64,000 nt of DNA from NCBI RefSeq assembly GCF_000381525.1, contig NZ_KB906606.1, forward strand, positions 5,376-69,375, written 5' to 3'. Within the stretch, counting starts at the first letter, position 1. Each line of letters begins with the position of its first letter. Source of the stretch: Peptostreptococcus anaerobius VPI 4330 = DSM 2949. GTDB taxonomy: Bacteria; Bacillota; Clostridia; Peptostreptococcales; Peptostreptococcaceae. Below are positions 1 to 64,000 of the stretch, one piece after another. The position numbers and the translations under genes are program-made. The notes under the pieces were generated by a model, which worked only from the letters and a program-made list of their open reading frames with translations, searched no databases and had not been told where the DNA came from.

Positions 1-96
1 GAACAGAGTGAAAGCCAGCGCCTTTAGACGCTGGCCGGTAACCCTTGGGCTTATAGCCCGTGTGCAAACCACCCGTTGGACGGGTGGTCATGATTG
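1..96 (+). mobile_element. Right end of an IS200/IS605-type element (body outside window)
   Basis: Bases 1-96 are identical to 38180-38275, the right end of the complete IS200-type element in this window; identity stops at base 97. The segment holds the same three hairpins: arms GCCAGCG/CGCTGGC, GGGCT/AGCCC, and ACCACCCGT/ACGGGTGGT. The window therefore begins inside the tail of a second copy in the same orientation. Whether the missing part carries tnpA alone cannot be seen. Confidence 0.9.
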
Positions 97-128
97 GAAT
101 GATATTTATATTGAATAATGAGAGCTGC

Positions 129-1097
129 CTAATTTTTGTAGTCTATATCATTGTAGATAAAGTCTTTTAGGAAAGAAACAGAAGTAGGGTCAAACCTTAT
201 TACCCAACCATGTGATCCGTATATACCGCTAGTAGTGTATTTTGGATTATCGACTAGTGGAAACTCCATCTGCTTTATATTAGATATATCCTTAGTCATG
301 ATACTAAGTCCATACTTGATAAGTTTCATTGTGTCCATATTTGTAGTTATATATGGAGCGGCAGTTTTTAATATAGATAGATATTTAAATTTTGATGTAG
401 CCTTTAATTCCTTCATAAGGCTAGAAAGTATCATTCTCTGCCTGTTGTCCCTACCAAAAGCACTGTCATTATGCCTGATCCTTGCAAATGATAGAGCCTG
501 GTAACCATTAAGCTTTTGGATTCCACTTGACTTGACTAGCTGCATATCACCCTTGTCTTGACGTGTATCCCAAGAATATGTTTCAGGTATAAACTTGTTT
601 AATTCATTTATATCATGGTCCTTGACCTCTACAGTAACGCCGCCGACTGCATCAATTATTGCCATAAACGATTTAAAGTCAATTGCTACAAAGTCATCTA
701 TATCTATGTCAAAATTATCTTCCACAGTTTTGATTAACAATTTTTCCTTACCAAAAGCATAGGCATGGGTAAGTTTTGACTTGCCATGATCGTCTATATT
801 TACTAGGGTATCTCTAGCAAGAGATGTTATTTTAACATCATCATGAATAGAGTCAATACTCATAATCATAAGTGAATCACTTCTAGAAACTTTGTCTCCT
901 GGACGTGCATCTGAACCCATTATAAGGATATTTTTAATGCCATCCTTGTGAGAGTGACTGTATTCAGTTAAACTACTTGTATCAATGTTCTTGTCGTGGA
1001 TTACTCCAGATATCTTAAATGTTAAAAAATAAGCTATGATTGGAATAACAATGACCATTACTAAAAGAAGCTTTACTATTCTTCTAAGTATTTTCAT
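129..1097 (-). CDS. LytR-CpsA-Psr (LCP) family cell-wall glycopolymer ligase
   Basis: A 322-residue membrane protein with a short cytoplasmic N-terminus and one transmembrane helix (about residues 8-27), followed by an extracellular LCP domain. Family motifs are visible: ILIMGSDARPG, SRSDSLMI, SLARDT, KLTHAYAFG and FARIRHND with a downstream RDNRQR. LCP enzymes move undecaprenyl-pyrophosphate-linked glycopolymers (teichoic-acid-like or capsular) onto peptidoglycan outside the membrane. A paralogue lies just upstream on the same strand (1337-2383), separated by a long hairpin. The start ATG has an AAAGGA element before it. Family assignment is secure; which polymer it attaches is unknown. Confidence 0.92.
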   Translation of the reverse strand: MKILRRIVKLLLVMVIVIPIIAYFLTFKISGVIHDKNIDTSSLTEYSHSHKDGIKNILIMGSDARPGDKVSRSDSLMIMSIDSIHDDVKITSLARDTLVNIDDHGKSKLTHAYAFGKEKLLIKTVEDNFDIDIDDFVAIDFKSFMAIIDAVGGVTVEVKDHDINELNKFIPETYSWDTRQDKGDMQLVKSSGIQKLNGYQALSFARIRHNDSAFGRDNRQRMILSSLMKELKATSKFKYLSILKTAAPYITTNMDTMKLIKYGLSIMTKDISNIKQMEFPLVDNPKYTTSGIYGSHGWVIRFDPTSVSFLKDFIYNDIDYKN

Positions 1098-1170
1098 ATT
1101 ATTATATCCTTTCTTTTAATTGCCCTAAGTTTACTATAGAAAGGTTAAGTTAACCATAAATATAAATTAA

Positions 1171-1251
1171 AAACCACCTGAAGCTCAAGTGACTCTCAAG
1201 GGTTAGATCTAAAAATCCAACCATTAGGAGTGCCTAGAGCCCAGGTGGTTT
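1171..1251 (-). terminator. Long imperfect hairpin between the two LCP genes
   Basis: A 10-bp perfect outer stem (AAACCACCTG at 1171-1180 with CAGGTGGTTT at 1242-1251) encloses about 60 bases. Inside are further pairings: GCTC/GAGC, ACTC/GAGT and an apical GGTTaGAT/ATCcAACC. On the minus strand the closing arm runs into five T then AATTT, so it can end transcription of the upstream LCP gene. It is much longer than a plain terminator and could also be a regulatory RNA. Confidence 0.55.
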
Positions 1252-1336
1252 AATTGTAAATTTTAGAGTAGAGCTATGAATTACTTGAATTTATCTAGCT
1301 AATAATATATCGTTCAAATAATATTGCTCAACTAAT

Positions 1337-2383
1337 CTAATAACCAACGTTAGACATATACTCAGGGTCGTTTATATACTGGGTAGTTTCTCCAGATTTT
1401 TTCCATTCCTGAGTTGCCTTTTTAATCGTATCAGCTGTTGGTTTAACATTGTCGAATATGTATGAGTGAAGAAGCTTTACTTCATACTGTTCAAACGGTA
1501 TTACATATCCTGATGCAGGAAGCCTTACTTCATTTTCAGGGTGAAGAGGGAACTGCATAGTGTCTAACTTGAGATCTCCAACTTTCAATATATCCATACC
1601 CAGATAAAGTATATCTTTTGGATTCATATTTGTCTTAACATATGGTTTAACTGCATCTAATAAAGCTGGATACCTGGTGATAGAAGTTGATTTTACCTTT
1701 TGCATTATAGCTTCTATTACCTGCCTTTGTCTATCATCTCTTTGCATAGTACCGTCGTTATGTCTTATTCTGGCAAATGCAAGAGCCTGATATCCTAGGA
1801 GATGATGTTTACCAGCTGTTTTTACATACTGGATTTTATTATCTCTATTTTTCTTATCCCACTTGTGACATTCTGGTATAAACTTGTTAAGTTCTCCAAT
1901 TTCTTCTTCTGTAACAGTCACTTCAACGCCATCAAGGGCATTTATAATATCAATAAATGAGTAAAAATCGACTTTGGCATAGTTCTGAATATCCAATTTG
2001 AAGTTTTGCTCGATGGTATTTATCAATAATTCTTCCTTACCATATGCATATGCATGGGTAAGTTTTTCGTATCCATGTCCCTTTATAGCGACATAGGTAT
2101 CCCTTCCTAGTGAAGTCAGTTTTAGTTTGTTATTTTTAGTGTCGACTGTCAGTATCATCATCGAGTCTGATCTAGAGACTTCTTCTCCTGGTCTAGCATC
2201 ACTACCGACAAGCAAGATATTGGTAATTGCATTGTCATATTTATAGTTTTGTGAAGCCAACATAGAGAAATTACCATCTACATTCATAGCCTTTAGTTTT
2301 GAGTACATTAGGCCTACAAATACAGCTGGTATGGTCAATACTAGAACAAGTAGAAAAATAACAAATTTTCTAAGTCCAGACAA
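1337..2383 (-). CDS. LytR-CpsA-Psr (LCP) family cell-wall glycopolymer ligase
   Basis: A 348-residue paralogue of the gene at 129-1097. An N-terminal membrane helix (about residues 8-26) is followed by the LCP domain with ILLVGSDARPG, SRSDSMMIL, SLGRDTYV, KLTHAYAYG and FARIRHND. The C-terminus is about 30 residues longer than in the paralogue. The start is a TTG (2383 reading down) with GGAAGG seven bases upstream; no better ATG lies nearby. Tandem LCP paralogues with partly redundant polymer-ligase roles are common in Gram-positive bacteria. The divergent HAD gene begins about 180 bp away. Confidence 0.9.
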   Translation of the reverse strand: MSGLRKFVIFLLVLVLTIPAVFVGLMYSKLKAMNVDGNFSMLASQNYKYDNAITNILLVGSDARPGEEVSRSDSMMILTVDTKNNKLKLTSLGRDTYVAIKGHGYEKLTHAYAYGKEELLINTIEQNFKLDIQNYAKVDFYSFIDIINALDGVEVTVTEEEIGELNKFIPECHKWDKKNRDNKIQYVKTAGKHHLLGYQALAFARIRHNDGTMQRDDRQRQVIEAIMQKVKSTSITRYPALLDAVKPYVKTNMNPKDILYLGMDILKVGDLKLDTMQFPLHPENEVRLPASGYVIPFEQYEVKLLHSYIFDNVKPTADTIKKATQEWKKSGETTQYINDPEYMSNVGY

Positions 2384-2512
2384 GTCCTCACCTTCCTTTC
2401 TTTAAAATCACATATATATTATATTAGATATGATTACTATAGTAAATACCATATATAAAATTTGATTATTTATTTTGACTAGGTGTTTATATGGAAATAC
2501 AGGGTATTAATA

Positions 2513-2521
2513 TGGTATAAT
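2513..2521 (+). promoter_or_regulatory. Extended -10 promoter element for the HAD phosphatase gene
   Basis: TGGTATAAT, an extended -10 box (TGn before TATAAT), lies 42 bp upstream of the HAD start codon. No good -35 hexamer sits at the usual distance. The same nine bases recur at three other promoters in this window (10646, 53953 reading down, 63836). Confidence 0.6.
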
Positions 2522-2563
2522 AGAATAGATTATGGAAAAATTGTAGTGAAATAGGAGGATTAG

Positions 2564-3352
2564 ATGATAAAATTTGTAGTGGTAGATATGGATGGTACTT
2601 TTCTTGATGACAACAAGCAAAAGAGTCCAGAATACGAAAGGGTTATAAGGGAGCTATTGAATAAAGGAGTCAAATTCGGCGTAGCTAGTGGTAGACAGAT
2701 GGCTAGCATAAAGAAGGAGTTTCCTACTTTAAAAGATGACATTGTATTTATAGCTGAAAATGGAACTCTAGTAGAATATGAAGGCGAAATAATCCGTGAA
2801 GAATGCATGACAGCTCAGGTTAGAGATATGATATTAGATAAGGTAGAAAAACTTGAAGACAAGAAGACTATATATTGTACTAAAAACTGTACTTATGTAG
2901 ATGACCTATCGCCTGAGTCAATGGAAAACATTAGAAAATACCTTCCAGCATATGAGTATATTGATAGTTTTAGGAACTTAGATTTACTACCACTTAAGAT
3001 ATCTGTATATTCACCAAATGGGCATGACAAGGATATAGAAGAAATATCCGAATTAGTCAGCGATTGGGCCAAGGCTTGTACATCAGGTAATGAATGGTTG
3101 GATATAATTCCTAAGGGTGCAAATAAGGCTACAGGTATAAAGGCAGTAGCAGAAAAAATGGGCATAAGCATGGATGAAATTATGGCCTTTGGTGACGAGA
3201 TGAATGATTTTGAAATGATGACAAGTGTTTATTACTCATATGCAATGGACAATGCTGCTGACGAAATCAAGCAAGTGGCTAGGTTTACAGCTCCTAGCAA
3301 TAATGAATACGGTGTAATACAAGTGATAAAAGAAAGATTTAATATCGACTAA
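2564..3352 (+). CDS. HAD-superfamily Cof-type phosphatase
   Basis: A 262-residue cytosolic hydrolase of the Cof/YbiV-like HAD subgroup, which dephosphorylates sugar phosphates and similar small metabolites. Motif I is DMDGTFLD (residues 8-15; the first Asp is the nucleophile). Motif II is VASGRQ. The motif III lysine lies in NKATGIKAV. Motif IV is FGDEMNDFEMM. The large cap between motifs II and III is the C2 type. A good RBS (AGGAGG) lies six bases before the ATG. The amidase homologue follows 33 bp later, probably in one transcript. The substrate cannot be read from sequence. Confidence 0.9.
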   Translation: MIKFVVVDMDGTFLDDNKQKSPEYERVIRELLNKGVKFGVASGRQMASIKKEFPTLKDDIVFIAENGTLVEYEGEIIREECMTAQVRDMILDKVEKLEDKKTIYCTKNCTYVDDLSPESMENIRKYLPAYEYIDSFRNLDLLPLKISVYSPNGHDKDIEEISELVSDWAKACTSGNEWLDIIPKGANKATGIKAVAEKMGISMDEIMAFGDEMNDFEMMTSVYYSYAMDNAADEIKQVARFTAPSNNEYGVIQVIKERFNID

Positions 3353-3385
3353 AATGGATATATATAAGATAGATGGCGGTGTAAA

Positions 3386-4372
3386 ATGGCGAAAAGAAAG
3401 AGGATTAATAAGAAAAAGCTTATATTTGTAATTCTTGTACTTGTCTTTGTTTTATATTTAGTATTTAGGATAATATCTGGCATAGGCAACTTTATAGAAA
3501 AGAAGAGGAATCCAGAACCAATACCAAGGGTTAAAACTGCAGAGGAAATACAAGAGGAAGAAAATAGAAAAATAAATATAATAATTGATCCTGCCAAGGG
3601 TGGTAAAGAAAAAGGCTTGGTTGGCTTCAGGGGAAGTCAATATGAAAAAGACTTGAATTTAGATATAGCCAAGTTGGTTGAAGCTAATTTATCAAAGCAT
3701 TCAGATGTAAATGTTAAATTAACTCGTAGTTATGACAACTCAATGACCACTGCGGAGAGGGTTAAGTTTGCAAAGAAAAACAAGGGTGATATCTTGGTAT
3801 CTATCAGGATAAATGCCCAAGGTGGCAGCAACGAAGCGAGTGGTATGGATGTATACTATTCAAACCCAAACTCTGCATCAATAGCCCAAAAGTCTATTAT
3901 CGATGAGGAAAATCAAAAAAATAATAGCCAATCTAATAATGGCAAAGTTGCAGATAAATCTTCAGACAAGATAAATGATAAAAATTCCGATGACAAATAC
4001 GGTCAAAAATCTACAGACAAAGATAAGGATATAGGTGACAACAAGGGTCAGGATGATAAGACTGGTGATACCAAAAATAATGTAAGGCAAGAATTGTCTA
4101 AGTCTATGGCGGAGCAAATACAGTCTACCAGCCTATCTTTTGTACAATTTAAAGACAGGGGCATTAGAGAGGCTACATATGATATACTTGGGTATGCCGA
4201 GATGCCATCTGTAATTGTCCATACAGGTTTTATTACCAACAAGGAAGACGTAGAGATATTAGAGACCCCATCTACAAGGGAAGAATTGGCCAATGGAATA
4301 AGTGAGGGTATATTGAGGTTTATAGATCAAAACCGTAAAAACATAATAAAAGACAGGATAAATTTTAGATAG
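3386..4372 (+). CDS. Membrane-anchored Amidase_3 homologue lacking its catalytic residues
   Basis: A 328-residue protein with a basic N-terminus, one membrane helix (about residues 12-30) and an N-acetylmuramoyl-L-alanine amidase (Amidase_3) fold. Active members have zinc-binding His in DPGHGG, Glu in EKD, His in SxHxN and a catalytic Glu in the VExGFxxN motif. Here the sites read DPAKGG (Lys71), YEKD (Glu87 kept), SIRIN (Arg141) and VIVHTGFITN (His279). Two zinc ligands and the catalytic Glu are therefore replaced. A Lys/Asp/Asn/Ser-rich insert of about 60 residues (about 175-235) interrupts the domain. It is probably a non-catalytic cell-wall-binding or regulatory protein. The reading frame is intact, so it is not a decayed gene. 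Confidence 0.85.
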   Translation: MAKRKRINKKKLIFVILVLVFVLYLVFRIISGIGNFIEKKRNPEPIPRVKTAEEIQEEENRKINIIIDPAKGGKEKGLVGFRGSQYEKDLNLDIAKLVEANLSKHSDVNVKLTRSYDNSMTTAERVKFAKKNKGDILVSIRINAQGGSNEASGMDVYYSNPNSASIAQKSIIDEENQKNNSQSNNGKVADKSSDKINDKNSDDKYGQKSTDKDKDIGDNKGQDDKTGDTKNNVRQELSKSMAEQIQSTSLSFVQFKDRGIREATYDILGYAEMPSVIVHTGFITNKEDVEILETPSTREELANGISEGILRFIDQNRKNIIKDRINFR

Positions 4373-4535
4373 ATAATTTTATGAATATAATTCAAAAAGA
4401 TATGGAAAATTTCCCGTTTTTAGAGTAAAATATAATTAGCGAGATTTTTTAAGTCCAACTAGGACACAAAACGACCAATGGGTCATTAAATGATAAAGTA
4501 AAAGAAATAATTTGAATTTAAATTGGAGGTAAATT

Positions 4536-4799
4536 ATGGAAAAGAATGTAACAATAATCAATGAAACTGGTCTACATGCAAGACCTGCAAGTATGTTTGT
4601 AAAGAAGGCATCAGAATTTAAGTCAAGTGTTGAATTGATACACAATGGCGAAAAGGTAAACGCTAAGTCAATAATGGGTATAATGAAGCTTGGACTAGCT
4701 AAGGGTACAGAAGTGACAATAGTAACTAATGGTGAAGACGAAGAACTAGCACTAAACTCAATGGTAGAATTAGTTGAAAACGGTTTCGGTGAAAAATAG
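4536..4799 (+). CDS. ptsH: Phosphocarrier protein HPr
   Basis: An 87-residue cytosolic PTS carrier passing phosphate from enzyme I to sugar-specific IIA domains. The active-site His14 sits in GLHARPAS. The regulatory Ser45 sits in NAKSIMGIM, the site modified by HPr kinase in firmicutes, so catabolite control via CcpA is expected. Length and motifs are typical. GGAGG lies seven bases before the ATG. ptsI follows 153 bp later, beyond a terminator-like hairpin that should make HPr transcripts more abundant than enzyme I transcripts. Confidence 0.97.
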   Translation: MEKNVTIINETGLHARPASMFVKKASEFKSSVELIHNGEKVNAKSIMGIMKLGLAKGTEVTIVTNGEDEELALNSMVELVENGFGEK

Positions 4800-4807
4800 T
4801 CTATTAT

Positions 4808-4841
4808 GGATGTCAGGAGTTAGTCTCTTGGCATCTTTTTT
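4808..4841 (+). terminator. Hairpin and T-tract between ptsH and ptsI
   Basis: GATGTCA pairs with TGGCATC (one G-T pair), extended inside by GAG/CTC, and is followed by TTTTTT. It fits a factor-independent terminator or attenuator after ptsH. Confidence 0.75.
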
Positions 4842-4952
4842 ATGGATAGTTATTATTCGTAAATACTGATTATTAGGTGAACTGTTTAATGGGGTCATAT
4901 ATAGTTTTATAATTATGGAGATTGACCCTTGCTTAAATTGGAGGAATTGATT

Positions 4953-6668
4953 ATGGAAATAAAAGGTATAGGAGCATCTCCTGGTATAGCTATAGGTAAG
5001 GCACTTGTTTTAGAGCACAAGGAGATGGTAATTGAAAAGAAAGAAAATGTAAATGTAGAAGTAGAAGTTGAAAAGCTAAACTCTGCTGTAGATACATCAA
5101 AAAAAGAATTAAGTGCTGTCAAGGAAAAGGTAGCCAAGGAATTAGGGGAAGAAGAAGCTGAAATATTCGGTGCCCATCTATTGGTTCTAGAAGACCCTGA
5201 ATTCATAGGAGAGGCAGAAAACAAGATAAAGAATGAATCATTAAATGCTGAGTATGCCTTAAATGAAGTAAAGGATATGTTCGTTTCTATATTCGAGTCA
5301 ATGGATAATGACTACATGAGGGAAAGGGCAGCCGATGTAAAGGACGTAACGAATAGGGTTCTTAGACATATACTAGGCATTAAGATAATAGACCTTTCAA
5401 ACCTAAGTGATGAGGTAGTTCTAATAGCCCATGACCTTACACCATCTGATACAGCGACTATGGACAAGAAAAAAGTTCTAGGATTCCTAACAAATATAGG
5501 TGGTAGAACATCTCACACTGCTATAATGTCTAGGACACTAGAAATACCTGCTATAGTTGGTCTAAGTGATGTCACTGACAAGGTTAAGGATTCAGATATG
5601 ATAGTATTTGATGGAGACAAGGGTATTGTAATTGTCAGCCCAGAAGAAGATGTTGTAGCTGAATACCAGGAAAAGAAGAGAATATTTGAAGAAGATAAAA
5701 AGGCTCTTGAATTATTAAAGGGTCAGCCATCTGTAACAACTGATAAAAAGCACGTTGAACTAGCTGGTAATATAGGTACACCAAACGACCTTGAAGGTCT
5801 AATCAACAATGACGCAGAGGGTGTTGGACTATACAGAACAGAATTCTTATATATGGATAGTGATGAATTCCCAAGTGAAGAAATACAGTTTGAAGCCTAC
5901 AAGAAGGTTCTTGAAGGTATGAAAGGAAAGCCAGTAGTTATCAGAACACTAGACATAGGTGGAGACAAGAAGCTAAGTTACTTTGAGATGGAAGAGGAAA
6001 TGAATCCATTCCTAGGATACAGGGCTATAAGACTATGCCTAGATAGGACAGATATATTCAAGACTCAGTTAAGGGCCTTATTTAGAGCTTCTGTTTATGG
6101 TAAGTTAAGAATAATGTTCCCTATGATATCTTCACTTGAAGAGCTACTAGCTGCTAAGGCTATATGTGAAGAAGTGAAGTCTGATCTTAAGGCAGAGGGA
6201 TTAGGATATTCAGATGATGTAGAAATAGGTATGATGATAGAGATACCATCAGCAGCTGTAATATCAGATCTACTTGCAAAGCACGTTGATTTCTTCTCAA
6301 TAGGAACAAATGACTTGATCCAGTACACTTGTGCAGTTGACAGAATGAACCAGAAGATATCTTACCTATACAACCAGTTCAATCCAGCAGTTCTAAGACT
6401 TATCAAGATGGTAATCAAGAATGCTCATGCTGAAGGTAAGTGGGTAGGTATGTGCGGTGAGTCAGCTGGAGACCAGATGATGATACCAATACTTCTAGGA
6501 TTTGGACTAGATGAGTTCTCAATGTCACCAATCTCTATATTAAGGGCTAGAAGGCTGATAAACTCAGTATCAGAAAAAGATATGCAGGCTCTTTCTGACA
6601 AGGTGTTAGAATTTGGAACAGCGAAAGAAATAGAAAGTTATATGAAGGACTTTATTGCTAGTAAGTAA
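4953..6668 (+). CDS. ptsI: Phosphoenolpyruvate-protein phosphotransferase (enzyme I)
   Basis: A 571-residue cytosolic enzyme that takes phosphate from PEP and gives it to HPr. The N-terminal domain carries the phosphorylated His in GGRTSHTAIMSR. The C-terminal PEP-binding TIM barrel shows GVGLYRTEFLYM, PVVIRTLDIGGDKK, MIEIPSAA and IGTNDLIQY. The cysteine-containing WVGMCGESAGD site is also present. The frame is open to a TTG at 4929, but the ATG at 4953 is chosen because GGAGG lies seven bases before it and the protein then starts MEIKGIGASPG, as in homologues. Confidence 0.96.
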   Translation: MEIKGIGASPGIAIGKALVLEHKEMVIEKKENVNVEVEVEKLNSAVDTSKKELSAVKEKVAKELGEEEAEIFGAHLLVLEDPEFIGEAENKIKNESLNAEYALNEVKDMFVSIFESMDNDYMRERAADVKDVTNRVLRHILGIKIIDLSNLSDEVVLIAHDLTPSDTATMDKKKVLGFLTNIGGRTSHTAIMSRTLEIPAIVGLSDVTDKVKDSDMIVFDGDKGIVIVSPEEDVVAEYQEKKRIFEEDKKALELLKGQPSVTTDKKHVELAGNIGTPNDLEGLINNDAEGVGLYRTEFLYMDSDEFPSEEIQFEAYKKVLEGMKGKPVVIRTLDIGGDKKLSYFEMEEEMNPFLGYRAIRLCLDRTDIFKTQLRALFRASVYGKLRIMFPMISSLEELLAAKAICEEVKSDLKAEGLGYSDDVEIGMMIEIPSAAVISDLLAKHVDFFSIGTNDLIQYTCAVDRMNQKISYLYNQFNPAVLRLIKMVIKNAHAEGKWVGMCGESAGDQMMIPILLGFGLDEFSMSPISILRARRLINSVSEKDMQALSDKVLEFGTAKEIESYMKDFIASK

Positions 6669-7289
6669 TTAAGTTGAAAAGATAGATTTAAAAGATAACA
6701 AATTATATGTATTGTATTCTAATAAGTTAAGTCAAATATGTATGTATATTTTAGCGTTGGTAGTTATGGGTTTTGCCATAAGGTGAAACTTAGCATACCA
6801 ACGCTATTTTTATGAAGACCAAGATTGGATTTGGTTTTGAGCGATTAATACCAAAATTGTATTTGGTTTTTGGTAATTACTCTTCATCGAAATAAGACGG
6901 GTTGAAAATAAATAGTAGTCATATATATGATAAATGACTTATATATCTTGTCTTTGCGAACATATAAATATGGGTATAATCATAAAAAAGTATTTAAACA
7001 AACTAAAAAACACAATTAGTATATTACATATAAAATAAATGACCTACAAATATAGTGGGACACAAAAAGTACAACTAAAATTTTTTTGGTATTTATATTT
7101 AATAAAATTAACTCAAATTGCCAAATTATCAATATTTACAAAAAATATATGGTGGGACACTTTTGTTTAACGCTTTCCCATATGAAAATATCTTGCTTAA
7201 AGCTATAGACGAGCGCACATAAATATGTTATTATTTAATTGGAAATCAATTTCCTAGATAAAATAAAATATGTGATGGAGGATTTTAGT
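6669..7289. other. 620-bp AT-rich intergenic region with two GTGGGACAC boxes
   Basis: No convincing gene was found between ptsI and the 218-residue unknown protein. Contents: a structured terminator-like element (6752-6812), then about 400 bp of AT-rich DNA. A nine-base direct repeat GTGGGACAC occurs near 7056 and again near 7151, about 95 bp apart, in both cases preceded by A/T-rich ATAT tracts. The second copy lies about 130 bp before the next start codon and could be a regulator site. Nothing else was recognised. Confidence 0.5.
6752..6812 (+). terminator. Two-tier hairpin terminator after ptsI
   Basis: TAGCGTTGGTA (6752-6762) pairs perfectly with TACCAACGCTA (6796-6806), followed by TTTT and TAT. 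Inside the 33-base loop a second hairpin TTATGG/CCATAA is possible. It serves as the ptsI terminator. The large structured loop is unusual and leaves room for a small-RNA role. Confidence 0.7.
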
Positions 7290-7946
7290 ATGTTAGGAGA
7301 TATTGTTAGATATAACTTTTTTGCCTTGGATGAAGCTGATAAGGAAACTTATTCATTAGACTACGCTGTAGTATTGGATATTGATGAAGCGAAGGATGCT
7401 ATAAAGATCCTGCCAATAACTAATAAGTTCTGCAAGGATTCAATAGAATCATTTTGTATAGGACATATACCTGGATTTATGGAGATAAAGAATGAAGGGT
7501 ATGTAAGCAATAAGCAGTATGTTCGTTTTGATAAAATAATGGATGTTCATGAGAGTGAATTGATACCAGTACATATACAGGATGAGTATGGTATGATACA
7601 TAAGAATGACAAGGGAGATGCTATATCTGTAGCCCTTACTGAAGACCAGTTAGAGAAAATAGTTAAGAAATACAGGATATATGAAATAGGAGAAGAGAGG
7701 AATTTAGTAAACTTACTTTACAAGTCAGATGCAAAATTCCAGTTAGCTAAAGATGAATGCGACCTAGATATTATATCAAGAGTCTGCAAAAAAGAAATGC
7801 AGAAATACAGGGAATATAATCATGAAGGAAGAAAAGTAGTAGTATTCTTTGTAGATGGTAATCGTTACTCAGTTATAATGAATGAAACTGACAATCTAGA
7901 TATAGATATGAGAAACAAGGACTTGAAAATGGCCCTAGGTTTCTAA
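7290..7946 (+). CDS. Uncharacterised 218-residue cytosolic protein
   Basis: Not recognised. The frame is open from 7239 (TTG), but GGAGG sits eight bases before the ATG at 7290, giving a protein that starts MLGDIVRYNFF. There is no signal peptide or membrane helix. The first 55 residues (GDIVRYNFF, then YAVVLDID, then IKILPIT) resemble in pattern the beta-barrel start of PemK/MazF-like proteins, but no catalytic residues of that family can be confirmed. The rest is rich in Asp, Glu and Lys, and ends RKVVVFFVDGNRYSVIMNE. The gene stands alone between two terminators, so it is probably a single-gene transcript. Confidence 0.7.
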   Translation: MLGDIVRYNFFALDEADKETYSLDYAVVLDIDEAKDAIKILPITNKFCKDSIESFCIGHIPGFMEIKNEGYVSNKQYVRFDKIMDVHESELIPVHIQDEYGMIHKNDKGDAISVALTEDQLEKIVKKYRIYEIGEERNLVNLLYKSDAKFQLAKDECDLDIISRVCKKEMQKYREYNHEGRKVVVFFVDGNRYSVIMNETDNLDIDMRNKDLKMALGF

Positions 7947-7993
7947 GTTGCTATCACGTTTTGTTTACAAAACTACCATAATCACTTAAAGTA

Positions 7994-8020
7994 AAAACCT
8001 GTGGGTCACCACAGGTTTTT
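7994..8020 (+). terminator. Terminator after the 218-residue unknown gene
   Basis: AAAACCTGTGG pairs with CCACAGGTTTT around a GTCA loop, ending in TTTTT. It can work on both strands, because an A-run precedes the stem. Confidence 0.9.
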
Positions 8021-8119
8021 GCTTTATATTTTTATAAATATTTGATTTGATAGATACTCCCTTGTTCCTACTATATATGAAAGTTAATAAATAATCGTGT
8101 ATTTATAAGTATTCATTAG

Positions 8120-9298
8120 CTAGGGGTTCTGGATCTTTTTTAGGGACAGGGTCTTTTTAAGTATTATAGGAGTAACAATCGTAGTTACAACTACCACCAG
8201 TATAGTAGGTGAGAACATACGCTTGTCTATAAGACCAAGTTTGAATCCCTTTTGTGCAACTATAAGGGCTACCTCTCCTCTAGACACCATACCAATACCT
8301 ATATTCAATGATTCGAACCTGTCATATCCACATATTCTAGCCCCTAATCCTGCGCCCAGTATCTTAGTTATGATGGCTACTACTAGCAGGATCATTGAGA
8401 AAATAACTAGCTCTTTAGTAAAGTTGCCTAGTTCCGTTTTAAGTCCTATACTAGCGAAAAATATAGGTGAAAAGAATAGGTAAGACATGACATTGGTTTT
8501 CTTGATAATCTCGTTTCGTATACTAAACTTAGAACATATCATACCCACTAGGTAGGCACCAGTGATATCTGCAATACCTACATATTTTTCTGAAATATAG
8601 GCTACAAAAAATACAAATGCAAGTACATATACAGAAATACGCCTTTTATCTTCCTTAAAGTCCAAAAATCTTGCTCCAAAAACTGTTATTAGAGACAGTA
8701 TAAACATACATATAAAATAAATAACTATTTTAATAATTACAGTAGAAACGTGTATGTTTGAGTCCTTAAAACTACAGATTATACTAAGTACAATAATTCC
8801 TATAATATCATCCACTATAGCGGCTCCAAGTATGGCATTACCTATACTAGAATTAGCATATCCAAGCTCTTTTAGAGCCTCTATTGTTATGCTGACAGAA
8901 GTTGCAGTAAGTATTACTCCTATAAATATAGCCATCAATAAATCCTGCTGGTTACCTGGATTTAGATGGAAGAACCACATATAGGCTATAGAGCCACCAA
9001 TCAATGGTATAATCACACCGAATAAGGCTATTAAGAGATAGGACAAACCTTTTCTTTTTAACTGGCCCATATCTGTATCAAGACCTGCCATAAACATTAG
9101 TATGATAACACCAATCTGAGAAACACTATCCAAAAAGCTAGTGTCATGAACAATGTTAAATACAGCGGGTCCTATTAAAATACCTGCTACAAGGGCACCA
9201 ACTACTTGGGGAAGATTTATTTTCTCAGTAATACTTCCAAGAAATTTCGTGGAAATTAAAATAATAGAGATACTTAATAAATATGAATAATCAAGCAT
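8120..9298 (-). CDS. CPA2-type monovalent cation:proton antiporter
   Basis: A 392-residue polytopic membrane protein with about 12 hydrophobic segments from end to end. It starts MLDYSYLL and has the signature regions LPQVVGALVAGILIGP, LMFMAGLDTD and an Asp pair in GAAIVDDIIGII. These match the Na+/H+ (or K+/H+) exchanger domain of the CPA2 family (KefB/GerN/NapA-like). It lacks the C-terminal RCK/TrkA-N domain of Kef proteins, so it is a transport-domain-only form. GGAGG lies before the ATG. The ion (Na+ or K+) cannot be decided from sequence. Confidence 0.9.
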   Translation of the reverse strand: MLDYSYLLSISIILISTKFLGSITEKINLPQVVGALVAGILIGPAVFNIVHDTSFLDSVSQIGVIILMFMAGLDTDMGQLKRKGLSYLLIALFGVIIPLIGGSIAYMWFFHLNPGNQQDLLMAIFIGVILTATSVSITIEALKELGYANSSIGNAILGAAIVDDIIGIIVLSIICSFKDSNIHVSTVIIKIVIYFICMFILSLITVFGARFLDFKEDKRRISVYVLAFVFFVAYISEKYVGIADITGAYLVGMICSKFSIRNEIIKKTNVMSYLFFSPIFFASIGLKTELGNFTKELVIFSMILLVVAIITKILGAGLGARICGYDRFESLNIGIGMVSRGEVALIVAQKGFKLGLIDKRMFSPTILVVVVTTIVTPIILKKTLSLKKIQNP

Positions 9299-9431
9299 AC
9301 TAACCTCCTATATAGTTTTGAAAAATTTGAATTGTACACAATATATCCATTATAACATACAAGTGCGAATTATTGAATTAAATAGAAAAATTAAACAAAA
9401 AAACTTTTACCAAAATTTGAATAAAAAAATC

Positions 9432-9452
9432 CCCCAGATTAAATCTAGGGGA
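9432..9452 (-). terminator. Terminator of the lipoprotein gene
   Basis: On the minus strand CCCCTAGATT and AATCTGGGGG form the stem, followed by ATTTTTTT. It lies six bases after the stop codon. Confidence 0.88.
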
Positions 9453-9458
9453 TAGGTA

Positions 9459-10457
9459 TTATCTTGAATAGTAGGCAGCTCTAAATGCACTTATAAATAT
9501 TGCTCTTGCTTCAGAGACCTGACTTCCTTGTATAGGATTGTCGCCTTCTAGATCATCGAATAACTGACCTGCAGTCTGCTCTATCTGGGCTTCTGAACCA
9601 CCGCTCTGTTTGAAATTTGCACCTGCACTATAACCTGCAGATTTAATTTCATTTCTGATGCTGTTGTTTAGGCTTGATACCTTTGGAACAAAGCCCTGTG
9701 AATCATTTGATCCTGAACTACTTGAGTTGCCTGGTTTTGTCCTGATAGTGCTAGAAGAATCACCTGAATTTCTGCCTCTGTCTGATCCACTTCTGCTGTT
9801 TGAATCATTGTCTCTGTCCTTGTCATTAGACTTATTGTCTGAAGAGTTATCAGAGTCCTTCTTGTCCTTGTCCTTATCTTTGTTGTCTTTTTCTGCTACT
9901 TCAGTAACTAAATCATCCTTTTGATCTTCTGTCTTAGGTGATTTACCTCTTACCTTTTCTACATCCTTACGTATCTCATCCATCAAGTCCTTGAACTTTT
10001 TGAAGTATTTGTCATATTCTTCTAGGTCTTTTTTATACTTATCAGGATTTGAAACTACGTCCTCAGCCATTGTTTCAGATACATCATACATGTCAACTAG
10101 TATCTTTTTAGCATCCTCCAAAGGCTTGTACTTAGGTTTTACACTAGCAAGTAGTGTAGTTCCATTCTTGATGGAGTCTTTTGCAGCTATAGCATCACTC
10201 TCAAGATTACTGTTATTGCTTACATCACTAAGAGTTTTTAGGTTATTTTTTAAGTCATTGTAGTATGACAAGATTTCCTTGTATTCTATTACAACTTGTT
10301 CTACATTATCTTTCGTTATCTTAGTTATATATTCAGTTTTTTCGGTCTTTGTTTCTGATTGTTTTTCTGTTGTTTTCTTACTTGGGCCACAAGCAACAGC
10401 TGATACTGATATCGCTATAGCCAAGGAAGAAACAAGAAACTTCTTTAACAATTTCAA
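9459..10457 (-). CDS. Surface lipoprotein with a Ser/Asp/Asn/Lys-rich spacer
   Basis: A 332-residue exported lipoprotein of unknown function. A type II signal peptide ends in the lipobox SAVAC (Cys23). Next comes a helical, charged domain (about residues 40-175) with regular Lys/Asp/Glu spacing. A low-complexity linker follows (about 185-255, rich in Asp, Lys, Ser, Asn and Arg, with SSS and SGS runs). A C-terminal segment of about 75 residues ends GQLFDDLEGDNP...FISAFRAAYYSR. The linker looks like a flexible spacer that could pass the wall. It stands alone between its own terminator and a divergent promoter region. Confidence 0.8.
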   Translation of the reverse strand: MKLLKKFLVSSLAIAISVSAVACGPSKKTTEKQSETKTEKTEYITKITKDNVEQVVIEYKEILSYYNDLKNNLKTLSDVSNNSNLESDAIAAKDSIKNGTTLLASVKPKYKPLEDAKKILVDMYDVSETMAEDVVSNPDKYKKDLEEYDKYFKKFKDLMDEIRKDVEKVRGKSPKTEDQKDDLVTEVAEKDNKDKDKDKKDSDNSSDNKSNDKDRDNDSNSRSGSDRGRNSGDSSSTIRTKPGNSSSSGSNDSQGFVPKVSSLNNSIRNEIKSAGYSAGANFKQSGGSEAQIEQTAGQLFDDLEGDNPIQGSQVSEARAIFISAFRAAYYSR

Positions 10458-10786
10458 ATTTACTCACCTCCATGATTATATAAACCTTATTATACCATAA
10501 ATATATAGATTTAAAAACACCAAACTGGAAATTAGACAAGACACTACTTATTTGATTAATTTTAAAGCTAAAGCATAGGTTAGAGTGTTAGACCTATAAT
10601 GTTGGTGATATAGGTAGAATATTTTTTTATATTGTATACAATTTGTGGTATAATAAAATGTAAAGCTGATTTGTAAATTTTTATATATTATTATACAAGG
10701 TAGACTTTAAATTTATACTATAGGATTTCTATAGTATAGGCGAGGCATTATACAATTTATAAAATATAACAAGGGAGGAATATATT
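10458..10786. other. Divergent intergenic region with extended -10 and a 10-bp inverted repeat
   Basis: About 330 bp between the lipoprotein (minus) and the SCIFF maturase (plus). TGGTATAAT (10646-10654) is an extended -10 pointing at the maturase, leaving a leader of about 130 bases. In the leader, TATACTATAG (10714-10723) and CTATAGTATA (10729-10738) form a perfect 10-bp hairpin around GATTT. No small Cys-rich ORF for a SCIFF precursor peptide was found on either strand. Confidence 0.6.
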
Positions 10787-12160
10787 TTGAAGTTGATACA
10801 CAAGTACAATATGAATGGATACAATATCGTAGTAGACGTGAATGGCGGTGCTGTCCACGTTGTAGATGATGTTACATATAGAGTCTTAGATTATTATGAA
10901 GATAAGAAAGTAGAAGATATAGTAGACCTACTTGCTGGAGAGTTCTCAGAGGACAAGGTGAGAGAAGCTTATGAAGAAATTGAGGGACTTGTTGAAGAGG
11001 GGCTATTGTACTCAGAAGATGAGTATGAGTTCCATCCTAGTTTTGTAAACAGGCAGCCAGTTGTCAAGGCACTCTGTCTAAACGTTGCCCATGACTGCAA
11101 TCTAAAATGTAAGTATTGTTTTGCCAAGCAGGGCGACTTTGGTGGTAAAGCAGAACTAATGCCACTTGAAGTAGGTAAAAAAGCTATAGACTATTTGATA
11201 GCCAATTCAGGAAGTAGAAAGAACCTTGAGATAGATTTCTTTGGTGGTGAACCACTTATGAACTGGGAGGTAGTCAAGGCCCTAGTAGCCTATGGTAGAG
11301 AGGTAGAAAAACCAGCAGGCAAGAACATAAGATACACAATAACAACAAATGGTGTCCTACTTGATGATGAAAAGATAGACTTTATAAACGAACATATGCA
11401 TAATGTTGTCCTATCACTAGATGGTAGAAAAGAGGTAAATGATGGAATGAGACTTACCCTAAATGACAAGGGTAGTTACGACCTTATAGTTCCTAAGTTC
11501 CAGAAACTAGTAGCACAGAGGCCAAAGGACAAGTACTACTATGTAAGAGGTACATTTACTAGAGACAACCTAGATTTTTCGAAGGACGTAAATCATTTCT
11601 ATGATCTTGGCTTTGAACTTACATCAGTTGAGCCGGTTGTTGATGATGAGACAAACCCATTTGCCCTAAGAGAAGAAGACCTACCAAAGATCTTTGAAGA
11701 ATATGAAAACTATGCAGCTGAACTAGCTGAGAGACAATTAAAGGGAGAAAAAAATAAATTCTTCCACTTTACGATAGATCTAAACCAGGGTCCATGTGTA
11801 ATCAAGAGGATTACAGGTTGTGGAGCTGGTAACGAATATATATCTGTAGTTCCAAACGGAGATATCTATCCATGTCACCAGTTTGTAGGCAAGGAAGGAT
11901 TTATATTAGGGAATATAAATGACGAAGAGATAGTTATTCCAGAAAATATAAAGAGCATGTTTAGGAATGCCCATGTATATAATAAGGAATCATGTAGGAA
12001 GTGCTGGAACAAGTTCTACTGTTCAGGTGGTTGCCACGCAAATGCCATCAACTTTAACGGAGATATCACAAAGCCATATGACTTGGGTTGTGAGATGCAG
12101 AAGAAGAGAACAGAATGTGCAATTATGATCCAGGCTAAGCTTTTAACTGAGGGAGAATAG
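10787..12160 (+). CDS. SCIFF-type ranthipeptide maturase, radical SAM/SPASM
   Basis: A 457-residue radical SAM enzyme. In the SCIFF family it forms sulfur-to-carbon thioether links in a short six-cysteine peptide. Residues 1-80 form a PqqD-like peptide-recognition domain. The 4Fe-4S cysteines are C104, C108 and C111 in CNLKCKYC. The SPASM region holds the later clusters (GCGAG, YPCHQF, CRKCWNKFYCSGGC and the final C residues near 447 and 453). The start is TTG with GGAGG seven bases upstream. Length and motifs match CteB-like maturases. The precursor gene, usually just upstream, is not in this neighbourhood. Confidence 0.88.
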   Translation: MKLIHKYNMNGYNIVVDVNGGAVHVVDDVTYRVLDYYEDKKVEDIVDLLAGEFSEDKVREAYEEIEGLVEEGLLYSEDEYEFHPSFVNRQPVVKALCLNVAHDCNLKCKYCFAKQGDFGGKAELMPLEVGKKAIDYLIANSGSRKNLEIDFFGGEPLMNWEVVKALVAYGREVEKPAGKNIRYTITTNGVLLDDEKIDFINEHMHNVVLSLDGRKEVNDGMRLTLNDKGSYDLIVPKFQKLVAQRPKDKYYYVRGTFTRDNLDFSKDVNHFYDLGFELTSVEPVVDDETNPFALREEDLPKIFEEYENYAAELAERQLKGEKNKFFHFTIDLNQGPCVIKRITGCGAGNEYISVVPNGDIYPCHQFVGKEGFILGNINDEEIVIPENIKSMFRNAHVYNKESCRKCWNKFYCSGGCHANAINFNGDITKPYDLGCEMQKKRTECAIMIQAKLLTEGE

Positions 12161-12199
12161 GCATTACATAATAGTACCAATAAAAAGTAGGTGAGATAT

Positions 12200-13867
12200 A
12201 TGAGAGTCAGCTATAAATATCTAGGAAGATACAGGGAAATTGCAACCGTACTCATAAAGTACGGTTTTGGTTTCATTGTAGACAAGCTAAATAAGGAGTC
12301 TGTGGCGGGAAATGTGACTACACATGGACCGGGTTCTAGTGTCAAAAAAATGACTACAGGTCAGAGGTTGCGTTTTGCCTTTGAAGAACTCGGACCTACC
12401 TATATCAAGATAGGGCAGATTATAAGCACCAGAAAAGATTTATTTGACGATGATATAATTAGTGAACTCTCAAAGTTAAGAGATGATGTTGAGCAGTTTG
12501 ATGACTATATAGCCATGGACCTACTGGACAAGGAGCTAGGAGTAAGCAGAAAAGAAGTCTTTTCGTATATAAGTGAAAGCCCAATAGCTGCAGCGTCAAT
12601 AGGTCAGGTCTATAGTGCAAGGTTAAAGGACGGTACAGATGTAGTTATAAAGATACAAAGGCCTAATATAGAATCGACTATAAAGGCTGATATAGAAATC
12701 TTAAAGAGGCTATCATCCAACCTTGAGTTCCTAAAAAAAGAATGGAATGTAGACATATACGATCTTATCTCTGAGATGGAGATGCAGCTAGTAAGAGAGC
12801 TTGACTACAAGTTTGAAGCAGTCAATGGTACCAAACTTAGAAATATATTCAAGGACAGCAAGGAAGTATTTATACCTAGGATATATGATGAATACACTAC
12901 TAAGAGATTGTTGGTAATGGAAAAGGTCAATGGCCTATGCCTATCAGATATATCTAGTCATAAATTATCTGATGACAAGAAGAAAAAAATAGTCGACATA
13001 GGTGTGAGGTCTTTTTTTAGGCAGGTTATGACTTGTGGATTTTTCCATGCAGACCCACATCCTGGAAATATATTTGTAATGGACGATATGAGGTTGGCAT
13101 ATATAGACTTTGGAATGGTCGGCCTGATAGATGATAAGACACTAGGCCAACTCAACCAACTTATATTGGCTGCTACAGATAAGAATGTAGACAAGATAAT
13201 AAGGATACTGGCGGACATGGATGCGATTAGCAAGAGCTCAAACGATGAAGGTTTAAAAAGAGACTTACTATATCTTGTTCACTATTATTTTGATATACCT
13301 TTTGACAGGCTGAGGATATCTGAAGTACTGGATGAAGCCTTTAGGTTTATGAGAAATCACAGGGTATCACTTCCGTCACAACTAGTTATACTAGGCAAGA
13401 CAATGATTACCCTAGAGGGGACGTCAAGGGGGCTATACAAGGAGTTTTCAGCTGAGACAATAGCTAGTTCATATATAAGATATTACAAACATGAAAAACT
13501 TGACATAAGGAGGAATATCAATAACCTAAAATCAGGTTTTGATGAATATTATTTTGATTTAGTATCTGTACCGGGCCAACTCAAGAATATTATAAGCATA
13601 CTTGAGAAAAATGAGCTAAAGTTGGATATAGGAGAGATGAGATCTCCGAAGATAGAAGAAAATATCAGAAAGTTTACGACTCAGGTTTCAATGGCCATAA
13701 TGTTGACTGCTTGCATAGTTGGTTCATCCCTTATACTTGCATCAGAAAACATACAAAAGTCAAGGACAATAAAATTTGTTGGTATATGTGGTTTCATTTT
13801 ATCGTTCATCATAGGGCTTGCCCTAGTATTTCTGATATTTAAGAATAATTACCATAGAAAAGACTAG
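12200..13867 (+). CDS. UbiB/ABC1 (ADCK-like) atypical kinase
   Basis: A 555-residue protein-kinase-like membrane ATPase of the UbiB family. It has the family's KxGQ motif (YIKIGQIISTR), the Ala-rich loop AAASIGQVY, the ion-pair Lys in VVIKIQRP, HADPHPGNIFV and YIDFGMVG. Two hydrophobic helices end the protein. UbiB proteins support ubiquinone synthesis in aerobes. In anaerobic Clostridia without quinones the role is unknown, possibly lipid homeostasis. GTG 12191 is also in frame, but the ATG at 12200 is better placed after AGGTGAG. It follows the SCIFF maturase by 39 bp and may share its transcript. Confidence 0.88.
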   Translation: MRVSYKYLGRYREIATVLIKYGFGFIVDKLNKESVAGNVTTHGPGSSVKKMTTGQRLRFAFEELGPTYIKIGQIISTRKDLFDDDIISELSKLRDDVEQFDDYIAMDLLDKELGVSRKEVFSYISESPIAAASIGQVYSARLKDGTDVVIKIQRPNIESTIKADIEILKRLSSNLEFLKKEWNVDIYDLISEMEMQLVRELDYKFEAVNGTKLRNIFKDSKEVFIPRIYDEYTTKRLLVMEKVNGLCLSDISSHKLSDDKKKKIVDIGVRSFFRQVMTCGFFHADPHPGNIFVMDDMRLAYIDFGMVGLIDDKTLGQLNQLILAATDKNVDKIIRILADMDAISKSSNDEGLKRDLLYLVHYYFDIPFDRLRISEVLDEAFRFMRNHRVSLPSQLVILGKTMITLEGTSRGLYKEFSAETIASSYIRYYKHEKLDIRRNINNLKSGFDEYYFDLVSVPGQLKNIISILEKNELKLDIGEMRSPKIEENIRKFTTQVSMAIMLTACIVGSSLILASENIQKSRTIKFVGICGFILSFIIGLALVFLIFKNNYHRKD

Positions 13868-13875
13868 CAAATAAT

Positions 13876-13980
13876 CAGATTAATTAAAAACTAACTTATA
13901 ACAGGATCAATTAAAAGCAACTTATAACAAGATTAATTAAAAACCAACTTACAACCAGATTAATTAATACTAACTTATAT
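13876..13980 (+). repeat. Four degenerate 26-27-bp tandem repeats before recJ
   Basis: Units of the form CAGATTAATTAAAAACTAAC followed by TTATAA begin near 13876, 13902, 13928 and 13956. Each has a few substitutions. They fill the whole gap between the UbiB-like gene and recJ. Confidence 0.8.
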
Positions 13981-13997
13981 GGAAAGAAGATATAACA

Positions 13998-16445
13998 ATG
14001 AAAAATTGGATAGTAAAGAGCCTAGGCAGGTCCAAGGGCAATGAAGTCACTAAAAAATTTAATATAAATGACAATATTGGTCAGATACTTATAAATAGGG
14101 GCATAGAGACAGAGGACCAACTAGACCTTTATATGCATCCAGACCTTACTAGTCTTAGGGATCCATTTCTTTTGAAGGACATGGATAGGGCTGTTGACAG
14201 GATCAAAAGAGCCATATCAAACAATGAAAAAATATGTATATTTGGAGACTACGATGTAGATGGGGTATCATCCACATCAATACTGTGCCTGTATTTTGAA
14301 TCTATAGGTTATCAGGTGGAATTTTATATACCAAATAGGCTTGAAGAAGGGTATGGTCTAAATGATGAAGCTATAAGACAGATTGGTCAAATGGGAACAG
14401 ACCTGATAATAAGTGTAGACTGTGGTATCACATCTGTAAATGAGGTAGAGACAGCTAGGAAACTTGGAATCGACGTTATAATTACAGACCACCATGAGCC
14501 ACAGGAAAAACTACCCCAGGCCTATGCGGTTATAGACCCCAAAAGAGAAGATTGTAGATACCCTTTTAAGGGGATTTGTGGATGTGGTGTTGCCTTTAAG
14601 CTAATCCATGCCCTTAGTGGTGATAGAGACTTTTACAATAATATAAATAGATACCTTGAGATAGTTGCCCTAGCTACCATATGTGATGTTATGCCAGTCC
14701 TAGATGAAAATAGGATAATAGTCAAAAATGGACTGGAGATAATGGGAAGAGGAAACAATATTGGTATGAGGGAACTTTTGAGTGTATGCTCAATACTAGA
14801 CACAAAGATGAAGAGTTCTCATCTTGGCTTTGCTATTGGTCCAAGGATAAATGCATCAGGAAGACTTGGCTTTTCTAGGTTGGGTGTAGAGTTATTTACA
14901 TCCAAAGATCCACAAAAAGCTAGGTTATTAGCAGAATCCATGAACTTAAAGAACGAGGAAAGACAGATGGTTGAAGCCAAGATACTCATGGAGGCAGAGG
15001 CTATGATCGACTCAGACTCTAAGTACCAAAAGGAAAAAGTAATAGTATTGGCAGGTCATGGCTGGCACCATGGAATAATTGGTATTGTAGCATCAAAGCT
15101 TACAGAAAAATACTACAAGCCTACTGTACTACTTTGCATAGAAGATGGTGTAGCCACTGGTTCTGCAAGGTCTATAAAGGGATTTGACCTATTCAAGGCC
15201 ATGAGCGAATGCAAGGATCTTATGATGAAGTTTGGAGGTCATGAACAGGCTGCAGGTCTTACTATGGCAGAAGGAAATATTCAGGCCCTAAGGGAGAGAA
15301 TAAATGCTATAGCGGATTATGAACTCAAAAAAGATGATCTTATAGAGAACATAAATATAGAATTTGAACTTGAAGAAGATGCGATAAGCCTTGACCTAGT
15401 CAAGGACCTACATATACTTGAACCATTTGGTATTAATAATCCAACGCCGTATTTTATGGTTAGGGATTATAAGGTAAAGAAGGCCTACCTGATAGGCAAG
15501 GATAAAAACCACCTTAAACTCTCTATTGAAAAAGAATATACATATGACTGTATAGGATTTAATATGGGCCACTTGATGGACAAGTTTTCTGTTGATGATA
15601 GGGTAGATATTGTATTTCAGTTGGATGAAAATACCTTTAAGGGAAGAACTACAGTTCAGATGCTTATAAAGGACATTAGACTATCCAAGCCGGATAAGAT
15701 ATACAAGCATAATAATATTTTAAAAGTCCAGTCAAAAATAGTAGATTTTGATGGTTTATCATCTATAAATGGGTATAAACAAGAAAATAAAACTTCTTGC
15801 GATACTATAGGTAGATTTAGAGACATGTTTAAAAGAGATACGTCAAGAGATATTGAAATATCAAATAAGATTGATGATGATACTCTTGTTATAGTAAATA
15901 CTATAGAAGGTTATTTTAGGGCTATGTCAGATATTAACATATCGAATAGTGAAAAAATAAAACCTATATTCCTTTCAAATATTGATAAAACCTATTCAAA
16001 AGTATATAATAAAATTGTTATCTATGACTACTTTGATAATATTAAAGAAGTAGACAAATTAGAGGGGATATTGTTAGCTGATACAGAATTAATTTTTAAT
16101 ATGGATGAGTTAGATTTTATATACCAAGCGAACAAGATAAAGGACTTGGAGTTCTCTAGGGATTGCTTTGTAGATATATACAAGAGATTGGCATCACAAG
16201 TAGAGTTAAATGTCAAGTTATCTAGCTTTGTAGCAGCTACTAGGATTTCATTTACCAAGCTGGTATCTATACTTAGGGTTCTTGAATCAGAGCAGCTTAT
16301 ATCCTATGAAATAGATTATGATGAGGGCATATTTAAAAATATTATGCTCCCAAAACCAAAGAATAAATTGAATTTAGAGGACAACAGCCTTGTAAGGGGA
16401 CTGGAGTCTTTGATTAATAATTTTAAGACTAGCTATGGTATGTAG
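13998..16445 (+). CDS. recJ: Single-stranded-DNA-specific exonuclease RecJ
   Basis: An 815-residue 5'-3' ssDNA exonuclease used in recombination and mismatch/base-excision repair. DHH-family motifs are in order: [34 protein letters not shown] with CGCGVAFKL, and [12 protein letters not shown]. The DHHA1 domain shows [18 protein letters not shown] and [12 protein letters not shown]. An OB-fold follows, then a further C-terminal region of about 240 residues typical of long firmicute RecJ. It precedes apt and rel, the arrangement common in Gram-positive genomes. Confidence 0.95.
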
Positions 16446-16459
16446 CAACGGAGGAAAAG

Positions 16460-16981
16460 ATGAATTTAGAAGAGAAGATTAGAAACGTGCAAGATTTTCC
16501 AAAGCCTGGTATAGGTTTTAAGGATATTACAACCCTAATAGCAGATGGACAAGCCTTTAGATATGCTGTAAGTCAGATGGCTGACCACCTAAAGGGACTA
16601 GGGGTTGAAGCCATAGTAGGCCCAGAGGCGAGAGGATTTATATTCGGAACACCAGTGGCATGTGAGTTAGGTGTAGGATTTATACCTATTAGAAAGCCAG
16701 GAAAATTGCCAGCAGAAGTAGAGTCATTTGAATATGATCTTGAGTATGGTAGCGACACTCTAGAAATTCATAAGGATGCTATAAAGCCTGGAATGAAAGT
16801 AGCTATAGTTGATGACCTACTAGCGACAGGAGGAACAGTAGCTGCTGTAGTTAAGCTGGTTGAAAAATTAGGTGGCCAAGTAGTAGGCCTAGAATTCCTT
16901 ATAGAGCTTACATTCTTAAAGGGAAGAGATAAACTATCTAATTACAAGGTGAATACATTAGTAGAATATGATTCAGAATAG
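16460..16981 (+). CDS. apt: Adenine phosphoribosyltransferase
   Basis: A 173-residue cytosolic purine-salvage enzyme converting adenine and PRPP to AMP. The PRPP-binding loop is [16 protein letters not shown]. The N-terminal [15 protein letters not shown] and [10 protein letters not shown] segments are characteristic. It lies 14 bp after recJ with GGAGG before the ATG and is followed by rel, the usual firmicute order. Confidence 0.97.
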
Positions 16982-17062
16982 GAACCTATATAATATAGTT
17001 TATAGTAATGTCTGATAGGATATAAGACACGTTGAAATTTAGTCGTTAGGAGGTGTAGTCTT

Positions 17063-19282
17063 ATGCATGAAAATGAAATAAATAAGTTAATAAAAAAAAT
17101 TAAGACATATGCCCCCCATGCCGATTTCGACAAGGTAGTGAGGGCTTATGAATTAGCTGAAAAAGCCCATGATGGACAGGTTAGAAAGTCTGGAGAACCC
17201 TATATTATCCATCCTCTAGCAGTAGCCAATATACTTGCTGATATGCAGTTGGATATGGATACAATATGTGGTGGAATACTCCATGATGTAGTTGAAGATA
17301 CAGAGTATGAAGAATCAGATATTGAAGAGATGTTTGGCAAGGATGTAGCAGTCCTTGTGGATGGTGTTACCAAGCTAGGTAAGATCCAGTATATGACCAA
17401 GGAAGAATCTCAATCAGAAAATCTTAGGAAGATGTTTCTAGCTATGGCCAAGGACATGAGAGTAATCCTTATTAAGTTGGCGGATAGACTCCACAATATG
17501 AGGACTCTTGAATATATGGACAGTAACAAGGCTAGATATAAGGCTAGGGAGACCCTAGATATATATGCCGGTATAGCTCACAGGTTGGGTATTCAGACCA
17601 TCAAGTGGGAATTAGAAGACCTATCTCTAAGGTTTTTGGATCCAGAAGGATATTATAGCCTAGTCAAAAAAGTTAACAAAAAAAGAGAACAGAGAGAATG
17701 CTATATAGCTAATATAGTGGATATGTTAAAGGGCAAGTTCCAGCAGATGGAGATACCATCAGATGTATATGGTAGACCAAAGCACTTCTATTCTATATAT
17801 AGGAAGATGAAGAAAAAGAACAAGTCATTTGACGAGATATACGACTTAACTGCTGTCAGGATTATAGTTGATACAGTCAAGGATTGCTATGGGGTGTTGG
17901 GTGTAGTACACACTTTGTGGAAGCCTATGCCAGGTAGGTTCAAGGACTATATAGCAATGCCAAAGCCTAATATGTACCAGTCACTCCATACAACAGTTAT
18001 AGGTGCTGATGGTGAGCCTGTTGAGATACAGATTAGGACAAAGGAGATGCACCAGGTTGCAGAATATGGTTTTGCAGCCCATTGGAAGTACAAGGAAGGT
18101 GTAACAGACAAGGATGTATCAGCCCTAGACGAAAAGTTACAGTGGTTTAGGATGATGATGGAATGGGAAAAGGACGTAAAAGATCCTCATGAATTCCTGG
18201 ATGCCCTAAAGGATGATGTCTTGACATATCAGGTCTATGTATTTACGCCACAGGGTGAGGTAATAGAACTACCTACAGGTTCAACTACAATAGACTTTGC
18301 CTATAGGATACATTCAAAGGTAGGTAACTCATGCGTGGGTGCCAAGGTCAATGGAAGAATTGTACCACTAGACCACATACTTAAAAATGGGGACATAGTT
18401 GAAATACTTAGGTCCCAATCTTCACTAGGACCTAGCCGTGACTGGTTAAATATAGTAAAGACTTCAAATGCTAGAAATAGGATTAGGCAGTTCTTTAAGA
18501 AGGAAAGACGTGAAGAAAATATTGAAAGAGGTATAGCAATCTTAGATAGGGAGCTAAAACGTAACCACCTTAACAGGACTGATCCAGAAGTTTTGGCAGC
18601 CCTAAAGGAGATAGGTGTCAAGTTTAACCAACCAAACTATGAGGACTTCTTGGCTACAATAGGCTATGGTGGTATCATGGGCAACCAGGTTGCTACAAAG
18701 ACAAAGGACCTACTCCTAAGAGATGTAAGAAAACAAGAAAAAGAGCAGATGGCAACCCTTGAGGAGGATGTAGAAGTCCACAACAAGGTTGACGCATCTA
18801 AAAATAGATCAAAGAAAAAAGAAAAGAGACACACAGGGGTCATAGTAGATGGACTAGAAGGAATCTATGTTAGGTTTGCAAAATGTTGCAACCCATTGCC
18901 AGGTGATGAAATAGAAGGTTACATCACAAGGGGAAGGGGTGTTACAGTCCATAGGTCTGATTGTCAGAACCTTATAAGGGACAAGGAAAACTACAAGAAT
19001 AAGATGATCAAGGTGTCTTGGGTAGAGGATAACAACTCTAGGTTTGAGGCTGATATCCAGCTAAAGGCCAATGATAGGAGGGGGATTGTAAACGAAATCA
19101 CCCACGTTATATCCAACGAGAAGATAGGCCTAGTCAGCATTTACGCTAGAAGAGGTAACGATATTGGAATAACGATAGACCTTACCCTAGAAGTATCTGG
19201 CATTGACCAGATGAACCAAGTAATGAAAAAAATTATGAATGTACCGGGTGTTGACGATGCCTACAGGGTGCATAGTAAATAA
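17063..19282 (+). CDS. rel: Bifunctional (p)ppGpp synthetase/hydrolase Rel
   Basis: A 739-residue stringent-response enzyme. The HD hydrolase domain is intact (SGEPYIIHPLAVA, ILHDVVEDT). The synthetase domain has GRPKHFYSIYRKM and a RFKD motif, typical of bifunctional Rel rather than synthetase-only RelA. A TGS domain starts near YQVYVFTPQGEVIELP. A zinc-finger/ACT region contains RFAKCCNPLPGDEI and ends with an ACT domain. GGAGG lies before the ATG. It is in line with apt and dtd. Confidence 0.96.
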   Translation: MHENEINKLIKKIKTYAPHADFDKVVRAYELAEKAHDGQVRKSGEPYIIHPLAVANILADMQLDMDTICGGILHDVVEDTEYEESDIEEMFGKDVAVLVDGVTKLGKIQYMTKEESQSENLRKMFLAMAKDMRVILIKLADRLHNMRTLEYMDSNKARYKARETLDIYAGIAHRLGIQTIKWELEDLSLRFLDPEGYYSLVKKVNKKREQRECYIANIVDMLKGKFQQMEIPSDVYGRPKHFYSIYRKMKKKNKSFDEIYDLTAVRIIVDTVKDCYGVLGVVHTLWKPMPGRFKDYIAMPKPNMYQSLHTTVIGADGEPVEIQIRTKEMHQVAEYGFAAHWKYKEGVTDKDVSALDEKLQWFRMMMEWEKDVKDPHEFLDALKDDVLTYQVYVFTPQGEVIELPTGSTTIDFAYRIHSKVGNSCVGAKVNGRIVPLDHILKNGDIVEILRSQSSLGPSRDWLNIVKTSNARNRIRQFFKKERREENIERGIAILDRELKRNHLNRTDPEVLAALKEIGVKFNQPNYEDFLATIGYGGIMGNQVATKTKDLLLRDVRKQEKEQMATLEEDVEVHNKVDASKNRSKKKEKRHTGVIVDGLEGIYVRFAKCCNPLPGDEIEGYITRGRGVTVHRSDCQNLIRDKENYKNKMIKVSWVEDNNSRFEADIQLKANDRRGIVNEITHVISNEKIGLVSIYARRGNDIGITIDLTLEVSGIDQMNQVMKKIMNVPGVDDAYRVHSK

Positions 19283-19291
19283 GGAGCAAGT

Positions 19292-19741
19292 ATGAGGGCA
19301 GTAGTTCAAAGAGTTACTTCATCAAGCGTCACAGTTGAAGGAGAGACGACTGGTAAGATAGATAAGGGTCTGATGGTCCTACTAGGTGTTGCTGATGGAG
19401 ATACAGACAAAGATGTAACATATATGGTTGACAAGATAGTAAACCTTAGGATATTTGAAGATGAAAACGACAAGATGAACCTATCTCTTCAGGATATAGG
19501 AGCAAGTCTACTAGTTGTCAGTCAGTTCACCCTACTTGGTGATTGTAGGAAGGGTAGGAGGCCTAGCTTTATTGAAGCTGCCAGACCTGAAATGGCTGAC
19601 AACCTATACCAAAAATTTGTGGACAAGGCTAGGAGTATGGGGATAAGAACAGAGACAGGAAGGTTTAAGACCCATATGATGGTTGAACTGATCAACGATG
19701 GACCAGTTACAATATTGGTCGATTCCAATAAGAATTTTTAG
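19292..19741 (+). CDS. dtd: D-aminoacyl-tRNA deacylase
   Basis: A 149-residue dimeric enzyme that hydrolyses D-amino acids from mischarged tRNA. It starts [13 protein letters not shown], has the SQFTL motif ([12 protein letters not shown]) and the cross-subunit GPVT motif ([10 protein letters not shown]). Both are diagnostic. It is nine bases downstream of rel with AAGGAG before the ATG. Confidence 0.97.
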
Positions 19742-19750
19742 GAGGAAAAG

Positions 19751-20377
19751 ATGAAGTTAGAAGTGCTAGTAGATAGGATGATGCAAGAAAATACATATGT
19801 ATACTATGATGAACAAACTAGGCAGGCAGTTATAGTAGATCCAGCCCTTAATTTCAAGGATGCTGTTGATACTATAATAAGACTTGACCTAGATGTCAAG
19901 TACATACTACTAACTCACGGTCATGCAGACCATATAGGTGATGTTGAGGAACTAAAGAAATATACAGGGGCTAAAATTGTAGCCCATATAGATGAAAAAG
20001 AAATGTTAAATGATGCCAGCAAGAACCTAAGTGTCCAGTTCTATCCAGAGAGTATAGAGTTTGATGCAGACATATATGTTAAGGACAGGGACAAGCTTAA
20101 GATGGGAGAAAATACCTTCTCATTTTTCGCAACACCGGGTCATACTAAGGGTGGTATGTGCATAAGATGTGGCATGGATATGTTTACGGGTGATACCTTG
20201 TTTAAGGATTCTATAGGTAGGACAGACCTATATGGTGGAGACTACAACCAGATGCTCAAGTCATTAAAGAAGCTTAGCAAGATGGAAGACGACATCACAG
20301 TATATCCAGGCCATGGACCAGCTACCAAGCTAGGTATAGAAAAGAAAGTAAACTACTATATGCAGTTGATAGGATAA
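19751..20377 (+). CDS. Metallo-beta-lactamase-fold hydrolase (glyoxalase II-like)
   Basis: A 208-residue cytosolic MBL-fold protein. Metal ligands are visible in LTHGHADHIGD (HxHxDH), in TPGHTKGGM, in FTGDTLF and in YPGHGPAT. The firmicute gene at this place between dtd and hemZ is usually annotated as glyoxalase II-like or YqgX-like; the true substrate is not settled. It starts nine bases after dtd with GGAGG before the ATG. Confidence 0.93.
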   Translation: MKLEVLVDRMMQENTYVYYDEQTRQAVIVDPALNFKDAVDTIIRLDLDVKYILLTHGHADHIGDVEELKKYTGAKIVAHIDEKEMLNDASKNLSVQFYPESIEFDADIYVKDRDKLKMGENTFSFFATPGHTKGGMCIRCGMDMFTGDTLFKDSIGRTDLYGGDYNQMLKSLKKLSKMEDDITVYPGHGPATKLGIEKKVNYYMQLIG

Positions 20378-20383
20378 GTTGTA

Positions 20384-21955
20384 ATGTTAAATATAGCACT
20401 AAAGGGACACAATTATAAATACGAGATATCTGAATTTTTGAGATTGTTTACATCTAGCTTTGATTTTATAGAAGATGTAGATGGCGGAATTTTTGAAAGT
20501 CAGATAGAGGACTCAGAGGACTTAAAGGCTTCTGAGCTTTCTTGTCTAGCCAACAAGTTGGATATAGAAGAAAAAGACCATATTATGTATATTCGATCAA
20601 CAACATATGCCTATGAGTATGGCCTTAGGGTATATTCTAAGTCTACTCAAGATATAATAGACCTGAAAGAAAAAAAATTTGCAAACAATCAAAAAAAGAT
20701 AGATAATAGAGTAAAGACCATCTCAAAAAGACTCATTCAAAGGTCTATGTTTGACTACCTCAATGACAAGTACGATGCAAATGTACCTTGGGGGATATTG
20801 ACTGGTATTAGGCCAGTCAAGTTGATACATAGCCAGTTGGATGAGGGGATTGATGAGTCTACAATCAGGGATACCATGAAGAGGGAGTACCTGATAAGTG
20901 ACGAAAAACTAGACCTTATAATAGATATAGCCAAGAGGGAAAGACCTTACATATATCCTCTTGATGGGAACAAGATTTCCCTATATGTATCTATACCATT
21001 TTGCCCAACGAGGTGCCTGTATTGTTCATTCCCATCAAATGCCCTTGGAATACAGGGGTCAAAGAGGGGGCAATATGTGGATACACTCCTAGTAGAGGCA
21101 GAGGGACTAGCTGATATAATTACAAAGCAAGGCAAGACTATAGAGTCATTTTATATAGGTGGAGGAACACCTACAGCCCTAGAGGCTCATGATTTAGACA
21201 GGTTAATCACAGGCCTATTTGACATATTTGATCTCTCTAGGATTGAGGAGTTTACAGTAGAGGCTGGTAGGCCAGACACCATAACAAGAGAAAAACTCCT
21301 AGTCCTTAAAAAGCATGGTGTAGGCAGAATATCTATCAATCCACAGACTATGAATCAAGTCACACTTGACAAGATAGGTAGACGTCATAGTGTTGAGGAT
21401 ATAGTAGACTGCTTTAATATGGCAAGAGAGTTGGGATTTGATAATATCAATATGGACCTGATATTGGGTCTTCCAAATGAGACTCCAGATATGGTTGCTC
21501 ATACAATGAATACGATAGTTGGTCTGAACCCTGAAAATGTGACAGTACATACACTGGCACTCAAGAGGGCATCAGACTTGAAGATAAATATAGAAGACTA
21601 TGAAGACGATTTGACGTCATATAGGCAAATGGTTGAAATGATAAAAATATCAAGAGATGCCATGTCCCAAAACGGCTACAATCCATATTATATGTACAGG
21701 CAAAAGCATATGCTAGGCAACCTGGAAAATATTGGTTATGCCAAAGAAGGTAAAGAATGCCTATACAATATGCAGATAATGGAAGAAAAACAGTCAAACT
21801 ATGCAATAGGTGCTGGTGCAGTATCCAAGTTCGTCTATCTAGATGAAAATAGGATAGAGAGGGTTGACGATGTCAAGGACCTTGACCACTACCTAAGTAG
21901 GGTTGATGAAATGATAGAAAAAAAGAGGCGGGAGGTTGAAAAGAATGAAAATTAG
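20384..21955 (+). CDS. hemZ: Oxygen-independent coproporphyrinogen dehydrogenase HemZ
   Basis: A 523-residue radical SAM protein of the HemN/HemZ group. The 4Fe-4S cysteines are in CPTRCLYCSFPS (about residues 207-214), followed by YIGGGTPTAL and VEAGRPDTI. An N-terminal extension of about 190 residues is typical of HemZ. The C-terminal HemN domain includes YNPYYMYRQKHMLGNLENIGY. Its 3' end overlaps hisS by 11 bp. Assignment to coproporphyrinogen oxidation follows the family; no other haem gene lies in the window to support it. Confidence 0.88.
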   Translation: MLNIALKGHNYKYEISEFLRLFTSSFDFIEDVDGGIFESQIEDSEDLKASELSCLANKLDIEEKDHIMYIRSTTYAYEYGLRVYSKSTQDIIDLKEKKFANNQKKIDNRVKTISKRLIQRSMFDYLNDKYDANVPWGILTGIRPVKLIHSQLDEGIDESTIRDTMKREYLISDEKLDLIIDIAKRERPYIYPLDGNKISLYVSIPFCPTRCLYCSFPSNALGIQGSKRGQYVDTLLVEAEGLADIITKQGKTIESFYIGGGTPTALEAHDLDRLITGLFDIFDLSRIEEFTVEAGRPDTITREKLLVLKKHGVGRISINPQTMNQVTLDKIGRRHSVEDIVDCFNMARELGFDNINMDLILGLPNETPDMVAHTMNTIVGLNPENVTVHTLALKRASDLKINIEDYEDDLTSYRQMVEMIKISRDAMSQNGYNPYYMYRQKHMLGNLENIGYAKEGKECLYNMQIMEEKQSNYAIGAGAVSKFVYLDENRIERVDDVKDLDHYLSRVDEMIEKKRREVEKNEN

Positions 21956-23207
21956 TGCTCCAAGAGGAACAAAGGATATAACTTCAAAAGAATCATTCAA
22001 GTGGAATTATCTAGAAACTAAGTTTAGACAAATATGCTCGATGTATGGTTATGAAGAGATAAGGACACCTATATTTGAAAACACAGAACTATTTCAGAGG
22101 GGTGTAGGTGATACTACAGACATAGTTCAAAAAGAGATGTACTCATTTAAGGATAGGGGAGATAGGGATTTAACTCTTAAGCCTGAGGGTACAGCAGGAG
22201 TGATCAGGGCATTTATAGAAAACAAGATGTTTGCAGATGCCCAGCCTACAAAGTTATTTTATATAACACCTTGTTTTAGGTATGAAAGACCCCAGTCAGG
22301 TAGGCAAAGACAGTTCCACCAGTTTGGTGTAGAGGCAGTAGGAAGTGACACACCATCTCTAGATGCAGAGGCCATATCACTTGCTATGCAGTTCTTGGGA
22401 GAATTAGGACTTAAAGACCTGTCAGTATCAATCAACTCAGTTGGATGTCCAGTATGTAGAGAGTCATACAACAAGTTACTTAAGGAATATTTAGAGAAAA
22501 AGTCAGATGTATTATGTGACTTATGTAATGAAAGACGTGAAAAGAACCCTATGAGAGTTATAGACTGTAAGGTTCAGACTTGCCAGGACAACATCAAGGA
22601 TATACCACTTATGGCAGACCACTTGTGTGAAGACTGTCAAGACCACTTTGAAAAACTAAAGGCTTACTTAGACGAGATGAATATCAAGTACCATGTAGAT
22701 AAGAAGATTGTAAGAGGACTAGACTACTATAAGAGGACAGCATTTGAAATAATATCAAATGACCTAGGTGCCCAGTCTACTGTATGTGGTGGAGGTAGAT
22801 ATGACGGACTAGTAGAACAGATAGGCGGTCCAGAAGGCTATAGTGGAGTAGGATTTGGTATGGGTGTTGAAAGACTGCTGCTTACTCTAGAAGCCAACAA
22901 TATAGAAATAGAAAATCCAAATAAAACGGATATATATATAGTAACTCTTGGAGAGATGGCCAAGTTAAAGTCATTTGCTATACTAAAGAACCTAAGAGAC
23001 AACCATATATCAGCTGATAAGGACCACCTTGACCGTAGTTTCAAGGCCCAGTTCAAGTATTCAAACAAGATAAATGCCAAGTACACAATTGTAATAGGCG
23101 ATGAAGAACTTGAAAAGGACGAGGCTAGGCTTAAAAATATGGAAACAGGTGAGCAAAAGTCAGTTAAGATTAGCAATCTAGTAGAAGAATTTAAAGGCTT
23201 GTTATAG
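21945..23207 (+). CDS. hisS: Histidyl-tRNA synthetase
   Basis: A 420-residue class II synthetase. Motif 2 is FRYERPQSGRQRQFHQF and motif 3 is GFGMGVERLLL. The His-specific motifs RGLDYYKRTAFE and GGGRYDGLV are present, with a C-terminal anticodon-binding domain. The frame opens at TTG 21936, but the ATG at 21945 has GGAGG nine bases before it and gives the usual N-terminus (SAPRGTKDI). Translation is probably coupled to hemZ. Confidence 0.97.
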   Translation: MKISAPRGTKDITSKESFKWNYLETKFRQICSMYGYEEIRTPIFENTELFQRGVGDTTDIVQKEMYSFKDRGDRDLTLKPEGTAGVIRAFIENKMFADAQPTKLFYITPCFRYERPQSGRQRQFHQFGVEAVGSDTPSLDAEAISLAMQFLGELGLKDLSVSINSVGCPVCRESYNKLLKEYLEKKSDVLCDLCNERREKNPMRVIDCKVQTCQDNIKDIPLMADHLCEDCQDHFEKLKAYLDEMNIKYHVDKKIVRGLDYYKRTAFEIISNDLGAQSTVCGGGRYDGLVEQIGGPEGYSGVGFGMGVERLLLTLEANNIEIENPNKTDIYIVTLGEMAKLKSFAILKNLRDNHISADKDHLDRSFKAQFKYSNKINAKYTIVIGDEELEKDEARLKNMETGEQKSVKISNLVEEFKGLL

Positions 23208-23218
23208 GAGGAGATAGA

Positions 23219-25000
23219 GTGGATAATATTAAAGGCATGCATAGAACTTGCTATGCAGGAGAACTAAGAATTGAAAATGTAGGTCAGGAAGTAACCCTAA
23301 TGGGATGGGTACAGAAGAAGAGAAACCTAGGTGGACTAGTATTCGTAGACCTTAGAGATAGGGGAGGAATAGCCCAGCTAGTATTCGATATTGATGTAGA
23401 CAAGGAAGCTTTTGAAAAGGGCGAAAAGTTGGCATCAGAGTATGTAATAGCTGTAAGGGGTAAGGTATGTGAGAGACAGTCAAAGAACCCTAACATGGCT
23501 ACAGGTGATGTAGAAGTATTCGTTGAAGAACTAAGAGTCCTAAATGAATCACAGACACCACCAATCTATGTAAAGGACGATGATGATGTATCAGAGGCCC
23601 TAAGACTAAAGTATAGGTACCTAGATCTTAGAAAACCAAAGATGCAGAAGAACCTAATGCTAAGACATAGGGTGACAAACATAGCTAGAAACTACTTATC
23701 AGACAACAATTTCTGTGAGATAGAGACTCCATTCTTGGTAAAGCCTACTCCAGAAGGAGCTAGAGACTACCTAGTACCATCAAGAGTAAATGAAGGAAGG
23801 TTCTACGCCCTACCACAGTCACCACAGTTATACAAGCAGTTGTTAATGGTATCTGGAATGGACAGGTATTTCCAGATAGTAAAGTGCTTTAGAGATGAAG
23901 ATTTAAGAGCGGATAGACAGCCAGAGTTTACACAGATAGACCTTGAGATGTCATTTGTTGAAGAGAACGACGTAATGACAATGATGGAAGGTTTCCTACA
24001 GAAGTTATTCAAGGAAATCAAGGGAATGGATATAGCCCTACCACTTCCAAGACTTACATACAAAGAAGCGATGGAGAGGTTTGGTTCAGATAAGCCTGAT
24101 ACTAGATATGGACTAGAATTTGTAAACATATCTGATGTAGTTGCAGACTGTGGATTTAAGGTATTTGCAGATTCAACTAAGGATGGAAAATCAGTAAGAG
24201 GTATCAATGTTAAGGGTGGAGCAGAAGAGTTCACTAGAAAGGCGATATCTCATTTAGAAGACCATGCCAAGTTATACAAGGCAAAGGGACTTGCTTGGAT
24301 GAAGATTACAGAAGAAGGAGTAACTTCACCAATAGCTAAGTTCTTCTCAGAAGAAGAACTAGAATCTATAAAGACAAAGATGGGAGCAGAACTAGGAGAC
24401 TTGTTACTATTTGTAGCGGACAAGGATTCTGTAGTATATGATGCCCTAGGTCAGGTCAGAATAGCAGTAGCAGACAAGCTAGGCCTAGCTGATCCTAACA
24501 AGTTCAACCTATTGTGGGTGACTGAGTTCCCAATATTTGAAGAAGATGAAGAAAATGGAAGATTTGCAGCCAAGCACCATCCATTTACATCACCAATGGA
24601 TGAGGACCTAGACCACCTAGAAGATGAAGATAAGTTAAAATTAAGAGCCAAGGCTTATGATATAGTCCTTAATGGATATGAAATAGGAGGAGGATCAATT
24701 AGAATATCTGATTCAGAAGTCCAGAAGAGAATGTTTAAGGCTCTTGGATTTACAGATGAAGAAGCCTACAATAAGTTTGGTTTCCTAATAGATGCCTTCA
24801 AGTTTGGTACACCTCCACACGGTGGTATGGCATTTGGTCTAGACAGACTAGTAATGCTACTTGCAGGAGCAGACAATATTAGAGAGGTCATAGCTTTCCC
24901 TAAGAACCAGAATGCTGTTTGTCCTATGACTATGGCTCCGTCTATTGCAGAGGACGATCAGTTAAAGGAATTAAGCATCAAGGTATCTATAGAAGAATAA
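23219..25000 (+). CDS. aspS: Aspartyl-tRNA synthetase, bacterial type
   Basis: A 593-residue class II synthetase with an N-terminal OB anticodon domain. The catalytic core has motif 2 in CFRDEDLRADRQPEFTQID and motif 3 in FGLDRLVMLLAG. A bacterial-type GAD insertion domain lies between. The start is GTG with AGGAGG seven bases upstream; an internal ATG at 23237 lacks a good RBS. It lies 11 bp after hisS, the usual hisS-aspS pair. Confidence 0.96.
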   Translation: MDNIKGMHRTCYAGELRIENVGQEVTLMGWVQKKRNLGGLVFVDLRDRGGIAQLVFDIDVDKEAFEKGEKLASEYVIAVRGKVCERQSKNPNMATGDVEVFVEELRVLNESQTPPIYVKDDDDVSEALRLKYRYLDLRKPKMQKNLMLRHRVTNIARNYLSDNNFCEIETPFLVKPTPEGARDYLVPSRVNEGRFYALPQSPQLYKQLLMVSGMDRYFQIVKCFRDEDLRADRQPEFTQIDLEMSFVEENDVMTMMEGFLQKLFKEIKGMDIALPLPRLTYKEAMERFGSDKPDTRYGLEFVNISDVVADCGFKVFADSTKDGKSVRGINVKGGAEEFTRKAISHLEDHAKLYKAKGLAWMKITEEGVTSPIAKFFSEEELESIKTKMGAELGDLLLFVADKDSVVYDALGQVRIAVADKLGLADPNKFNLLWVTEFPIFEEDEENGRFAAKHHPFTSPMDEDLDHLEDEDKLKLRAKAYDIVLNGYEIGGGSIRISDSEVQKRMFKALGFTDEEAYNKFGFLIDAFKFGTPPHGGMAFGLDRLVMLLAGADNIREVIAFPKNQNAVCPMTMAPSIAEDDQLKELSIKVSIEE

Positions 25001-25020
25001 TAAAGGTGGCTAGATTATAG

Positions 25021-25338
25021 ATGAGTGGTTGTTGCACACATGAGGTGAACAAGGATAGAAAATTGAATTCTAAAAATGACAAGGATGCACTAATCAGGCG
25101 CCTTAAAAGGATTGAAGGCCAGGTCAAGGGTATCCAGTCAATGGTTGATGACGAGCGTTATTGCATAGATATACTGACACAGGTTACAGCAGTAAAGTCA
25201 GCTATAAATGCTGTAGGAGTCATGATACTAGAGAACCATATAAAGGGATGCTTGATCGATGCTATTGAGAATCAGGAAGAGGACAGAGATGCCCTAATAG
25301 AAGAACTGATAAGCTTGATAGGCAGGTACTCCAAGTAA
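25021..25338 (+). CDS. csoR: CsoR-type copper-sensing repressor
   Basis: A 105-residue all-helical DUF156 repressor. The copper-type ligand set is present: C48, H73 and C77 (in YCIDIL and NHIKGC). It has RRLKRIEGQVKGI at the DNA-binding helix. Two extra cysteines (C4, C5) in a short N-terminal tail are not part of the family core. CsoR proteins release DNA on binding Cu(I) and so derepress copper-efflux genes. A CsoR-like operator lies 38 kb away, before a CopZ-like gene at 63886. It follows aspS by 20 bp. Confidence 0.88.
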   Translation: MSGCCTHEVNKDRKLNSKNDKDALIRRLKRIEGQVKGIQSMVDDERYCIDILTQVTAVKSAINAVGVMILENHIKGCLIDAIENQEEDRDALIEELISLIGRYSK

Positions 25339-25351
25339 TTGAATATGATAT

Positions 25352-25398
25352 GTGTTCAATAGGAGGTAGCATACAGGTGTTCAATAGGAGGTAGCATA
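25352..25398 (+). repeat. Duplicated 22-bp segment carrying the ribosome-binding site
   Basis: A 22-bp segment starting GTGTTCAATAGGAGGTAGC occurs at 25352-25373 and again at 25377-25398, separated by CAG. Each copy holds an AGGAGG. Only the second is at working distance from the ATG at 25399. Confidence 0.95.
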
Positions 25399-25857
25399 AT
25401 GGATCAAAGAGGATATATAGTAGAGGTAATGGATGATAAGACAGCCAAGTTTCAGATGAGGAGAATGTCAGCCTGTGCTAGCTGTGGTAAATGTATAGGT
25501 GCTGCAAAGAGTGAGTCTATGGATATAATAGTAGAAGTAGACAACAGTATAGGTAGTCAAGTAGGTGATTATGTAGAGGTCAGCATGGAACATATCAATG
25601 TCATGAGGGCTCTAGGAATCCTATATGGCCTACCATTGATAGCCCTAGTAGCAGGCACAGTAGGCTCCTACTATGCACTTGGATCAGTGGTTGCTGGTCA
25701 TTTACTTGAAGTGTATAGTTTTGGAATAGGCCTACTAGTGACAGGTATAGTATATGGATTGATTAGGTTAAGGGATGAGTCCTTTAAAAAATCCAAAAAA
25801 TATATGCCGACAGTCACAAGGATATTAGAAGATTTAAAACCTATACCTGGATTTTAG
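25399..25857 (+). CDS. RseC/MucC-family (SoxR-reducing) membrane protein
   Basis: A 152-residue membrane protein. A short N-terminal domain has a cysteine cluster CASCGKC (about residues 26-32). Two hydrophobic helices follow (LGILYGLPLIALVAGTVGSYY and a second near 105-125), then a short basic C-terminus. This is the layout of the RseC/MucC family, whose members sit near Rnf complexes or oxidative-stress regulators. The function here is unknown. Its ribosome-binding site is duplicated. Confidence 0.85.
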   Translation: MDQRGYIVEVMDDKTAKFQMRRMSACASCGKCIGAAKSESMDIIVEVDNSIGSQVGDYVEVSMEHINVMRALGILYGLPLIALVAGTVGSYYALGSVVAGHLLEVYSFGIGLLVTGIVYGLIRLRDESFKKSKKYMPTVTRILEDLKPIPGF

Positions 25858-25899
25858 GTCCGGGTATGGGATATTTAATAAAATTTTAGGAGGTAAAAG

Positions 25900-26868
25900 A
25901 TGGAATTAATCGATGGATTAAAGTCTCAAATTGCGGGTAAGTATATAAGAATAGTACTACCAGAAGGAACAGAACCTAGAATAATAGGAGCTGCTTCAAG
26001 ATTACATAAGGAAGGTATCCTAGTACCAGTATTGGTTGGTGATCCAGCTGAAATAGGAAAGGTAGCTAGCGAAAAATCAATCGACATAGAAGGTGTTGAA
26101 ATAATAAATCCAGCAGACTATGCAGAATTTGATGAAATGGTTGCAGCATTTGTAGAAAGAAGAAAGGGCAAGGTTACTGAAGAAGATGCTAGAAAATTAC
26201 TTCTAGACGAAAACTACTTCGGTACAATGCTAACTTACATGGATAAGGTGGCAGGTATGGTATCAGGTGCTGTTCACTCAACAGGTGACACAGTAAGACC
26301 AGCCCTACAGATAATAAAGACAAAGCCAGGCGTGTCTAGAACTTCAGGTGCATTCGTAATGATCAAGGGAGATACAAAGTACATATTCTCTGACTGTGCA
26401 ATAAACATAGAACTAGATGCAGAAGGCCTAGCAGGAGTAGCAGTAGAATCAGCTAAGACTGCCAAGATATTTGGAATAGATCCAAAGGTTGCAATGCTAT
26501 CATTCTCAACTAAGGGATCAGCAAAGCATGACCTAGCAACTAAGGTCCAAACAGCTACAAAGATGGCTCAGGAATTAGCTCCTGAACTTCCAATAGAAGG
26601 AGAAATCCAGTTTGATGCTGCTATAGTTGAGTCAGTAGGCCAGCAGAAGGCTCCAGGATCAAAGGTAGCAGGATTTGCCAACGTATTTGTGTTCCCATCA
26701 CTAGAAGCTGGTAATATAGGATACAAGATAGCTCAGAGACTAGGTGGTTTCGAAGCTTTGGGTCCAATCCTACAGGGTCTAAACAAGCCAATAACTGACC
26801 TGTCAAGAGGATGCAACGAAGAAGACGTATACAAGCTATCAATAATAACAGCCTGCCAGAGCTTATAA
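25900..26868 (+). CDS. pta: Phosphate acetyltransferase
   Basis: A 322-residue cytosolic enzyme converting acetyl-CoA and phosphate to acetyl phosphate, which acetate kinase uses to make ATP. It has IVLPEGTEPRII near the N-terminus and, toward the C-terminus, FVFPSLEAGNIGYKIAQRLGG and GPILQGLNKPITDLSRGC, all typical. AGGAGG lies before the ATG. No ackA follows. Instead the giant adhesin begins 28 bp after the stop, with no terminator between them. Confidence 0.96.
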   Translation: MELIDGLKSQIAGKYIRIVLPEGTEPRIIGAASRLHKEGILVPVLVGDPAEIGKVASEKSIDIEGVEIINPADYAEFDEMVAAFVERRKGKVTEEDARKLLLDENYFGTMLTYMDKVAGMVSGAVHSTGDTVRPALQIIKTKPGVSRTSGAFVMIKGDTKYIFSDCAINIELDAEGLAGVAVESAKTAKIFGIDPKVAMLSFSTKGSAKHDLATKVQTATKMAQELAPELPIEGEIQFDAAIVESVGQQKAPGSKVAGFANVFVFPSLEAGNIGYKIAQRLGGFEALGPILQGLNKPITDLSRGCNEEDVYKLSIITACQSL

Positions 26869-26896
26869 TTTTAAATTTTAGGAAGGAAGTGGTGTT

Positions 26897-29800
26897 ATGA
26901 GACATTCGATTAGCAAAGAAATTAGAAGATTTCTTTGCTTTTCAATTACTATGATAATGATATTGACATCGATGCCGGTACACTTATTGGCAGCTAATGT
27001 CAATCACAATAATTTGTCAAATAATAAAAGTAAAATCATAAACAAAACACCTGTTAAGGTTGCAAAACTTGAAGCAGGTAATACGGCAGCGGATCTGATC
27101 AAGAATCCTCCTCAGCCAAAGATATATACCCTAAGGACAGACTACAAGGTCCAAAGAGGTGAGAAGTATAAGGTTAACTACCAACCTTATATTGCTAGTG
27201 TAGGGGAAGCAGCAACTAAAGTAGAAAAAGATAAGGTCAATAAGACTATAGACCTACCTGACATTGCAGGTTATAAAAAACCACAAAAAGATTTTACAAT
27301 TGACTACAAAACTATAAAAGATGCTGCAGATGGAAAAAACGAACCAGGAAATGATGATAACGGATTAAGATATTCCGTTAATAAAGAGTTTAACTACTCT
27401 GCTATAAGTAATGAAATTAAAATCAAACACGTCTTCCAAAAACTTGACGATTTTACTAAGTATACAAATCCAGACGGAAGTGTTGGAGATGAAGGTGCGC
27501 TTATTACCACTCAAAATGGAAACACTGGTTCCACTATGCAAGCCAGCCCCTTGAGTGAAAGTGATTCTAGAAGAAAAGGATTTGTTCCAGAAGCTGACTA
27601 TATAAATTTGCAAGTTCCACAAAATGCTGAGAACTTTGTCTTGGAATACCGTTACAACCGTGCCCACTACGATGTAGTTTTTGATACTGCAGGCGGCACT
27701 CCTATTCCAACTCGTACACTTTATTATGAACAAGCCATGCCTAAAATTGCAGATGCAGATATTCCTACAAAAGTAGGCGGAGAGTTCCAAGGTTGGAAGC
27801 CATCTGTTGATTTAAAAACAAAGGATGAAAAAACATATAAGGCAAATGAAATAATTAAAGTTGGAACTAATGAAGCTAGCAAAAATCTTGATGCCAACTT
27901 GATTATGCCGGCAAGCAAAGTTACTTTCACAGCAGTGTGGAAGGACAAAGAAGAGGCTGACTACGCAGTACAATTCTGGGCAGAAAAGTCAGACCATGCA
28001 GATGGTGCAAGTCTATTGGATAAATATGACTACATGGGAACTCGTGTCTATAAGGACAAAGACACAGGGTCAAGACCGGTCTTGGATACAGAACCTGTAA
28101 ATGGATTAAAATTCCCAGATCTAGACCAAGCTCGTCTAAATAAGATATGGAATGGCGATAAATTTAATCGTGGCAGAGATCTTTATCTAAACAAATTCTT
28201 TGTCTACAATAAAGAATTAACCGATAAAGAAAATGAAGACCAAAAAAAACCAGGCGTGGTTAAGTCTGTGTCAGCTACAGGCAAGACTGTCTACAACATC
28301 TACTACGACAGACAAGTCTACGACCTATACTTTACAAAGTCCAATGCACAACCTAAAGATAATACTATCTACCCTGAGATTTGGGGCTACGACCCGGCAA
28401 AGGGAAAATCTGTCATGTTAGGCGGTCCAGGTAATCTATACCACTATAAGGCAAGATTCAACGAGATGATGTATAAGTGGCCTAACGATGCCAAACAAAC
28501 CAAAGGATTCACTCCTGGTTATCAAAGTTTTGGTTGGGGACCAAACTATACTACTCCAAATTGGCCGACTCATTTAGACACGCCTCCTTATAGATTAAAT
28601 GCCGATGAATTCCTGGACATGGAAAACTACACTAGCTGGGGCGGCTATACTAAACATATAGACAAGGGTGATGGTACAACGATCGATTTGGATCCATTAG
28701 ACTTTAAAACTCTTTCCTTTGGTATAAAGCAGGATAAACCTTCCATCCCACACCACATGGACTTTTGGATGGACGGCTTTAAGAAAGGCGAAACCATCAT
28801 CCGTTACGACCTTGTTAGGACCAAGGCAGATACAGCTGGCCTGGACTATGGTCACAGATATCCGCAAGTTACAGGCTTCACCCCTTATGACTATAATCCT
28901 AGAGCTTCTTGGCCAGTAATCAAAGAGGGAAGTCAGGAAGATGGCCGTGTGAATGGGGATGAAATTAACAATCTAAATGATGAGCGTGATGAAATCACTC
29001 CTAACACTTGTGGGACATACTATAACAACTACGGAACTAAACTTCCTATCGGTCAGCTAGATTTTATATCAGTCTTCTTTAGCGATGCTGATGAATTTGG
29101 TGATCCATTGAATGATGAAGATGGTAATCCTATAGTTAAACCATTTGAAGAAAACGGCTATCTTCGATTCAAATACACTCGTAACAAGTATCCATTGAGA
29201 TTTAACTACGACCCATCAAAGATTAAAGATGACAAAGAATTTGGAGCAACTAATTCAATAAATACTTTCTACGAATTTCCTCTAAAGGCCCTAAGCCCTA
29301 ACTTGGTAGATGACAAGACACCAAGAGAAGAAAGAGAGTATTACAAAAATAATCCGAAAAACTTACTAGACAATCCAGAAAACTTGAAAAAATTAGGCCT
29401 TACAGACCTTGTCTTTAACGATCCAAATGACGAAAATAAGTTAAAGGTTAAAAGACCAGACAATCTTTCCGACCAAATGGTCTTTAAGGGCTGGGCACTG
29501 GACCCTGCCGGCACTAAGCTTATTTGGGAGAACCCAGGTGAAAAGATGCCTTTCCACCCAGTAAACCTCTATGCTAAGTGGGGCGAACCTGATTATCAAT
29601 GGAAGGTAACTTTCGACCCGAACGGTGGAAATTTAAGCTCAATTGACGAAGCAAAAGTAACTCAAAAACGCAAGACCATCCAAGTAGGGGACAAAGGTCA
29701 AGAAGAGATGAAGGCTTTTGCGCAAAAAGAAAAGAATGAAGGCGACAAGCAAGTCTTTACAGTTATACAAAGACAAAAACTTGTAGAGCCACCAAAGCCT

Positions 29801-32800
29801 ACAAGGAAGGGCTACGACTTTATGGGTTGGGAAGCAATCCGTTATACAAAGGATGCTAAAGGCAACTATACAAACCAAATCGACGACTCATATCGTAAAA
29901 CTTATAAAGTTGCAGAACTCTACACCTTTGGCAATGATGTTGTATCTCCAATCTATCTAAAAGCAATTTGGACTCCAAACAACAGAATAGATGTAAAAGT
30001 AGTACATCACATTCTAAACTTAGATTTAAGTAAAGAAACAAAAAAGATAACTGAGACTTTGCCTAGCAAACGTGCAGGTAACCTCGTTGCCACAAGTGGA
30101 GACAAGCAAAATGAAAAATATATTTTGGCAACTCACAAAGATCTTGAAGAAAAATTAACAGGCGACTTAAAGAAACTATACGAAGATTATAATGCAAGAG
30201 TAAAGGCCAACAACACCTTCTTCCAAACTTTTAAAGTAGAGCCGGAAAAGATTCCTGATCCTAAGGATTCAAGCAAAACGATAGACAATCCTAAAGCAAC
30301 AGACAATGTCTTCCACTTCTTCTACAGACCATTTAGAACTCGTGACTACAAGGTCAACTATATAGATGAAAGAGGTAAAGCAGAAGTCGAAAAATTCTTT
30401 AAGGGATTGAATCTTACAGATACAAGCGGATTAAAAGATGACGCTCTTTTAAAAGCAAATGAAGGAAATAAAAAGAAATTTGAAACTAAGAGAACAGATT
30501 TTGAGAAACTTATTAAGGAATACAAAATTGTAGATCCAGAAGCTGTTTCCAATGGTAACCGTCACTACGACGCAAGAAACTACAGACAAATTCCTGGTTG
30601 GGTTTTAGCAAAAGATGAAAAGCCTCAACAACAACTATTCTTCGATGTAAATGAAAAAACAAATGAATTCTTAGGCATCAACGGCACAGGAGCAGATCAA
30701 GTTTTCTTCTATTATAAGGATGTAAGAGTAATTGAAACCAAAAAAGATGATCCAGTACCAGATGGCTATGTAAGAGTAACGTATAAAGCAGATAAAGGCG
30801 GAGCATTTACTGACAAGGACGGAAAAGAAGTTACTGAACTTTACTACGATGTCATCAAAGGACTTCAATCACAATTATTACCAGTTCCGCAAGAATGGAT
30901 TGGTGGAAAAAATGATGATGGTAGTGAAAAACAAAAAGAAGAGGGCAAGTACTATATCACACCAGAAACTGGCAAGAAATTTATTAAGTGGGACAAGAGT
31001 CCACTATTAAATGACAACACAATTATCAAGAGAGACTACACTTTTACAGCCTACTTTGAATGGTCAGGCCTAAGCGCATCTGGTCTTGTAAGAACAGAAG
31101 CATTCAAAGATTCTAGTGGCAAGTGGACAAATGACTTTGCTCCAAAAATTGCAGACTTAAAGAAACAATTAGTTTGGAGGGAAAAAGACCAAGTAAAAGA
31201 TCTTCCGGCTGGAACAAAAATACAATTATTCGACGAAGCTGGAAATGAATTAGCAAAAGACAATCAAGTTTATGATTTAGTAAACGAAAAGGGAAAAGCC
31301 GACAAGGACGAACTTTTTCGCACAGTAAATGTCAAGGCTAAGGTTACATTCACAGATGGTAAAGACCCACAAGAACTTGTTATACCAATTACAGTTTACA
31401 AGAACGTCTACGAAGCACTTACAGCTGGCGACAAACCACTATTCTTAAAAGAAGCTGAAGAAAAGAAAGCAGAAAAAGGCGGTTTAAGTGATGTAACAGG
31501 AAATTACGTAAAAGTAACAGTTAACCCAACAAATAAACCTGGTAATAAAGACTCAAAGATTTATTATGTAAACAAAAATGCTTGGGTAAATATTCCTGAA
31601 GTAGATATTTCGAAAGATGCGAAGGAATTAGGATTTACAAGTTGGTCTGCAGACAAAGATGCACAAAACGAAAATGGAGTATTTGATTTTAATAAACGTC
31701 ATAAATTCACAGAAGACACAATTATTACTCCAGGATTTACAAAGGATGTAGTAGAACAAACAGATCCGAATAAAAAACCAGATGTGCCAGATGATTATGT
31801 AAAAGCCATTGTCAAAACAACTGACAAAGCTGTAACTGAATTTACAAAAACCTTCTGGGTTAACCCAACAAAAACAGTTACTATCCCAGTAGTGAAGCCA
31901 GTAGGAAAAACTGTAGATAAAACAGCTACAGAAGCAGCCAAGGCTTGGACATTTACAAAATGGCAATCAACTGAGCAAAGTCCAAAAACCTGGACAAATG
32001 AAATAAAGGGACAATTTACAGAAAAAGAAACAACAATTATAGCTCAGTATGACGATGTTGATAATATTATCCCTTATGACCCAAGCAAAACAGATCCAAT
32101 GCCAAGACCAGAAGGCTATGTAAGAGTAAGTTTTGCAGCAGATGATGGATTAAGCTTAACAGAGCAAAAAGCATATTATGTAAAGAAAAATGCAGGCATT
32201 AAACTTGGAAATTCTGAACTTATAAAACCAGGACACAAAGAAGAAACTGGTTACAAGTTTGAAAAGTGGGATAAAGAAGATACGCTTGAAATTAAAGAGG
32301 ATGATGTACTTGTAACTGTAAAAGCTAAAGTATTACCGGATTTTGATACAGTAAAGCACACTGGCTATGTAAAGGTAACTTTCAAAGCAGGAGCTAATGG
32401 TGTAATAAAAGAAAATGGTAATACAATAGGCGAAAAAGTTTACTATGTAAATCCAAATAAGTATGTAAACTTAAAAGCACCTACACCAGACGGCAATACA
32501 GGTTATGATTTCAGCACGTGGAAGAGCGACAAGTCTCAAAGTGATTTTAGTCTAGCTAACTTTGTGAATTATAAAGAAGATACAACTATAACTGCAATGT
32601 TTAACCAAAAGGACGCAGTATATCCAAAACTAGATGGCTCAACAAAACCGGCTGGCTATGTAGAAGTTACATTTAAAGTAACCGGCACATACGGTAAGAT
32701 TGCGGACAATGAAATTACAACTTACTATGTAGACCCAAATAGACAAGTTTCACTAAAAGCTCCTAAGACAGTAGCTGGAACAGGATTTGTATTTGATGGC

Positions 32801-35800
32801 TGGAGATTAGAAGATAATACTACTGCTGATAAAATTAATCCTGCTGACCAAAGACAATATCCAAATAACACAACTATCTATGGTAGCTTTACTAAACTGA
32901 AAGACATCATACCATCAACAAATGACGATGGAACACCGAATTTACAACCGATAGACTATGTAGCTGTCTTATTCATTGGAGGAGACCACGCGAATAAGTT
33001 GGATGGACAATTCTTATATTATGTCAATCCAAAGGCAGATCCTGCGAAAACTATTGGAAGTTTAACAAAGCCTACAGTAACACCTGATGTAGGTTGGAAG
33101 CATACAGGTTGGGATGTACAAGATTCTACAGTTATAAATGATTATATGTTCGTAGTTGCACAATATGAGGCACTTAATGATGTAATACCAAAGACAAAAG
33201 CTGATGATTCGGAAAAACCGGCAGGCTATGTAACAGTCACATTCAAGTCTGGAGCAAATGGTACGCTTCAAGGAGGAGAAAAGACTTACTTTGTAAACCC
33301 TGCTAAGTATGTACATCTTACTCCACCAACAACAGTTCCAAATGCTTCCTATGAGTTTTCAACTTGGTGCAGTAATGGTGAGGAGTTTATATTGGCAAAC
33401 AATATAAACTTCACTAAAGACACAATTATAACTGCAAAGTTTAATACAAAAGGCGATGTTATACCAAAGACAAAGAATGATGATTCACAAAAACCACAAG
33501 GCTTTGTAACAGTTAATTTTGTAATTGATCCGACAAATGCTGGCAAGATTGAAGACGGCCAAACTACCACTTATTTTGTAAGGCCGAATACAAATGTTAC
33601 AATACAACCACCAAAGACAAAAGCTGAAACAGGCTATGAATTTAAAAAGTGGAGTATAGACACGACAGAAGCTAAGCAATATACTACTGACACAACTGTT
33701 AAAGGCGAATTCACAAAGCTAGATGAGATAATTCCGTCTAAAAATCCCGACGGTACAGTGAATGCCCAACCGGAAGGCTACGTTATCGTGAACTTCCTAA
33801 AGGGAGAGCACGGCGTGCTAGATGGAAAAACAACATTCTATGTCAATCCAAAGGCTGACAAGAAGCTAAAAGACCTTGATATTAGTGGAATTACTGTAGT
33901 ACCAAGTCCAACGTACAAGCATGACGGTTGGGATACAGACTTTGCAACTGTTATTGATAAGGATATAAATGTAACAGCTAAGTATACGCAACTTCCTAAT
34001 ATAATCAAAGCAGGACCTAAGGATACAGCACCAGCAGGCTATGTTGTAATCATCTTTGAAACCGATGGAAGAGGCACGATAACAGGAAATGCAGCATACG
34101 AAGATAAAACTAATCCGAAAGCAAATGAAACAGAAATAGTTTACTTTGTAAATCCAAAGAAGGGTATTAAACTTGCAAAGGCAGATGCAACAGCAAGTGA
34201 TAAAGTTTTACCTGTACCAAGTACCGCTCCTTATGACGCTACTAAATATGGATTCGACCAATGGCGTGCAGACATTGACACTGAAACACCTATCACAAGA
34301 GGTAGGGTTCATATAGCAATGTTCAAGCCTAAGGTAGTAAAATTAACTTACGATGCAAATGGAGCTACAGGCGATGTACCTCCTGTATCGACCGTTGATT
34401 ATAACACAGATGTTAGACTTGCAGGCAAGGGCGATCTTGCTAAGAAAGACGCAAGTTTTAAAGGCTGGAAGATTGGCGATAAAATTTATCAAGCCGGCGA
34501 TCAAATCAACTTAAAAGAAGATACTACAGCTTATGCACAATGGACGAATGACCAAAATATTATCCCATATGATCCAGTAAACAATCCTACAACGAGACCG
34601 GATGGCACTTATGTAAAAGTGACATTTGCAGCAGAAGATGGATTAAAATTAACAGAACAAAAAGCATACTATGTTAAGAAGGATGCAGGTATAAAGCTTG
34701 GTGACACAGGACTTGTAAAACCTGGATACAAAGTTGAAACAGGTTACAAATCTGATAAGTGGGATAAGGAAGACAGCCTTGAAATCACAACAGACGTCCT
34801 TGTAACTGCAAAGGCGACTAAGCTTGGAACAGTTATTCCAGAAAAAGATACTGATGGAAATCCAAACACTAAGCCAGAAGGCTATAAGGAAGTAGTATTT
34901 AAGGTTAAGGATGAAGACCAATCTAAGGGTACACTTGAAGGAGTTACAAAGTTCTACGTTAATCCAACAGAGTATGTAACAATTAACACACCAACAACAA
35001 AAGCAAACACAGGTTTTGAATTTGGTGCTTGGGATAAAGATGCAACTATTCCAACAGTTTACGAGGAAGATGCAACAATTACAGGTAGTTTTAATGGATT
35101 GAAAGATGTCATTCCAAATAAAAATCCAGATGGAACAGAAAATAAAAAACCAGACGGATACAAGACAGTAACATTTGTAATCTATCCAGCAACTGGCGGA
35201 AAGATTGCAGATAAAGAAGTTACAGTTTATTATGTAAACCCAGCTAAAGATGTAACAGTTCCACAACCAAAAACATCAGCTGATACAGGCTATGTATTTG
35301 AAAAGTGGGATCAAGATACAGCAACAGCTAAAAAGTATACAGATGACACAACGGTTAAAGGATACTTCAAAAATCATGAAGATATTATTCCTTTAACTGA
35401 TGAAAAAGGTAATCCAAATGCAAAACCAGAAGGATATGTAACAGTTACTTTTGAAAAAGGCGAACATGGAGCAAAAATCGAAGGTCAAACAGTTTACTAT
35501 GTAAATCCAAAAGCTGGTAAAAAGTTGTCTGAAATTAAAAAACCAACAGTAAAAGAAACAGAAATTGGTTGGAAGCAAAAAGCTGATGCGGAAGCTTGGG
35601 ATACAAAAGATACTTTTGAAATAAAAGAAGATAAAACTGTAAAAGCACAATACAAAGAAATCGCAGATATTGTTCCAAAGACAACAAATGATGAATCAGA
35701 AAAACCAGATGGATATATCACTGTAACATTTGTAAAGGGCGAGCATGGAAAAGAATTAACAGGACAAGCAGTTTATTATGTAAATCCTAACAAGGCAGTA

Positions 35801-37480
35801 GTTCTTAAAGATAAAGCTCCTACAGCTGTTCCAGAAACAGGATATAAATTCGCAAGATGGGATATATCTATTGACCAAGCAATTCAATACAAAGACGGTG
35901 CTGAAATTACAGCTCTTTATAATGAACCAGGAAATATTTCAACAACAGAAGTAGAAGGTTATGTAAAAGTTGAATTCAAACCAGGAACTAACGGTTCACT
36001 AGAAGGAACACAAACTTACTGGATCAAACCAGAAGTTGAAGTTAATATCCCAGCACCAACTGTAAAGCCAAATGTTGGATACAAATTTGATAAGTGGGAC
36101 AAATCATTAACAGTAACAGCTAATAAAAATGACCCAACTTATGAAATAACTGCGGGTTATACTCAACTTGACAATATCATTCCTCAAAAGAATACTGATG
36201 GAACTGACAAACCAAATGGTTATGTTACAGTAACATTTGACAAGGGAGCTAACGGTAACTTAACTGGACAAACTTCATATTATGTAAATCCAAATGCTGG
36301 CAAAAAGTTATCTGATATTACAAAACCAGAAGTAAAACCAGAAACTGGATTCAAATTTAAAGCTTGGGATACAACAGATGACTTTGCAATAAAATCCGAC
36401 AAAACAGTTACTGCACAATATAAAAAGTCAACTGGCACAACTCCAGGTGGAACAACACCTGATCAACCAGGTGGAACAACACCTGATCAACCAGGCGACA
36501 AACCAGGAGATAAACCAGGAACAGTTCCTGAAAATCCAGGAGCAATTCCAGGAACAACTCCAGGCGTGGTTGAAAAACATGGCAACAGATACGTTGAACG
36601 TGTTGCTGGAAAGAACAGAGTTCACACAGCTATCAACACTTCTAAGAGATTCTTCAATAGGTCAAGATATGTAATCATTGCTGATTCAGGAAATTATCCT
36701 GACGCATTGACCGCAACCGTTTTGGCTCACGTATTGGATTGTCCAATATTGTTGAACAACACAAGATATCTTGAAGATGATGTCGCAAGAGAAATTGTGA
36801 GATTGGGAGCTACAGAAGTTATTATCGTTGGTGGTCACAAGTCTATTTCTGAAAATGTTAAATCACAATTAGGAAAATTTGATCAAAACAAAGTACAAAG
36901 AATTTGGGGTCGTGACAGATATGTAACTTCATCTGAATTAGCTTACGAAATCGAAAGATTAACTGGCAAGGTGAACAAGGCCATCATTGCATCTGGAGAA
37001 AATTTCCCTGACGCATTGGCAACTGCACCTCTTGGTTCAAAAGAAATCGCACCAATTCTATTGGTTAGAAGAAATCAAATGGACAAGAAGGTAAGTAAAG
37101 CTCTTAAAGATTTGAACATTAATAAGGTTTATGTTGCAGGTGGACAAAATTCAGTATCCAAGAAATTGGAAGCTCAATTGCCACAAGTAATCAGAAGATT
37201 TAGCGGACATGATAGGTATGAGACTGCAATTTTAGTTGCAAGTTACACATATCCAGAATCTAAGGAAGTATTTGTAGCATCGGGAGAAGTTTTCCCTGAC
37301 GCATTGGTAATCGGACCTGTATGTGCAAGAAGAAAAGCACCGATACTTTTATCAAGAACAACACCAGTAAAAGTAACTGATGATTATATCGAAAAATCTA
37401 ATATAGAATATCTATATATTATCGGTGGTACGAATACAATTTATGCTGAAACAGCACACAAATACGCCATAGAAGATTAA
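26897..37480 (+). CDS. Giant CWB2-anchored repeat adhesin, probably acquired
   Basis: A 3527-residue secreted surface protein. A signal peptide is at residues 1-33 (ends HLLAAN). An N-terminal region (about 35-1285) contains InlB B-repeat-like modules (VVFDTAGGTPIP, VTFDPNGGN, FKGWALDP) and a Trp/Tyr-rich part. From about 1286 to 3165, some 18 modules of 70-100 residues follow the pattern GYVTVTF...YYVNP...GYKFxxWD...TVxAxY...DIIPxxNxDGT. Next is a Thr/Pro/Gly linker (about 3175-3225) with an exact 24-bp DNA repeat at 36446-36493. Three CWB2 domains (about 3230-3527) follow, which bind the anionic wall polymer. Its Gln codons are almost all CAA and its Ile codons are mostly ATT/ATC, with some CGT for Arg. 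Neighbours use CAG, ATA and AGA/AGG. The frame is intact. An adhesin role is inferred. Confidence 0.9.
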   Translation: MRHSISKEIRRFLCFSITMIMILTSMPVHLLAANVNHNNLSNNKSKIINKTPVKVAKLEAGNTAADLIKNPPQPKIYTLRTDYKVQRGEKYKVNYQPYIASVGEAATKVEKDKVNKTIDLPDIAGYKKPQKDFTIDYKTIKDAADGKNEPGNDDNGLRYSVNKEFNYSAISNEIKIKHVFQKLDDFTKYTNPDGSVGDEGALITTQNGNTGSTMQASPLSESDSRRKGFVPEADYINLQVPQNAENFVLEYRYNRAHYDVVFDTAGGTPIPTRTLYYEQAMPKIADADIPTKVGGEFQGWKPSVDLKTKDEKTYKANEIIKVGTNEASKNLDANLIMPASKVTFTAVWKDKEEADYAVQFWAEKSDHADGASLLDKYDYMGTRVYKDKDTGSRPVLDTEPVNGLKFPDLDQARLNKIWNGDKFNRGRDLYLNKFFVYNKELTDKENEDQKKPGVVKSVSATGKTVYNIYYDRQVYDLYFTKSNAQPKDNTIYPEIWGYDPAKGKSVMLGGPGNLYHYKARFNEMMYKWPNDAKQTKGFTPGYQSFGWGPNYTTPNWPTHLDTPPYRLNADEFLDMENYTSWGGYTKHIDKGDGTTIDLDPLDFKTLSFGIKQDKPSIPHHMDFWMDGFKKGETIIRYDLVRTKADTAGLDYGHRYPQVTGFTPYDYNPRASWPVIKEGSQEDGRVNGDEINNLNDERDEITPNTCGTYYNNYGTKLPIGQLDFISVFFSDADEFGDPLNDEDGNPIVKPFEENGYLRFKYTRNKYPLRFNYDPSKIKDDKEFGATNSINTFYEFPLKALSPNLVDDKTPREEREYYKNNPKNLLDNPENLKKLGLTDLVFNDPNDENKLKVKRPDNLSDQMVFKGWALDPAGTKLIWENPGEKMPFHPVNLYAKWGEPDYQWKVTFDPNGGNLSSIDEAKVTQKRKTIQVGDKGQEEMKAFAQKEKNEGDKQVFTVIQRQKLVEPPKPTRKGYDFMGWEAIRYTKDAKGNYTNQIDDSYRKTYKVAELYTFGNDVVSPIYLKAIWTPNNRIDVKVVHHILNLDLSKETKKITETLPSKRAGNLVATSGDKQNEKYILATHKDLEEKLTGDLKKLYEDYNARVKANNTFFQTFKVEPEKIPDPKDSSKTIDNPKATDNVFHFFYRPFRTRDYKVNYIDERGKAEVEKFFKGLNLTDTSGLKDDALLKANEGNKKKFETKRTDFEKLIKEYKIVDPEAVSNGNRHYDARNYRQIPGWVLAKDEKPQQQLFFDVNEKTNEFLGINGTGADQVFFYYKDVRVIETKKDDPVPDGYVRVTYKADKGGAFTDKDGKEVTELYYDVIKGLQSQLLPVPQEWIGGKNDDGSEKQKEEGKYYITPETGKKFIKWDKSPLLNDNTIIKRDYTFTAYFEWSGLSASGLVRTEAFKDSSGKWTNDFAPKIADLKKQLVWREKDQVKDLPAGTKIQLFDEAGNELAKDNQVYDLVNEKGKADKDELFRTVNVKAKVTFTDGKDPQELVIPITVYKNVYEALTAGDKPLFLKEAEEKKAEKGGLSDVTGNYVKVTVNPTNKPGNKDSKIYYVNKNAWVNIPEVDISKDAKELGFTSWSADKDAQNENGVFDFNKRHKFTEDTIITPGFTKDVVEQTDPNKKPDVPDDYVKAIVKTTDKAVTEFTKTFWVNPTKTVTIPVVKPVGKTVDKTATEAAKAWTFTKWQSTEQSPKTWTNEIKGQFTEKETTIIAQYDDVDNIIPYDPSKTDPMPRPEGYVRVSFAADDGLSLTEQKAYYVKKNAGIKLGNSELIKPGHKEETGYKFEKWDKEDTLEIKEDDVLVTVKAKVLPDFDTVKHTGYVKVTFKAGANGVIKENGNTIGEKVYYVNPNKYVNLKAPTPDGNTGYDFSTWKSDKSQSDFSLANFVNYKEDTTITAMFNQKDAVYPKLDGSTKPAGYVEVTFKVTGTYGKIADNEITTYYVDPNRQVSLKAPKTVAGTGFVFDGWRLEDNTTADKINPADQRQYPNNTTIYGSFTKLKDIIPSTNDDGTPNLQPIDYVAVLFIGGDHANKLDGQFLYYVNPKADPAKTIGSLTKPTVTPDVGWKHTGWDVQDSTVINDYMFVVAQYEALNDVIPKTKADDSEKPAGYVTVTFKSGANGTLQGGEKTYFVNPAKYVHLTPPTTVPNASYEFSTWCSNGEEFILANNINFTKDTIITAKFNTKGDVIPKTKNDDSQKPQGFVTVNFVIDPTNAGKIEDGQTTTYFVRPNTNVTIQPPKTKAETGYEFKKWSIDTTEAKQYTTDTTVKGEFTKLDEIIPSKNPDGTVNAQPEGYVIVNFLKGEHGVLDGKTTFYVNPKADKKLKDLDISGITVVPSPTYKHDGWDTDFATVIDKDINVTAKYTQLPNIIKAGPKDTAPAGYVVIIFETDGRGTITGNAAYEDKTNPKANETEIVYFVNPKKGIKLAKADATASDKVLPVPSTAPYDATKYGFDQWRADIDTETPITRGRVHIAMFKPKVVKLTYDANGATGDVPPVSTVDYNTDVRLAGKGDLAKKDASFKGWKIGDKIYQAGDQINLKEDTTAYAQWTNDQNIIPYDPVNNPTTRPDGTYVKVTFAAEDGLKLTEQKAYYVKKDAGIKLGDTGLVKPGYKVETGYKSDKWDKEDSLEITTDVLVTAKATKLGTVIPEKDTDGNPNTKPEGYKEVVFKVKDEDQSKGTLEGVTKFYVNPTEYVTINTPTTKANTGFEFGAWDKDATIPTVYEEDATITGSFNGLKDVIPNKNPDGTENKKPDGYKTVTFVIYPATGGKIADKEVTVYYVNPAKDVTVPQPKTSADTGYVFEKWDQDTATAKKYTDDTTVKGYFKNHEDIIPLTDEKGNPNAKPEGYVTVTFEKGEHGAKIEGQTVYYVNPKAGKKLSEIKKPTVKETEIGWKQKADAEAWDTKDTFEIKEDKTVKAQYKEIADIVPKTTNDESEKPDGYITVTFVKGEHGKELTGQAVYYVNPNKAVVLKDKAPTAVPETGYKFARWDISIDQAIQYKDGAEITALYNEPGNISTTEVEGYVKVEFKPGTNGSLEGTQTYWIKPEVEVNIPAPTVKPNVGYKFDKWDKSLTVTANKNDPTYEITAGYTQLDNIIPQKNTDGTDKPNGYVTVTFDKGANGNLTGQTSYYVNPNAGKKLSDITKPEVKPETGFKFKAWDTTDDFAIKSDKTVTAQYKKSTGTTPGGTTPDQPGGTTPDQPGDKPGDKPGTVPENPGAIPGTTPGVVEKHGNRYVERVAGKNRVHTAINTSKRFFNRSRYVIIADSGNYPDALTATVLAHVLDCPILLNNTRYLEDDVAREIVRLGATEVIIVGGHKSISENVKSQLGKFDQNKVQRIWGRDRYVTSSELAYEIERLTGKVNKAIIASGENFPDALATAPLGSKEIAPILLVRRNQMDKKVSKALKDLNINKVYVAGGQNSVSKKLEAQLPQVIRRFSGHDRYETAILVASYTYPESKEVFVASGEVFPDALVIGPVCARRKAPILLSRTTPVKVTDDYIEKSNIEYLYIIGGTNTIYAETAHKYAIED
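36446..36493 (+). repeat. Exact 24-bp tandem duplication in the adhesin linker
   Basis: Two identical, contiguous 24-bp units (GGTGGAACAACACC, then TGATCAACCA) encode GGTTPDQP twice in the Thr/Pro linker. A length-variable site of this kind can change linker length without breaking the frame. Confidence 0.9.
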
Positions 37481-37495
37481 AAAAATATTTTTAGC

Positions 37496-37522
37496 CGGGC
37501 ACTTAGTGTCCGGTTTTTTTTA
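37496..37522 (+). terminator. Terminator after the giant adhesin
   Basis: CCGGGCACT and AGTGTCCGG form a stem (one G-T pair) followed by eight T. It lies 15 bases after the stop codon and just before the IS200-type left end. Confidence 0.9.
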
Positions 37523-37606
37523 TAGGGACGTGTCCCTGTTGAGCTCGCAAAGCGTGCGAAACAATAAACCACCCGCTATGCGGGTGCGCGACAGATGTTA
37601 TACAAA

Positions 37607-37672
37607 AAAATCACCATTCCATAGTATAATTGAATTGTTCAAGCTCAATAATACGAATAGGAAGGTGATTTT
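37607..37672 (+). promoter_or_regulatory. Hairpin covering the tnpA ribosome-binding site
   Basis: AAAATCACC-A-TTCC (37607-37620) pairs with GGAAGGTGATTTT (37660-37672), which contains the tnpA Shine-Dalgarno and ends right before the ATG. The loop holds TTGAA-TTG-TTCAA (37630-37642). Sequestration of the transposase RBS is known in IS200, where it keeps transposition low. Confidence 0.75.
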
Positions 37673-38134
37673 ATGGCAAACAAAGCGAACAGCTTGTCTC
37701 ATACAAAATGGATGTGTAAATATCACATTGTGTTTACTCCAAAATACAGGAGAAAAATAATATACAATCAATACAGAAATAGTATTGGTAAGATATTGAG
37801 ACAACTATGTTCATACAGAGGTGTTGAAATACTCGAAGGTCATCTGATGCCTGACCATGTCCATATGTTGGTGAGTATACCACCTAAGTTAAGTGTATCA
37901 CAGTTTATGGGATATCTCAAAGGAAAAAGTGCATTGATGATGTTCGATAAGCACGCAAATTTAAAGTACAAATTTGGAAATAGACACTTTTGGTCTGAAG
38001 GATATTATGTAAGTACTGTGGGATTAAATGAGGCAACAATAAGGAAATATATTCAGGAACAGGAAAGACACGATATAGCTTTGGACAAATTAAGTGTCAA
38101 GGAGTATGAAGATCCCTTTAGGGATGGCAAGTAA
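37673..38134 (+). CDS. tnpA: IS200/IS605-family Y1 transposase TnpA
   Basis: A 153-residue single-strand transposase of the HUH/Y1 class. The metal-binding HUH motif is H62-V63-H64 in PDHVHMLVS. The likely nucleophile is Tyr126 in IRKYIQEQE. It starts after KWMCKYHIVFTPKYRRK, the family's usual N-terminus. The length is typical and the frame intact, so the enzyme is probably active. Its RBS is buried in a hairpin. Confidence 0.96.
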   Translation: MANKANSLSHTKWMCKYHIVFTPKYRRKIIYNQYRNSIGKILRQLCSYRGVEILEGHLMPDHVHMLVSIPPKLSVSQFMGYLKGKSALMMFDKHANLKYKFGNRHFWSEGYYVSTVGLNEATIRKYIQEQERHDIALDKLSVKEYEDPFRDGK

Positions 38135-38140
38135 TACAAA

Positions 38141-38275
38141 TACCCTTTAAAGGGTAGCGACGAGTCAAAGGCCGAGCTTGAACAGAGTGAAAGCCAGCGC
38201 CTTTAGACGCTGGCCGGTAACCCTTGGGCTTATAGCCCGTGTGCAAACCACCCGTTGGACGGGTGGTCATGATTG
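38141..38275 (+). ncRNA. Structured right-end region of the IS200 element (candidate RNA)
   Basis: Between the tnpA stop and the IS end are four perfect hairpins in 135 bases. They are TACCCTTT/AAAGGGTA (38141-38156), GCCAGCG/CGCTGGC (38193-38214), GGGCT/AGCCC (38226-38238) and ACCACCCGT/ACGGGTGGT (38247-38267). Only the last is needed as the transposition hairpin. The layout recalls the omega-RNA region at the right end of TnpB-carrying elements, but no TnpB is present. GAGCTTGAACA (38174-38184) is complementary to bases in the tnpA leader. Transcription as a stable RNA is an inference. Confidence 0.45.
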
Positions 38276-38305
38276 TGGCTCTATATATTATTTGAAAAAT
38301 TATCA

Positions 38306-38334
38306 TTTACATATTTTTTAAATGGTGATAGTAT
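38306..38334 (+). promoter_or_regulatory. Promoter of the leader ORF / CWB2 gene pair
   Basis: TTTACA (38306-38311), a 17-base spacer and TAGTAT (38329-38334) form a reasonable sigma-A promoter. It starts only 31 bp after the IS200 right end and 45 bp before the leader ORF start codon. Confidence 0.5.
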
Positions 38335-38378
38335 ATATACTTGTACAGGTATTATTTTTAAACCAAGGAGATGGTAAA

Positions 38379-38543
38379 ATGTTAAAAGAAAGAAAGAAAG
38401 AAAGAAAGAAAGAAAACTTATTAGTGTACCAAAAGGAAGACCTTAGTGAGGTTACATTTGGAGTAAGTAAGATTGATTCAAGTACAGTAAACTACTATTA
38501 TGAAATTAAGTCAGATATAAGAGGTGAAAGACATGAGAATTAA
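38379..38543 (+). CDS. Small leader ORF with an (AAAG)7 tract, probably phase-variable
   Basis: A 54-residue ORF with AAGGAG well placed before ATG 38379. It starts MLKERKKERKKEN and ends SDIRGERHEN; no family is recognised. Codons 3-12 are made of seven perfect AAAG units (38385-38412). Loss of one unit would bring TAG at 38422-38424 into frame. Gain of one would bring TAG at 38444-38446 into frame. Its stop codon overlaps the start of the CWB2 gene by 11 bp, and the CWB2 ribosome-binding site lies inside it. A frame shift here would thus alter translation reaching the CWB2 start. An upstream in-frame ATG at 38322 precedes the promoter -10 and is not used. Confidence 0.7.
   Translation: MLKERKKERKKENLLVYQKEDLSEVTFGVSKIDSSTVNYYYEIKSDIRGERHEN
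38385..38412 (+). repeat. Tetranucleotide microsatellite (AAAG)7
   Basis: Seven uninterrupted AAAG units, flanked by single A's, lie at codons 3-12 of the leader ORF. Because the unit is not a multiple of three, slipped-strand changes shift the frame. Confidence 0.97.
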
Positions 38544-39633
38544 TAAATTTAAAAATAAAATATCTATATTAATTTCGACAATGATGTTATTATCTTTTGG
38601 TTCAACATCGTTAGCCGACAGTGTAATTGATATATCTAACCTACCATCTGGAAAGGGTGTTGCTGTTGGCAATCAGCTTCCAGTGAATAGCCAGTCTAGT
38701 GATGGGAATATTGTTGTAGATAATGGAACAAAGCTATCAGTTAGCAGGATAGCTGGCAAAAATAGGTATGAAACGTCATATAAGGTAAGTGTGGCTCTTG
38801 GGGAGTATAAAAATATAGTAATAGCCAGTGGAGAAGATTTTCCAGATGCATTATCTTCAGGTCTGCTTGGAAGTATTATGGGGGCACCTGTTTTACTTAC
38901 AGAAAAAAACTCACTCAACCCATATTTGTACTCAGCTCTAGATAGTCATAGAAATCAAAAGTACTATGTAGTTGGCGGAGAATCAAGTGTTTCAAAAAGG
39001 GTTAAAAATGATATACAGACTTTTTCAAAAATAGACTTAAAAAATTTAGCTGGCAAGGATAGGTATGAAACATCAGTTTTAGTTGCTAGCAAGGTTAATG
39101 AGGATATTATGGGAAATCCATATTTAACAGATATGCTTGCCGTATATAGTGGTGAAAATTTTGCTGATGCCCTGTCAGCAACACCTTTTATGTATCAGAA
39201 TGATATCGATAAAAAAAATACCATTCCACTGATGGTTGCATTGAAGAATGGAAGTAAAATAAATTCTGAGTTGTATACTTTTGTGTTCGGTGGTGAGTCA
39301 TTCATTCCAAAGGGCAAGGAGGAACTTAGATTAGCTGGCTCTAACAGGTATAGAACATCTGTTGAGGTGGCAAAGGCATTTAAGACTAGATTAAATAAGG
39401 ATATTGATACAATAATAATTGCATCAGGTGAAACCTACCCAGATGCCCTATCATCTGGACCGCTAGCTGCCAAGAAGAATGCAGCAATCTTGCTGACAGA
39501 GGCAAGGGAATTAAATAAGGATGTTAAAAAATACATAGAAGAAACAAAATCCATTAAAAATGTAATTATAGTCGGAGGTGAATCCTCAGTATCAAGTCAA
39601 GTTGAAAAAGACCTTTCAAGTATTGTAAGGTAA
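38533..39633 (+). CDS. Secreted CWB2-repeat cell-wall protein
   Basis: A 366-residue exported protein with a signal peptide (cleavage near SLADS, about residue 29). It consists almost only of three CWB2 (PF04122) modules. These begin VSRIAGKNRYETSYK, NLAGKDRYETSVL and LAGSNRYRTSVE, each with the IASGExFPDAL-type loop and a VVGGESSVS-type end. There is no effector domain. Such proteins bind the secondary wall polymer beneath or within the S-layer. Codon use is host-like, unlike the giant adhesin. The ATG at 38533 is chosen because GAGGTG lies six bases upstream. It overlaps the phase-variable leader ORF. Confidence 0.9.
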   Translation: MRINKFKNKISILISTMMLLSFGSTSLADSVIDISNLPSGKGVAVGNQLPVNSQSSDGNIVVDNGTKLSVSRIAGKNRYETSYKVSVALGEYKNIVIASGEDFPDALSSGLLGSIMGAPVLLTEKNSLNPYLYSALDSHRNQKYYVVGGESSVSKRVKNDIQTFSKIDLKNLAGKDRYETSVLVASKVNEDIMGNPYLTDMLAVYSGENFADALSATPFMYQNDIDKKNTIPLMVALKNGSKINSELYTFVFGGESFIPKGKEELRLAGSNRYRTSVEVAKAFKTRLNKDIDTIIIASGETYPDALSSGPLAAKKNAAILLTEARELNKDVKKYIEETKSIKNVIIVGGESSVSSQVEKDLSSIVR

Positions 39634-39705
39634 GTTAAATTGTAAAACAAAAATTATATAATGTAAAATTTCAATAAGAATAGAGCGGATTCAAAATCCT
39701 ATTAA

Positions 39706-39749
39706 AACACCGAAGGCCAAATAAAATATCGCCTTCGGTGTTTATTTTT
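39706..39749 (+). terminator. Terminator after the CWB2 gene
   Basis: AACACCGAAGGC pairs perfectly with GCCTTCGGTGTT, followed by TTATTTTTA. Confidence 0.9.
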
Positions 39750-39881
39750 AGAAAGTACTCTCCAGATTAAAAATAAGTTTGATAATATAAGTGGTAGTAC
39801 ACGTAAAAATAAGAGTACATATTTATTTTCATGTGCTTATAATATGTACCCCTATTTGATTAGTATAGTCTTATTTAATTG

Positions 39882-40772
39882 TTATATACTACGGTTTAGA
39901 AAGTTCTTAAGGGCACCTACCATACCGGCATCATTTTTAAGGCTTGCAAATACTATATTTGTTTTTTCTAATATCATAGGGTTTAGGTACTTCTTTAGTG
40001 CTAAGTTCAGCCTAGGCTCAAAGTAGTCTGACCTAGCCATTATGCCTCCACCTAGGATTATTGTGCCTGGATTGTAGATATAGGCCATTGTTGATATACC
40101 TACTGCTAATTTGTCTATCATGTAGTCTAGTTCCTCTATATAGACCTGATCATCTTCTTCAACTTTTTCAAATATCATCTGTCCATTTACGCTATCCCTG
40201 TCAAGTCCGAGTCTGTCTTCTATCCTGTGGCAAAGGGCACTTGTAGATGCTATATCTTCAAATACACCACCATCTATATGGATCTTACCTATTTCTCCAG
40301 ATGTCATAGAGTCCCCACTGATAAGTCTACCCCTATGGATTAGGCATGATCCTATACCTGTGCCAACAGTAATCATAGCCACATTCTCACTCTCTATATC
40401 AGACCTGTTCCATAGTTCTCCCAAACCAGCTGAGTTGACGTCATTTTCAATATGGCATACTAGTCCAGTTTCTTCTTCTACTTTTTTCTTTACATTTAGG
40501 CCGCTGTATTTAGGAATTAGGTGGTCATCTGCATAAAGTACTATGCCCCTATTCGAATCTACCATTCCATGTGTGGATATGGCTACACCATTTAATTCAT
40601 AAGTATTTTTCAATTCATTGACCTTAGTTACAATATTATTTATTATACCAATTCCGCCTACTTCAAGAGCATCTGAGGGGAATGAGTCTTTCATAAGGAT
40701 AGAGGAGTCTTCCTTTAGTATACCGTATTTTACGCTTGTTCCTCCTATATCAAAACATATATAATTTTTCAT
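39882..40772 (-). CDS. ROK-family sugar kinase
   Basis: A 296-residue cytosolic kinase. The ATP-binding start is CFDIGGTSVKYG, the sugar-binding Asp is in HIENDVNSAGLGE, and ITVGTGIGSCLI and LGGGIMAR follow. The usual ROK zinc motif (Cys-rich, after GH) is missing: the segment reads GEIGKIHIDGGVFEDIAS, as in some zinc-free ROK kinases. There is no DNA-binding domain, so it is an enzyme rather than a repressor. Next to the maltose operon it most likely phosphorylates the glucose released from maltose. Beta-glucoside kinase is an alternative. It is divergent from the LacI-type gene. Confidence 0.88.
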   Translation of the reverse strand: MKNYICFDIGGTSVKYGILKEDSSILMKDSFPSDALEVGGIGIINNIVTKVNELKNTYELNGVAISTHGMVDSNRGIVLYADDHLIPKYSGLNVKKKVEEETGLVCHIENDVNSAGLGELWNRSDIESENVAMITVGTGIGSCLIHRGRLISGDSMTSGEIGKIHIDGGVFEDIASTSALCHRIEDRLGLDRDSVNGQMIFEKVEEDDQVYIEELDYMIDKLAVGISTMAYIYNPGTIILGGGIMARSDYFEPRLNLALKKYLNPMILEKTNIVFASLKNDAGMVGALKNFLNRSI

Positions 40773-41120
40773 TATCTTAAATCACCTTTCTATAAATTGT
40801 ATCTCTATAAGTTGCATTAAAATTGCCTTTTATAGCTTGTATCAAAAGTTGCATTGTATATCTTGTATAAAAAATTGCATTGTATAAAAATGCACTCAGA
40901 AATATATCGAAATTGCATTGCATAAAAAATGCACTGAGAGTTATATCAAATATAAATATGTCTATTGCATAAAGTGATAGCTATAGTATAAGGTATAATA
41001 GTTTATTTTTCAATTGCTAAATTACGTTTAGGCTGAATATTAGAAAATTTATATGTTTTTTAAAAAAAACTATTGCAATCGCTTTTTTTATGTGATATAT
41101 TCATAAATAAGAAATATCGA
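40773..41120. repeat. TTGCAT-rich repeat array between the ROK kinase and malR
   Basis: No gene. TTGCAT recurs near 40812, 40849, 40875, 40913 and 40964, and again in the two operators beyond. 40872-40909 and 40910-40948 are near-identical 38/39-bp tandem units, each able to fold as TTGCATT...AATGCA. TTGCAATCGCTTTTTT (41073-41088) resembles a LacI/CcpA-type site. The array lies upstream of both divergent genes. Confidence 0.65.
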
Positions 41121-41166
41121 AACCGGTTGCATAGATTGTGCAAAGTTTTTCGGAACCGGTTGCATA
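41118..41166 (+). promoter_or_regulatory. Twin LacI-family operators before malR
   Basis: GAAACCGGTTGCATA and GGAACCGGTTGCATA share the palindromic core AACCGGTT at 41121-41128 and 41154-41161. They are 33 bp apart, about three helical turns. Both match the cre/LacI pattern TGNAANCGNTNNCA except for the first base. Autoregulation by the LacI-type protein encoded just downstream is likely. Confidence 0.75.
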
Positions 41167-41200
41167 ATATGAAACTATTGTTTTAAAGGGGTGAGATATT

Positions 41201-42190
41201 TTGGTAAAGAAGGAAAAAGTGACCATTAAGATGGTTGCTGATGAGGCAGGTGTTTCAAAATCAACTGTTTCAAGGGTTATAAGTGATTACCCAGATATCA
41301 GTGATGACACTAAGAAAAAAGTTAGAGAGGTAATGAAAAAATTGAATTACCACCCTAGTGCTATAGCCAGGAGCCTAGCCAACAGAATCTCTAAGAATGT
41401 AGGACTTGTTCTACCGTCGGATGAAGATTTTTTCTTGAATCCATTCTTCCAAGAGAGCCTTAGAGCGATCGCTATAACAGCAAGTTCAAGGGGATACGAT
41501 ACTATGTTGGTCTACAATGACAAGGATGAAACAACAGCCATAAACAGGCTGGTGAGTGCCAACAAGGTGGATGGAGTGATTCTTATGAGGGCCATTGTAA
41601 ACGACAAGTCAATACAGTACCTCAAGGACAACAAGGTTCCATTTGTGCTTATAGGAAATTCTCTTGAAAACAAGGATATATACTCTGTAGACACTGACAA
41701 CTTCAAAGCTTGCAAAGAACTTACAAGGATCTTGGTGGAAAATGGTTGCAAGAAGATTGGTTTTATAGGTGGAGACAAAAACTCAGTAGTTACACTTGAT
41801 AGGCTTAAGGGTTATATGAGTGTTGTCAAAGAGAAAAAACTGTATAAGGACAAGACCATGATCCAAGAAAATGAGTTTACAAAGTTAAATGGTTATAGGT
41901 CTATAGAAAAGATACTGAGTGACAATGAGGATATAGATGGCATGATAGTAACAGATGCCCTGATATTTAGGGGTGTTGTTGATTATCTTACAGAGGTCAA
42001 CTACGGTAAGGATATAATCCTAGGGACATTTGGAGCTGAGCACCAACTTGGATATGACGATAGGTTCAAGGTATTTAATGTGGATGTTCAGTGTATGAAG
42101 ATGGGCCAGGCATCATGTAACAAGCTTATAGATATACTAGATGGCCAAAAGGTAAATAAGATGGATATTATTGATTATAAAATCATGTAA
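41201..42190 (+). CDS. malR: LacI-family transcriptional regulator of the maltose locus
   Basis: A 329-residue repressor. The N-terminal LacI helix-turn-helix is TIKMVADEAGVSKSTVSRVI with the hinge helix near NYHPSAIARSLA. A periplasmic-binding-protein-like effector domain follows (VDGVILMRA, KKIGFIGGDKNSV, RLKGY). The start is TTG with GGGGTGAG upstream. Its position directly before malE and behind two palindromic operators marks it as the local maltose/maltodextrin regulator. The effector is inferred from context. Confidence 0.88.
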   Translation: MVKKEKVTIKMVADEAGVSKSTVSRVISDYPDISDDTKKKVREVMKKLNYHPSAIARSLANRISKNVGLVLPSDEDFFLNPFFQESLRAIAITASSRGYDTMLVYNDKDETTAINRLVSANKVDGVILMRAIVNDKSIQYLKDNKVPFVLIGNSLENKDIYSVDTDNFKACKELTRILVENGCKKIGFIGGDKNSVVTLDRLKGYMSVVKEKKLYKDKTMIQENEFTKLNGYRSIEKILSDNEDIDGMIVTDALIFRGVVDYLTEVNYGKDIILGTFGAEHQLGYDDRFKVFNVDVQCMKMGQASCNKLIDILDGQKVNKMDIIDYKIM

Positions 42191-42231
42191 TATATATAAA
42201 AAAGTGTACTTATATTTTAAGGAGGTAAACC

Positions 42232-43518
42232 ATGAAATTCAAAAAAGTATTAAGTTTAGCTGCAGTAGCTTTGATGACAACATCTCTACTAGCAGGATGT
42301 GGAAATTCTTCAAGTCAGAAGTCAGGTGGAGGAGCTACAACTGTAGATATATTCCAGTTCAAGGTTGAATTTAAGGACCAGTTCAACAAGTTAGCTCAGG
42401 AATATATGAAGGAACATCCAGATGTTAAGATCAACATAACAACTGTTGGTGGTGGTGGTGACTACGGTGCTGCCCTAAAGTCTAAGTTCTCTTCAGGAAA
42501 TGAGCCAGCTATATTCAACATAGGTGGACCTCAGGATGTTAAGGACTGGCAGACAAAGTTAGAAGACCTAAGCGATGTTGCAATAGCTAAGCAAGCCCTT
42601 CCAAAGACTCTTGATGCTGTAACAGTTGACAAGAAGGTTTATGGTCTTCCATTCAACCAGGAAGGTTACGGATTTATATACAACAAGGAAATATTTAAGA
42701 AGGCTGGAATCAAGGCTGAGGACCTAAACACTCATGCTAAGTTGATGGAAGCTGTTAAGACTCTTGATTCAAAGAAGAAAGAACTAGGCTTAGATGCAGT
42801 ATTTGCTCTACCAGCTAAGGAAGACTGGGTAACAGGACTACACTTATCAAATGTATTCCTATCACCAGAATTTGGAGGAGATATAAATAAGGCATTTACA
42901 GCTAAGAATGTAGAATTTAAGTATGGCAAGCAGTTCAAGGATGTACTTGATATGCAGAACAAGTACTCAGTACAGCCAACAGCAAGCCTTGACTACTCAC
43001 AGCAGGTTGAAAAGCTGTTCTCAATGGGTAAGGTTGCTATGATCCAGCAGGGTAACTGGGTATACAACTCAATTGAACAGATAGATCCTGAACTTGCTAA
43101 GAACATAGGTATAATACCAATTTCAGTAGAAGGTGCAGTAGAAGGCAAGATGCCAGTAGGTGTTCCAATGTACTGGGCAGTAAACAATACAAAGGATGAT
43201 GCTACAAAGAAGGCTGCTAAGGACTTTATAAACTGGATATACTCTTCAGACAAGGGTAAAGAATATGTTCTAACTCAGTTTAAGTTCATACCTGCATACA
43301 AGGGATTTGATGAATCTAAGATCAGTGATCCACTATCTCAGGAAATCTACAAGTATGCAAAAGATGGAAATACAATTAACTGGGTATTCATGGGATATCC
43401 ATCAAGCTGGGGTCAGAAAACTCTAGGTTCAGAAATACAGAGATACGTAAGTGGTCAGGCTAGTTGGGATGATATAGTCAAGACTTCACAGAAGGCTTGG
43501 GGACAGGCTAGACAGTAA
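42232..43518 (+). CDS. malE: Maltose/maltodextrin ABC transporter substrate-binding lipoprotein
   Basis: A 428-residue lipoprotein with a type II signal peptide ending LLAGC (Cys23). It belongs to the family 1 carbohydrate solute-binding proteins (DIFQFKVEFKDQFNKLAQEY, GLPFNQEGYGFIYNKEIF, GKVAMIQQGNW). It captures the sugar outside the membrane for the permeases that follow. A hairpin after the gene probably raises its expression over the permeases. Sugar assignment rests on the phosphorylase and glucosidase in the same operon. Confidence 0.9.
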   Translation: MKFKKVLSLAAVALMTTSLLAGCGNSSSQKSGGGATTVDIFQFKVEFKDQFNKLAQEYMKEHPDVKINITTVGGGGDYGAALKSKFSSGNEPAIFNIGGPQDVKDWQTKLEDLSDVAIAKQALPKTLDAVTVDKKVYGLPFNQEGYGFIYNKEIFKKAGIKAEDLNTHAKLMEAVKTLDSKKKELGLDAVFALPAKEDWVTGLHLSNVFLSPEFGGDINKAFTAKNVEFKYGKQFKDVLDMQNKYSVQPTASLDYSQQVEKLFSMGKVAMIQQGNWVYNSIEQIDPELAKNIGIIPISVEGAVEGKMPVGVPMYWAVNNTKDDATKKAAKDFINWIYSSDKGKEYVLTQFKFIPAYKGFDESKISDPLSQEIYKYAKDGNTINWVFMGYPSSWGQKTLGSEIQRYVSGQASWDDIVKTSQKAWGQARQ

Positions 43519-43533
43519 TAAAGATTTAGATTT

Positions 43534-43573
43534 AGGTGCTGCTTGGTGATTTCAACTAGGCAGCGCCTTTTTT
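43534..43573 (+). terminator. Intra-operon terminator/attenuator after malE
   Basis: AGGTGCTGCTTGGT and ACTAGGCAGCGCCT form a 14-bp stem (three G-T pairs) followed by TTTTTT. It sits 15 bases after malE and before malF, a usual place for reducing permease expression relative to the binding protein. Confidence 0.85.
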
Positions 43574-43591
43574 ATAAAATAGGAGGCTATT

Positions 43592-44464
43592 ATGAATAAG
43601 AAGTTAGGAAAAAACGGTATATTTTTCTGGTTGTTTTTGGCACCGGTATTAATAGCACTGTTCATGGTGGTTGTTATTCCTCTATTGTATGGAGTTTATT
43701 ACTCATTTACAAACTGGGACGGGATAAATACACCTCAATTTGCGGGAGTTACAAACTATATACAGTTGCTTGGTGATGAAGGTTTTAGAAATTCTCTTTG
43801 GTTCACTACTAAGTTTGCTGTTGTATCAATTGTTTTAATAAATGCTATAGGTCTTGGACTTGCCTTATTGGTTACTCAGAAGATCAAGGGTAGCAACTTG
43901 ATGAGGACGGTATTCTTTATGCCAAACCTAATAGGTGGTCTGATCCTAGGATTTATATGGCAGTTCGTATTTATACAGGGGTTTGATGCTATAGGTCAGG
44001 CTGTCGGTACTGAAGCACTTCAGGGATGGCTATCTACTACTAGGACTGGTTTTTGGGGTCTAGTAATACTTACAGCATGGCAGATGTCAGGTTATATAAT
44101 GATAATCTACATAGCCCACCTAGAGTCAATACCCGAAGAGTTGGTAGAAGCAGCCCAGATAGATGGAGCTAATGTAATGCAGAGGTTTAGACATATAATA
44201 TTCCCTCTAGTTGCACCAGCCTTTACTGTAAGTATGTTCCTTACACTATCAAACTCATTTAAGTTATACGACCAGAACTTGTCACTTACAGGAGGGGCTC
44301 CATTTAACTCAACACAGATGGTAGCCATGAATATATACAATACTGCATTCTTGGAGAACAAGATGGCATATGCCCAGTCTAAGGCCCTTGTATTCTTTGT
44401 AATAATTGCAGTTATATCATTGACTCAGGTCTACTACAACAAGAAGAAGGAGGTAGAGATGTAA
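43592..44464 (+). CDS. malF: Maltose ABC transporter permease, MalF type
   Basis: A 290-residue inner-membrane permease with six predicted helices. The ATPase-contact EAA loop reads EELVEAAQIDGANVMQRFRHIIFPL. It lacks the large periplasmic insertion of enteric MalF, as is normal in firmicutes. AGGAGG lies before the ATG. The stop codon overlaps the next permease by one base, indicating translational coupling. Confidence 0.92.
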   Translation: MNKKLGKNGIFFWLFLAPVLIALFMVVVIPLLYGVYYSFTNWDGINTPQFAGVTNYIQLLGDEGFRNSLWFTTKFAVVSIVLINAIGLGLALLVTQKIKGSNLMRTVFFMPNLIGGLILGFIWQFVFIQGFDAIGQAVGTEALQGWLSTTRTGFWGLVILTAWQMSGYIMIIYIAHLESIPEELVEAAQIDGANVMQRFRHIIFPLVAPAFTVSMFLTLSNSFKLYDQNLSLTGGAPFNSTQMVAMNIYNTAFLENKMAYAQSKALVFFVIIAVISLTQVYYNKKKEVEM

Positions 44465-45285
44465 TGAGTACTACAAAAAAGAAAAATATAATACTAGTAA
44501 TTCTAGGTACAATACTCAGCATACTTTGGCTTAGTCCTTTTTATTTGATGCTGGCAAACTCTTTTAAGACTAAAAAAGAAATATTTGAATCACCTATCAA
44601 GATGCCTGGAGGATTACATTTAGAAAACTACACTCAGGCAGCTGATAACCTAAGTTTTGTACAGACATTCACAAATTCTATTTTGATAACTGTAATAAGT
44701 GTTCTAATAATAATAGTATTTTCATCTATGGCTGCTTACGCCCTAGCAAGGGTAAAGTCAAAGGTGAGTGCAGTGGTATTCTTTATATTTGTAGCCGCTA
44801 TGCTGATACCTTTCCAGGCAGTAATGATACCTCTAGTATCTTTCTTTGGAAAACTAGGTATGCTAAATAGGCCGGGTATAGTATTCCTTTATCTAGGATT
44901 TGGGTCTTCTATGGCGATATTCTTATACCATGGAACAATTACAGGTATACCAAAGTCACTTGATGAAGCAGCTATAATAGATGGCTGCAATAGGTTCCAG
45001 GTATTCTGGTATATAATATTCCCAATCCTAAAGCCTATAACAGTGACAGTTGCAATCCTAAACACTATATGGATATGGAATGACTACCTGCTACCATCTC
45101 TTGTAATCAACAAGATAGGTTCAGAGACTATTCCACTTAAGATGTTCTTCTTCTTTGGAGAATATACAAAGCAGTGGCACCTTGCTCTAGCGGGTCTTAC
45201 ACTAGCTATAATACCGGTTATTGTATTCTACTTCTTTGCTCAAAAGCATATAATCAAGGGAGTTACAGCCGGTTCTGTAAAATAA
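44464..45285 (+). CDS. malG: Maltose ABC transporter permease, MalG type
   Basis: A 273-residue permease with six predicted helices. The EAA loop is KSLDEAAIIDGCNRFQVFWYIIFPILKP. The TAATG overlap with malF indicates coupled translation and a heterodimeric channel. The GH65 phosphorylase follows 30 bp later. The ATPase for this transporter is the last gene of the locus, at 49940. Confidence 0.92.
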   Translation: MSTTKKKNIILVILGTILSILWLSPFYLMLANSFKTKKEIFESPIKMPGGLHLENYTQAADNLSFVQTFTNSILITVISVLIIIVFSSMAAYALARVKSKVSAVVFFIFVAAMLIPFQAVMIPLVSFFGKLGMLNRPGIVFLYLGFGSSMAIFLYHGTITGIPKSLDEAAIIDGCNRFQVFWYIIFPILKPITVTVAILNTIWIWNDYLLPSLVINKIGSETIPLKMFFFFGEYTKQWHLALAGLTLAIIPVIVFYFFAQKHIIKGVTAGSVK

Positions 45286-45315
45286 AAGGTCAGTGATGAC
45301 AACTACGGAGGTAAT

Positions 45316-47595
45316 ATGAGATTCGAATACGACGAATTTAAGATAATAGAAAAATCCCTAGACAAGGATCAGATGAGGTTGTCTGAAAGTATCATGTCCA
45401 TAGGTAACGAATATATGGGTATGAGGGGCAACTTTGAGGAGTTCTATAGCGGAGATAGTTTGGAGGGGACATATGTAGGTGGAGTATGGTTTCCAGACAA
45501 GACTAGGGTAGGTTGGTGGAAAAACGGCTATCCAGACTACTTTGGAAAGATGATAAATTCACCAAACTTTACAGGCATAGGCCTACAAATAGATGGTATG
45601 GACCTAGACCTAAACAAGGAAAACTTAGTTGACTACTATAGGGAACTAGATATGAAGACAGGACTACTGACTAGGAAGTTCACTATAGACAGGGATGGAG
45701 CTAAGTTTGAGATAGGGGTAAAGAGATTTGTAAGTATAGCAAAAAGGGAAATATGTGCCATAAGTTATACTATAAAATCCCTAGACAAGGATGCTAAGAT
45801 AGTCTTTAGTCCTTCAATAAATGCAGACGTCAGAAATGAAGATTCAAATTATGATGAAAAGTTCTGGCAGGTGATCGACAAGTCACTAGCTTGCGATAGG
45901 GGCTATATGGTATCAAAGACAATAGACAATCCTTTTGGAGTGGATAGGTTCTCCCTAGCCCACTACATGAATGTCAAGCTAGATGGAGACTACAAAAACC
46001 TAGAGACTAGCAGGCTAGAAGAGGACGAAGCTATAAGCCTAGCCTATAGCCTTGACTTAGAAAAGGGTAGTGAGGTCAGCCTATACAAGACAATAGCTGT
46101 AACCACTTCTAGGGACTACAAGGAAGAAGACCTAGTCAATAAGGCAGAGCTTGTCCTTGAAGAGGCAGTGGGTCAGGGATTTGACTCCCTACTAAAGGAC
46201 CACCAAGACCTATGGGCTAAGAGGTGGAAGATGGCCGATGTAATCATCAAGGGTGATGTCAAGTTACAGCAGGCTATAAGATACAATATATTCCAGCTAT
46301 TCTCTACATACTATGGTGATGATATGAGATTAAACGTAGGTCCTAAGGGCTTTACTGGAGAAAAATATGGGGGCGCAACATACTGGGATACAGAGGCATA
46401 TATAGTACCTATGTACCTATCAGTAGCACCGCAGTCAGTAACCAAAAACCTACTTATGTATAGGTACAAGCAGTTAGACCAGGCCTATGAAAATGCCAGA
46501 AAGCAGGGTCTAAAGGGTGCCCTTTACCCAATGGTTACCTTTACAGGTATAGAGTGCCACAATGAGTGGGAGATAACATTTGAAGAAATCCATAGAAATG
46601 GGGCTATAGCCTATGCTATATACAACTACTCAACATATACAGGTGACTATGACTATGTAAGAGACTATGGTCTTGATGTCCTAGTTGGTATCAGTAGATT
46701 CTGGGCTGATAGGGTCCACTACAACAAGAAAAAAGACGTCTATATGATCCATGGGGTTACAGGTCCAAATGAATATGAAAACAATATAAACAACAACTGG
46801 TACACAAATACTTTGGCAGCATGGACACTTGAATTTACTAGTTCAATGCTTAAAAAGTACGAAAATAGAAAAGAAGACCTAGCTGTGACAGCTGATGAGT
46901 TAGACAAGTGGAAAGACATCATAGACAAGATGTACTATCCATTTGATGAAGAACTAGGAGTGTTTGTCCAGCATGATACCTTCCTAGACAAGGACCTTAT
47001 GAAGGTTGAAGATCTAGATCCTAGCAACCTTCCACTTAACAAAAACTGGTCTTGGGACAGGATACTGAGATCTTGCTTTATAAAGCAGGCCGATGTCCTA
47101 CAGGGTATATATATGTTTAGTGACAGGTATTCAAATATAGAAAAGAAGAAAAACTATGAGTTCTACGAGCCGATGACAGTACATGAATCAAGTCTATCTG
47201 CTTGTATCCACTCCATACTTGCCTGCGAGATAGGACTTGGAGACAAGGCGGTCAATATGTATGAGAGGACTGCTAGGCTAGACCTTGACAACTACAACTC
47301 AGATACAGATGACGGACTACATATCACGTCTATGTCAGGTAGCTGGCTATCAGTTGTGCAGGGATTTGCAGGAATGAGAACAGCCCAAGAGGTCCTATCA
47401 TTTAGACCTATAGTTCCAAAGGGATGGGAAGGATACTCTTTCAACATAAACTATAGGGATAGGCTTATAAATGTAGATGTAAGCAAGGAGGACATAGTAT
47501 TCAAGCTTATTGAGGGAGATAGGCTAGATATGAAGGTGTACTCTGAAACTATATCATTGGATGGAGAGTATACAGTAAAGCTAAAAAATAACTAA
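45316..47595 (+). CDS. GH65 glycoside phosphorylase, probably maltose phosphorylase
   Basis: A 759-residue cytosolic enzyme of glycoside hydrolase family 65. The catalytic acid Glu is in HGVTGPNEYENNINNNWYTN. The substrate-pocket motif TYWDTEAYIVPMYL and the phosphate-site region near VHESSLSACIHS are present. Family members phosphorolyse alpha-glucobioses with inversion. With beta-phosphoglucomutase in the same operon, the expected reaction is maltose plus phosphate to glucose plus beta-glucose-1-phosphate. Trehalose or kojibiose phosphorylase cannot be excluded from sequence alone. Confidence 0.9.
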   Translation: MRFEYDEFKIIEKSLDKDQMRLSESIMSIGNEYMGMRGNFEEFYSGDSLEGTYVGGVWFPDKTRVGWWKNGYPDYFGKMINSPNFTGIGLQIDGMDLDLNKENLVDYYRELDMKTGLLTRKFTIDRDGAKFEIGVKRFVSIAKREICAISYTIKSLDKDAKIVFSPSINADVRNEDSNYDEKFWQVIDKSLACDRGYMVSKTIDNPFGVDRFSLAHYMNVKLDGDYKNLETSRLEEDEAISLAYSLDLEKGSEVSLYKTIAVTTSRDYKEEDLVNKAELVLEEAVGQGFDSLLKDHQDLWAKRWKMADVIIKGDVKLQQAIRYNIFQLFSTYYGDDMRLNVGPKGFTGEKYGGATYWDTEAYIVPMYLSVAPQSVTKNLLMYRYKQLDQAYENARKQGLKGALYPMVTFTGIECHNEWEITFEEIHRNGAIAYAIYNYSTYTGDYDYVRDYGLDVLVGISRFWADRVHYNKKKDVYMIHGVTGPNEYENNINNNWYTNTLAAWTLEFTSSMLKKYENRKEDLAVTADELDKWKDIIDKMYYPFDEELGVFVQHDTFLDKDLMKVEDLDPSNLPLNKNWSWDRILRSCFIKQADVLQGIYMFSDRYSNIEKKKNYEFYEPMTVHESSLSACIHSILACEIGLGDKAVNMYERTARLDLDNYNSDTDDGLHITSMSGSWLSVVQGFAGMRTAQEVLSFRPIVPKGWEGYSFNINYRDRLINVDVSKEDIVFKLIEGDRLDMKVYSETISLDGEYTVKLKNN

Positions 47596-47614
47596 TAAAA
47601 AGTGAGGTAAAACA

Positions 47615-49273
47615 ATGACGTGGTGGAAGAAATCAGTAGTATACCAGATATATCCTAGAAGTTTCTACGATTCAAACGGAGACGGACTAGGTGATATAAG
47701 GGGTATAATAGAAAAACTTGACTACCTAGAAAAATTGGGGATAGATGTTATCTGGCTTAGTCCAGTATACGAGTCACCTCAGGATGACAATGGATATGAC
47801 ATAAGTGATTATAGAAATATATGGTCAAAGTTCGGTACAAACGAAGATATGTTTGAACTTATAGACAAGGCCCACGAAAAGAATATAAAGATAGTGATGG
47901 ACCTAGTAGCCAACCACACTAGTGACGAGCACAAGTGGTTTGTAGAGAGTAAAAAGTCAAAGGATAATCCTTACAGGGACTACTACTTCTGGAGAGACGA
48001 AAAAAATAACTGGGAATCATATTTCTCAGGTCCAGCTTGGCAATTTGATGAGACAACAGGTCAGTACTACCTACACCTATTCACAAAGAAGCAGCCAGAC
48101 CTTAACTGGGAAAATCCAGTGGTAAGAAATGAAATATGGGACATGATGAAGTTTTGGATGGACAAGGGTGTAGATGGATGGAGAATGGATGTTATCAGTT
48201 CAATATCCAAGTACACAGACTTCCCAGACTATGATCTAGAAGAAGGCGAGATTGGTATAGGTGACTACCATACAAATGGTCCAAAACTACATGACTATAT
48301 CAAGGAAATGAATAAGGAAGTTCTTTCTAAGTACGATTGTATGACAGTGGGAGAGGCTCCAGGATCATCTCCTGAAAACGCCCTTTTATTCTGTGGTAAG
48401 GACAGGGATGAGCTAAATATGATATTTACCTTTGACCATATGGACCTAGACAGGAATATGGACAGCGAAATAGGTAAATGGAGCCTAAGAGACCTAGACT
48501 TAGTTGAGTTTAAGGAGACTTTAGAAGCATGGCAGACATCCCTATACAATAAGGGCTGGAACTCACTTTACCTAGAAAACCATGACCAGGCAAGGGTAGT
48601 ATCAAGATGGGGTAATGACAAGGAGTACAGAAAAGAATCAGCTAAGATGTTTGCCCTAGTCTACCAGATGATGCAGGGTACACCTTATATATATCAGGGC
48701 CAGGAAATAGGCATGGTCAATACAGATTTTGATATAGAAGACTACAAGGATGTTGAGATCAGAAACGCCTACAAGGACCTAGTTCTTGAAAGAAAGTTGA
48801 CAACAAAAGAAGACTTTATGAAGGCAGTTCACAGGATATCAAGAGACAATGCAAGGACTCCTATGCAGTGGAATGATAGTTCAAATGGTGGATTTACAAG
48901 TGGAGAGCCTTGGCTAAAGGTCAACCCTAGCTACAAGACAATCAATGTAGAGGAGAGTTTGGCTGATGAGGATTCAATCTTCTACTTCTACAAAAAGCTT
49001 ATAGACCAAAGGCATGATGACGACATGATAACAGATGCTGAGTTCAGATTGGTTGACAAGGACAACAAGAAGATATTCGCCTATGAAAGATACCTTGGTG
49101 ACAAGTCTATACTTATAATAGCTAACTTCTACTCTGAGCCAGTTGACTTTGACCTAGACACATACAAGCTAGAAGACTACAGGTTAGACCTATCAAACTA
49201 CAAGGATATGGTAGCAGATGGAAATAAGATTAGCCTAAGACCATACGAGGCTATAATGTTAAAGAACTACTAG
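47615..49273 (+). CDS. GH13 oligo-1,6-glucosidase / alpha-glucosidase
   Basis: A 552-residue cytosolic alpha-amylase-family enzyme. It starts MTWWKKSVVYQIYPRSFYDS and has VMDLVANHTSDEH, the nucleophile Asp in GWRMDVISS, the acid/base Glu in VGEAPG and ENHDQARV. Past the core it has RTPMQWNDSSNGGFT. The pattern fits the oligo-1,6-glucosidase/dextran glucosidase/MalL subgroup. It would hydrolyse isomaltose-type branches or short malto-oligosaccharides brought in by the transporter. It sits between the phosphorylase and pgmB. Confidence 0.9.
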   Translation: MTWWKKSVVYQIYPRSFYDSNGDGLGDIRGIIEKLDYLEKLGIDVIWLSPVYESPQDDNGYDISDYRNIWSKFGTNEDMFELIDKAHEKNIKIVMDLVANHTSDEHKWFVESKKSKDNPYRDYYFWRDEKNNWESYFSGPAWQFDETTGQYYLHLFTKKQPDLNWENPVVRNEIWDMMKFWMDKGVDGWRMDVISSISKYTDFPDYDLEEGEIGIGDYHTNGPKLHDYIKEMNKEVLSKYDCMTVGEAPGSSPENALLFCGKDRDELNMIFTFDHMDLDRNMDSEIGKWSLRDLDLVEFKETLEAWQTSLYNKGWNSLYLENHDQARVVSRWGNDKEYRKESAKMFALVYQMMQGTPYIYQGQEIGMVNTDFDIEDYKDVEIRNAYKDLVLERKLTTKEDFMKAVHRISRDNARTPMQWNDSSNGGFTSGEPWLKVNPSYKTINVEESLADEDSIFYFYKKLIDQRHDDDMITDAEFRLVDKDNKKIFAYERYLGDKSILIIANFYSEPVDFDLDTYKLEDYRLDLSNYKDMVADGNKISLRPYEAIMLKNY

Positions 49274-49282
49274 GAGGTCTAT

Positions 49283-49924
49283 ATGATAAAAGGCATTATA
49301 TTTGACCTAGATGGGGTCATAACAGATACAGCAAAATTTCACTATAAGGCATGGAAGAGACTGGCAAGTAGGCTAGGCATAGATATAGATGAAGACTTCA
49401 ATGAAGGTCTAAAGGGGGTATCTAGGATGGATTCCCTAAAGAGAATACTAGAACATGGCAATGTGCTTGACAAGTACTCAAGAGAAGATCTAGAAGCCCT
49501 TGCAGAGGACAAGAATGAAGACTACAAAAAACTCCTAGAAGACCTTAAAAAAGAAGATATTTTAGATGGAATAGAAGACTTTATAAATGAAATAAGGTAT
49601 AATAATATTAAGATAGGATTGGCATCAGTATCCAAAAACGCCCCTATGATCTTGGACAAGCTAGGTTTGATAGACAAGATAGACTTTATAGCAGACCCAG
49701 CCAAGGTAGAAAAGGGCAAGCCTGCTCCAGACATATTTATTGAAGCAGCTAGGGGACTAGGTCTAGACATAAAGGATACAATCGGTATTGAGGATGCGAG
49801 ATCAGGAGTAGATGCCATGAAAGCATGCAATATGAGAAGCGTAGGCATAGGGGTAGATGCAGACTTGAGGCTAGAATCTACTAGCCAACTTAGTCTTGAT
49901 ACCCTAGGTATATTAGATAAATAA
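49283..49924 (+). CDS. pgmB: Beta-phosphoglucomutase
   Basis: A 213-residue HAD-family mutase converting beta-glucose-1-phosphate to glucose-6-phosphate. The nucleophile and general-acid Asp pair is in IFDLDGVITDTAKFHYKAW, with a helical cap after it. SVSKNAP, the Lys region KVEKGKPAPDIF and IEDARSGVDAM complete the signature. It lies nine bases after the glucosidase and uses the phosphorylase product, closing the maltose pathway. Confidence 0.95.
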   Translation: MIKGIIFDLDGVITDTAKFHYKAWKRLASRLGIDIDEDFNEGLKGVSRMDSLKRILEHGNVLDKYSREDLEALAEDKNEDYKKLLEDLKKEDILDGIEDFINEIRYNNIKIGLASVSKNAPMILDKLGLIDKIDFIADPAKVEKGKPAPDIFIEAARGLGLDIKDTIGIEDARSGVDAMKACNMRSVGIGVDADLRLESTSQLSLDTLGILDK

Positions 49925-49939
49925 GAGTGAGGTATACAA

Positions 49940-51064
49940 ATGGCAAAAGTAAAATTAGAAAATATATGCAAGTCATATGATAACGGATTTAATGCAGTAA
50001 AAGATGTAAATATAGATATAGATGACAAGGAATTTATAGTCCTAGTTGGTCCATCAGGTTGTGGTAAATCTACTACACTTAGGATGATTGCAGGACTAGA
50101 AGAAATATCTAGCGGTAAGTTGACTATAGATGACAAGTTAGTCAACCATGTAGAACCAAAGGACAGAGATATAGCCATGGTTTTCCAGAACTATGCCCTA
50201 TACCCACACATGACAGTTTATGAAAATATGTCATTTGCCCTTAAGCTAAGAAAGATGCCAAAAGATGAGATAGACAAGAAGGTAAAGGAGGCTGCTAGAA
50301 TACTACAGCTTGAAAACCTACTAGATAGAAAGCCAAAAGCCCTATCAGGAGGCCAGAGACAGAGAGTTGCCCTAGGAAGGTCTATAGTCAGAAACCCTAA
50401 GGTATTCTTGATGGACGAACCCCTATCAAACCTTGACGCCAAGCTAAGAACAGAGATGAGATCTGAGATATCCAAGCTACACAAGGACCTTGGAGCTACA
50501 TTTATATATGTAACTCATGACCAGGTAGAGGCCATGACAATGGGAGATAGGATAGTTGTAATGAAGGACGGAGTTGTTCAGCAGATCAACAAGCCAAAAG
50601 TCCTATATGATAATCCAGCCAACAAGTTTGTAGCTAGCTTTATAGGTAGCCCTCAGATGAACTTTATGGAAGTTGAAGTCCTAGAAGAAGGCAAGGATAT
50701 AATAGCCAAGCTAGCTAAGGGACAAGAAAGAATTCTTATACCAGGTGGCAAGGGTGCCTACCTAAAGGAAAAGGGATATATCGGCAAGACTATTATAATG
50801 GGTATCAGACCAGAAGATATACACAAGGAGAAAGTATTCCTAGATATGTCTCCAGAAACTAGCTTTAAAGCAAGTGTTATTATCAGAGAACTTATGGGTT
50901 CAGAGATATTTGCCTACCTTAAGTTTGCAGGTCAGGAACTAATAGCCAAGTTCGATGGTAGAAGAGACCTAGAGCCAGGTGAAGTGTTGGAATTGGCATT
51001 TGATATGAATAGGGCTCACTTCTTCGATATTGAAACAGAAGAAAGTATACTATTTACAGAGTAA
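49940..51064 (+). CDS. msmK: Sugar ABC transporter ATPase, MsmK/MalK/UgpC type
   Basis: A 374-residue cytosolic ATPase. Walker A is [10 protein letters not shown], the signature is [13 protein letters not shown], Walker B is [13 protein letters not shown] and the switch His is in THDQ. A C-terminal regulatory TOBE-type domain follows (about residues 240-374). In firmicutes one such ATPase often energises several sugar transporters. Being last in the mal operon, it should at least drive MalEFG. Confidence 0.94.
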
Positions 51065-51085
51065 TTACTGAATATAACTAAAATG

Positions 51086-51132
51086 AAAAACGGAGGTTAA
51101 CATTCAATTAGGATGTAACCTCCGTTTTTTTG
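51086..51132 (+). terminator. Terminator at the end of the maltose operon
   Basis: AACGGAGGTTA pairs with TAACCTCCGTT, followed by a T7 run. It also separates the operon from the convergent pdxS gene. Confidence 0.93.
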
Positions 51133-51189
51133 GCTTACAAGAATTGTCAGCCGATTTAATATTATATTATATGGTTAAGAAGATTTTAC

Positions 51190-52053
51190 TTATATACCTC
51201 TTTCAGCCATGATGATTTCGATTTCGTCTTCGTTGATACCAACCATAGCTTCTCCAAGGTTTTCAGATACTTCTGCTATTATAGCAGGATTGTCGTAGTT
51301 CTGAACAGCCTTAACGATTGCCTTAGCTCTCTGTTCTGGGTTGCCTGATTTGAATATACCAGAACCTACGAATACACCTTCAGCACCCAACTGTCTCATT
51401 AGGGCAGCATCTGCAGGAGTTGCAACACCACCAGCAGAGAAGTTTACAACTGGTAATTTACCGTTGTCGTGTACATACTTGATTAGGTCGTATGGTACTC
51501 TGAATTCCTTAGCCTTTTCAAATAGTTCATCTTCGGCTAGGGCAGTCACCATCCTGATTTCTCCCTGGATCTGTCTCATGTGAGATACGGCCTGAACAAC
51601 GTCACCAGTACCAGCCTCACCCTTAGTTCTGATCATTGCAGCACCTTCCTGGATTCTTCTTAGGGCTTCACCTAGGTCTCTAGCACCGCATACAAATGGA
51701 GCTTCGAACTTAGTCTTGTCAACGTGGTGGATATTGTCAGCAGGAGACAATACTTCTGATTCATCTATATAGTCTATACCGATTGATTCAAGGATCTGAG
51801 CTTCTACAAAGTGGCCTATTCTACACTTTGCCATAACTGGAATAGATACAGCAGCCATGATTTCCTTTATCATAGAAGGGTCACTCATTCTAGATACACC
51901 ACCAGCTACTCTTATGTCAGCTGGGATTCTTTCAAGTGCCATAACTGCAACTGCACCAGCTTCTTCAGCTATTCTTGCCTGTTCTGGAGTAGTTACGTCC
52001 ATGATTACTCCACCGATAAATTTCTTAGTTACTTCTTCTTTTGTGATTCTCAT
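51190..52053 (-). CDS. pdxS: Pyridoxal 5'-phosphate synthase subunit PdxS
   Basis: A 287-residue TIM-barrel synthase making PLP from ribose-5-phosphate, glyceraldehyde-3-phosphate and ammonia. The active-site lysines are in VMAKCRIGH and RTKGEAGTG, and [16 protein letters not shown] is typical. Its usual partner PdxT (glutaminase) is not next to it: downstream is the convergent mal operon terminator, upstream a divergent MocR-type regulator. It may use free ammonia or a PdxT encoded elsewhere. Confidence 0.97.
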
Positions 52054-52075
52054 AATAAATATCCTCTCCTTTATT

Positions 52076-52093
52076 AAGTGTATTGGTACACTT
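52076..52093. promoter_or_regulatory. Palindrome in the pdxS leader
   Basis: AAGTGTA-TTGG-TACACTT is a perfect palindrome 23 bp before the pdxS start codon. A third AAGTGTA half-site lies near 52110. It could be an operator or a leader hairpin. Confidence 0.4.
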
Positions 52094-52130
52094 GATGAAA
52101 TACTATCAAAAGTGTATCGCTCATAGCCTT

Positions 52131-52199
52131 ATTATAGGATAATATTGATAGGTTAAAAAGAACCAAAATAGATTAAATTTATGGGACCAGATTTTGGTT
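52131..52199 (-). promoter_or_regulatory. pdxS promoter and candidate PdxR operator
   Basis: Reading on the minus strand, TATAAT lies at 52136-52131, a clear -10 for pdxS. Just upstream of the expected -35, AACCAAAAT (52161-52169) and ATTTTGGTT (52191-52199) form a perfect 9-bp inverted repeat with 21 bases between. This position suits activation of pdxS and autoregulation of the divergent MocR-type gene. Confidence 0.55.
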
Positions 52200-52243
52200 T
52201 TTATAAATTTTTACATATAGTTTGCATATAGGTGGAGGTTGTT

Positions 52244-53644
52244 TTGAAGAAATACGAAGAGATATATCATGAAATAAGGAAAAAGATACTGATGGATATC
52301 TACCCTGAAAAAACAAGAATACCATCAAAGAGGATCATGGCAGACAGGATGGGTGTAAGTATCAATACTGTTGAGATAGCTTATTTTCAGCTTATAGAAG
52401 AGGGTTATATAGAGGCTAGAGAAAGGTCAGGCTACTACGTTGCAGAGCTTGATGATTTGAAGCATATGAGAGGGAGCTTTGTAGGCAGGGGGATAGGTAA
52501 AAATATTGAATATCTGCCACAGGAACAAGTTTATGACTATGGCTTAGAGAAAGAAAAAATTGAAGACAAGTACCAGTACAATTTTTCCTATGGTGGTGTA
52601 GACAAGTCATTTCCATTTGGAATATGGAAGAAGATAAATAGGGAGGTCATAGATTCCTACCAGGATACCCTACTAAATACTGTGGGAGGGATGGGCTATG
52701 AGCCACTTAGGGAGTCTATATGTAACTACCTATATGAGACTAGATCAATAGTAGCCCAAAAAGATAATATGATTATCAGTTCGGGTACAGAGGCCATGTT
52801 TGAAATCCTATTTCGACTTTGGGATGATGATGTTAGCTTTGGTCTTGAAAACCCAGGTTTTGAGAGGTGGTCAAGTTTTCTCAAGACAAACAAGGTAGCA
52901 TATTCCTGTCTTAGTATGGATGGTGAGGGTATAGTCCTAGATGATTTGGTTACAAATAATGTTGATATTGCCTGCGTTACTCCCAACCACCAATTTCCAA
53001 CTGGAAAGATAATGCCTATAGCTAGGAGGATCAAGCTCCTTGACTGGGCTATTGAAAATGATGGTTGGATAATAGAGGATGACTATGACGGCGAGTTTAA
53101 GTATACGGGTAGCAGGATACCAGCCCTTAAGAGTATGGATGATATGGATAGGGTCATATATATGGGTACCTTTTCTAGCACAATCAGTCCTGCCATAAGG
53201 GTGAGCTATATGATTCTTCCAGACCAACTCTTGGCTAGGTACAAGGATAGGCTATCCTACAAGAGGTGTCCAGTGACAACCATGACCCAGATAGGGCTGG
53301 ATATATTTATTAGGAGGGGCTACTACCACAGGCACGTAAATAGGATGAAGAAAATATACAAGGCCAAAAGAGAGATGATACTATCTATACTTGAACCATG
53401 TGACAATCTTGTATGTAGGGGGGCTGATGCAGGCCTACATATGGTTGTGTCATTTAAGAATATAGATGAAGCAGAGTTTGTAAGGAAGGCTAGGGAAAAT
53501 GGAATTATGATAAGAGGCTTGTCTGACTACTATATAGAGGAAAATAAAGACTATGAAAGAGATAGTGTGATTATTGGTTTTGCTGTTATGGAGCTTGAGG
53601 ATATAGAAATTGCTACAAGTAAATTGAAAAATATATTTGTTTAG
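52244..53644 (+). CDS. pdxR: MocR/PdxR-type GntR regulator with an aminotransferase-like domain
   Basis: A 466-residue regulator. The N-terminal GntR winged helix has KRIMADRMGVSINTVEIAYFQLIEEGYIEAR. After a linker comes a type I aminotransferase fold (SSGTEAMFEIL, TPNHQFPTGKIMP, EDDYDGEFKYTG). The place of the PLP-binding Lys reads GTFSSTISPAIR, with Ser312 where FSK is expected, so it may not form the usual internal aldimine. Divergent placement with pdxS points to control of vitamin B6 synthesis. The in-frame GTG at 52232 is the RBS region itself; TTG at 52244 follows GGAGG and is chosen. Confidence 0.85.
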   Translation: MKKYEEIYHEIRKKILMDIYPEKTRIPSKRIMADRMGVSINTVEIAYFQLIEEGYIEARERSGYYVAELDDLKHMRGSFVGRGIGKNIEYLPQEQVYDYGLEKEKIEDKYQYNFSYGGVDKSFPFGIWKKINREVIDSYQDTLLNTVGGMGYEPLRESICNYLYETRSIVAQKDNMIISSGTEAMFEILFRLWDDDVSFGLENPGFERWSSFLKTNKVAYSCLSMDGEGIVLDDLVTNNVDIACVTPNHQFPTGKIMPIARRIKLLDWAIENDGWIIEDDYDGEFKYTGSRIPALKSMDDMDRVIYMGTFSSTISPAIRVSYMILPDQLLARYKDRLSYKRCPVTTMTQIGLDIFIRRGYYHRHVNRMKKIYKAKREMILSILEPCDNLVCRGADAGLHMVVSFKNIDEAEFVRKARENGIMIRGLSDYYIEENKDYERDSVIIGFAVMELEDIEIATSKLKNIFV

Positions 53645-53723
53645 ATAAGATTATTATATAGATAAATTACATAGATAAGACAATTACACAGAGATCCTAT
53701 AGAACATGACTTATGTACAATGA

Positions 53724-53755
53724 TTTAGGGCGACAGTTTTACCTGTCGCCCTAAA
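53724..53755 (-). terminator. Perfect 13-bp hairpin ending the small peptide transcript
   Basis: TTTAGGGCGACAG pairs perfectly with CTGTCGCCCTAAA around a six-base loop. It lies about 35 bp after the peptide stop codon and between two convergent genes. There is no T-run on either strand, so it may instead be an RNA-stabilising hairpin or work with another factor. Confidence 0.6.
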
Positions 53756-53791
53756 TACTGCATTCTTTGATTTTCGTCACTATCATGCTAA

Positions 53792-53875
53792 TTAACCTAC
53801 CATCATAATCATTCTGTAAAGTATGTTGTTCTTTAAGTTTTCCTTCTGGATGTTGTCTAATTCTCTTCTTTTCAT
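53792..53875 (-). CDS. Unrecognised 27-residue peptide
   Basis: A short ORF with every signal of a real gene. The promoter is TTGACC-16 bp-TATAAT with extended TGG (53972-53945 reading down). AAGGAGG sits seven bases before the ATG at 53875, and a strong hairpin follows the stop. The peptide starts MKRRELDNIQ, is basic and polar for about 17 residues, and ends hydrophobic (ILYRMIMMVG). It has no cysteine and no signal-peptide cleavage site. The form could suit a membrane-active peptide, a leader, a pheromone or a small toxin. None can be chosen from sequence. It stands in an otherwise empty 900-bp gap. Confidence 0.65.
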   Translation of the reverse strand: MKRRELDNIQKENLKNNILYRMIMMVG

Positions 53876-53944
53876 TTTGATTTCCTCCTTGATTACTTTG
53901 TTTTTAATTAATGTTTGTGTTTTTTTTATCTTTTTCTTAACTTC

Positions 53945-53972
53945 ATTATACCACCTTTAAAAAAAAGGTCAA
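53945..53972 (-). promoter_or_regulatory. Strong promoter of the 27-residue peptide gene
   Basis: On the minus strand TTGACC (53972-53967), a 16-base spacer ending in TGG, and TATAAT (53950-53945). This is a close match to the sigma-A consensus with an extended -10, and gives a leader of about 60 bases. Confidence 0.8.
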
Positions 53973-53975
53973 GGG

Positions 53976-54500
53976 GTTTTTTACATGATTTTTTTAAATC
54001 ATACTCTCGAATATTCCGACTATTTTATAGTATTAATCAAAAATATGCTTATATTAATTTTAATTAAGTTTTATATGCTAAAAGTGATATTTTACTAAAA
54101 AACCATAAGATAATAAGACAGCTAAAAAACATAAAATTTTTCACGAGTCTATTATATGAATTGTTTTATACAGGCTGTAAGCTAGTAATAACAAGGTTTT
54201 GAGCCTTTCTTATGAAAATTATGTTTTTTATATTTTATAGGCATATAAATTTAAAAAATAAGGGTTTTTGACACTTTATATAAAAAAGTTACAGGGTCCA
54301 TACTAATGGATTGTGTAGGAAATTGTTTTCGATTTAACAAAAGGTATATTTGATTTTACAATGTTTTTATGAAAAAGATCTAAAAAGTTGTTTTTTAAGG
54401 TGAAATTGGTGAAAGTATTTATTCAATATCCATAATAAAGGGAAAATACAGGTACTTTTATAAGGAAAAATGCAATTATGCTATAATTAATTCAAATAAA
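53976..54500. other. AT-rich gap with no recognised gene
   Basis: About 525 bp, strongly AT-rich. Only very short ORFs occur, without ribosome-binding sites. A TTGACA at about 54266 has no -10 at working distance. Nothing functional was recognised. Confidence 0.5.
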
Positions 54501-54501
54501 A

Positions 54502-54538
54502 ATACCCTTTATACAACATAATTGAGTAAAAAGGGTAT
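54502..54538 (-). terminator. Terminator of the 133-residue hypothetical gene
   Basis: ATACCCTTT pairs with AAAGGGTAT. On the minus strand the stem is followed by TTTTATTTG. Confidence 0.7.
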
Positions 54539-54544
54539 GGTTTA

Positions 54545-54946
54545 TTAATCAACTTGTTTAAGCATCCTTGGAAGGATATCTAATTCTAGTTTTTTGAGCT
54601 TCAGGTCTATATTTGATATTACAAGAACCAAGTTTATCTCATCGTATACTTCATCCCACTTATAAGCAGATGATGCCTGAATAGTATATTTTGGAAATAA
54701 CTTTAGAAAGTCTTTTGTAAGTGACTCTGCCTTTTCAAAATATTCATCTACAGTAGAGTCATCATCCCAATCAAAAGCCCTGTCTATTTCTAAGTCTCTT
54801 GGCTTTATTGCCAACTTAAAGCTCATAACGTCCTCTCTCTTGCTAGCCTTTGAAAGGTCTGTAATAACCCTGAATTTTGAATTTTCTTCTATTTCTTTTC
54901 TTATATCATCACTGCTAATTAGGTCGTCTCTAAATATTACGTACAT
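54545..54946 (-). CDS. Hypothetical 133-residue acidic protein
   Basis: Not recognised. A soluble, acidic protein starting MYVIFRDDLISSDD, with FDWDDDSTVDEYFEKAE in the middle and LKKLELDILPRMLKQVD at the end. Beta-helical alternation suggests a compact alpha/beta fold. GAGGTG lies before the ATG. The tRNA-Arg gene lies just upstream on the same strand, and the gene has its own terminator. There is no sign of decay. Confidence 0.65.
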   Translation of the reverse strand: MYVIFRDDLISSDDIRKEIEENSKFRVITDLSKASKREDVMSFKLAIKPRDLEIDRAFDWDDDSTVDEYFEKAESLTKDFLKLFPKYTIQASSAYKWDEVYDEINLVLVISNIDLKLKKLELDILPRMLKQVD

Positions 54947-54977
54947 ATTTCACCTCATGAAATTATTTAAATAAAAG

Positions 54978-55051
54978 TGCGCCTAGTAGGAGTCGAACCC
55001 ACAACTCGCAGATCCGAAGTCTGCAGCTCTATCCAGTTGAGCTATAGGCGC
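54978..55051 (-). tRNA. tRNA-Arg, anticodon UCG
   Basis: A 74-base cloverleaf on the minus strand. The acceptor stem is GCGCCTA/TAGGCGC with discriminator A, and the D-arm is TAGCTCAACTGGATAGAGC. The anticodon stem is GCAGA/TCTGC with loop CTTCGGA (anticodon TCG), and the T-loop is TTCGACT. The CCA end is not encoded. It reads CGA (and with wobble other CGN) codons, which are rare in the host genes here. Confidence 0.95.
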
Positions 55052-55103
55052 ACATACTCTAAATAATATTATATCATATTTTTCTGTTGATAGGTTAGAA
55101 TAT

Positions 55104-56180
55104 TTAGTAACAAGTATCAGGTGTAATTATTGTTGTACTAGTAAATACCTGGTCTTTTTTAAGTATTATATTGCCAAGGTATGGTCTATTGATGGCATCT
55201 GGCATAATCTGAGTCTCTAGGGCTATACCCATATGTTGGGGTGGTTGTTTGCCATTTATTTTTATGCCAGGATTTGGACCATTTGCTGTATACACAACTA
55301 GGCAAGGAGCGCTTGTCTTTAGGCTTATAGATCTTCCTGTTTTTCTATGGCTAAGTAAGGCAACCTCTTCAATAGAATCAGATTGGTGCTTGTCCAAATA
55401 AAATGGGTGGTCGAGTCCATTTGTATCTTGTATTTGTGGGTGTGGATATGAAAATATATCCTCAAGGTCCATACCCCTATTAATTTCCTTGTTTAGCCTA
55501 GCTAGGCCTTGGTCAGGGTTCCAATTTGTGGGATTGTAGTCCTCTATAGGTAGTCCTTGTGAGTCTATTGGAACTAGGTTATTAGACCTTATCTTTAGGA
55601 CGTGGTCTCTTAGTCCTAGGCCTGTATCATCTCCTAGGTTAAAGTAACTGTGGTTGCTTGGGTTAAAAAGAGTGTCTTTGTCGGATTTAGCCCTATAATT
55701 TATAGTCAAGCTACCATCTTCACCTAGGCGATATTCAATCCAGGCCTTTAAGTTGCCAGGGTATCCTCCTGTCATATGAGGTCTATCCAAAAACATAACT
55801 ATTCCATTATTGTCTACAGATTCAACTTCAAATACACTTTTATTAAAACCTGTGCTGGCACTATGAAGATGGGTATCTCCTAGGTTTTTCTCAAGTTTGT
55901 AAAAGTCATCTCCCAGTTTGAAACTAGCATTGCCTATCCTACCAGCAACAGGACCTAGGGCAAATCCAAAGTTTGGAGGCGTATCTATATAGTCCTCAAG
56001 CCTATCTAGTGAAAGGACTATATTGGAGAATATGCCGTCTTTGTCTGGACTTGTGTATTTTCTTATACAGGCGCCATAGTTCATAATCTCTAGGCAGTGA
56101 CCTCTATCGTTTTCAAATGTATATAGGTTGATTTTCTGATTACCTATTTTCCCAAAAAGCTTTTTCTTAAAATTTTTCAT
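55104..56180 (-). CDS. galM: Aldose 1-epimerase (mutarotase)
   Basis: A 358-residue cytosolic enzyme interconverting alpha and beta anomers of glucose or galactose. Residues match the family: GPVAGRIGNASF, the catalytic His in NPSNHSYFNL and the catalytic Glu in GIALETQ. Length is typical. Phosphorylase and kinase steps of the nearby maltose pathway are anomer-specific, so a mutarotase nearby makes sense, though it is transcribed separately. Confidence 0.93.
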   Translation of the reverse strand: MKNFKKKLFGKIGNQKINLYTFENDRGHCLEIMNYGACIRKYTSPDKDGIFSNIVLSLDRLEDYIDTPPNFGFALGPVAGRIGNASFKLGDDFYKLEKNLGDTHLHSASTGFNKSVFEVESVDNNGIVMFLDRPHMTGGYPGNLKAWIEYRLGEDGSLTINYRAKSDKDTLFNPSNHSYFNLGDDTGLGLRDHVLKIRSNNLVPIDSQGLPIEDYNPTNWNPDQGLARLNKEINRGMDLEDIFSYPHPQIQDTNGLDHPFYLDKHQSDSIEEVALLSHRKTGRSISLKTSAPCLVVYTANGPNPGIKINGKQPPQHMGIALETQIMPDAINRPYLGNIILKKDQVFTSTTIITPDTCY

Positions 56181-56343
56181 AAATATCCTCGAATCATAAT
56201 AATATATTTAATATTAACATAAAAAAAAGGGTCAGTCTATGTATACGATTACATAATATGTGTTATAATAAGCTATGTAATCTAATTGCAATATTAAAAT
56301 AACAGGGTCATATATAGCGTGGCCTTGACAGGTGGAGGTTATT

Positions 56344-57576
56344 ATGAGAGAAAAGGTTTTATCTAGATTTTTGAACTACATATCAATTGACACACAGTCT
56401 GATCCATATTCTGAGACAGTGCCATCTACTATGAAGCAATTCGATCTTGCCAAGATGTTGGTTAAGGAAATGGAAGACATGGGACTTGAAGATGTGACTT
56501 TGGATGACAAGTGCTATATAATGGCAAAACTTCCAGCAAATACAGAGGGAATCAGTCCTATAGGTTTTATTGCCCATATGGATACTAGCCCTGATATATC
56601 TGGAAAAGATGTAAAGCCAAGAATAATAGAAAACTATGACGGTAAGGATATAGTCCTTAACGAAGAAAAGGGAATAGTTACTTCATTAAAGGACTATCCA
56701 GAGATAGAAAGATTCAAGGGACAGACTGTAATTGTTACAGATGGTAATACCCTACTTGGAGCAGATGACAAGGCTGGAATAGCTGAAATATTGACAGGTG
56801 TAGAATACCTTATTGCACATCCAGAAATCAAGCATGGAGACATAATGATAGGATTTACACCAGATGAAGAAATAGGATGTGGTGCAGACCACTTTGACGT
56901 TGAAAAATTTGGCGCTAAGTATGCCTACACATTTGATGGTGGTGAAATGGGTGAGTTAGAATATGAAAACTTCAACGCAGCATCAGCAATAGTGACTATC
57001 AAGGGTAGAAACGTACACCCAGGTTCAGCAAAGAACAAGATGATAAACTCAATCTATATATCAGCAGCTGTTATGGAAGCCTTCCCTAAGGATGAAAGAC
57101 CAGAAACTACTGAAGGTTATGAAGGATTCTACCACCTAAATGAAATATCAGGTAATGCTGAAGATACTGTGATGACATATATCATCAGAGACCACGATAT
57201 GGACAAGTTCAAGCAGAAGAAGGAATTTTTCCAGAAGACTATAGATGAACTAACTGCCAAGTTTGACAATAGGATATCTGTAGAGATCAAGGACAGCTAC
57301 TACAATATGAGGGAAATCATAGAAAAGAATATGTTTGTAGTAGACATAGCAGTTGACTCTATGAAGGATGTAGGTGTAGAGCCAAACGTAATACCTATCA
57401 GGGGTGGTACAGATGGAGCTAGACTATCATTTATGGGACTACCTTGTCCAAACCTATTTGCAGGTGGAATCAACTTCCATGGAAGAAATGAAATGGTAAG
57501 TGTAGAAGCCCTAGAAGCTGGTTCTAAACTACTAGTTAGGATAGCTGAGAAGTATGCAGAAATGGGAATAAAGTAA
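56344..57576 (+). CDS. pepT: Peptidase T (tripeptide aminopeptidase)
   Basis: A 410-residue cytosolic M20 metallopeptidase removing the N-terminal residue of tripeptides. Zinc ligands and catalytic residues are visible in FIAHMDTSPD, GADDKAG, TPDEEIGCG, FDGGEMG and FAGGINFHGRNE. GTG 56332 is in frame but lies in the RBS; the ATG at 56344 follows GGAGG and is chosen. It fits a peptide-fermenting anaerobe. Confidence 0.95.
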   Translation: MREKVLSRFLNYISIDTQSDPYSETVPSTMKQFDLAKMLVKEMEDMGLEDVTLDDKCYIMAKLPANTEGISPIGFIAHMDTSPDISGKDVKPRIIENYDGKDIVLNEEKGIVTSLKDYPEIERFKGQTVIVTDGNTLLGADDKAGIAEILTGVEYLIAHPEIKHGDIMIGFTPDEEIGCGADHFDVEKFGAKYAYTFDGGEMGELEYENFNAASAIVTIKGRNVHPGSAKNKMINSIYISAAVMEAFPKDERPETTEGYEGFYHLNEISGNAEDTVMTYIIRDHDMDKFKQKKEFFQKTIDELTAKFDNRISVEIKDSYYNMREIIEKNMFVVDIAVDSMKDVGVEPNVIPIRGGTDGARLSFMGLPCPNLFAGGINFHGRNEMVSVEALEAGSKLLVRIAEKYAEMGIK

Positions 57577-57608
57577 TAAGATACAACAAAATACAGCTTA
57601 GAATAATT

Positions 57609-57650
57609 TAGGATAGCAGTAGACTTTTTCTCTTGCTATCCTATTTTTTA
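57609..57650 (+). terminator. Terminator after pepT
   Basis: TAGGATAGCA pairs with TGCTATCCTA, followed by TTTTTTA. Confidence 0.92.
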
Positions 57651-57778
57651 TAGTTTTTACTGAAAAAAATTCTAATTGGTGATAAAATAATAAAAACTTT
57701 TGTTTTAGACGTCTATTTTGGGTATTTAATTTAATAGGAAAACAAAAGGAAAAACCGATTTTAATAGGAGGAATAAAA

Positions 57779-59185
57779 ATGGCCAATATTGGTGTAATAG
57801 GAATGGCAGTAATGGGTAAGAACTTAGCCTTAAACTTGGAATCTAGAGGATATGAAGTGGCTATATACAATCGTACTCATTCTGTTACAGAAGAAGTATT
57901 AAGAGAAAATGAGGGTCTAAACTTGGTAGGCTCTGAAAGTATAGAGAAATTTGTAGGACTACTTGAAAGGCCTAGAAAGATAATAATAATGGTAAAGGCA
58001 GGCAATCCTGTAGATATGACTATAGAGTCCTTAATTCCATACTTGGACAAGGGCGATATCATAATAGATGGTGGCAACAGCTTCTTTAGGGATAGTGAAA
58101 GAAGGTATAGGTCACTTAAGGAAAAGGGCTTAAACTTTGTCGGACTTGGAGTATCAGGTGGAGAGACTGGTGCTAGATTTGGTCCAGCCCTTATGCCAGG
58201 TTGTGACAAGGAAGTCTACCAGGAAATAAAGCCATATCTAGAGTCTATAGCAGCAAGGGCAGAAGACGGTCTTGCTTGTTCGGCTTGGCTTGGAACTGGT
58301 GGTGCTGGCCATTATGTAAAGATGGTCCACAATGGTATAGAGTATGCAGATATGGAACAGATAGCGGAGACTTATTTCCTACTGAAGAACCTAGGTGGCA
58401 TATCAAACCTAGACCAGGCAGACCTATTTGACCAGTGGAACAAGGGAGAGCTATCTAGCTACCTAATAGAGATAACAAGTAATATTCTAAAAGAGGCTGA
58501 TGACACAGCTAAGTCTGGTCAGCTCCTTGACTATATAGAAGATATATCCCTACAGAAGGGAACAGGCAAGTGGACCAACCTAGAGGCAGTTGAACTAGGT
58601 GTTGACTCTTCAGTTCTTGCAGCAGGCCTAAATGCAAGGGTCATGAGTATGCTAAAGGACGAGAGGATAAAGGCAAGTCATGTATTTTCAAGACCTCAGC
58701 CCAACCTAGGTGGTATGGAAATAGAAGAGTTAAAGGATGTTGCTAGACAGGCCCTACTTGCTACAAAGATTATAGCCTATGCCCAGGGATTTGCCCTTTA
58801 TAAGGCAGCGGGTGCAGCCTATGGTTGGGACTTGGAATATGATGTTATAGCCCAGATATTTAGGGCTGGTTGTATTATCAGGTCTAGCCTTCTTAACCCA
58901 ATGATGGAGGCCTTTAAGAACAATAAAGACCTAGAAAATCTTATGCTAGACCCATACTTTACAGGTCTACTAGAAGAAAATATCCAGGGACTTAGGGACT
59001 TTGTGACTCTAGCAGTGCAAAATGCTATACCAGTACCTGCTATGGCAGCTGCCCTATCATACTTTGATACCTATATATGTGAAAATGGGTCTGCAAATAT
59101 GATACAGGCACAGAGGGACTACTTTGGTTCGCATACATATAGAAGAGTAGATATAGAAGGTAGCTTCCACCACGAATGGGAATAG
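57779..59185 (+). CDS. gnd: 6-phosphogluconate dehydrogenase, decarboxylating
   Basis: A 468-residue enzyme converting 6-phosphogluconate to ribulose-5-phosphate, CO2 and NAD(P)H. It has the Rossmann start IGVIGMAVMGKNLALNLESRG, GVSGGETGARFGPALMPG, the catalytic Lys in HYVKMVHNGIEYADMQ-type context (here HYVKMVHNGIEYADME) and the C-terminal SFHHEW tail. AGGAGG lies before the ATG. zwf follows nine bases later. Confidence 0.96.
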   Translation: MANIGVIGMAVMGKNLALNLESRGYEVAIYNRTHSVTEEVLRENEGLNLVGSESIEKFVGLLERPRKIIIMVKAGNPVDMTIESLIPYLDKGDIIIDGGNSFFRDSERRYRSLKEKGLNFVGLGVSGGETGARFGPALMPGCDKEVYQEIKPYLESIAARAEDGLACSAWLGTGGAGHYVKMVHNGIEYADMEQIAETYFLLKNLGGISNLDQADLFDQWNKGELSSYLIEITSNILKEADDTAKSGQLLDYIEDISLQKGTGKWTNLEAVELGVDSSVLAAGLNARVMSMLKDERIKASHVFSRPQPNLGGMEIEELKDVARQALLATKIIAYAQGFALYKAAGAAYGWDLEYDVIAQIFRAGCIIRSSLLNPMMEAFKNNKDLENLMLDPYFTGLLEENIQGLRDFVTLAVQNAIPVPAMAAALSYFDTYICENGSANMIQAQRDYFGSHTYRRVDIEGSFHHEWE

Positions 59186-59194
59186 GAGGAAGTC

Positions 59195-60637
59195 ATGTAT
59201 AAAAATTATATAAAAGACGATATAGAAAAAGATCTTCTTGTCATATTTGGTGGCACAGGAGACCTTACAAATAGAAAGCTAGTACCAGCAGTCTACAACC
59301 TCTTCAATCAAGTTGGAGAGGGCAAGGAGCCTATGAAGGTCCTGATCATTGGTAGGAGAAACTGGACTAGGGAAGAGTATATAGAAAATGTAAAGCCTTG
59401 GGTCAAGGAGTTTTCAAGGCTTGAATATACAGAAGAAAAGTGGAACCTATTTAAGGACCAGCTAGATTACTACAAGATGGACATATCTAATATTGAGGAG
59501 TACAAGGGCCTATTCGAGTATTTCGATAGCCACTACTCAGACTACAGGATGCTGTTCTACTATGCTGTAGCTCCTAGGTTCTTTGACCCTATTACTAGGG
59601 GGCTAGGACAAAAAGAGTGGACTGACGGAAGAGCCAAGGTCATAGTAGAAAAGCCATTTGGGGAAAACCTAGAAGATGCCAAAAGATTATTTAAGGATAT
59701 GGAAGTTATGTTTGGAAGAGACTATATCTACCATATCGACCACTACCTTGGCAAGGAAATGGTCCAGAATATCACTACCCTAAGGTTTGACAATATGATA
59801 TTTAGGTCTTGTTGGAATAAGGACTATATAGAGTCTGTAGAGATATCTGCTAGGGAACAAGTTGGTGTTGAGACTAGGGGTGGATACTACGACAAGTCAG
59901 GAGCCATGAGGGATATGGTTCAAAACCACCTATTCCAGATTCTGTCAATCCTTGCTATGGAGATGCCAGAAAAGGTCTCACCATACGCAGTTACAGTTGC
60001 CCAGCAGAATGTACTCCAGGCAATCAAGCCTATGTCAAAGGAAAATATAGACAAGCACCTTGTCATGGGGCAATATAGCGGATATAGGTCTGAGGACAAG
60101 GTAGATCCAGAATCCAAGACGGAGACATATGCTGCTATGGCCGTATTTATAGACAACCCTAGGTGGGAGGGAGTGCCTTTCATAATCAGGACTGGTAAGA
60201 AGCTGGACAAGAGGGAGACTAATGTTGTCATCAACTTCAAAAAGGCCAACGAAAACCAGTTTGCCAATAGGCTACACTTCCACATACAGCCTGATGAAGG
60301 AGTAAAGCTGTCATTCAATATAAAGACACCCGGTCTTAGCTATGACACTCAAAAGGTGGACATGGACTTTTGCCAATCTTGTGATGTAAATGCCCATGCC
60401 AATACACCAGAGGCCTATGAAAGACTAATAAAGGCAGTATCAGATGGCCAGCATTTCCTATTCTCACAGTGGCCACAGATAGAGTATAGCTGGAAGTGGG
60501 TAGATGAGGCTGTTAACTTGTGGAAAGAGGCTGGAAGTAGGATCTGCCTATATGAACCAGGAACTAGGGGACCAAAGGAAGCTGACGATATGATAGAGAG
60601 CTTTGGTACTCATTGGTATTCGAGCAAGGAGGTATAG
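59195..60637 (+). CDS. zwf: Glucose-6-phosphate dehydrogenase
   Basis: A 480-residue enzyme oxidising glucose-6-phosphate to 6-phosphogluconolactone. The dinucleotide-binding loop is FGGTGDLTNRKL, the active-site motif is HIDHYLGKEMVQN and VEKPFG is present. It is in one operon with gnd. The lactonase step between them has no known gene here; the cyclase-family hydrolase that follows starts one base after the zwf stop. Confidence 0.96.
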   Translation: MYKNYIKDDIEKDLLVIFGGTGDLTNRKLVPAVYNLFNQVGEGKEPMKVLIIGRRNWTREEYIENVKPWVKEFSRLEYTEEKWNLFKDQLDYYKMDISNIEEYKGLFEYFDSHYSDYRMLFYYAVAPRFFDPITRGLGQKEWTDGRAKVIVEKPFGENLEDAKRLFKDMEVMFGRDYIYHIDHYLGKEMVQNITTLRFDNMIFRSCWNKDYIESVEISAREQVGVETRGGYYDKSGAMRDMVQNHLFQILSILAMEMPEKVSPYAVTVAQQNVLQAIKPMSKENIDKHLVMGQYSGYRSEDKVDPESKTETYAAMAVFIDNPRWEGVPFIIRTGKKLDKRETNVVINFKKANENQFANRLHFHIQPDEGVKLSFNIKTPGLSYDTQKVDMDFCQSCDVNAHANTPEAYERLIKAVSDGQHFLFSQWPQIEYSWKWVDEAVNLWKEAGSRICLYEPGTRGPKEADDMIESFGTHWYSSKEV

Positions 60638-60638
60638 G

Positions 60639-61262
60639 ATGAAGATATACGACGTTTCAAGACCCATACAAGTAGACATGGCAGTCTACAAGAACAAGGA
60701 CTTCAAGAAGCCATCTTGGAGAATAGATACTAGGTATGAGGATACTACAGTCAATGAATCTAGCCTGTGCATGAACCTCCATACAGGTACCCATGTAGAC
60801 GCACCCTTTCATATGATAGATGGTGGAACTACTATGGAGGATATAGATCTTGACCTATATATGGGAAGAGCGAGGTTGATAGACCTATCAGGAGTTGAGG
60901 AGTTTATCCATAAAAAAGACCTAGAACCACACGATATCCAGCCAGAAGAGAGGATTATCATCAGGACTAGAAATTCATACTCTGATGAATTCGATCCTAA
61001 TTTTGTATATATAGAAGAGGATGCAGCGGCCTATCTGAGGGATATTGGTATCAAGACCCTTGGTATAGATGCCATGAGTATAGAAAGAGGAAAAAAAGAC
61101 CATCCTACCCATTCAATTATACTGGGTGCGGGAATTGGAGTGATTGAAGATATGAGGTTAAAGGATGTTCCGGTTGGTGAATATGAACTGAGGGCCCTGC
61201 CGCTTAGATTGGTTGGTGCAGAAGCGTCACCAGTTAGGGCTATATTAATAAAAATAGATTAG
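60639..61262 (+). CDS. Cyclase-family (kynurenine formamidase-like) metal hydrolase
   Basis: A 207-residue protein of the cyclase/KynB superfamily. The metal-binding motif is NLHTGTHVDAPFHMIDGG. GIDAMSIE and RLVGAEASPVRA complete the fold. Relatives hydrolyse formamides, isatin or gamma-lactams. GGAGG lies inside the end of zwf and the ATG follows its stop by one base, so it is translated with gnd-zwf. No tryptophan-degradation gene is near. It might act on a lactone, possibly 6-phosphogluconolactone; that is a guess from context. Confidence 0.85.
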   Translation: MKIYDVSRPIQVDMAVYKNKDFKKPSWRIDTRYEDTTVNESSLCMNLHTGTHVDAPFHMIDGGTTMEDIDLDLYMGRARLIDLSGVEEFIHKKDLEPHDIQPEERIIIRTRNSYSDEFDPNFVYIEEDAAAYLRDIGIKTLGIDAMSIERGKKDHPTHSIILGAGIGVIEDMRLKDVPVGEYELRALPLRLVGAEASPVRAILIKID

Positions 61263-61356
61263 TTGATTATTTGAAAAATATTTATAGTATTTAAATAATC
61301 ATTCCATAACTACTATTTAAACAAATGAAACAATAATAAGTTTAATAATTAATTGC

Positions 61357-61385
61357 TTGACAAATTTATCTAAATACCATATAAT
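61357..61385 (+). promoter_or_regulatory. Promoter of the preQ1 riboswitch-queT transcript
   Basis: TTGACA, 17 bases, TATAAT: a full sigma-A consensus. Transcription would start near 61391, at the first base of the riboswitch. Confidence 0.93.
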
Positions 61386-61390
61386 CAACC

Positions 61391-61502
61391 TTAGAGTTTT
61401 CTTGGTACCCTCTTTAAAAAACAAGGATATGGTTAAGATGATGAGTAAAATCAATGAGTTTTAGTAAGTTATACCGTGTCCTATCTTAGGGCACGGTTTT
61501 TT
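61391..61502 (+). promoter_or_regulatory. preQ1-I riboswitch with terminator, controlling queT
   Basis: The aptamer (61393-61426) has AGAG and CTCT as stem P1 around a loop with CTTGG, and the A-rich tail AAAAAACAAGG. Tail CAAG can pair with loop CTTG to close the H-type pseudoknot typical of preQ1-I. The expression platform ends in a terminator, CCGTGTCCTA/TAGGGCACGG then TTTTTT (61474-61502). Binding of preQ1 is expected to favour termination and lower queT expression. Confidence 0.85.
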
Positions 61503-61560
61503 ATATGACTACCATATCTAGGTCCCAGAATCTCTAGAATAAGAATTTCGGAGGTTTAAT

Positions 61561-62070
61561 ATGAATTTAAGTAAGCAGAATTTAACAAGACAGGCCATAG
61601 TTGCAGCCTTGTATGCAGTATTAACATGGGCCATACCAGCCCTATCTTACGGTCCAATCCAGTTTAGGTTATCTGAGGTAATGACCCTATTGGCATTTTT
61701 CAATCCTCAGTATGTAGTTGGTCTTACAGTGGGTTGCGCCCTATCTAATATCATATCATCACTAGGTATGATAGACATAGTAGTGGGTACATTTGCTACA
61801 TTCTGTGCAGTTACAGCCATGTCAAAGATAAAGAACATATGGATAGCATCACTTATGCCGGCCTTTTCAGCCTTTATAATAGCAGCGGAGATAGTTATAG
61901 TGACTAAGGAACCAGCAGCATATTTTGCCATTGCAGGTCAGATATTCTTGTCTGAGCTGATAATAGTTACTGGTCTAGGAGTTGTATTGTTTAAGATGAT
62001 GATGAAGAACCAGAGGTTTAATGACCTTGTTATGGGTAGAGATATTCAGATGTTAGGAACAGTTAAGTAA
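61561..62070 (+). CDS. queT: QueT-family queuosine precursor transporter
   Basis: A 169-residue membrane protein with five or six hydrophobic segments, of the QueT family of ECF-type substrate-binding components. Typical segments are VAALYAVLTWAIPALSYGPIQFRLSEVM and NPQYVVGLTVGCALSN. It imports a queuosine precursor, probably preQ1 or a salvage form. The preQ1-I riboswitch in its leader supports this independently. CGGAGG lies before the ATG. Confidence 0.93.
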   Translation: MNLSKQNLTRQAIVAALYAVLTWAIPALSYGPIQFRLSEVMTLLAFFNPQYVVGLTVGCALSNIISSLGMIDIVVGTFATFCAVTAMSKIKNIWIASLMPAFSAFIIAAEIVIVTKEPAAYFAIAGQIFLSELIIVTGLGVVLFKMMMKNQRFNDLVMGRDIQMLGTVK

Positions 62071-62080
62071 TTTAGAATTA

Positions 62081-62113
62081 CAGGTATCTAAGAGAGATGG
62101 ATACCTGTTTTTT
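62081..62113 (+). terminator. Terminator after queT
   Basis: CAGGTATC pairs with GATACCTG, followed by TTTTTT. Confidence 0.93.
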
Positions 62114-62338
62114 ATTTGTTATATGAATAAGAAGTATATAAGTATTTGTTATTTACCATAAAAGATTACATCACCTTGCGTGGTGCGCTATTTTAATGTA
62201 ATATATATTACAAGACAGAGAAACATTGAAATATAAAGGATGCAAGAGCTACTTTACACAAAAAATACAGGTGCAAGAGAGACTTTCTTTCATTAGACCT
62301 TGGAATATAGTAGAATTTTTTTAGGAGGTAATACAGAT

Positions 62339-62977
62339 ATGAATTTTGGTGAACAGATAAAAAAGATAAGGGCAGAGAAAAATTTAACTCAGCAGAAAAT
62401 GGCGGATATGTTAAATGTATCGAGACAGGCAGTATCAAATTGGGAAAATGACAAAAACTTACCCGATATAGAGATGATAATAAATATGTCTAGAGCATTT
62501 AATATGACCCTGGATGAATTAGTATTTGGAGGTAAAGATATGAACAATATGACAGAAAAATTAATAAACGACGGTAGCGAGAACAGAAGGAAAAATATGA
62601 ATCTTATAGGAATAAAAATAGGGGCATCTCTTTTAGGTGCAGGAGTATTGAGTCTCTTGATAGGGCTTGTAGTTCCACCATCAATGGAGAATCACTTTGG
62701 AATGGCATTTTCGATCCTTATATTCTGTGGAGTCCTAACATTTTTATTGATAGGTGTTAAGGATATAGTGGAGTTGGTATTAGGTAAAAATAAGGATTCT
62801 GAGAAATCCAAGATGAAGGTTTTTGGAGGAATCCTTGTTGGGGTAGGTAGTGTTATGTATTTATTGGGTCTAGTTGTAGATACAGACCTGAGTCTTGGTA
62901 CATATGGTATATTGGCAATGTTTATAGGAATAGTTATGATGGTTATTCCAGTGCTTATAGGTAAGTCCAAAAAGTAA
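62339..62977 (+). CDS. XRE-family regulator with a membrane tail
   Basis: A 212-residue protein. The N-terminal helix-turn-helix (about residues 5-60) is IRAEKNLTQQKMADMLNVSRQAVSNWE, followed by LPDIEMI and TLDELVFG, all typical of the XRE group. Residues 85-212 form about four hydrophobic helices. Such HTH-membrane proteins are common in firmicutes; some sense cell-envelope stress. The target is unknown. The frame opens at 62300, but AGGAGG before the ATG at 62339 sets the start. Confidence 0.88.
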   Translation: MNFGEQIKKIRAEKNLTQQKMADMLNVSRQAVSNWENDKNLPDIEMIINMSRAFNMTLDELVFGGKDMNNMTEKLINDGSENRRKNMNLIGIKIGASLLGAGVLSLLIGLVVPPSMENHFGMAFSILIFCGVLTFLLIGVKDIVELVLGKNKDSEKSKMKVFGGILVGVGSVMYLLGLVVDTDLSLGTYGILAMFIGIVMMVIPVLIGKSKK

Positions 62978-62993
62978 GATAAGTAAAAATATT

Positions 62994-63037
62994 TGGCGTG
63001 TATGATAGAGATTATTTATCGTACACGCCATTTTTTA
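62994..63037 (+). terminator. Terminator after the XRE regulator gene
   Basis: GGCGTGTA-T-GATA pairs with TATC-G-TACACGCC, followed by ATTTTTTAT. Confidence 0.88.
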
Positions 63038-63074
63038 TATTTAAATAGGCTCTTAACCTTGGCGGCATAAAAAA

Positions 63075-63102
63075 TAGCGAGTCAGCCGAAACTGTCTCGC
63101 TA
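63075..63102 (-). terminator. Terminator of the flavodoxin gene
   Basis: TAGCGAG-T-CAG and CTG-T-CTCGCTA form a stem around CCGAAA. On the minus strand it is followed by TTTTTTATG. Confidence 0.88.
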
Positions 63103-63160
63103 ATAAAGTCTAACTTTTTGGGGTCGGTACACTGCCCAGTGCATTTTAGTCGTGTCTTAT

Positions 63161-63574
63161 TTATAGTGAAGCAATTGCATCGTCTATCTTGGCAAAAGCT
63201 TCATCATCTGGAGCTTCAAGGCAAACTACAGGAGCAGTGGCTAGCTTGGCACCCTTTGACTCTATTGTCTCCTGCCATGCCTCCATATACTCTCCGTCGC
63301 CCCAACCGTATGAGCCGAAAAGAAGTACTTTCTTGTCCTTGATTTCATCATTGATGCTATCCATCAAGTCTTCCATTTCTGGTGATATTTCTTCAGTACC
63401 CTGAGCAGGAGAACCAAAAGCAACTACATCGCAACCTAGTATAGAATCCTTATCAGCTGAATCAACATCTGACATAATTACTTCCATTCCCTTTCCCTGA
63501 GCTGTTTCTTTTAGTCTATTTGCTAGGTCCTCAGTGTTTCCACCGCTTGTCCAATATACAATACCTAATTTCAT
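63161..63574 (-). CDS. Short-chain flavodoxin
   Basis: A 137-residue FMN protein carrying electrons at low potential, an alternative to ferredoxin under iron limitation. The phosphate-binding loop is VYWTSGGNTEDLA, the 50s loop is GSPAQGTEEI and the 90s loop is GSYGWGDGEYM. Length is typical for clostridial flavodoxins. GGAGG lies eight bases before the ATG. A short palindrome GAAAAAGATTTTC just upstream is AT-rich and might be a Fur-like half-site, but this is weak. Confidence 0.95.
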   Translation of the reverse strand: MKLGIVYWTSGGNTEDLANRLKETAQGKGMEVIMSDVDSADKDSILGCDVVAFGSPAQGTEEISPEMEDLMDSINDEIKDKKVLLFGSYGWGDGEYMEAWQETIESKGAKLATAPVVCLEAPDDEAFAKIDDAIASL

Positions 63575-63835
63575 ATTAAAATTCCTCCTTAACGAAAAAG
63601 ATTTTCATTTACATACAGTTTAACATAAATTATTAATTAAGTAAATAGATTTAAAAAAAATCATTGTTAGTTATTTCTTAGTTGTCAATGCATATGTTAC
63701 ACTTATGAGAAAGTTTTTTAAGCTGCTAATATATACCTTGCATTTGTAAGGGAGTTTTTCTTAATAGATTACTAAATCATACCACCATAATTTTTATATG
63801 ATTCACTAATAGTATTAATAAATTTTCTTGTTAGT

Positions 63836-63866
63836 GGTATAATATTATAAATACCCCATATGGGTA
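63836..63866 (+). promoter_or_regulatory. Extended -10 promoter with a CsoR-like copper operator
   Basis: TGGTATAAT (63836-63844) is followed seven bases later by TACCCCATATGGGTA (63852-63866). This is a TACCC/GGGTA pseudo-palindrome like the CsoR operators before copZA genes. It lies on the transcription start, so a bound repressor would block the downstream CopZ-like gene. Outside it, 63604-63830 is AT-rich with nothing recognised. Confidence 0.7.
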
Positions 63867-63885
63867 ATGATAAGGAGGTATAAGT

Positions 63886-64000
63886 ATGAATAAAATAACA
63901 GTAGGAATAAAAGGTATGATGTGTGGGAATTGTGAAAACCACATGAATGAAGCTATAAAAAAGGCTTTTGATTCCAAGAAGGTAAAATCGTCTCACAAAA
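63886..64000 (+). CDS. CopZ-like heavy-metal-associated protein (cut by window end)
   Basis: The first 38 residues of an HMA-domain protein; the frame runs off the window. The metal-binding motif is GMMCGNCENHM (MxCxxC), as in the copper chaperone CopZ or the N-terminus of a CopA ATPase. AAGGAGG lies before the ATG. The CsoR-like operator over its promoter supports a copper role. A full-length CopZ would be about 70 residues; a longer CopA cannot be excluded. Confidence 0.8.
   Translation, partial: MNKITVGIKGMMCGNCENHMNEAIKKAFDSKKVKSSHK

Follow-up and report, generated by a model that had tools for sequence, protein, structure and literature searches.

A predicted membrane-anchored Amidase_3 homolog of Peptostreptococcus with replaced zinc and catalytic residues, in an orthologous group marked by repeated losses of such residues

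The window, by which we mean the whole stretch of DNA analyzed here, comprises 64,000 nucleotides of Peptostreptococcus anaerobius VPI 4330 = DSM 2949, and all coordinates refer to positions within it. An open reading frame on the forward strand (3386..4372, +) starts with ATG and runs intact for 328 amino acids, in agreement with an earlier sequence-only reading of this DNA that had described the frame as unbroken. The encoded protein matches the Pfam Amidase_3 profile (PF01520) over residues 65-310 with a score of 136.9 bits (cut-off 27), and this match alone would label the gene as an N-acetylmuramoyl-L-alanine amidase. In the structure model, a Lys/Arg-rich start is followed by an N-terminal helix with a hydrophobic middle part (residues 9-41; 3410..3508, +). 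Profile, alignment and fold match delimit the two halves of the Amidase_3 domain (residues 63-160, 3572..3865, +; residues 236-314, 4091..4327, +), between which alignment and model place a charged low-complexity insert of 75 residues (residues 161-235; 3866..4090, +), and alignment reveals a genus-specific tail at the end (4328..4369, +). The conserved gene order identifies a Cof-type HAD phosphatase upstream (2564..3352, +), separated by 33 bases, and two downstream genes (4536..6668, +) that we take, from sequence and recall, to be ptsH (HPr) and ptsI. Farther along, a 235-aa protein at positions 7239-7946, relatives of which lie near the locus in 9/9 genomes of the genus, gave no Pfam or NCBIfam match at an E value of 0.001.

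Alignment with the PDB entry 4rn7, whose motifs read DPGHGG, YEKDLNL, SIHLNA and LIECGF, gives DPAKGG, YEKDLNL, SIRINA and IVHTGF for the window protein. Lys71 (3596..3598, +) replaces the first zinc His, Arg141 (3806..3808, +) the second, and His279 (4220..4222, +) the catalytic Glu, whereas the zinc Glu is retained as Glu87 (3644..3646, +); active enzymes have His, Glu, His and Glu at these sites. The window protein consequently has neither the His/Glu/His zinc ligands nor the catalytic Glu of an active amidase. The sequence-only reading had named the same four residues, which the alignment bears out, and had taken the zinc and catalytic residues to be lost; this stands for Lys71, Arg141 and His279, which leaves one of the four sites, Glu87, unchanged and three lost, as the earlier list itself implies. 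An alternative alignment restoring a His/Glu/His site, which that reading had set as its refutation, fails for want of histidines, since the protein contains only two (105 and 279), with His105 as the one spare, and no Cys. An alternative zinc site was also rejected at the level of the genus, where His105 occurs in 5/9 members, His279 in 6/9 and Cys280 in 6/9, with no candidate pair common to all.

As a yardstick we used CwlD of C. difficile, for which the available part of PMC8496864 reports that changes at His49, Glu65 or Glu199 each abolished function. These residues correspond to positions 71, 87 and 279 of the window protein by their offset from both ends of a structural alignment of residues 62..316 of our model to residues 40..236 of CwlD. 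The window protein is not itself a CwlD, and membership was rejected on the CwlD profile TIGR02883, on which it scored 81.4 bits against a curated cut-off of 221.55. We regard it as very improbable that the protein is still an enzyme working by metal-free or different chemistry in the same pocket: Glu87 is retained, as are 33 of the 43 conserved domain positions, and some so-called pseudoenzymes prove active by other routes, but neither zinc His nor the catalytic Glu survives, and the residue at 279 is His in some members of the genus and Gln in others. The single changes that kill CwlD function at three of these positions, as excerpted from PMC8496864, likewise argue against residual catalysis.

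An AlphaFold2 model built from 26 sequences reached a pLDDT of 83.7, with 200/328 residues at or above 90 and residues 185-224 below 50. Its best PDB match was 4rn7 (Z 30.1, rmsd 1.4, 186 residues aligned; Foldseek E 9.3e-19), and the titles of the first 24 fold matches all denote amidases or the amidase domains of endolysins (for one, the protein name YrvJ does so), after which the 25th dropped to Z 11.1. A model from five genus sequences only was poor (pLDDT 61.5), and amidases still ranked at the top, with 4rn7 at Z 16.9, rmsd 2.8 and 182 residues aligned. Profile and predicted fold thus agree on membership in the Amidase_3 fold, and the structure prediction, which the sequence-only reading had put forward as a check, supports its view that the fold motifs around the sites are intact. 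Its charged low-complexity insert reappears as the low-confidence region of the model. The insert presumably occupies the position at which AmiA/B/C bear an inhibitory insert; additional residues are likewise found there in amidases from other phyla.

The membrane anchoring claimed in the same reading is backed by prediction, in that the helix of residues 9-41 is a predicted membrane anchor with a probable outward topology of the domain. This bears on the possibility, in our judgment scarcely probable, that the protein is a cytoplasmic regulator of precursor synthesis. Such a role has a precedent in the mycobacterial CwlM, described in the available part of PMC4946905 as an Amidase_3 homolog with degenerate His/Arg zinc ligands and retained acidic residues that activates MurA, and as a cytoplasmic, phosphorylated protein. 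However, the window protein has a 33-residue N-terminal helix after its Lys/Arg-rich start, which probably points outward, and a helix of that type is also found in intact-site orthologs; CwlM is itself cytoplasmic according to the same source (PMC4946905), a contrast drawn from localization.

Sequence, tree and gene order identify the window gene as the ortholog of C. difficile CD2761 (PDB 4RN7). The order LCP - HAD - amidase - HPr - PtsI holds at 8/9 loci of the genus, G002 being without HPr and PtsI there, and recurs, interrupted by additional genes, in several other genera. The ortholog in the g17 genome G024 (locus L172) is near-identical to 4rn7, at 366.6 bits. In a tree of 58 rows, computed with the site and insert columns left out, without one truncated row (G074) and rooted on G023, in whose extracted stretch none of the other neighbors occurs, the genus forms a single clade within the family, with 100/100 support.

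A pseudoamidase ortholog with an open frame is present in 9/9 Peptostreptococcus genomes, representing nine species; searching genome contigs with the single protein found no relative, but an alignment-based search did, and its four best named matches were Peptostreptococcus records. Position 71 is Lys in 8/9 and Arg in 1/9, Glu87 and Arg141 are found in 9/9, and position 279 is His in 6/9 and Gln in 3/9, so that the comparison with active amidases and with orthologs in relatives, proposed in the sequence-only reading, finds the residues lost throughout the genus. A sequencing error or private mutation was rejected, given the same kind of substitution in 9/9 species and codons that vary synonymously at the sites. 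The insert measures 41-89 aa in the nine genus rows against 3-13 aa in the other 50 ortholog rows, and both its sequence and its length are poorly conserved within the genus. The tail is present in 8/9 members, ending in DRINFR in the window protein and reading DRINYR or DRVNYR in seven, and is absent in G006.

The domain is under purifying selection, as measured in one species pair, the closest (G002 and G007), where the domain counts are 18.7 non-synonymous and 29.3 synonymous differences (pN/pS 0.17, Fisher p 2.4e-10), with values of 0.32 for the insert and 0.31 for the N-terminus; the eight codon comparisons that involve the window protein either reached or approached saturation or could not be computed. 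Among 33 intact orthologs, 43 domain positions reach a conservation of at least 95%, and the genus retains 33 of these in at least 8/9 species. The ten changed (70, 71, 75, 99, 141, 155, 252, 277, 279 and 307) include the sites of H71, H141 and E279, and losses concentrate on the four sites only a little more than chance would predict (p 0.034, a post hoc test). Mean pairwise domain identity over the genus is 56.4% for the pseudoamidase (nine genomes) and 70.5% for an intact-site paralog (nine), compared with 68.6% for LCP (nine), 58.9% for HAD (nine), 79.9% for PtsI (eight) and 86.6% for HPr (eight). This quicker evolution than in the intact-site paralog also fits relaxed constraint, although the HAD neighbor stands at a similar 58.9%. 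A change in domain charge as a sign of new binding was rejected, since the pI of 4.6-5.7 in the nine genus rows does not differ clearly from the 4.8-5.8 of eight of the 33 intact rows.

These data also bear on whether the gene is a remnant in slow decay, left with copies drifting once sporulation was lost and the amidase no longer needed. The available part of PMC3789822 places the CD2761 gene under sigmaE control in C. difficile. Both sigmaE and Spo0A fall under the cut-off in 9/9 Peptostreptococcus genomes, and the faster evolution relative to the paralog points the same way. Nevertheless, we judge decay improbable: the frame is open in 9/9 species at this level of divergence, pN/pS is low, the lost sites hold the same chemical kinds in 9/9, and the catalytic Glu is also missing in g9 and g14, two genera with sigmaE scores above the cut-off. 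Pseudoenzyme status, in contrast, is well supported by the residues, their genus-wide conservation, purifying selection and the fold prediction, as the sequence-only reading had proposed, while the peptidoglycan-binding or amidase-regulating role that it suggested stands as an inference; the orthology to CD2761, the fixation in the genus and the recurrence of such losses in this gene go beyond that reading.

The 59 ortholog rows comprise 34 that read HEHE at the four sites, one that is truncated and 24 that are degenerate. Metaclostridioides mangenotii (L058) offers an example of an ortholog whose site is intact. The degenerate rows cover Peptostreptococcus (9/9), g9 (4/4, all CEHQ) and g14 (6/6, with H, D or R, then EHQ), together with five single genomes: G020 (HEQE), G025 (REQK), G030 (HEHQ), G077 (HEHK) and G078 (HEEE). 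On the tree, at least seven changes between intact and degenerate states are required; besides Peptostreptococcus, six further lineages lost such residues, namely g9 and g14 together and the five single-genome cases, which are weaker because each rests on one genome. Among the conserved positions, g9 is altered at 75, 252 and 277 besides 71 and 279, and g14 also at 99 and 155, plus 75 in one of six. The orthology of the g14 genes rests on sequence, on the tree (96/82 with g9) and on a common Amidase_6 neighbor, LCP, HAD and HPr not being found in the g14 stretches taken. A survey of 80 named loci from many phyla found the four Peptostreptococcus loci degenerate and 72 of the 76 others HEHE, with the fourth site unaligned in L108, L111, L115 and L123 and L105 (HEHE) read in two pieces. 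These loci were gathered by two patterns, and since one fixes the Glu87 motif, the survey is silent on loss of Glu87, while the other, by asking for Lys or Arg at 71, favors Peptostreptococcus itself.

SigmaE exceeds the cut-off in 54/71 family genomes, including g9 (4/4) and g14 (6/6), and in 0/9 Peptostreptococcus genomes. Since all g9 and g14 genomes are over this cut-off, yet without the catalytic Glu, and since g23 is under it, yet HEHE in 2/3, loss of sporulation was rejected as a full account, and loss of catalysis is not simply a matter of sporulation loss. In g14 (L196-L201) and g9 (L174-L177), the catalytic Glu is replaced by Gln in 10/10 genomes, with the zinc triad complete in 4/6 g14 rows and Cys in place of the first His in 4/4 g9 rows, so these proteins are possibly dead but metal-binding amidases, to judge from their residues. 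In both genera, a short Amidase_6 protein of about 175 aa is encoded immediately upstream of the degenerate amidase (L196:6257-6781; G016:C1:2479463-2479939), and this gene also lies a few kb off in several genera with an intact-site amidase. As a partner it was rejected: it is near some intact orthologs and absent in G000, and therefore does not track the loss.

An amidase paralog with HEHE, its domains read by eye, occurs in 9/9 Peptostreptococcus genomes, and the cutting role may therefore be covered elsewhere. A third amidase of the window's genome (L003) is read as endolysin-like, and G007 and G002 have a further Amidase_3 protein (L049 and L051), the aligned stretch of which starts past the first His. 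A CamA homolog lies just 3' of the pseudoamidase in 4/9 genus genomes (L155, L158, L161 and L162), survives in G002 as a remnant of 131 aa and is absent in four genomes, including that of the window, where ptsH follows at 4536. The CamA-like protein of G001 (P. canis) matches 7lni/8cxz at about 1e-114; we take these entries to be CamA, the orphan DNA adenine methyltransferase of C. difficile.

The presence of intact-site amidases, among them one of about 620 aa, is relevant to a role as a pure protein-protein module, one that would switch on or restrain an amidase or another hydrolase without touching peptidoglycan, in the manner of EnvC on AmiA/AmiB, a reading we consider unlikely but worth serious attention. 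Amidase_3 enzymes are known to be controlled by partners, EnvC, NlpD, ActS, ActH and GerS being those named in the portion of PMC8496864 at hand. The same portion reports that the Glu199-to-Ala change of CwlD leaves GerS binding at the wild-type level (PMC8496864); since this catalytic-Glu mutant keeps its partner, a dead Amidase_3 domain is still capable of protein work. The genus-specific insert and tail could serve as partner surfaces, and an intact-site amidase is at hand in 9/9 genomes. However, no obvious partner is kept beside the gene among the 16 loci whose neighbors were inspected, and the insert is poorly conserved in sequence and length.

The reading we prefer, and consider reasonably probable, is that of a membrane-anchored, dead Amidase_3 protein of CD2761-type descent that binds the wall or a partner without cutting. 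The cutting residues are lost and the gene is nevertheless kept under selection, which is why the protein probably binds or regulates. Its ancestor would have been a zinc protein of the CD2761 type, in which the zinc and catalytic residues were replaced and the predicted fold kept. The N-terminal helix would anchor the protein so that the domain lies outside the membrane, and the old groove of the domain would still accommodate peptidoglycan stem peptides or a wall protein. Lys71 and Arg141 around Glu87 would supply the positive charge formerly provided by zinc, and the position of Glu87 between them suggests a putative salt bridge in place of the metal. Bond hydrolysis would be impossible for such a docked domain, which would act by binding, whether it senses the wall, serves as a tether or regulates an active hydrolase or synthase. 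A broader and more tentative proposal, which we regard as plausible though short of probable, is that the essential job of the CD2761 group is membrane-tethered binding of peptidoglycan or a partner in intact-site members as well, that catalysis was shed up to seven times, and that Peptostreptococcus may represent the end state, with two cationic side chains around a Glu replacing zinc and a disordered charged arm beside the groove. The natural series HEHE, HEHQ, CEHQ, REQK and KERH lends itself to the question of which functions other than cutting an amidase has, and suggests looking for a non-catalytic role of CD2761 in C. difficile.

Searching by title and the beginning of abstracts, and hence with mentions inside a text still possible, we found no paper on a Peptostreptococcus pseudoamidase and no inactive Amidase_3 protein other than CwlM. 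Among known systems, the closest is CD2761 itself, the top PDB match by sequence and by fold, with the same gene order and, as seen in L172 of g17, the same type of N-terminal helix. L172 reads HEHE and has neither long insert nor tail, whereas the window protein reads KERH and carries the 75-residue insert and the tail; CD2761 binds zinc, according to the available part of PMC8496864, whereas the zinc residues of the window protein are replaced. In the CwlD-GerS and LytH-ActH pairs, a partner controls an Amidase_3 domain, and the model matches these in fold (7rag: Z 25.8, rmsd 1.7, 180 aligned; 7tj4: Z 26.2, rmsd 1.5, 172 aligned); CwlD and LytH, unlike the window protein, are the active enzymes of their pairs. 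EnvC-type activators have a LytM fold. The likeness to them is that of an inactive relative of wall hydrolases, which in EnvC controls amidases, as stated in the available part of PMC4946905; unlike the window protein, they are of the LytM and not the Amidase_3 fold, and amidase activation is a feature of EnvC. CwlM, which we compare by its description rather than its sequence, is similar in that zinc His are replaced, Arg is among the replacements and acidic residues are kept, and differs in being cytoplasmic and phosphorylated (PMC4946905, in the part available), whereas the window protein has a predicted membrane anchor. Against this cytoplasmic precedent, what is new here is a pseudoamidase that is predicted to be membrane-anchored, is probably extracytoplasmic and is fixed in a human-associated genus, a state reached repeatedly in one orthologous gene.
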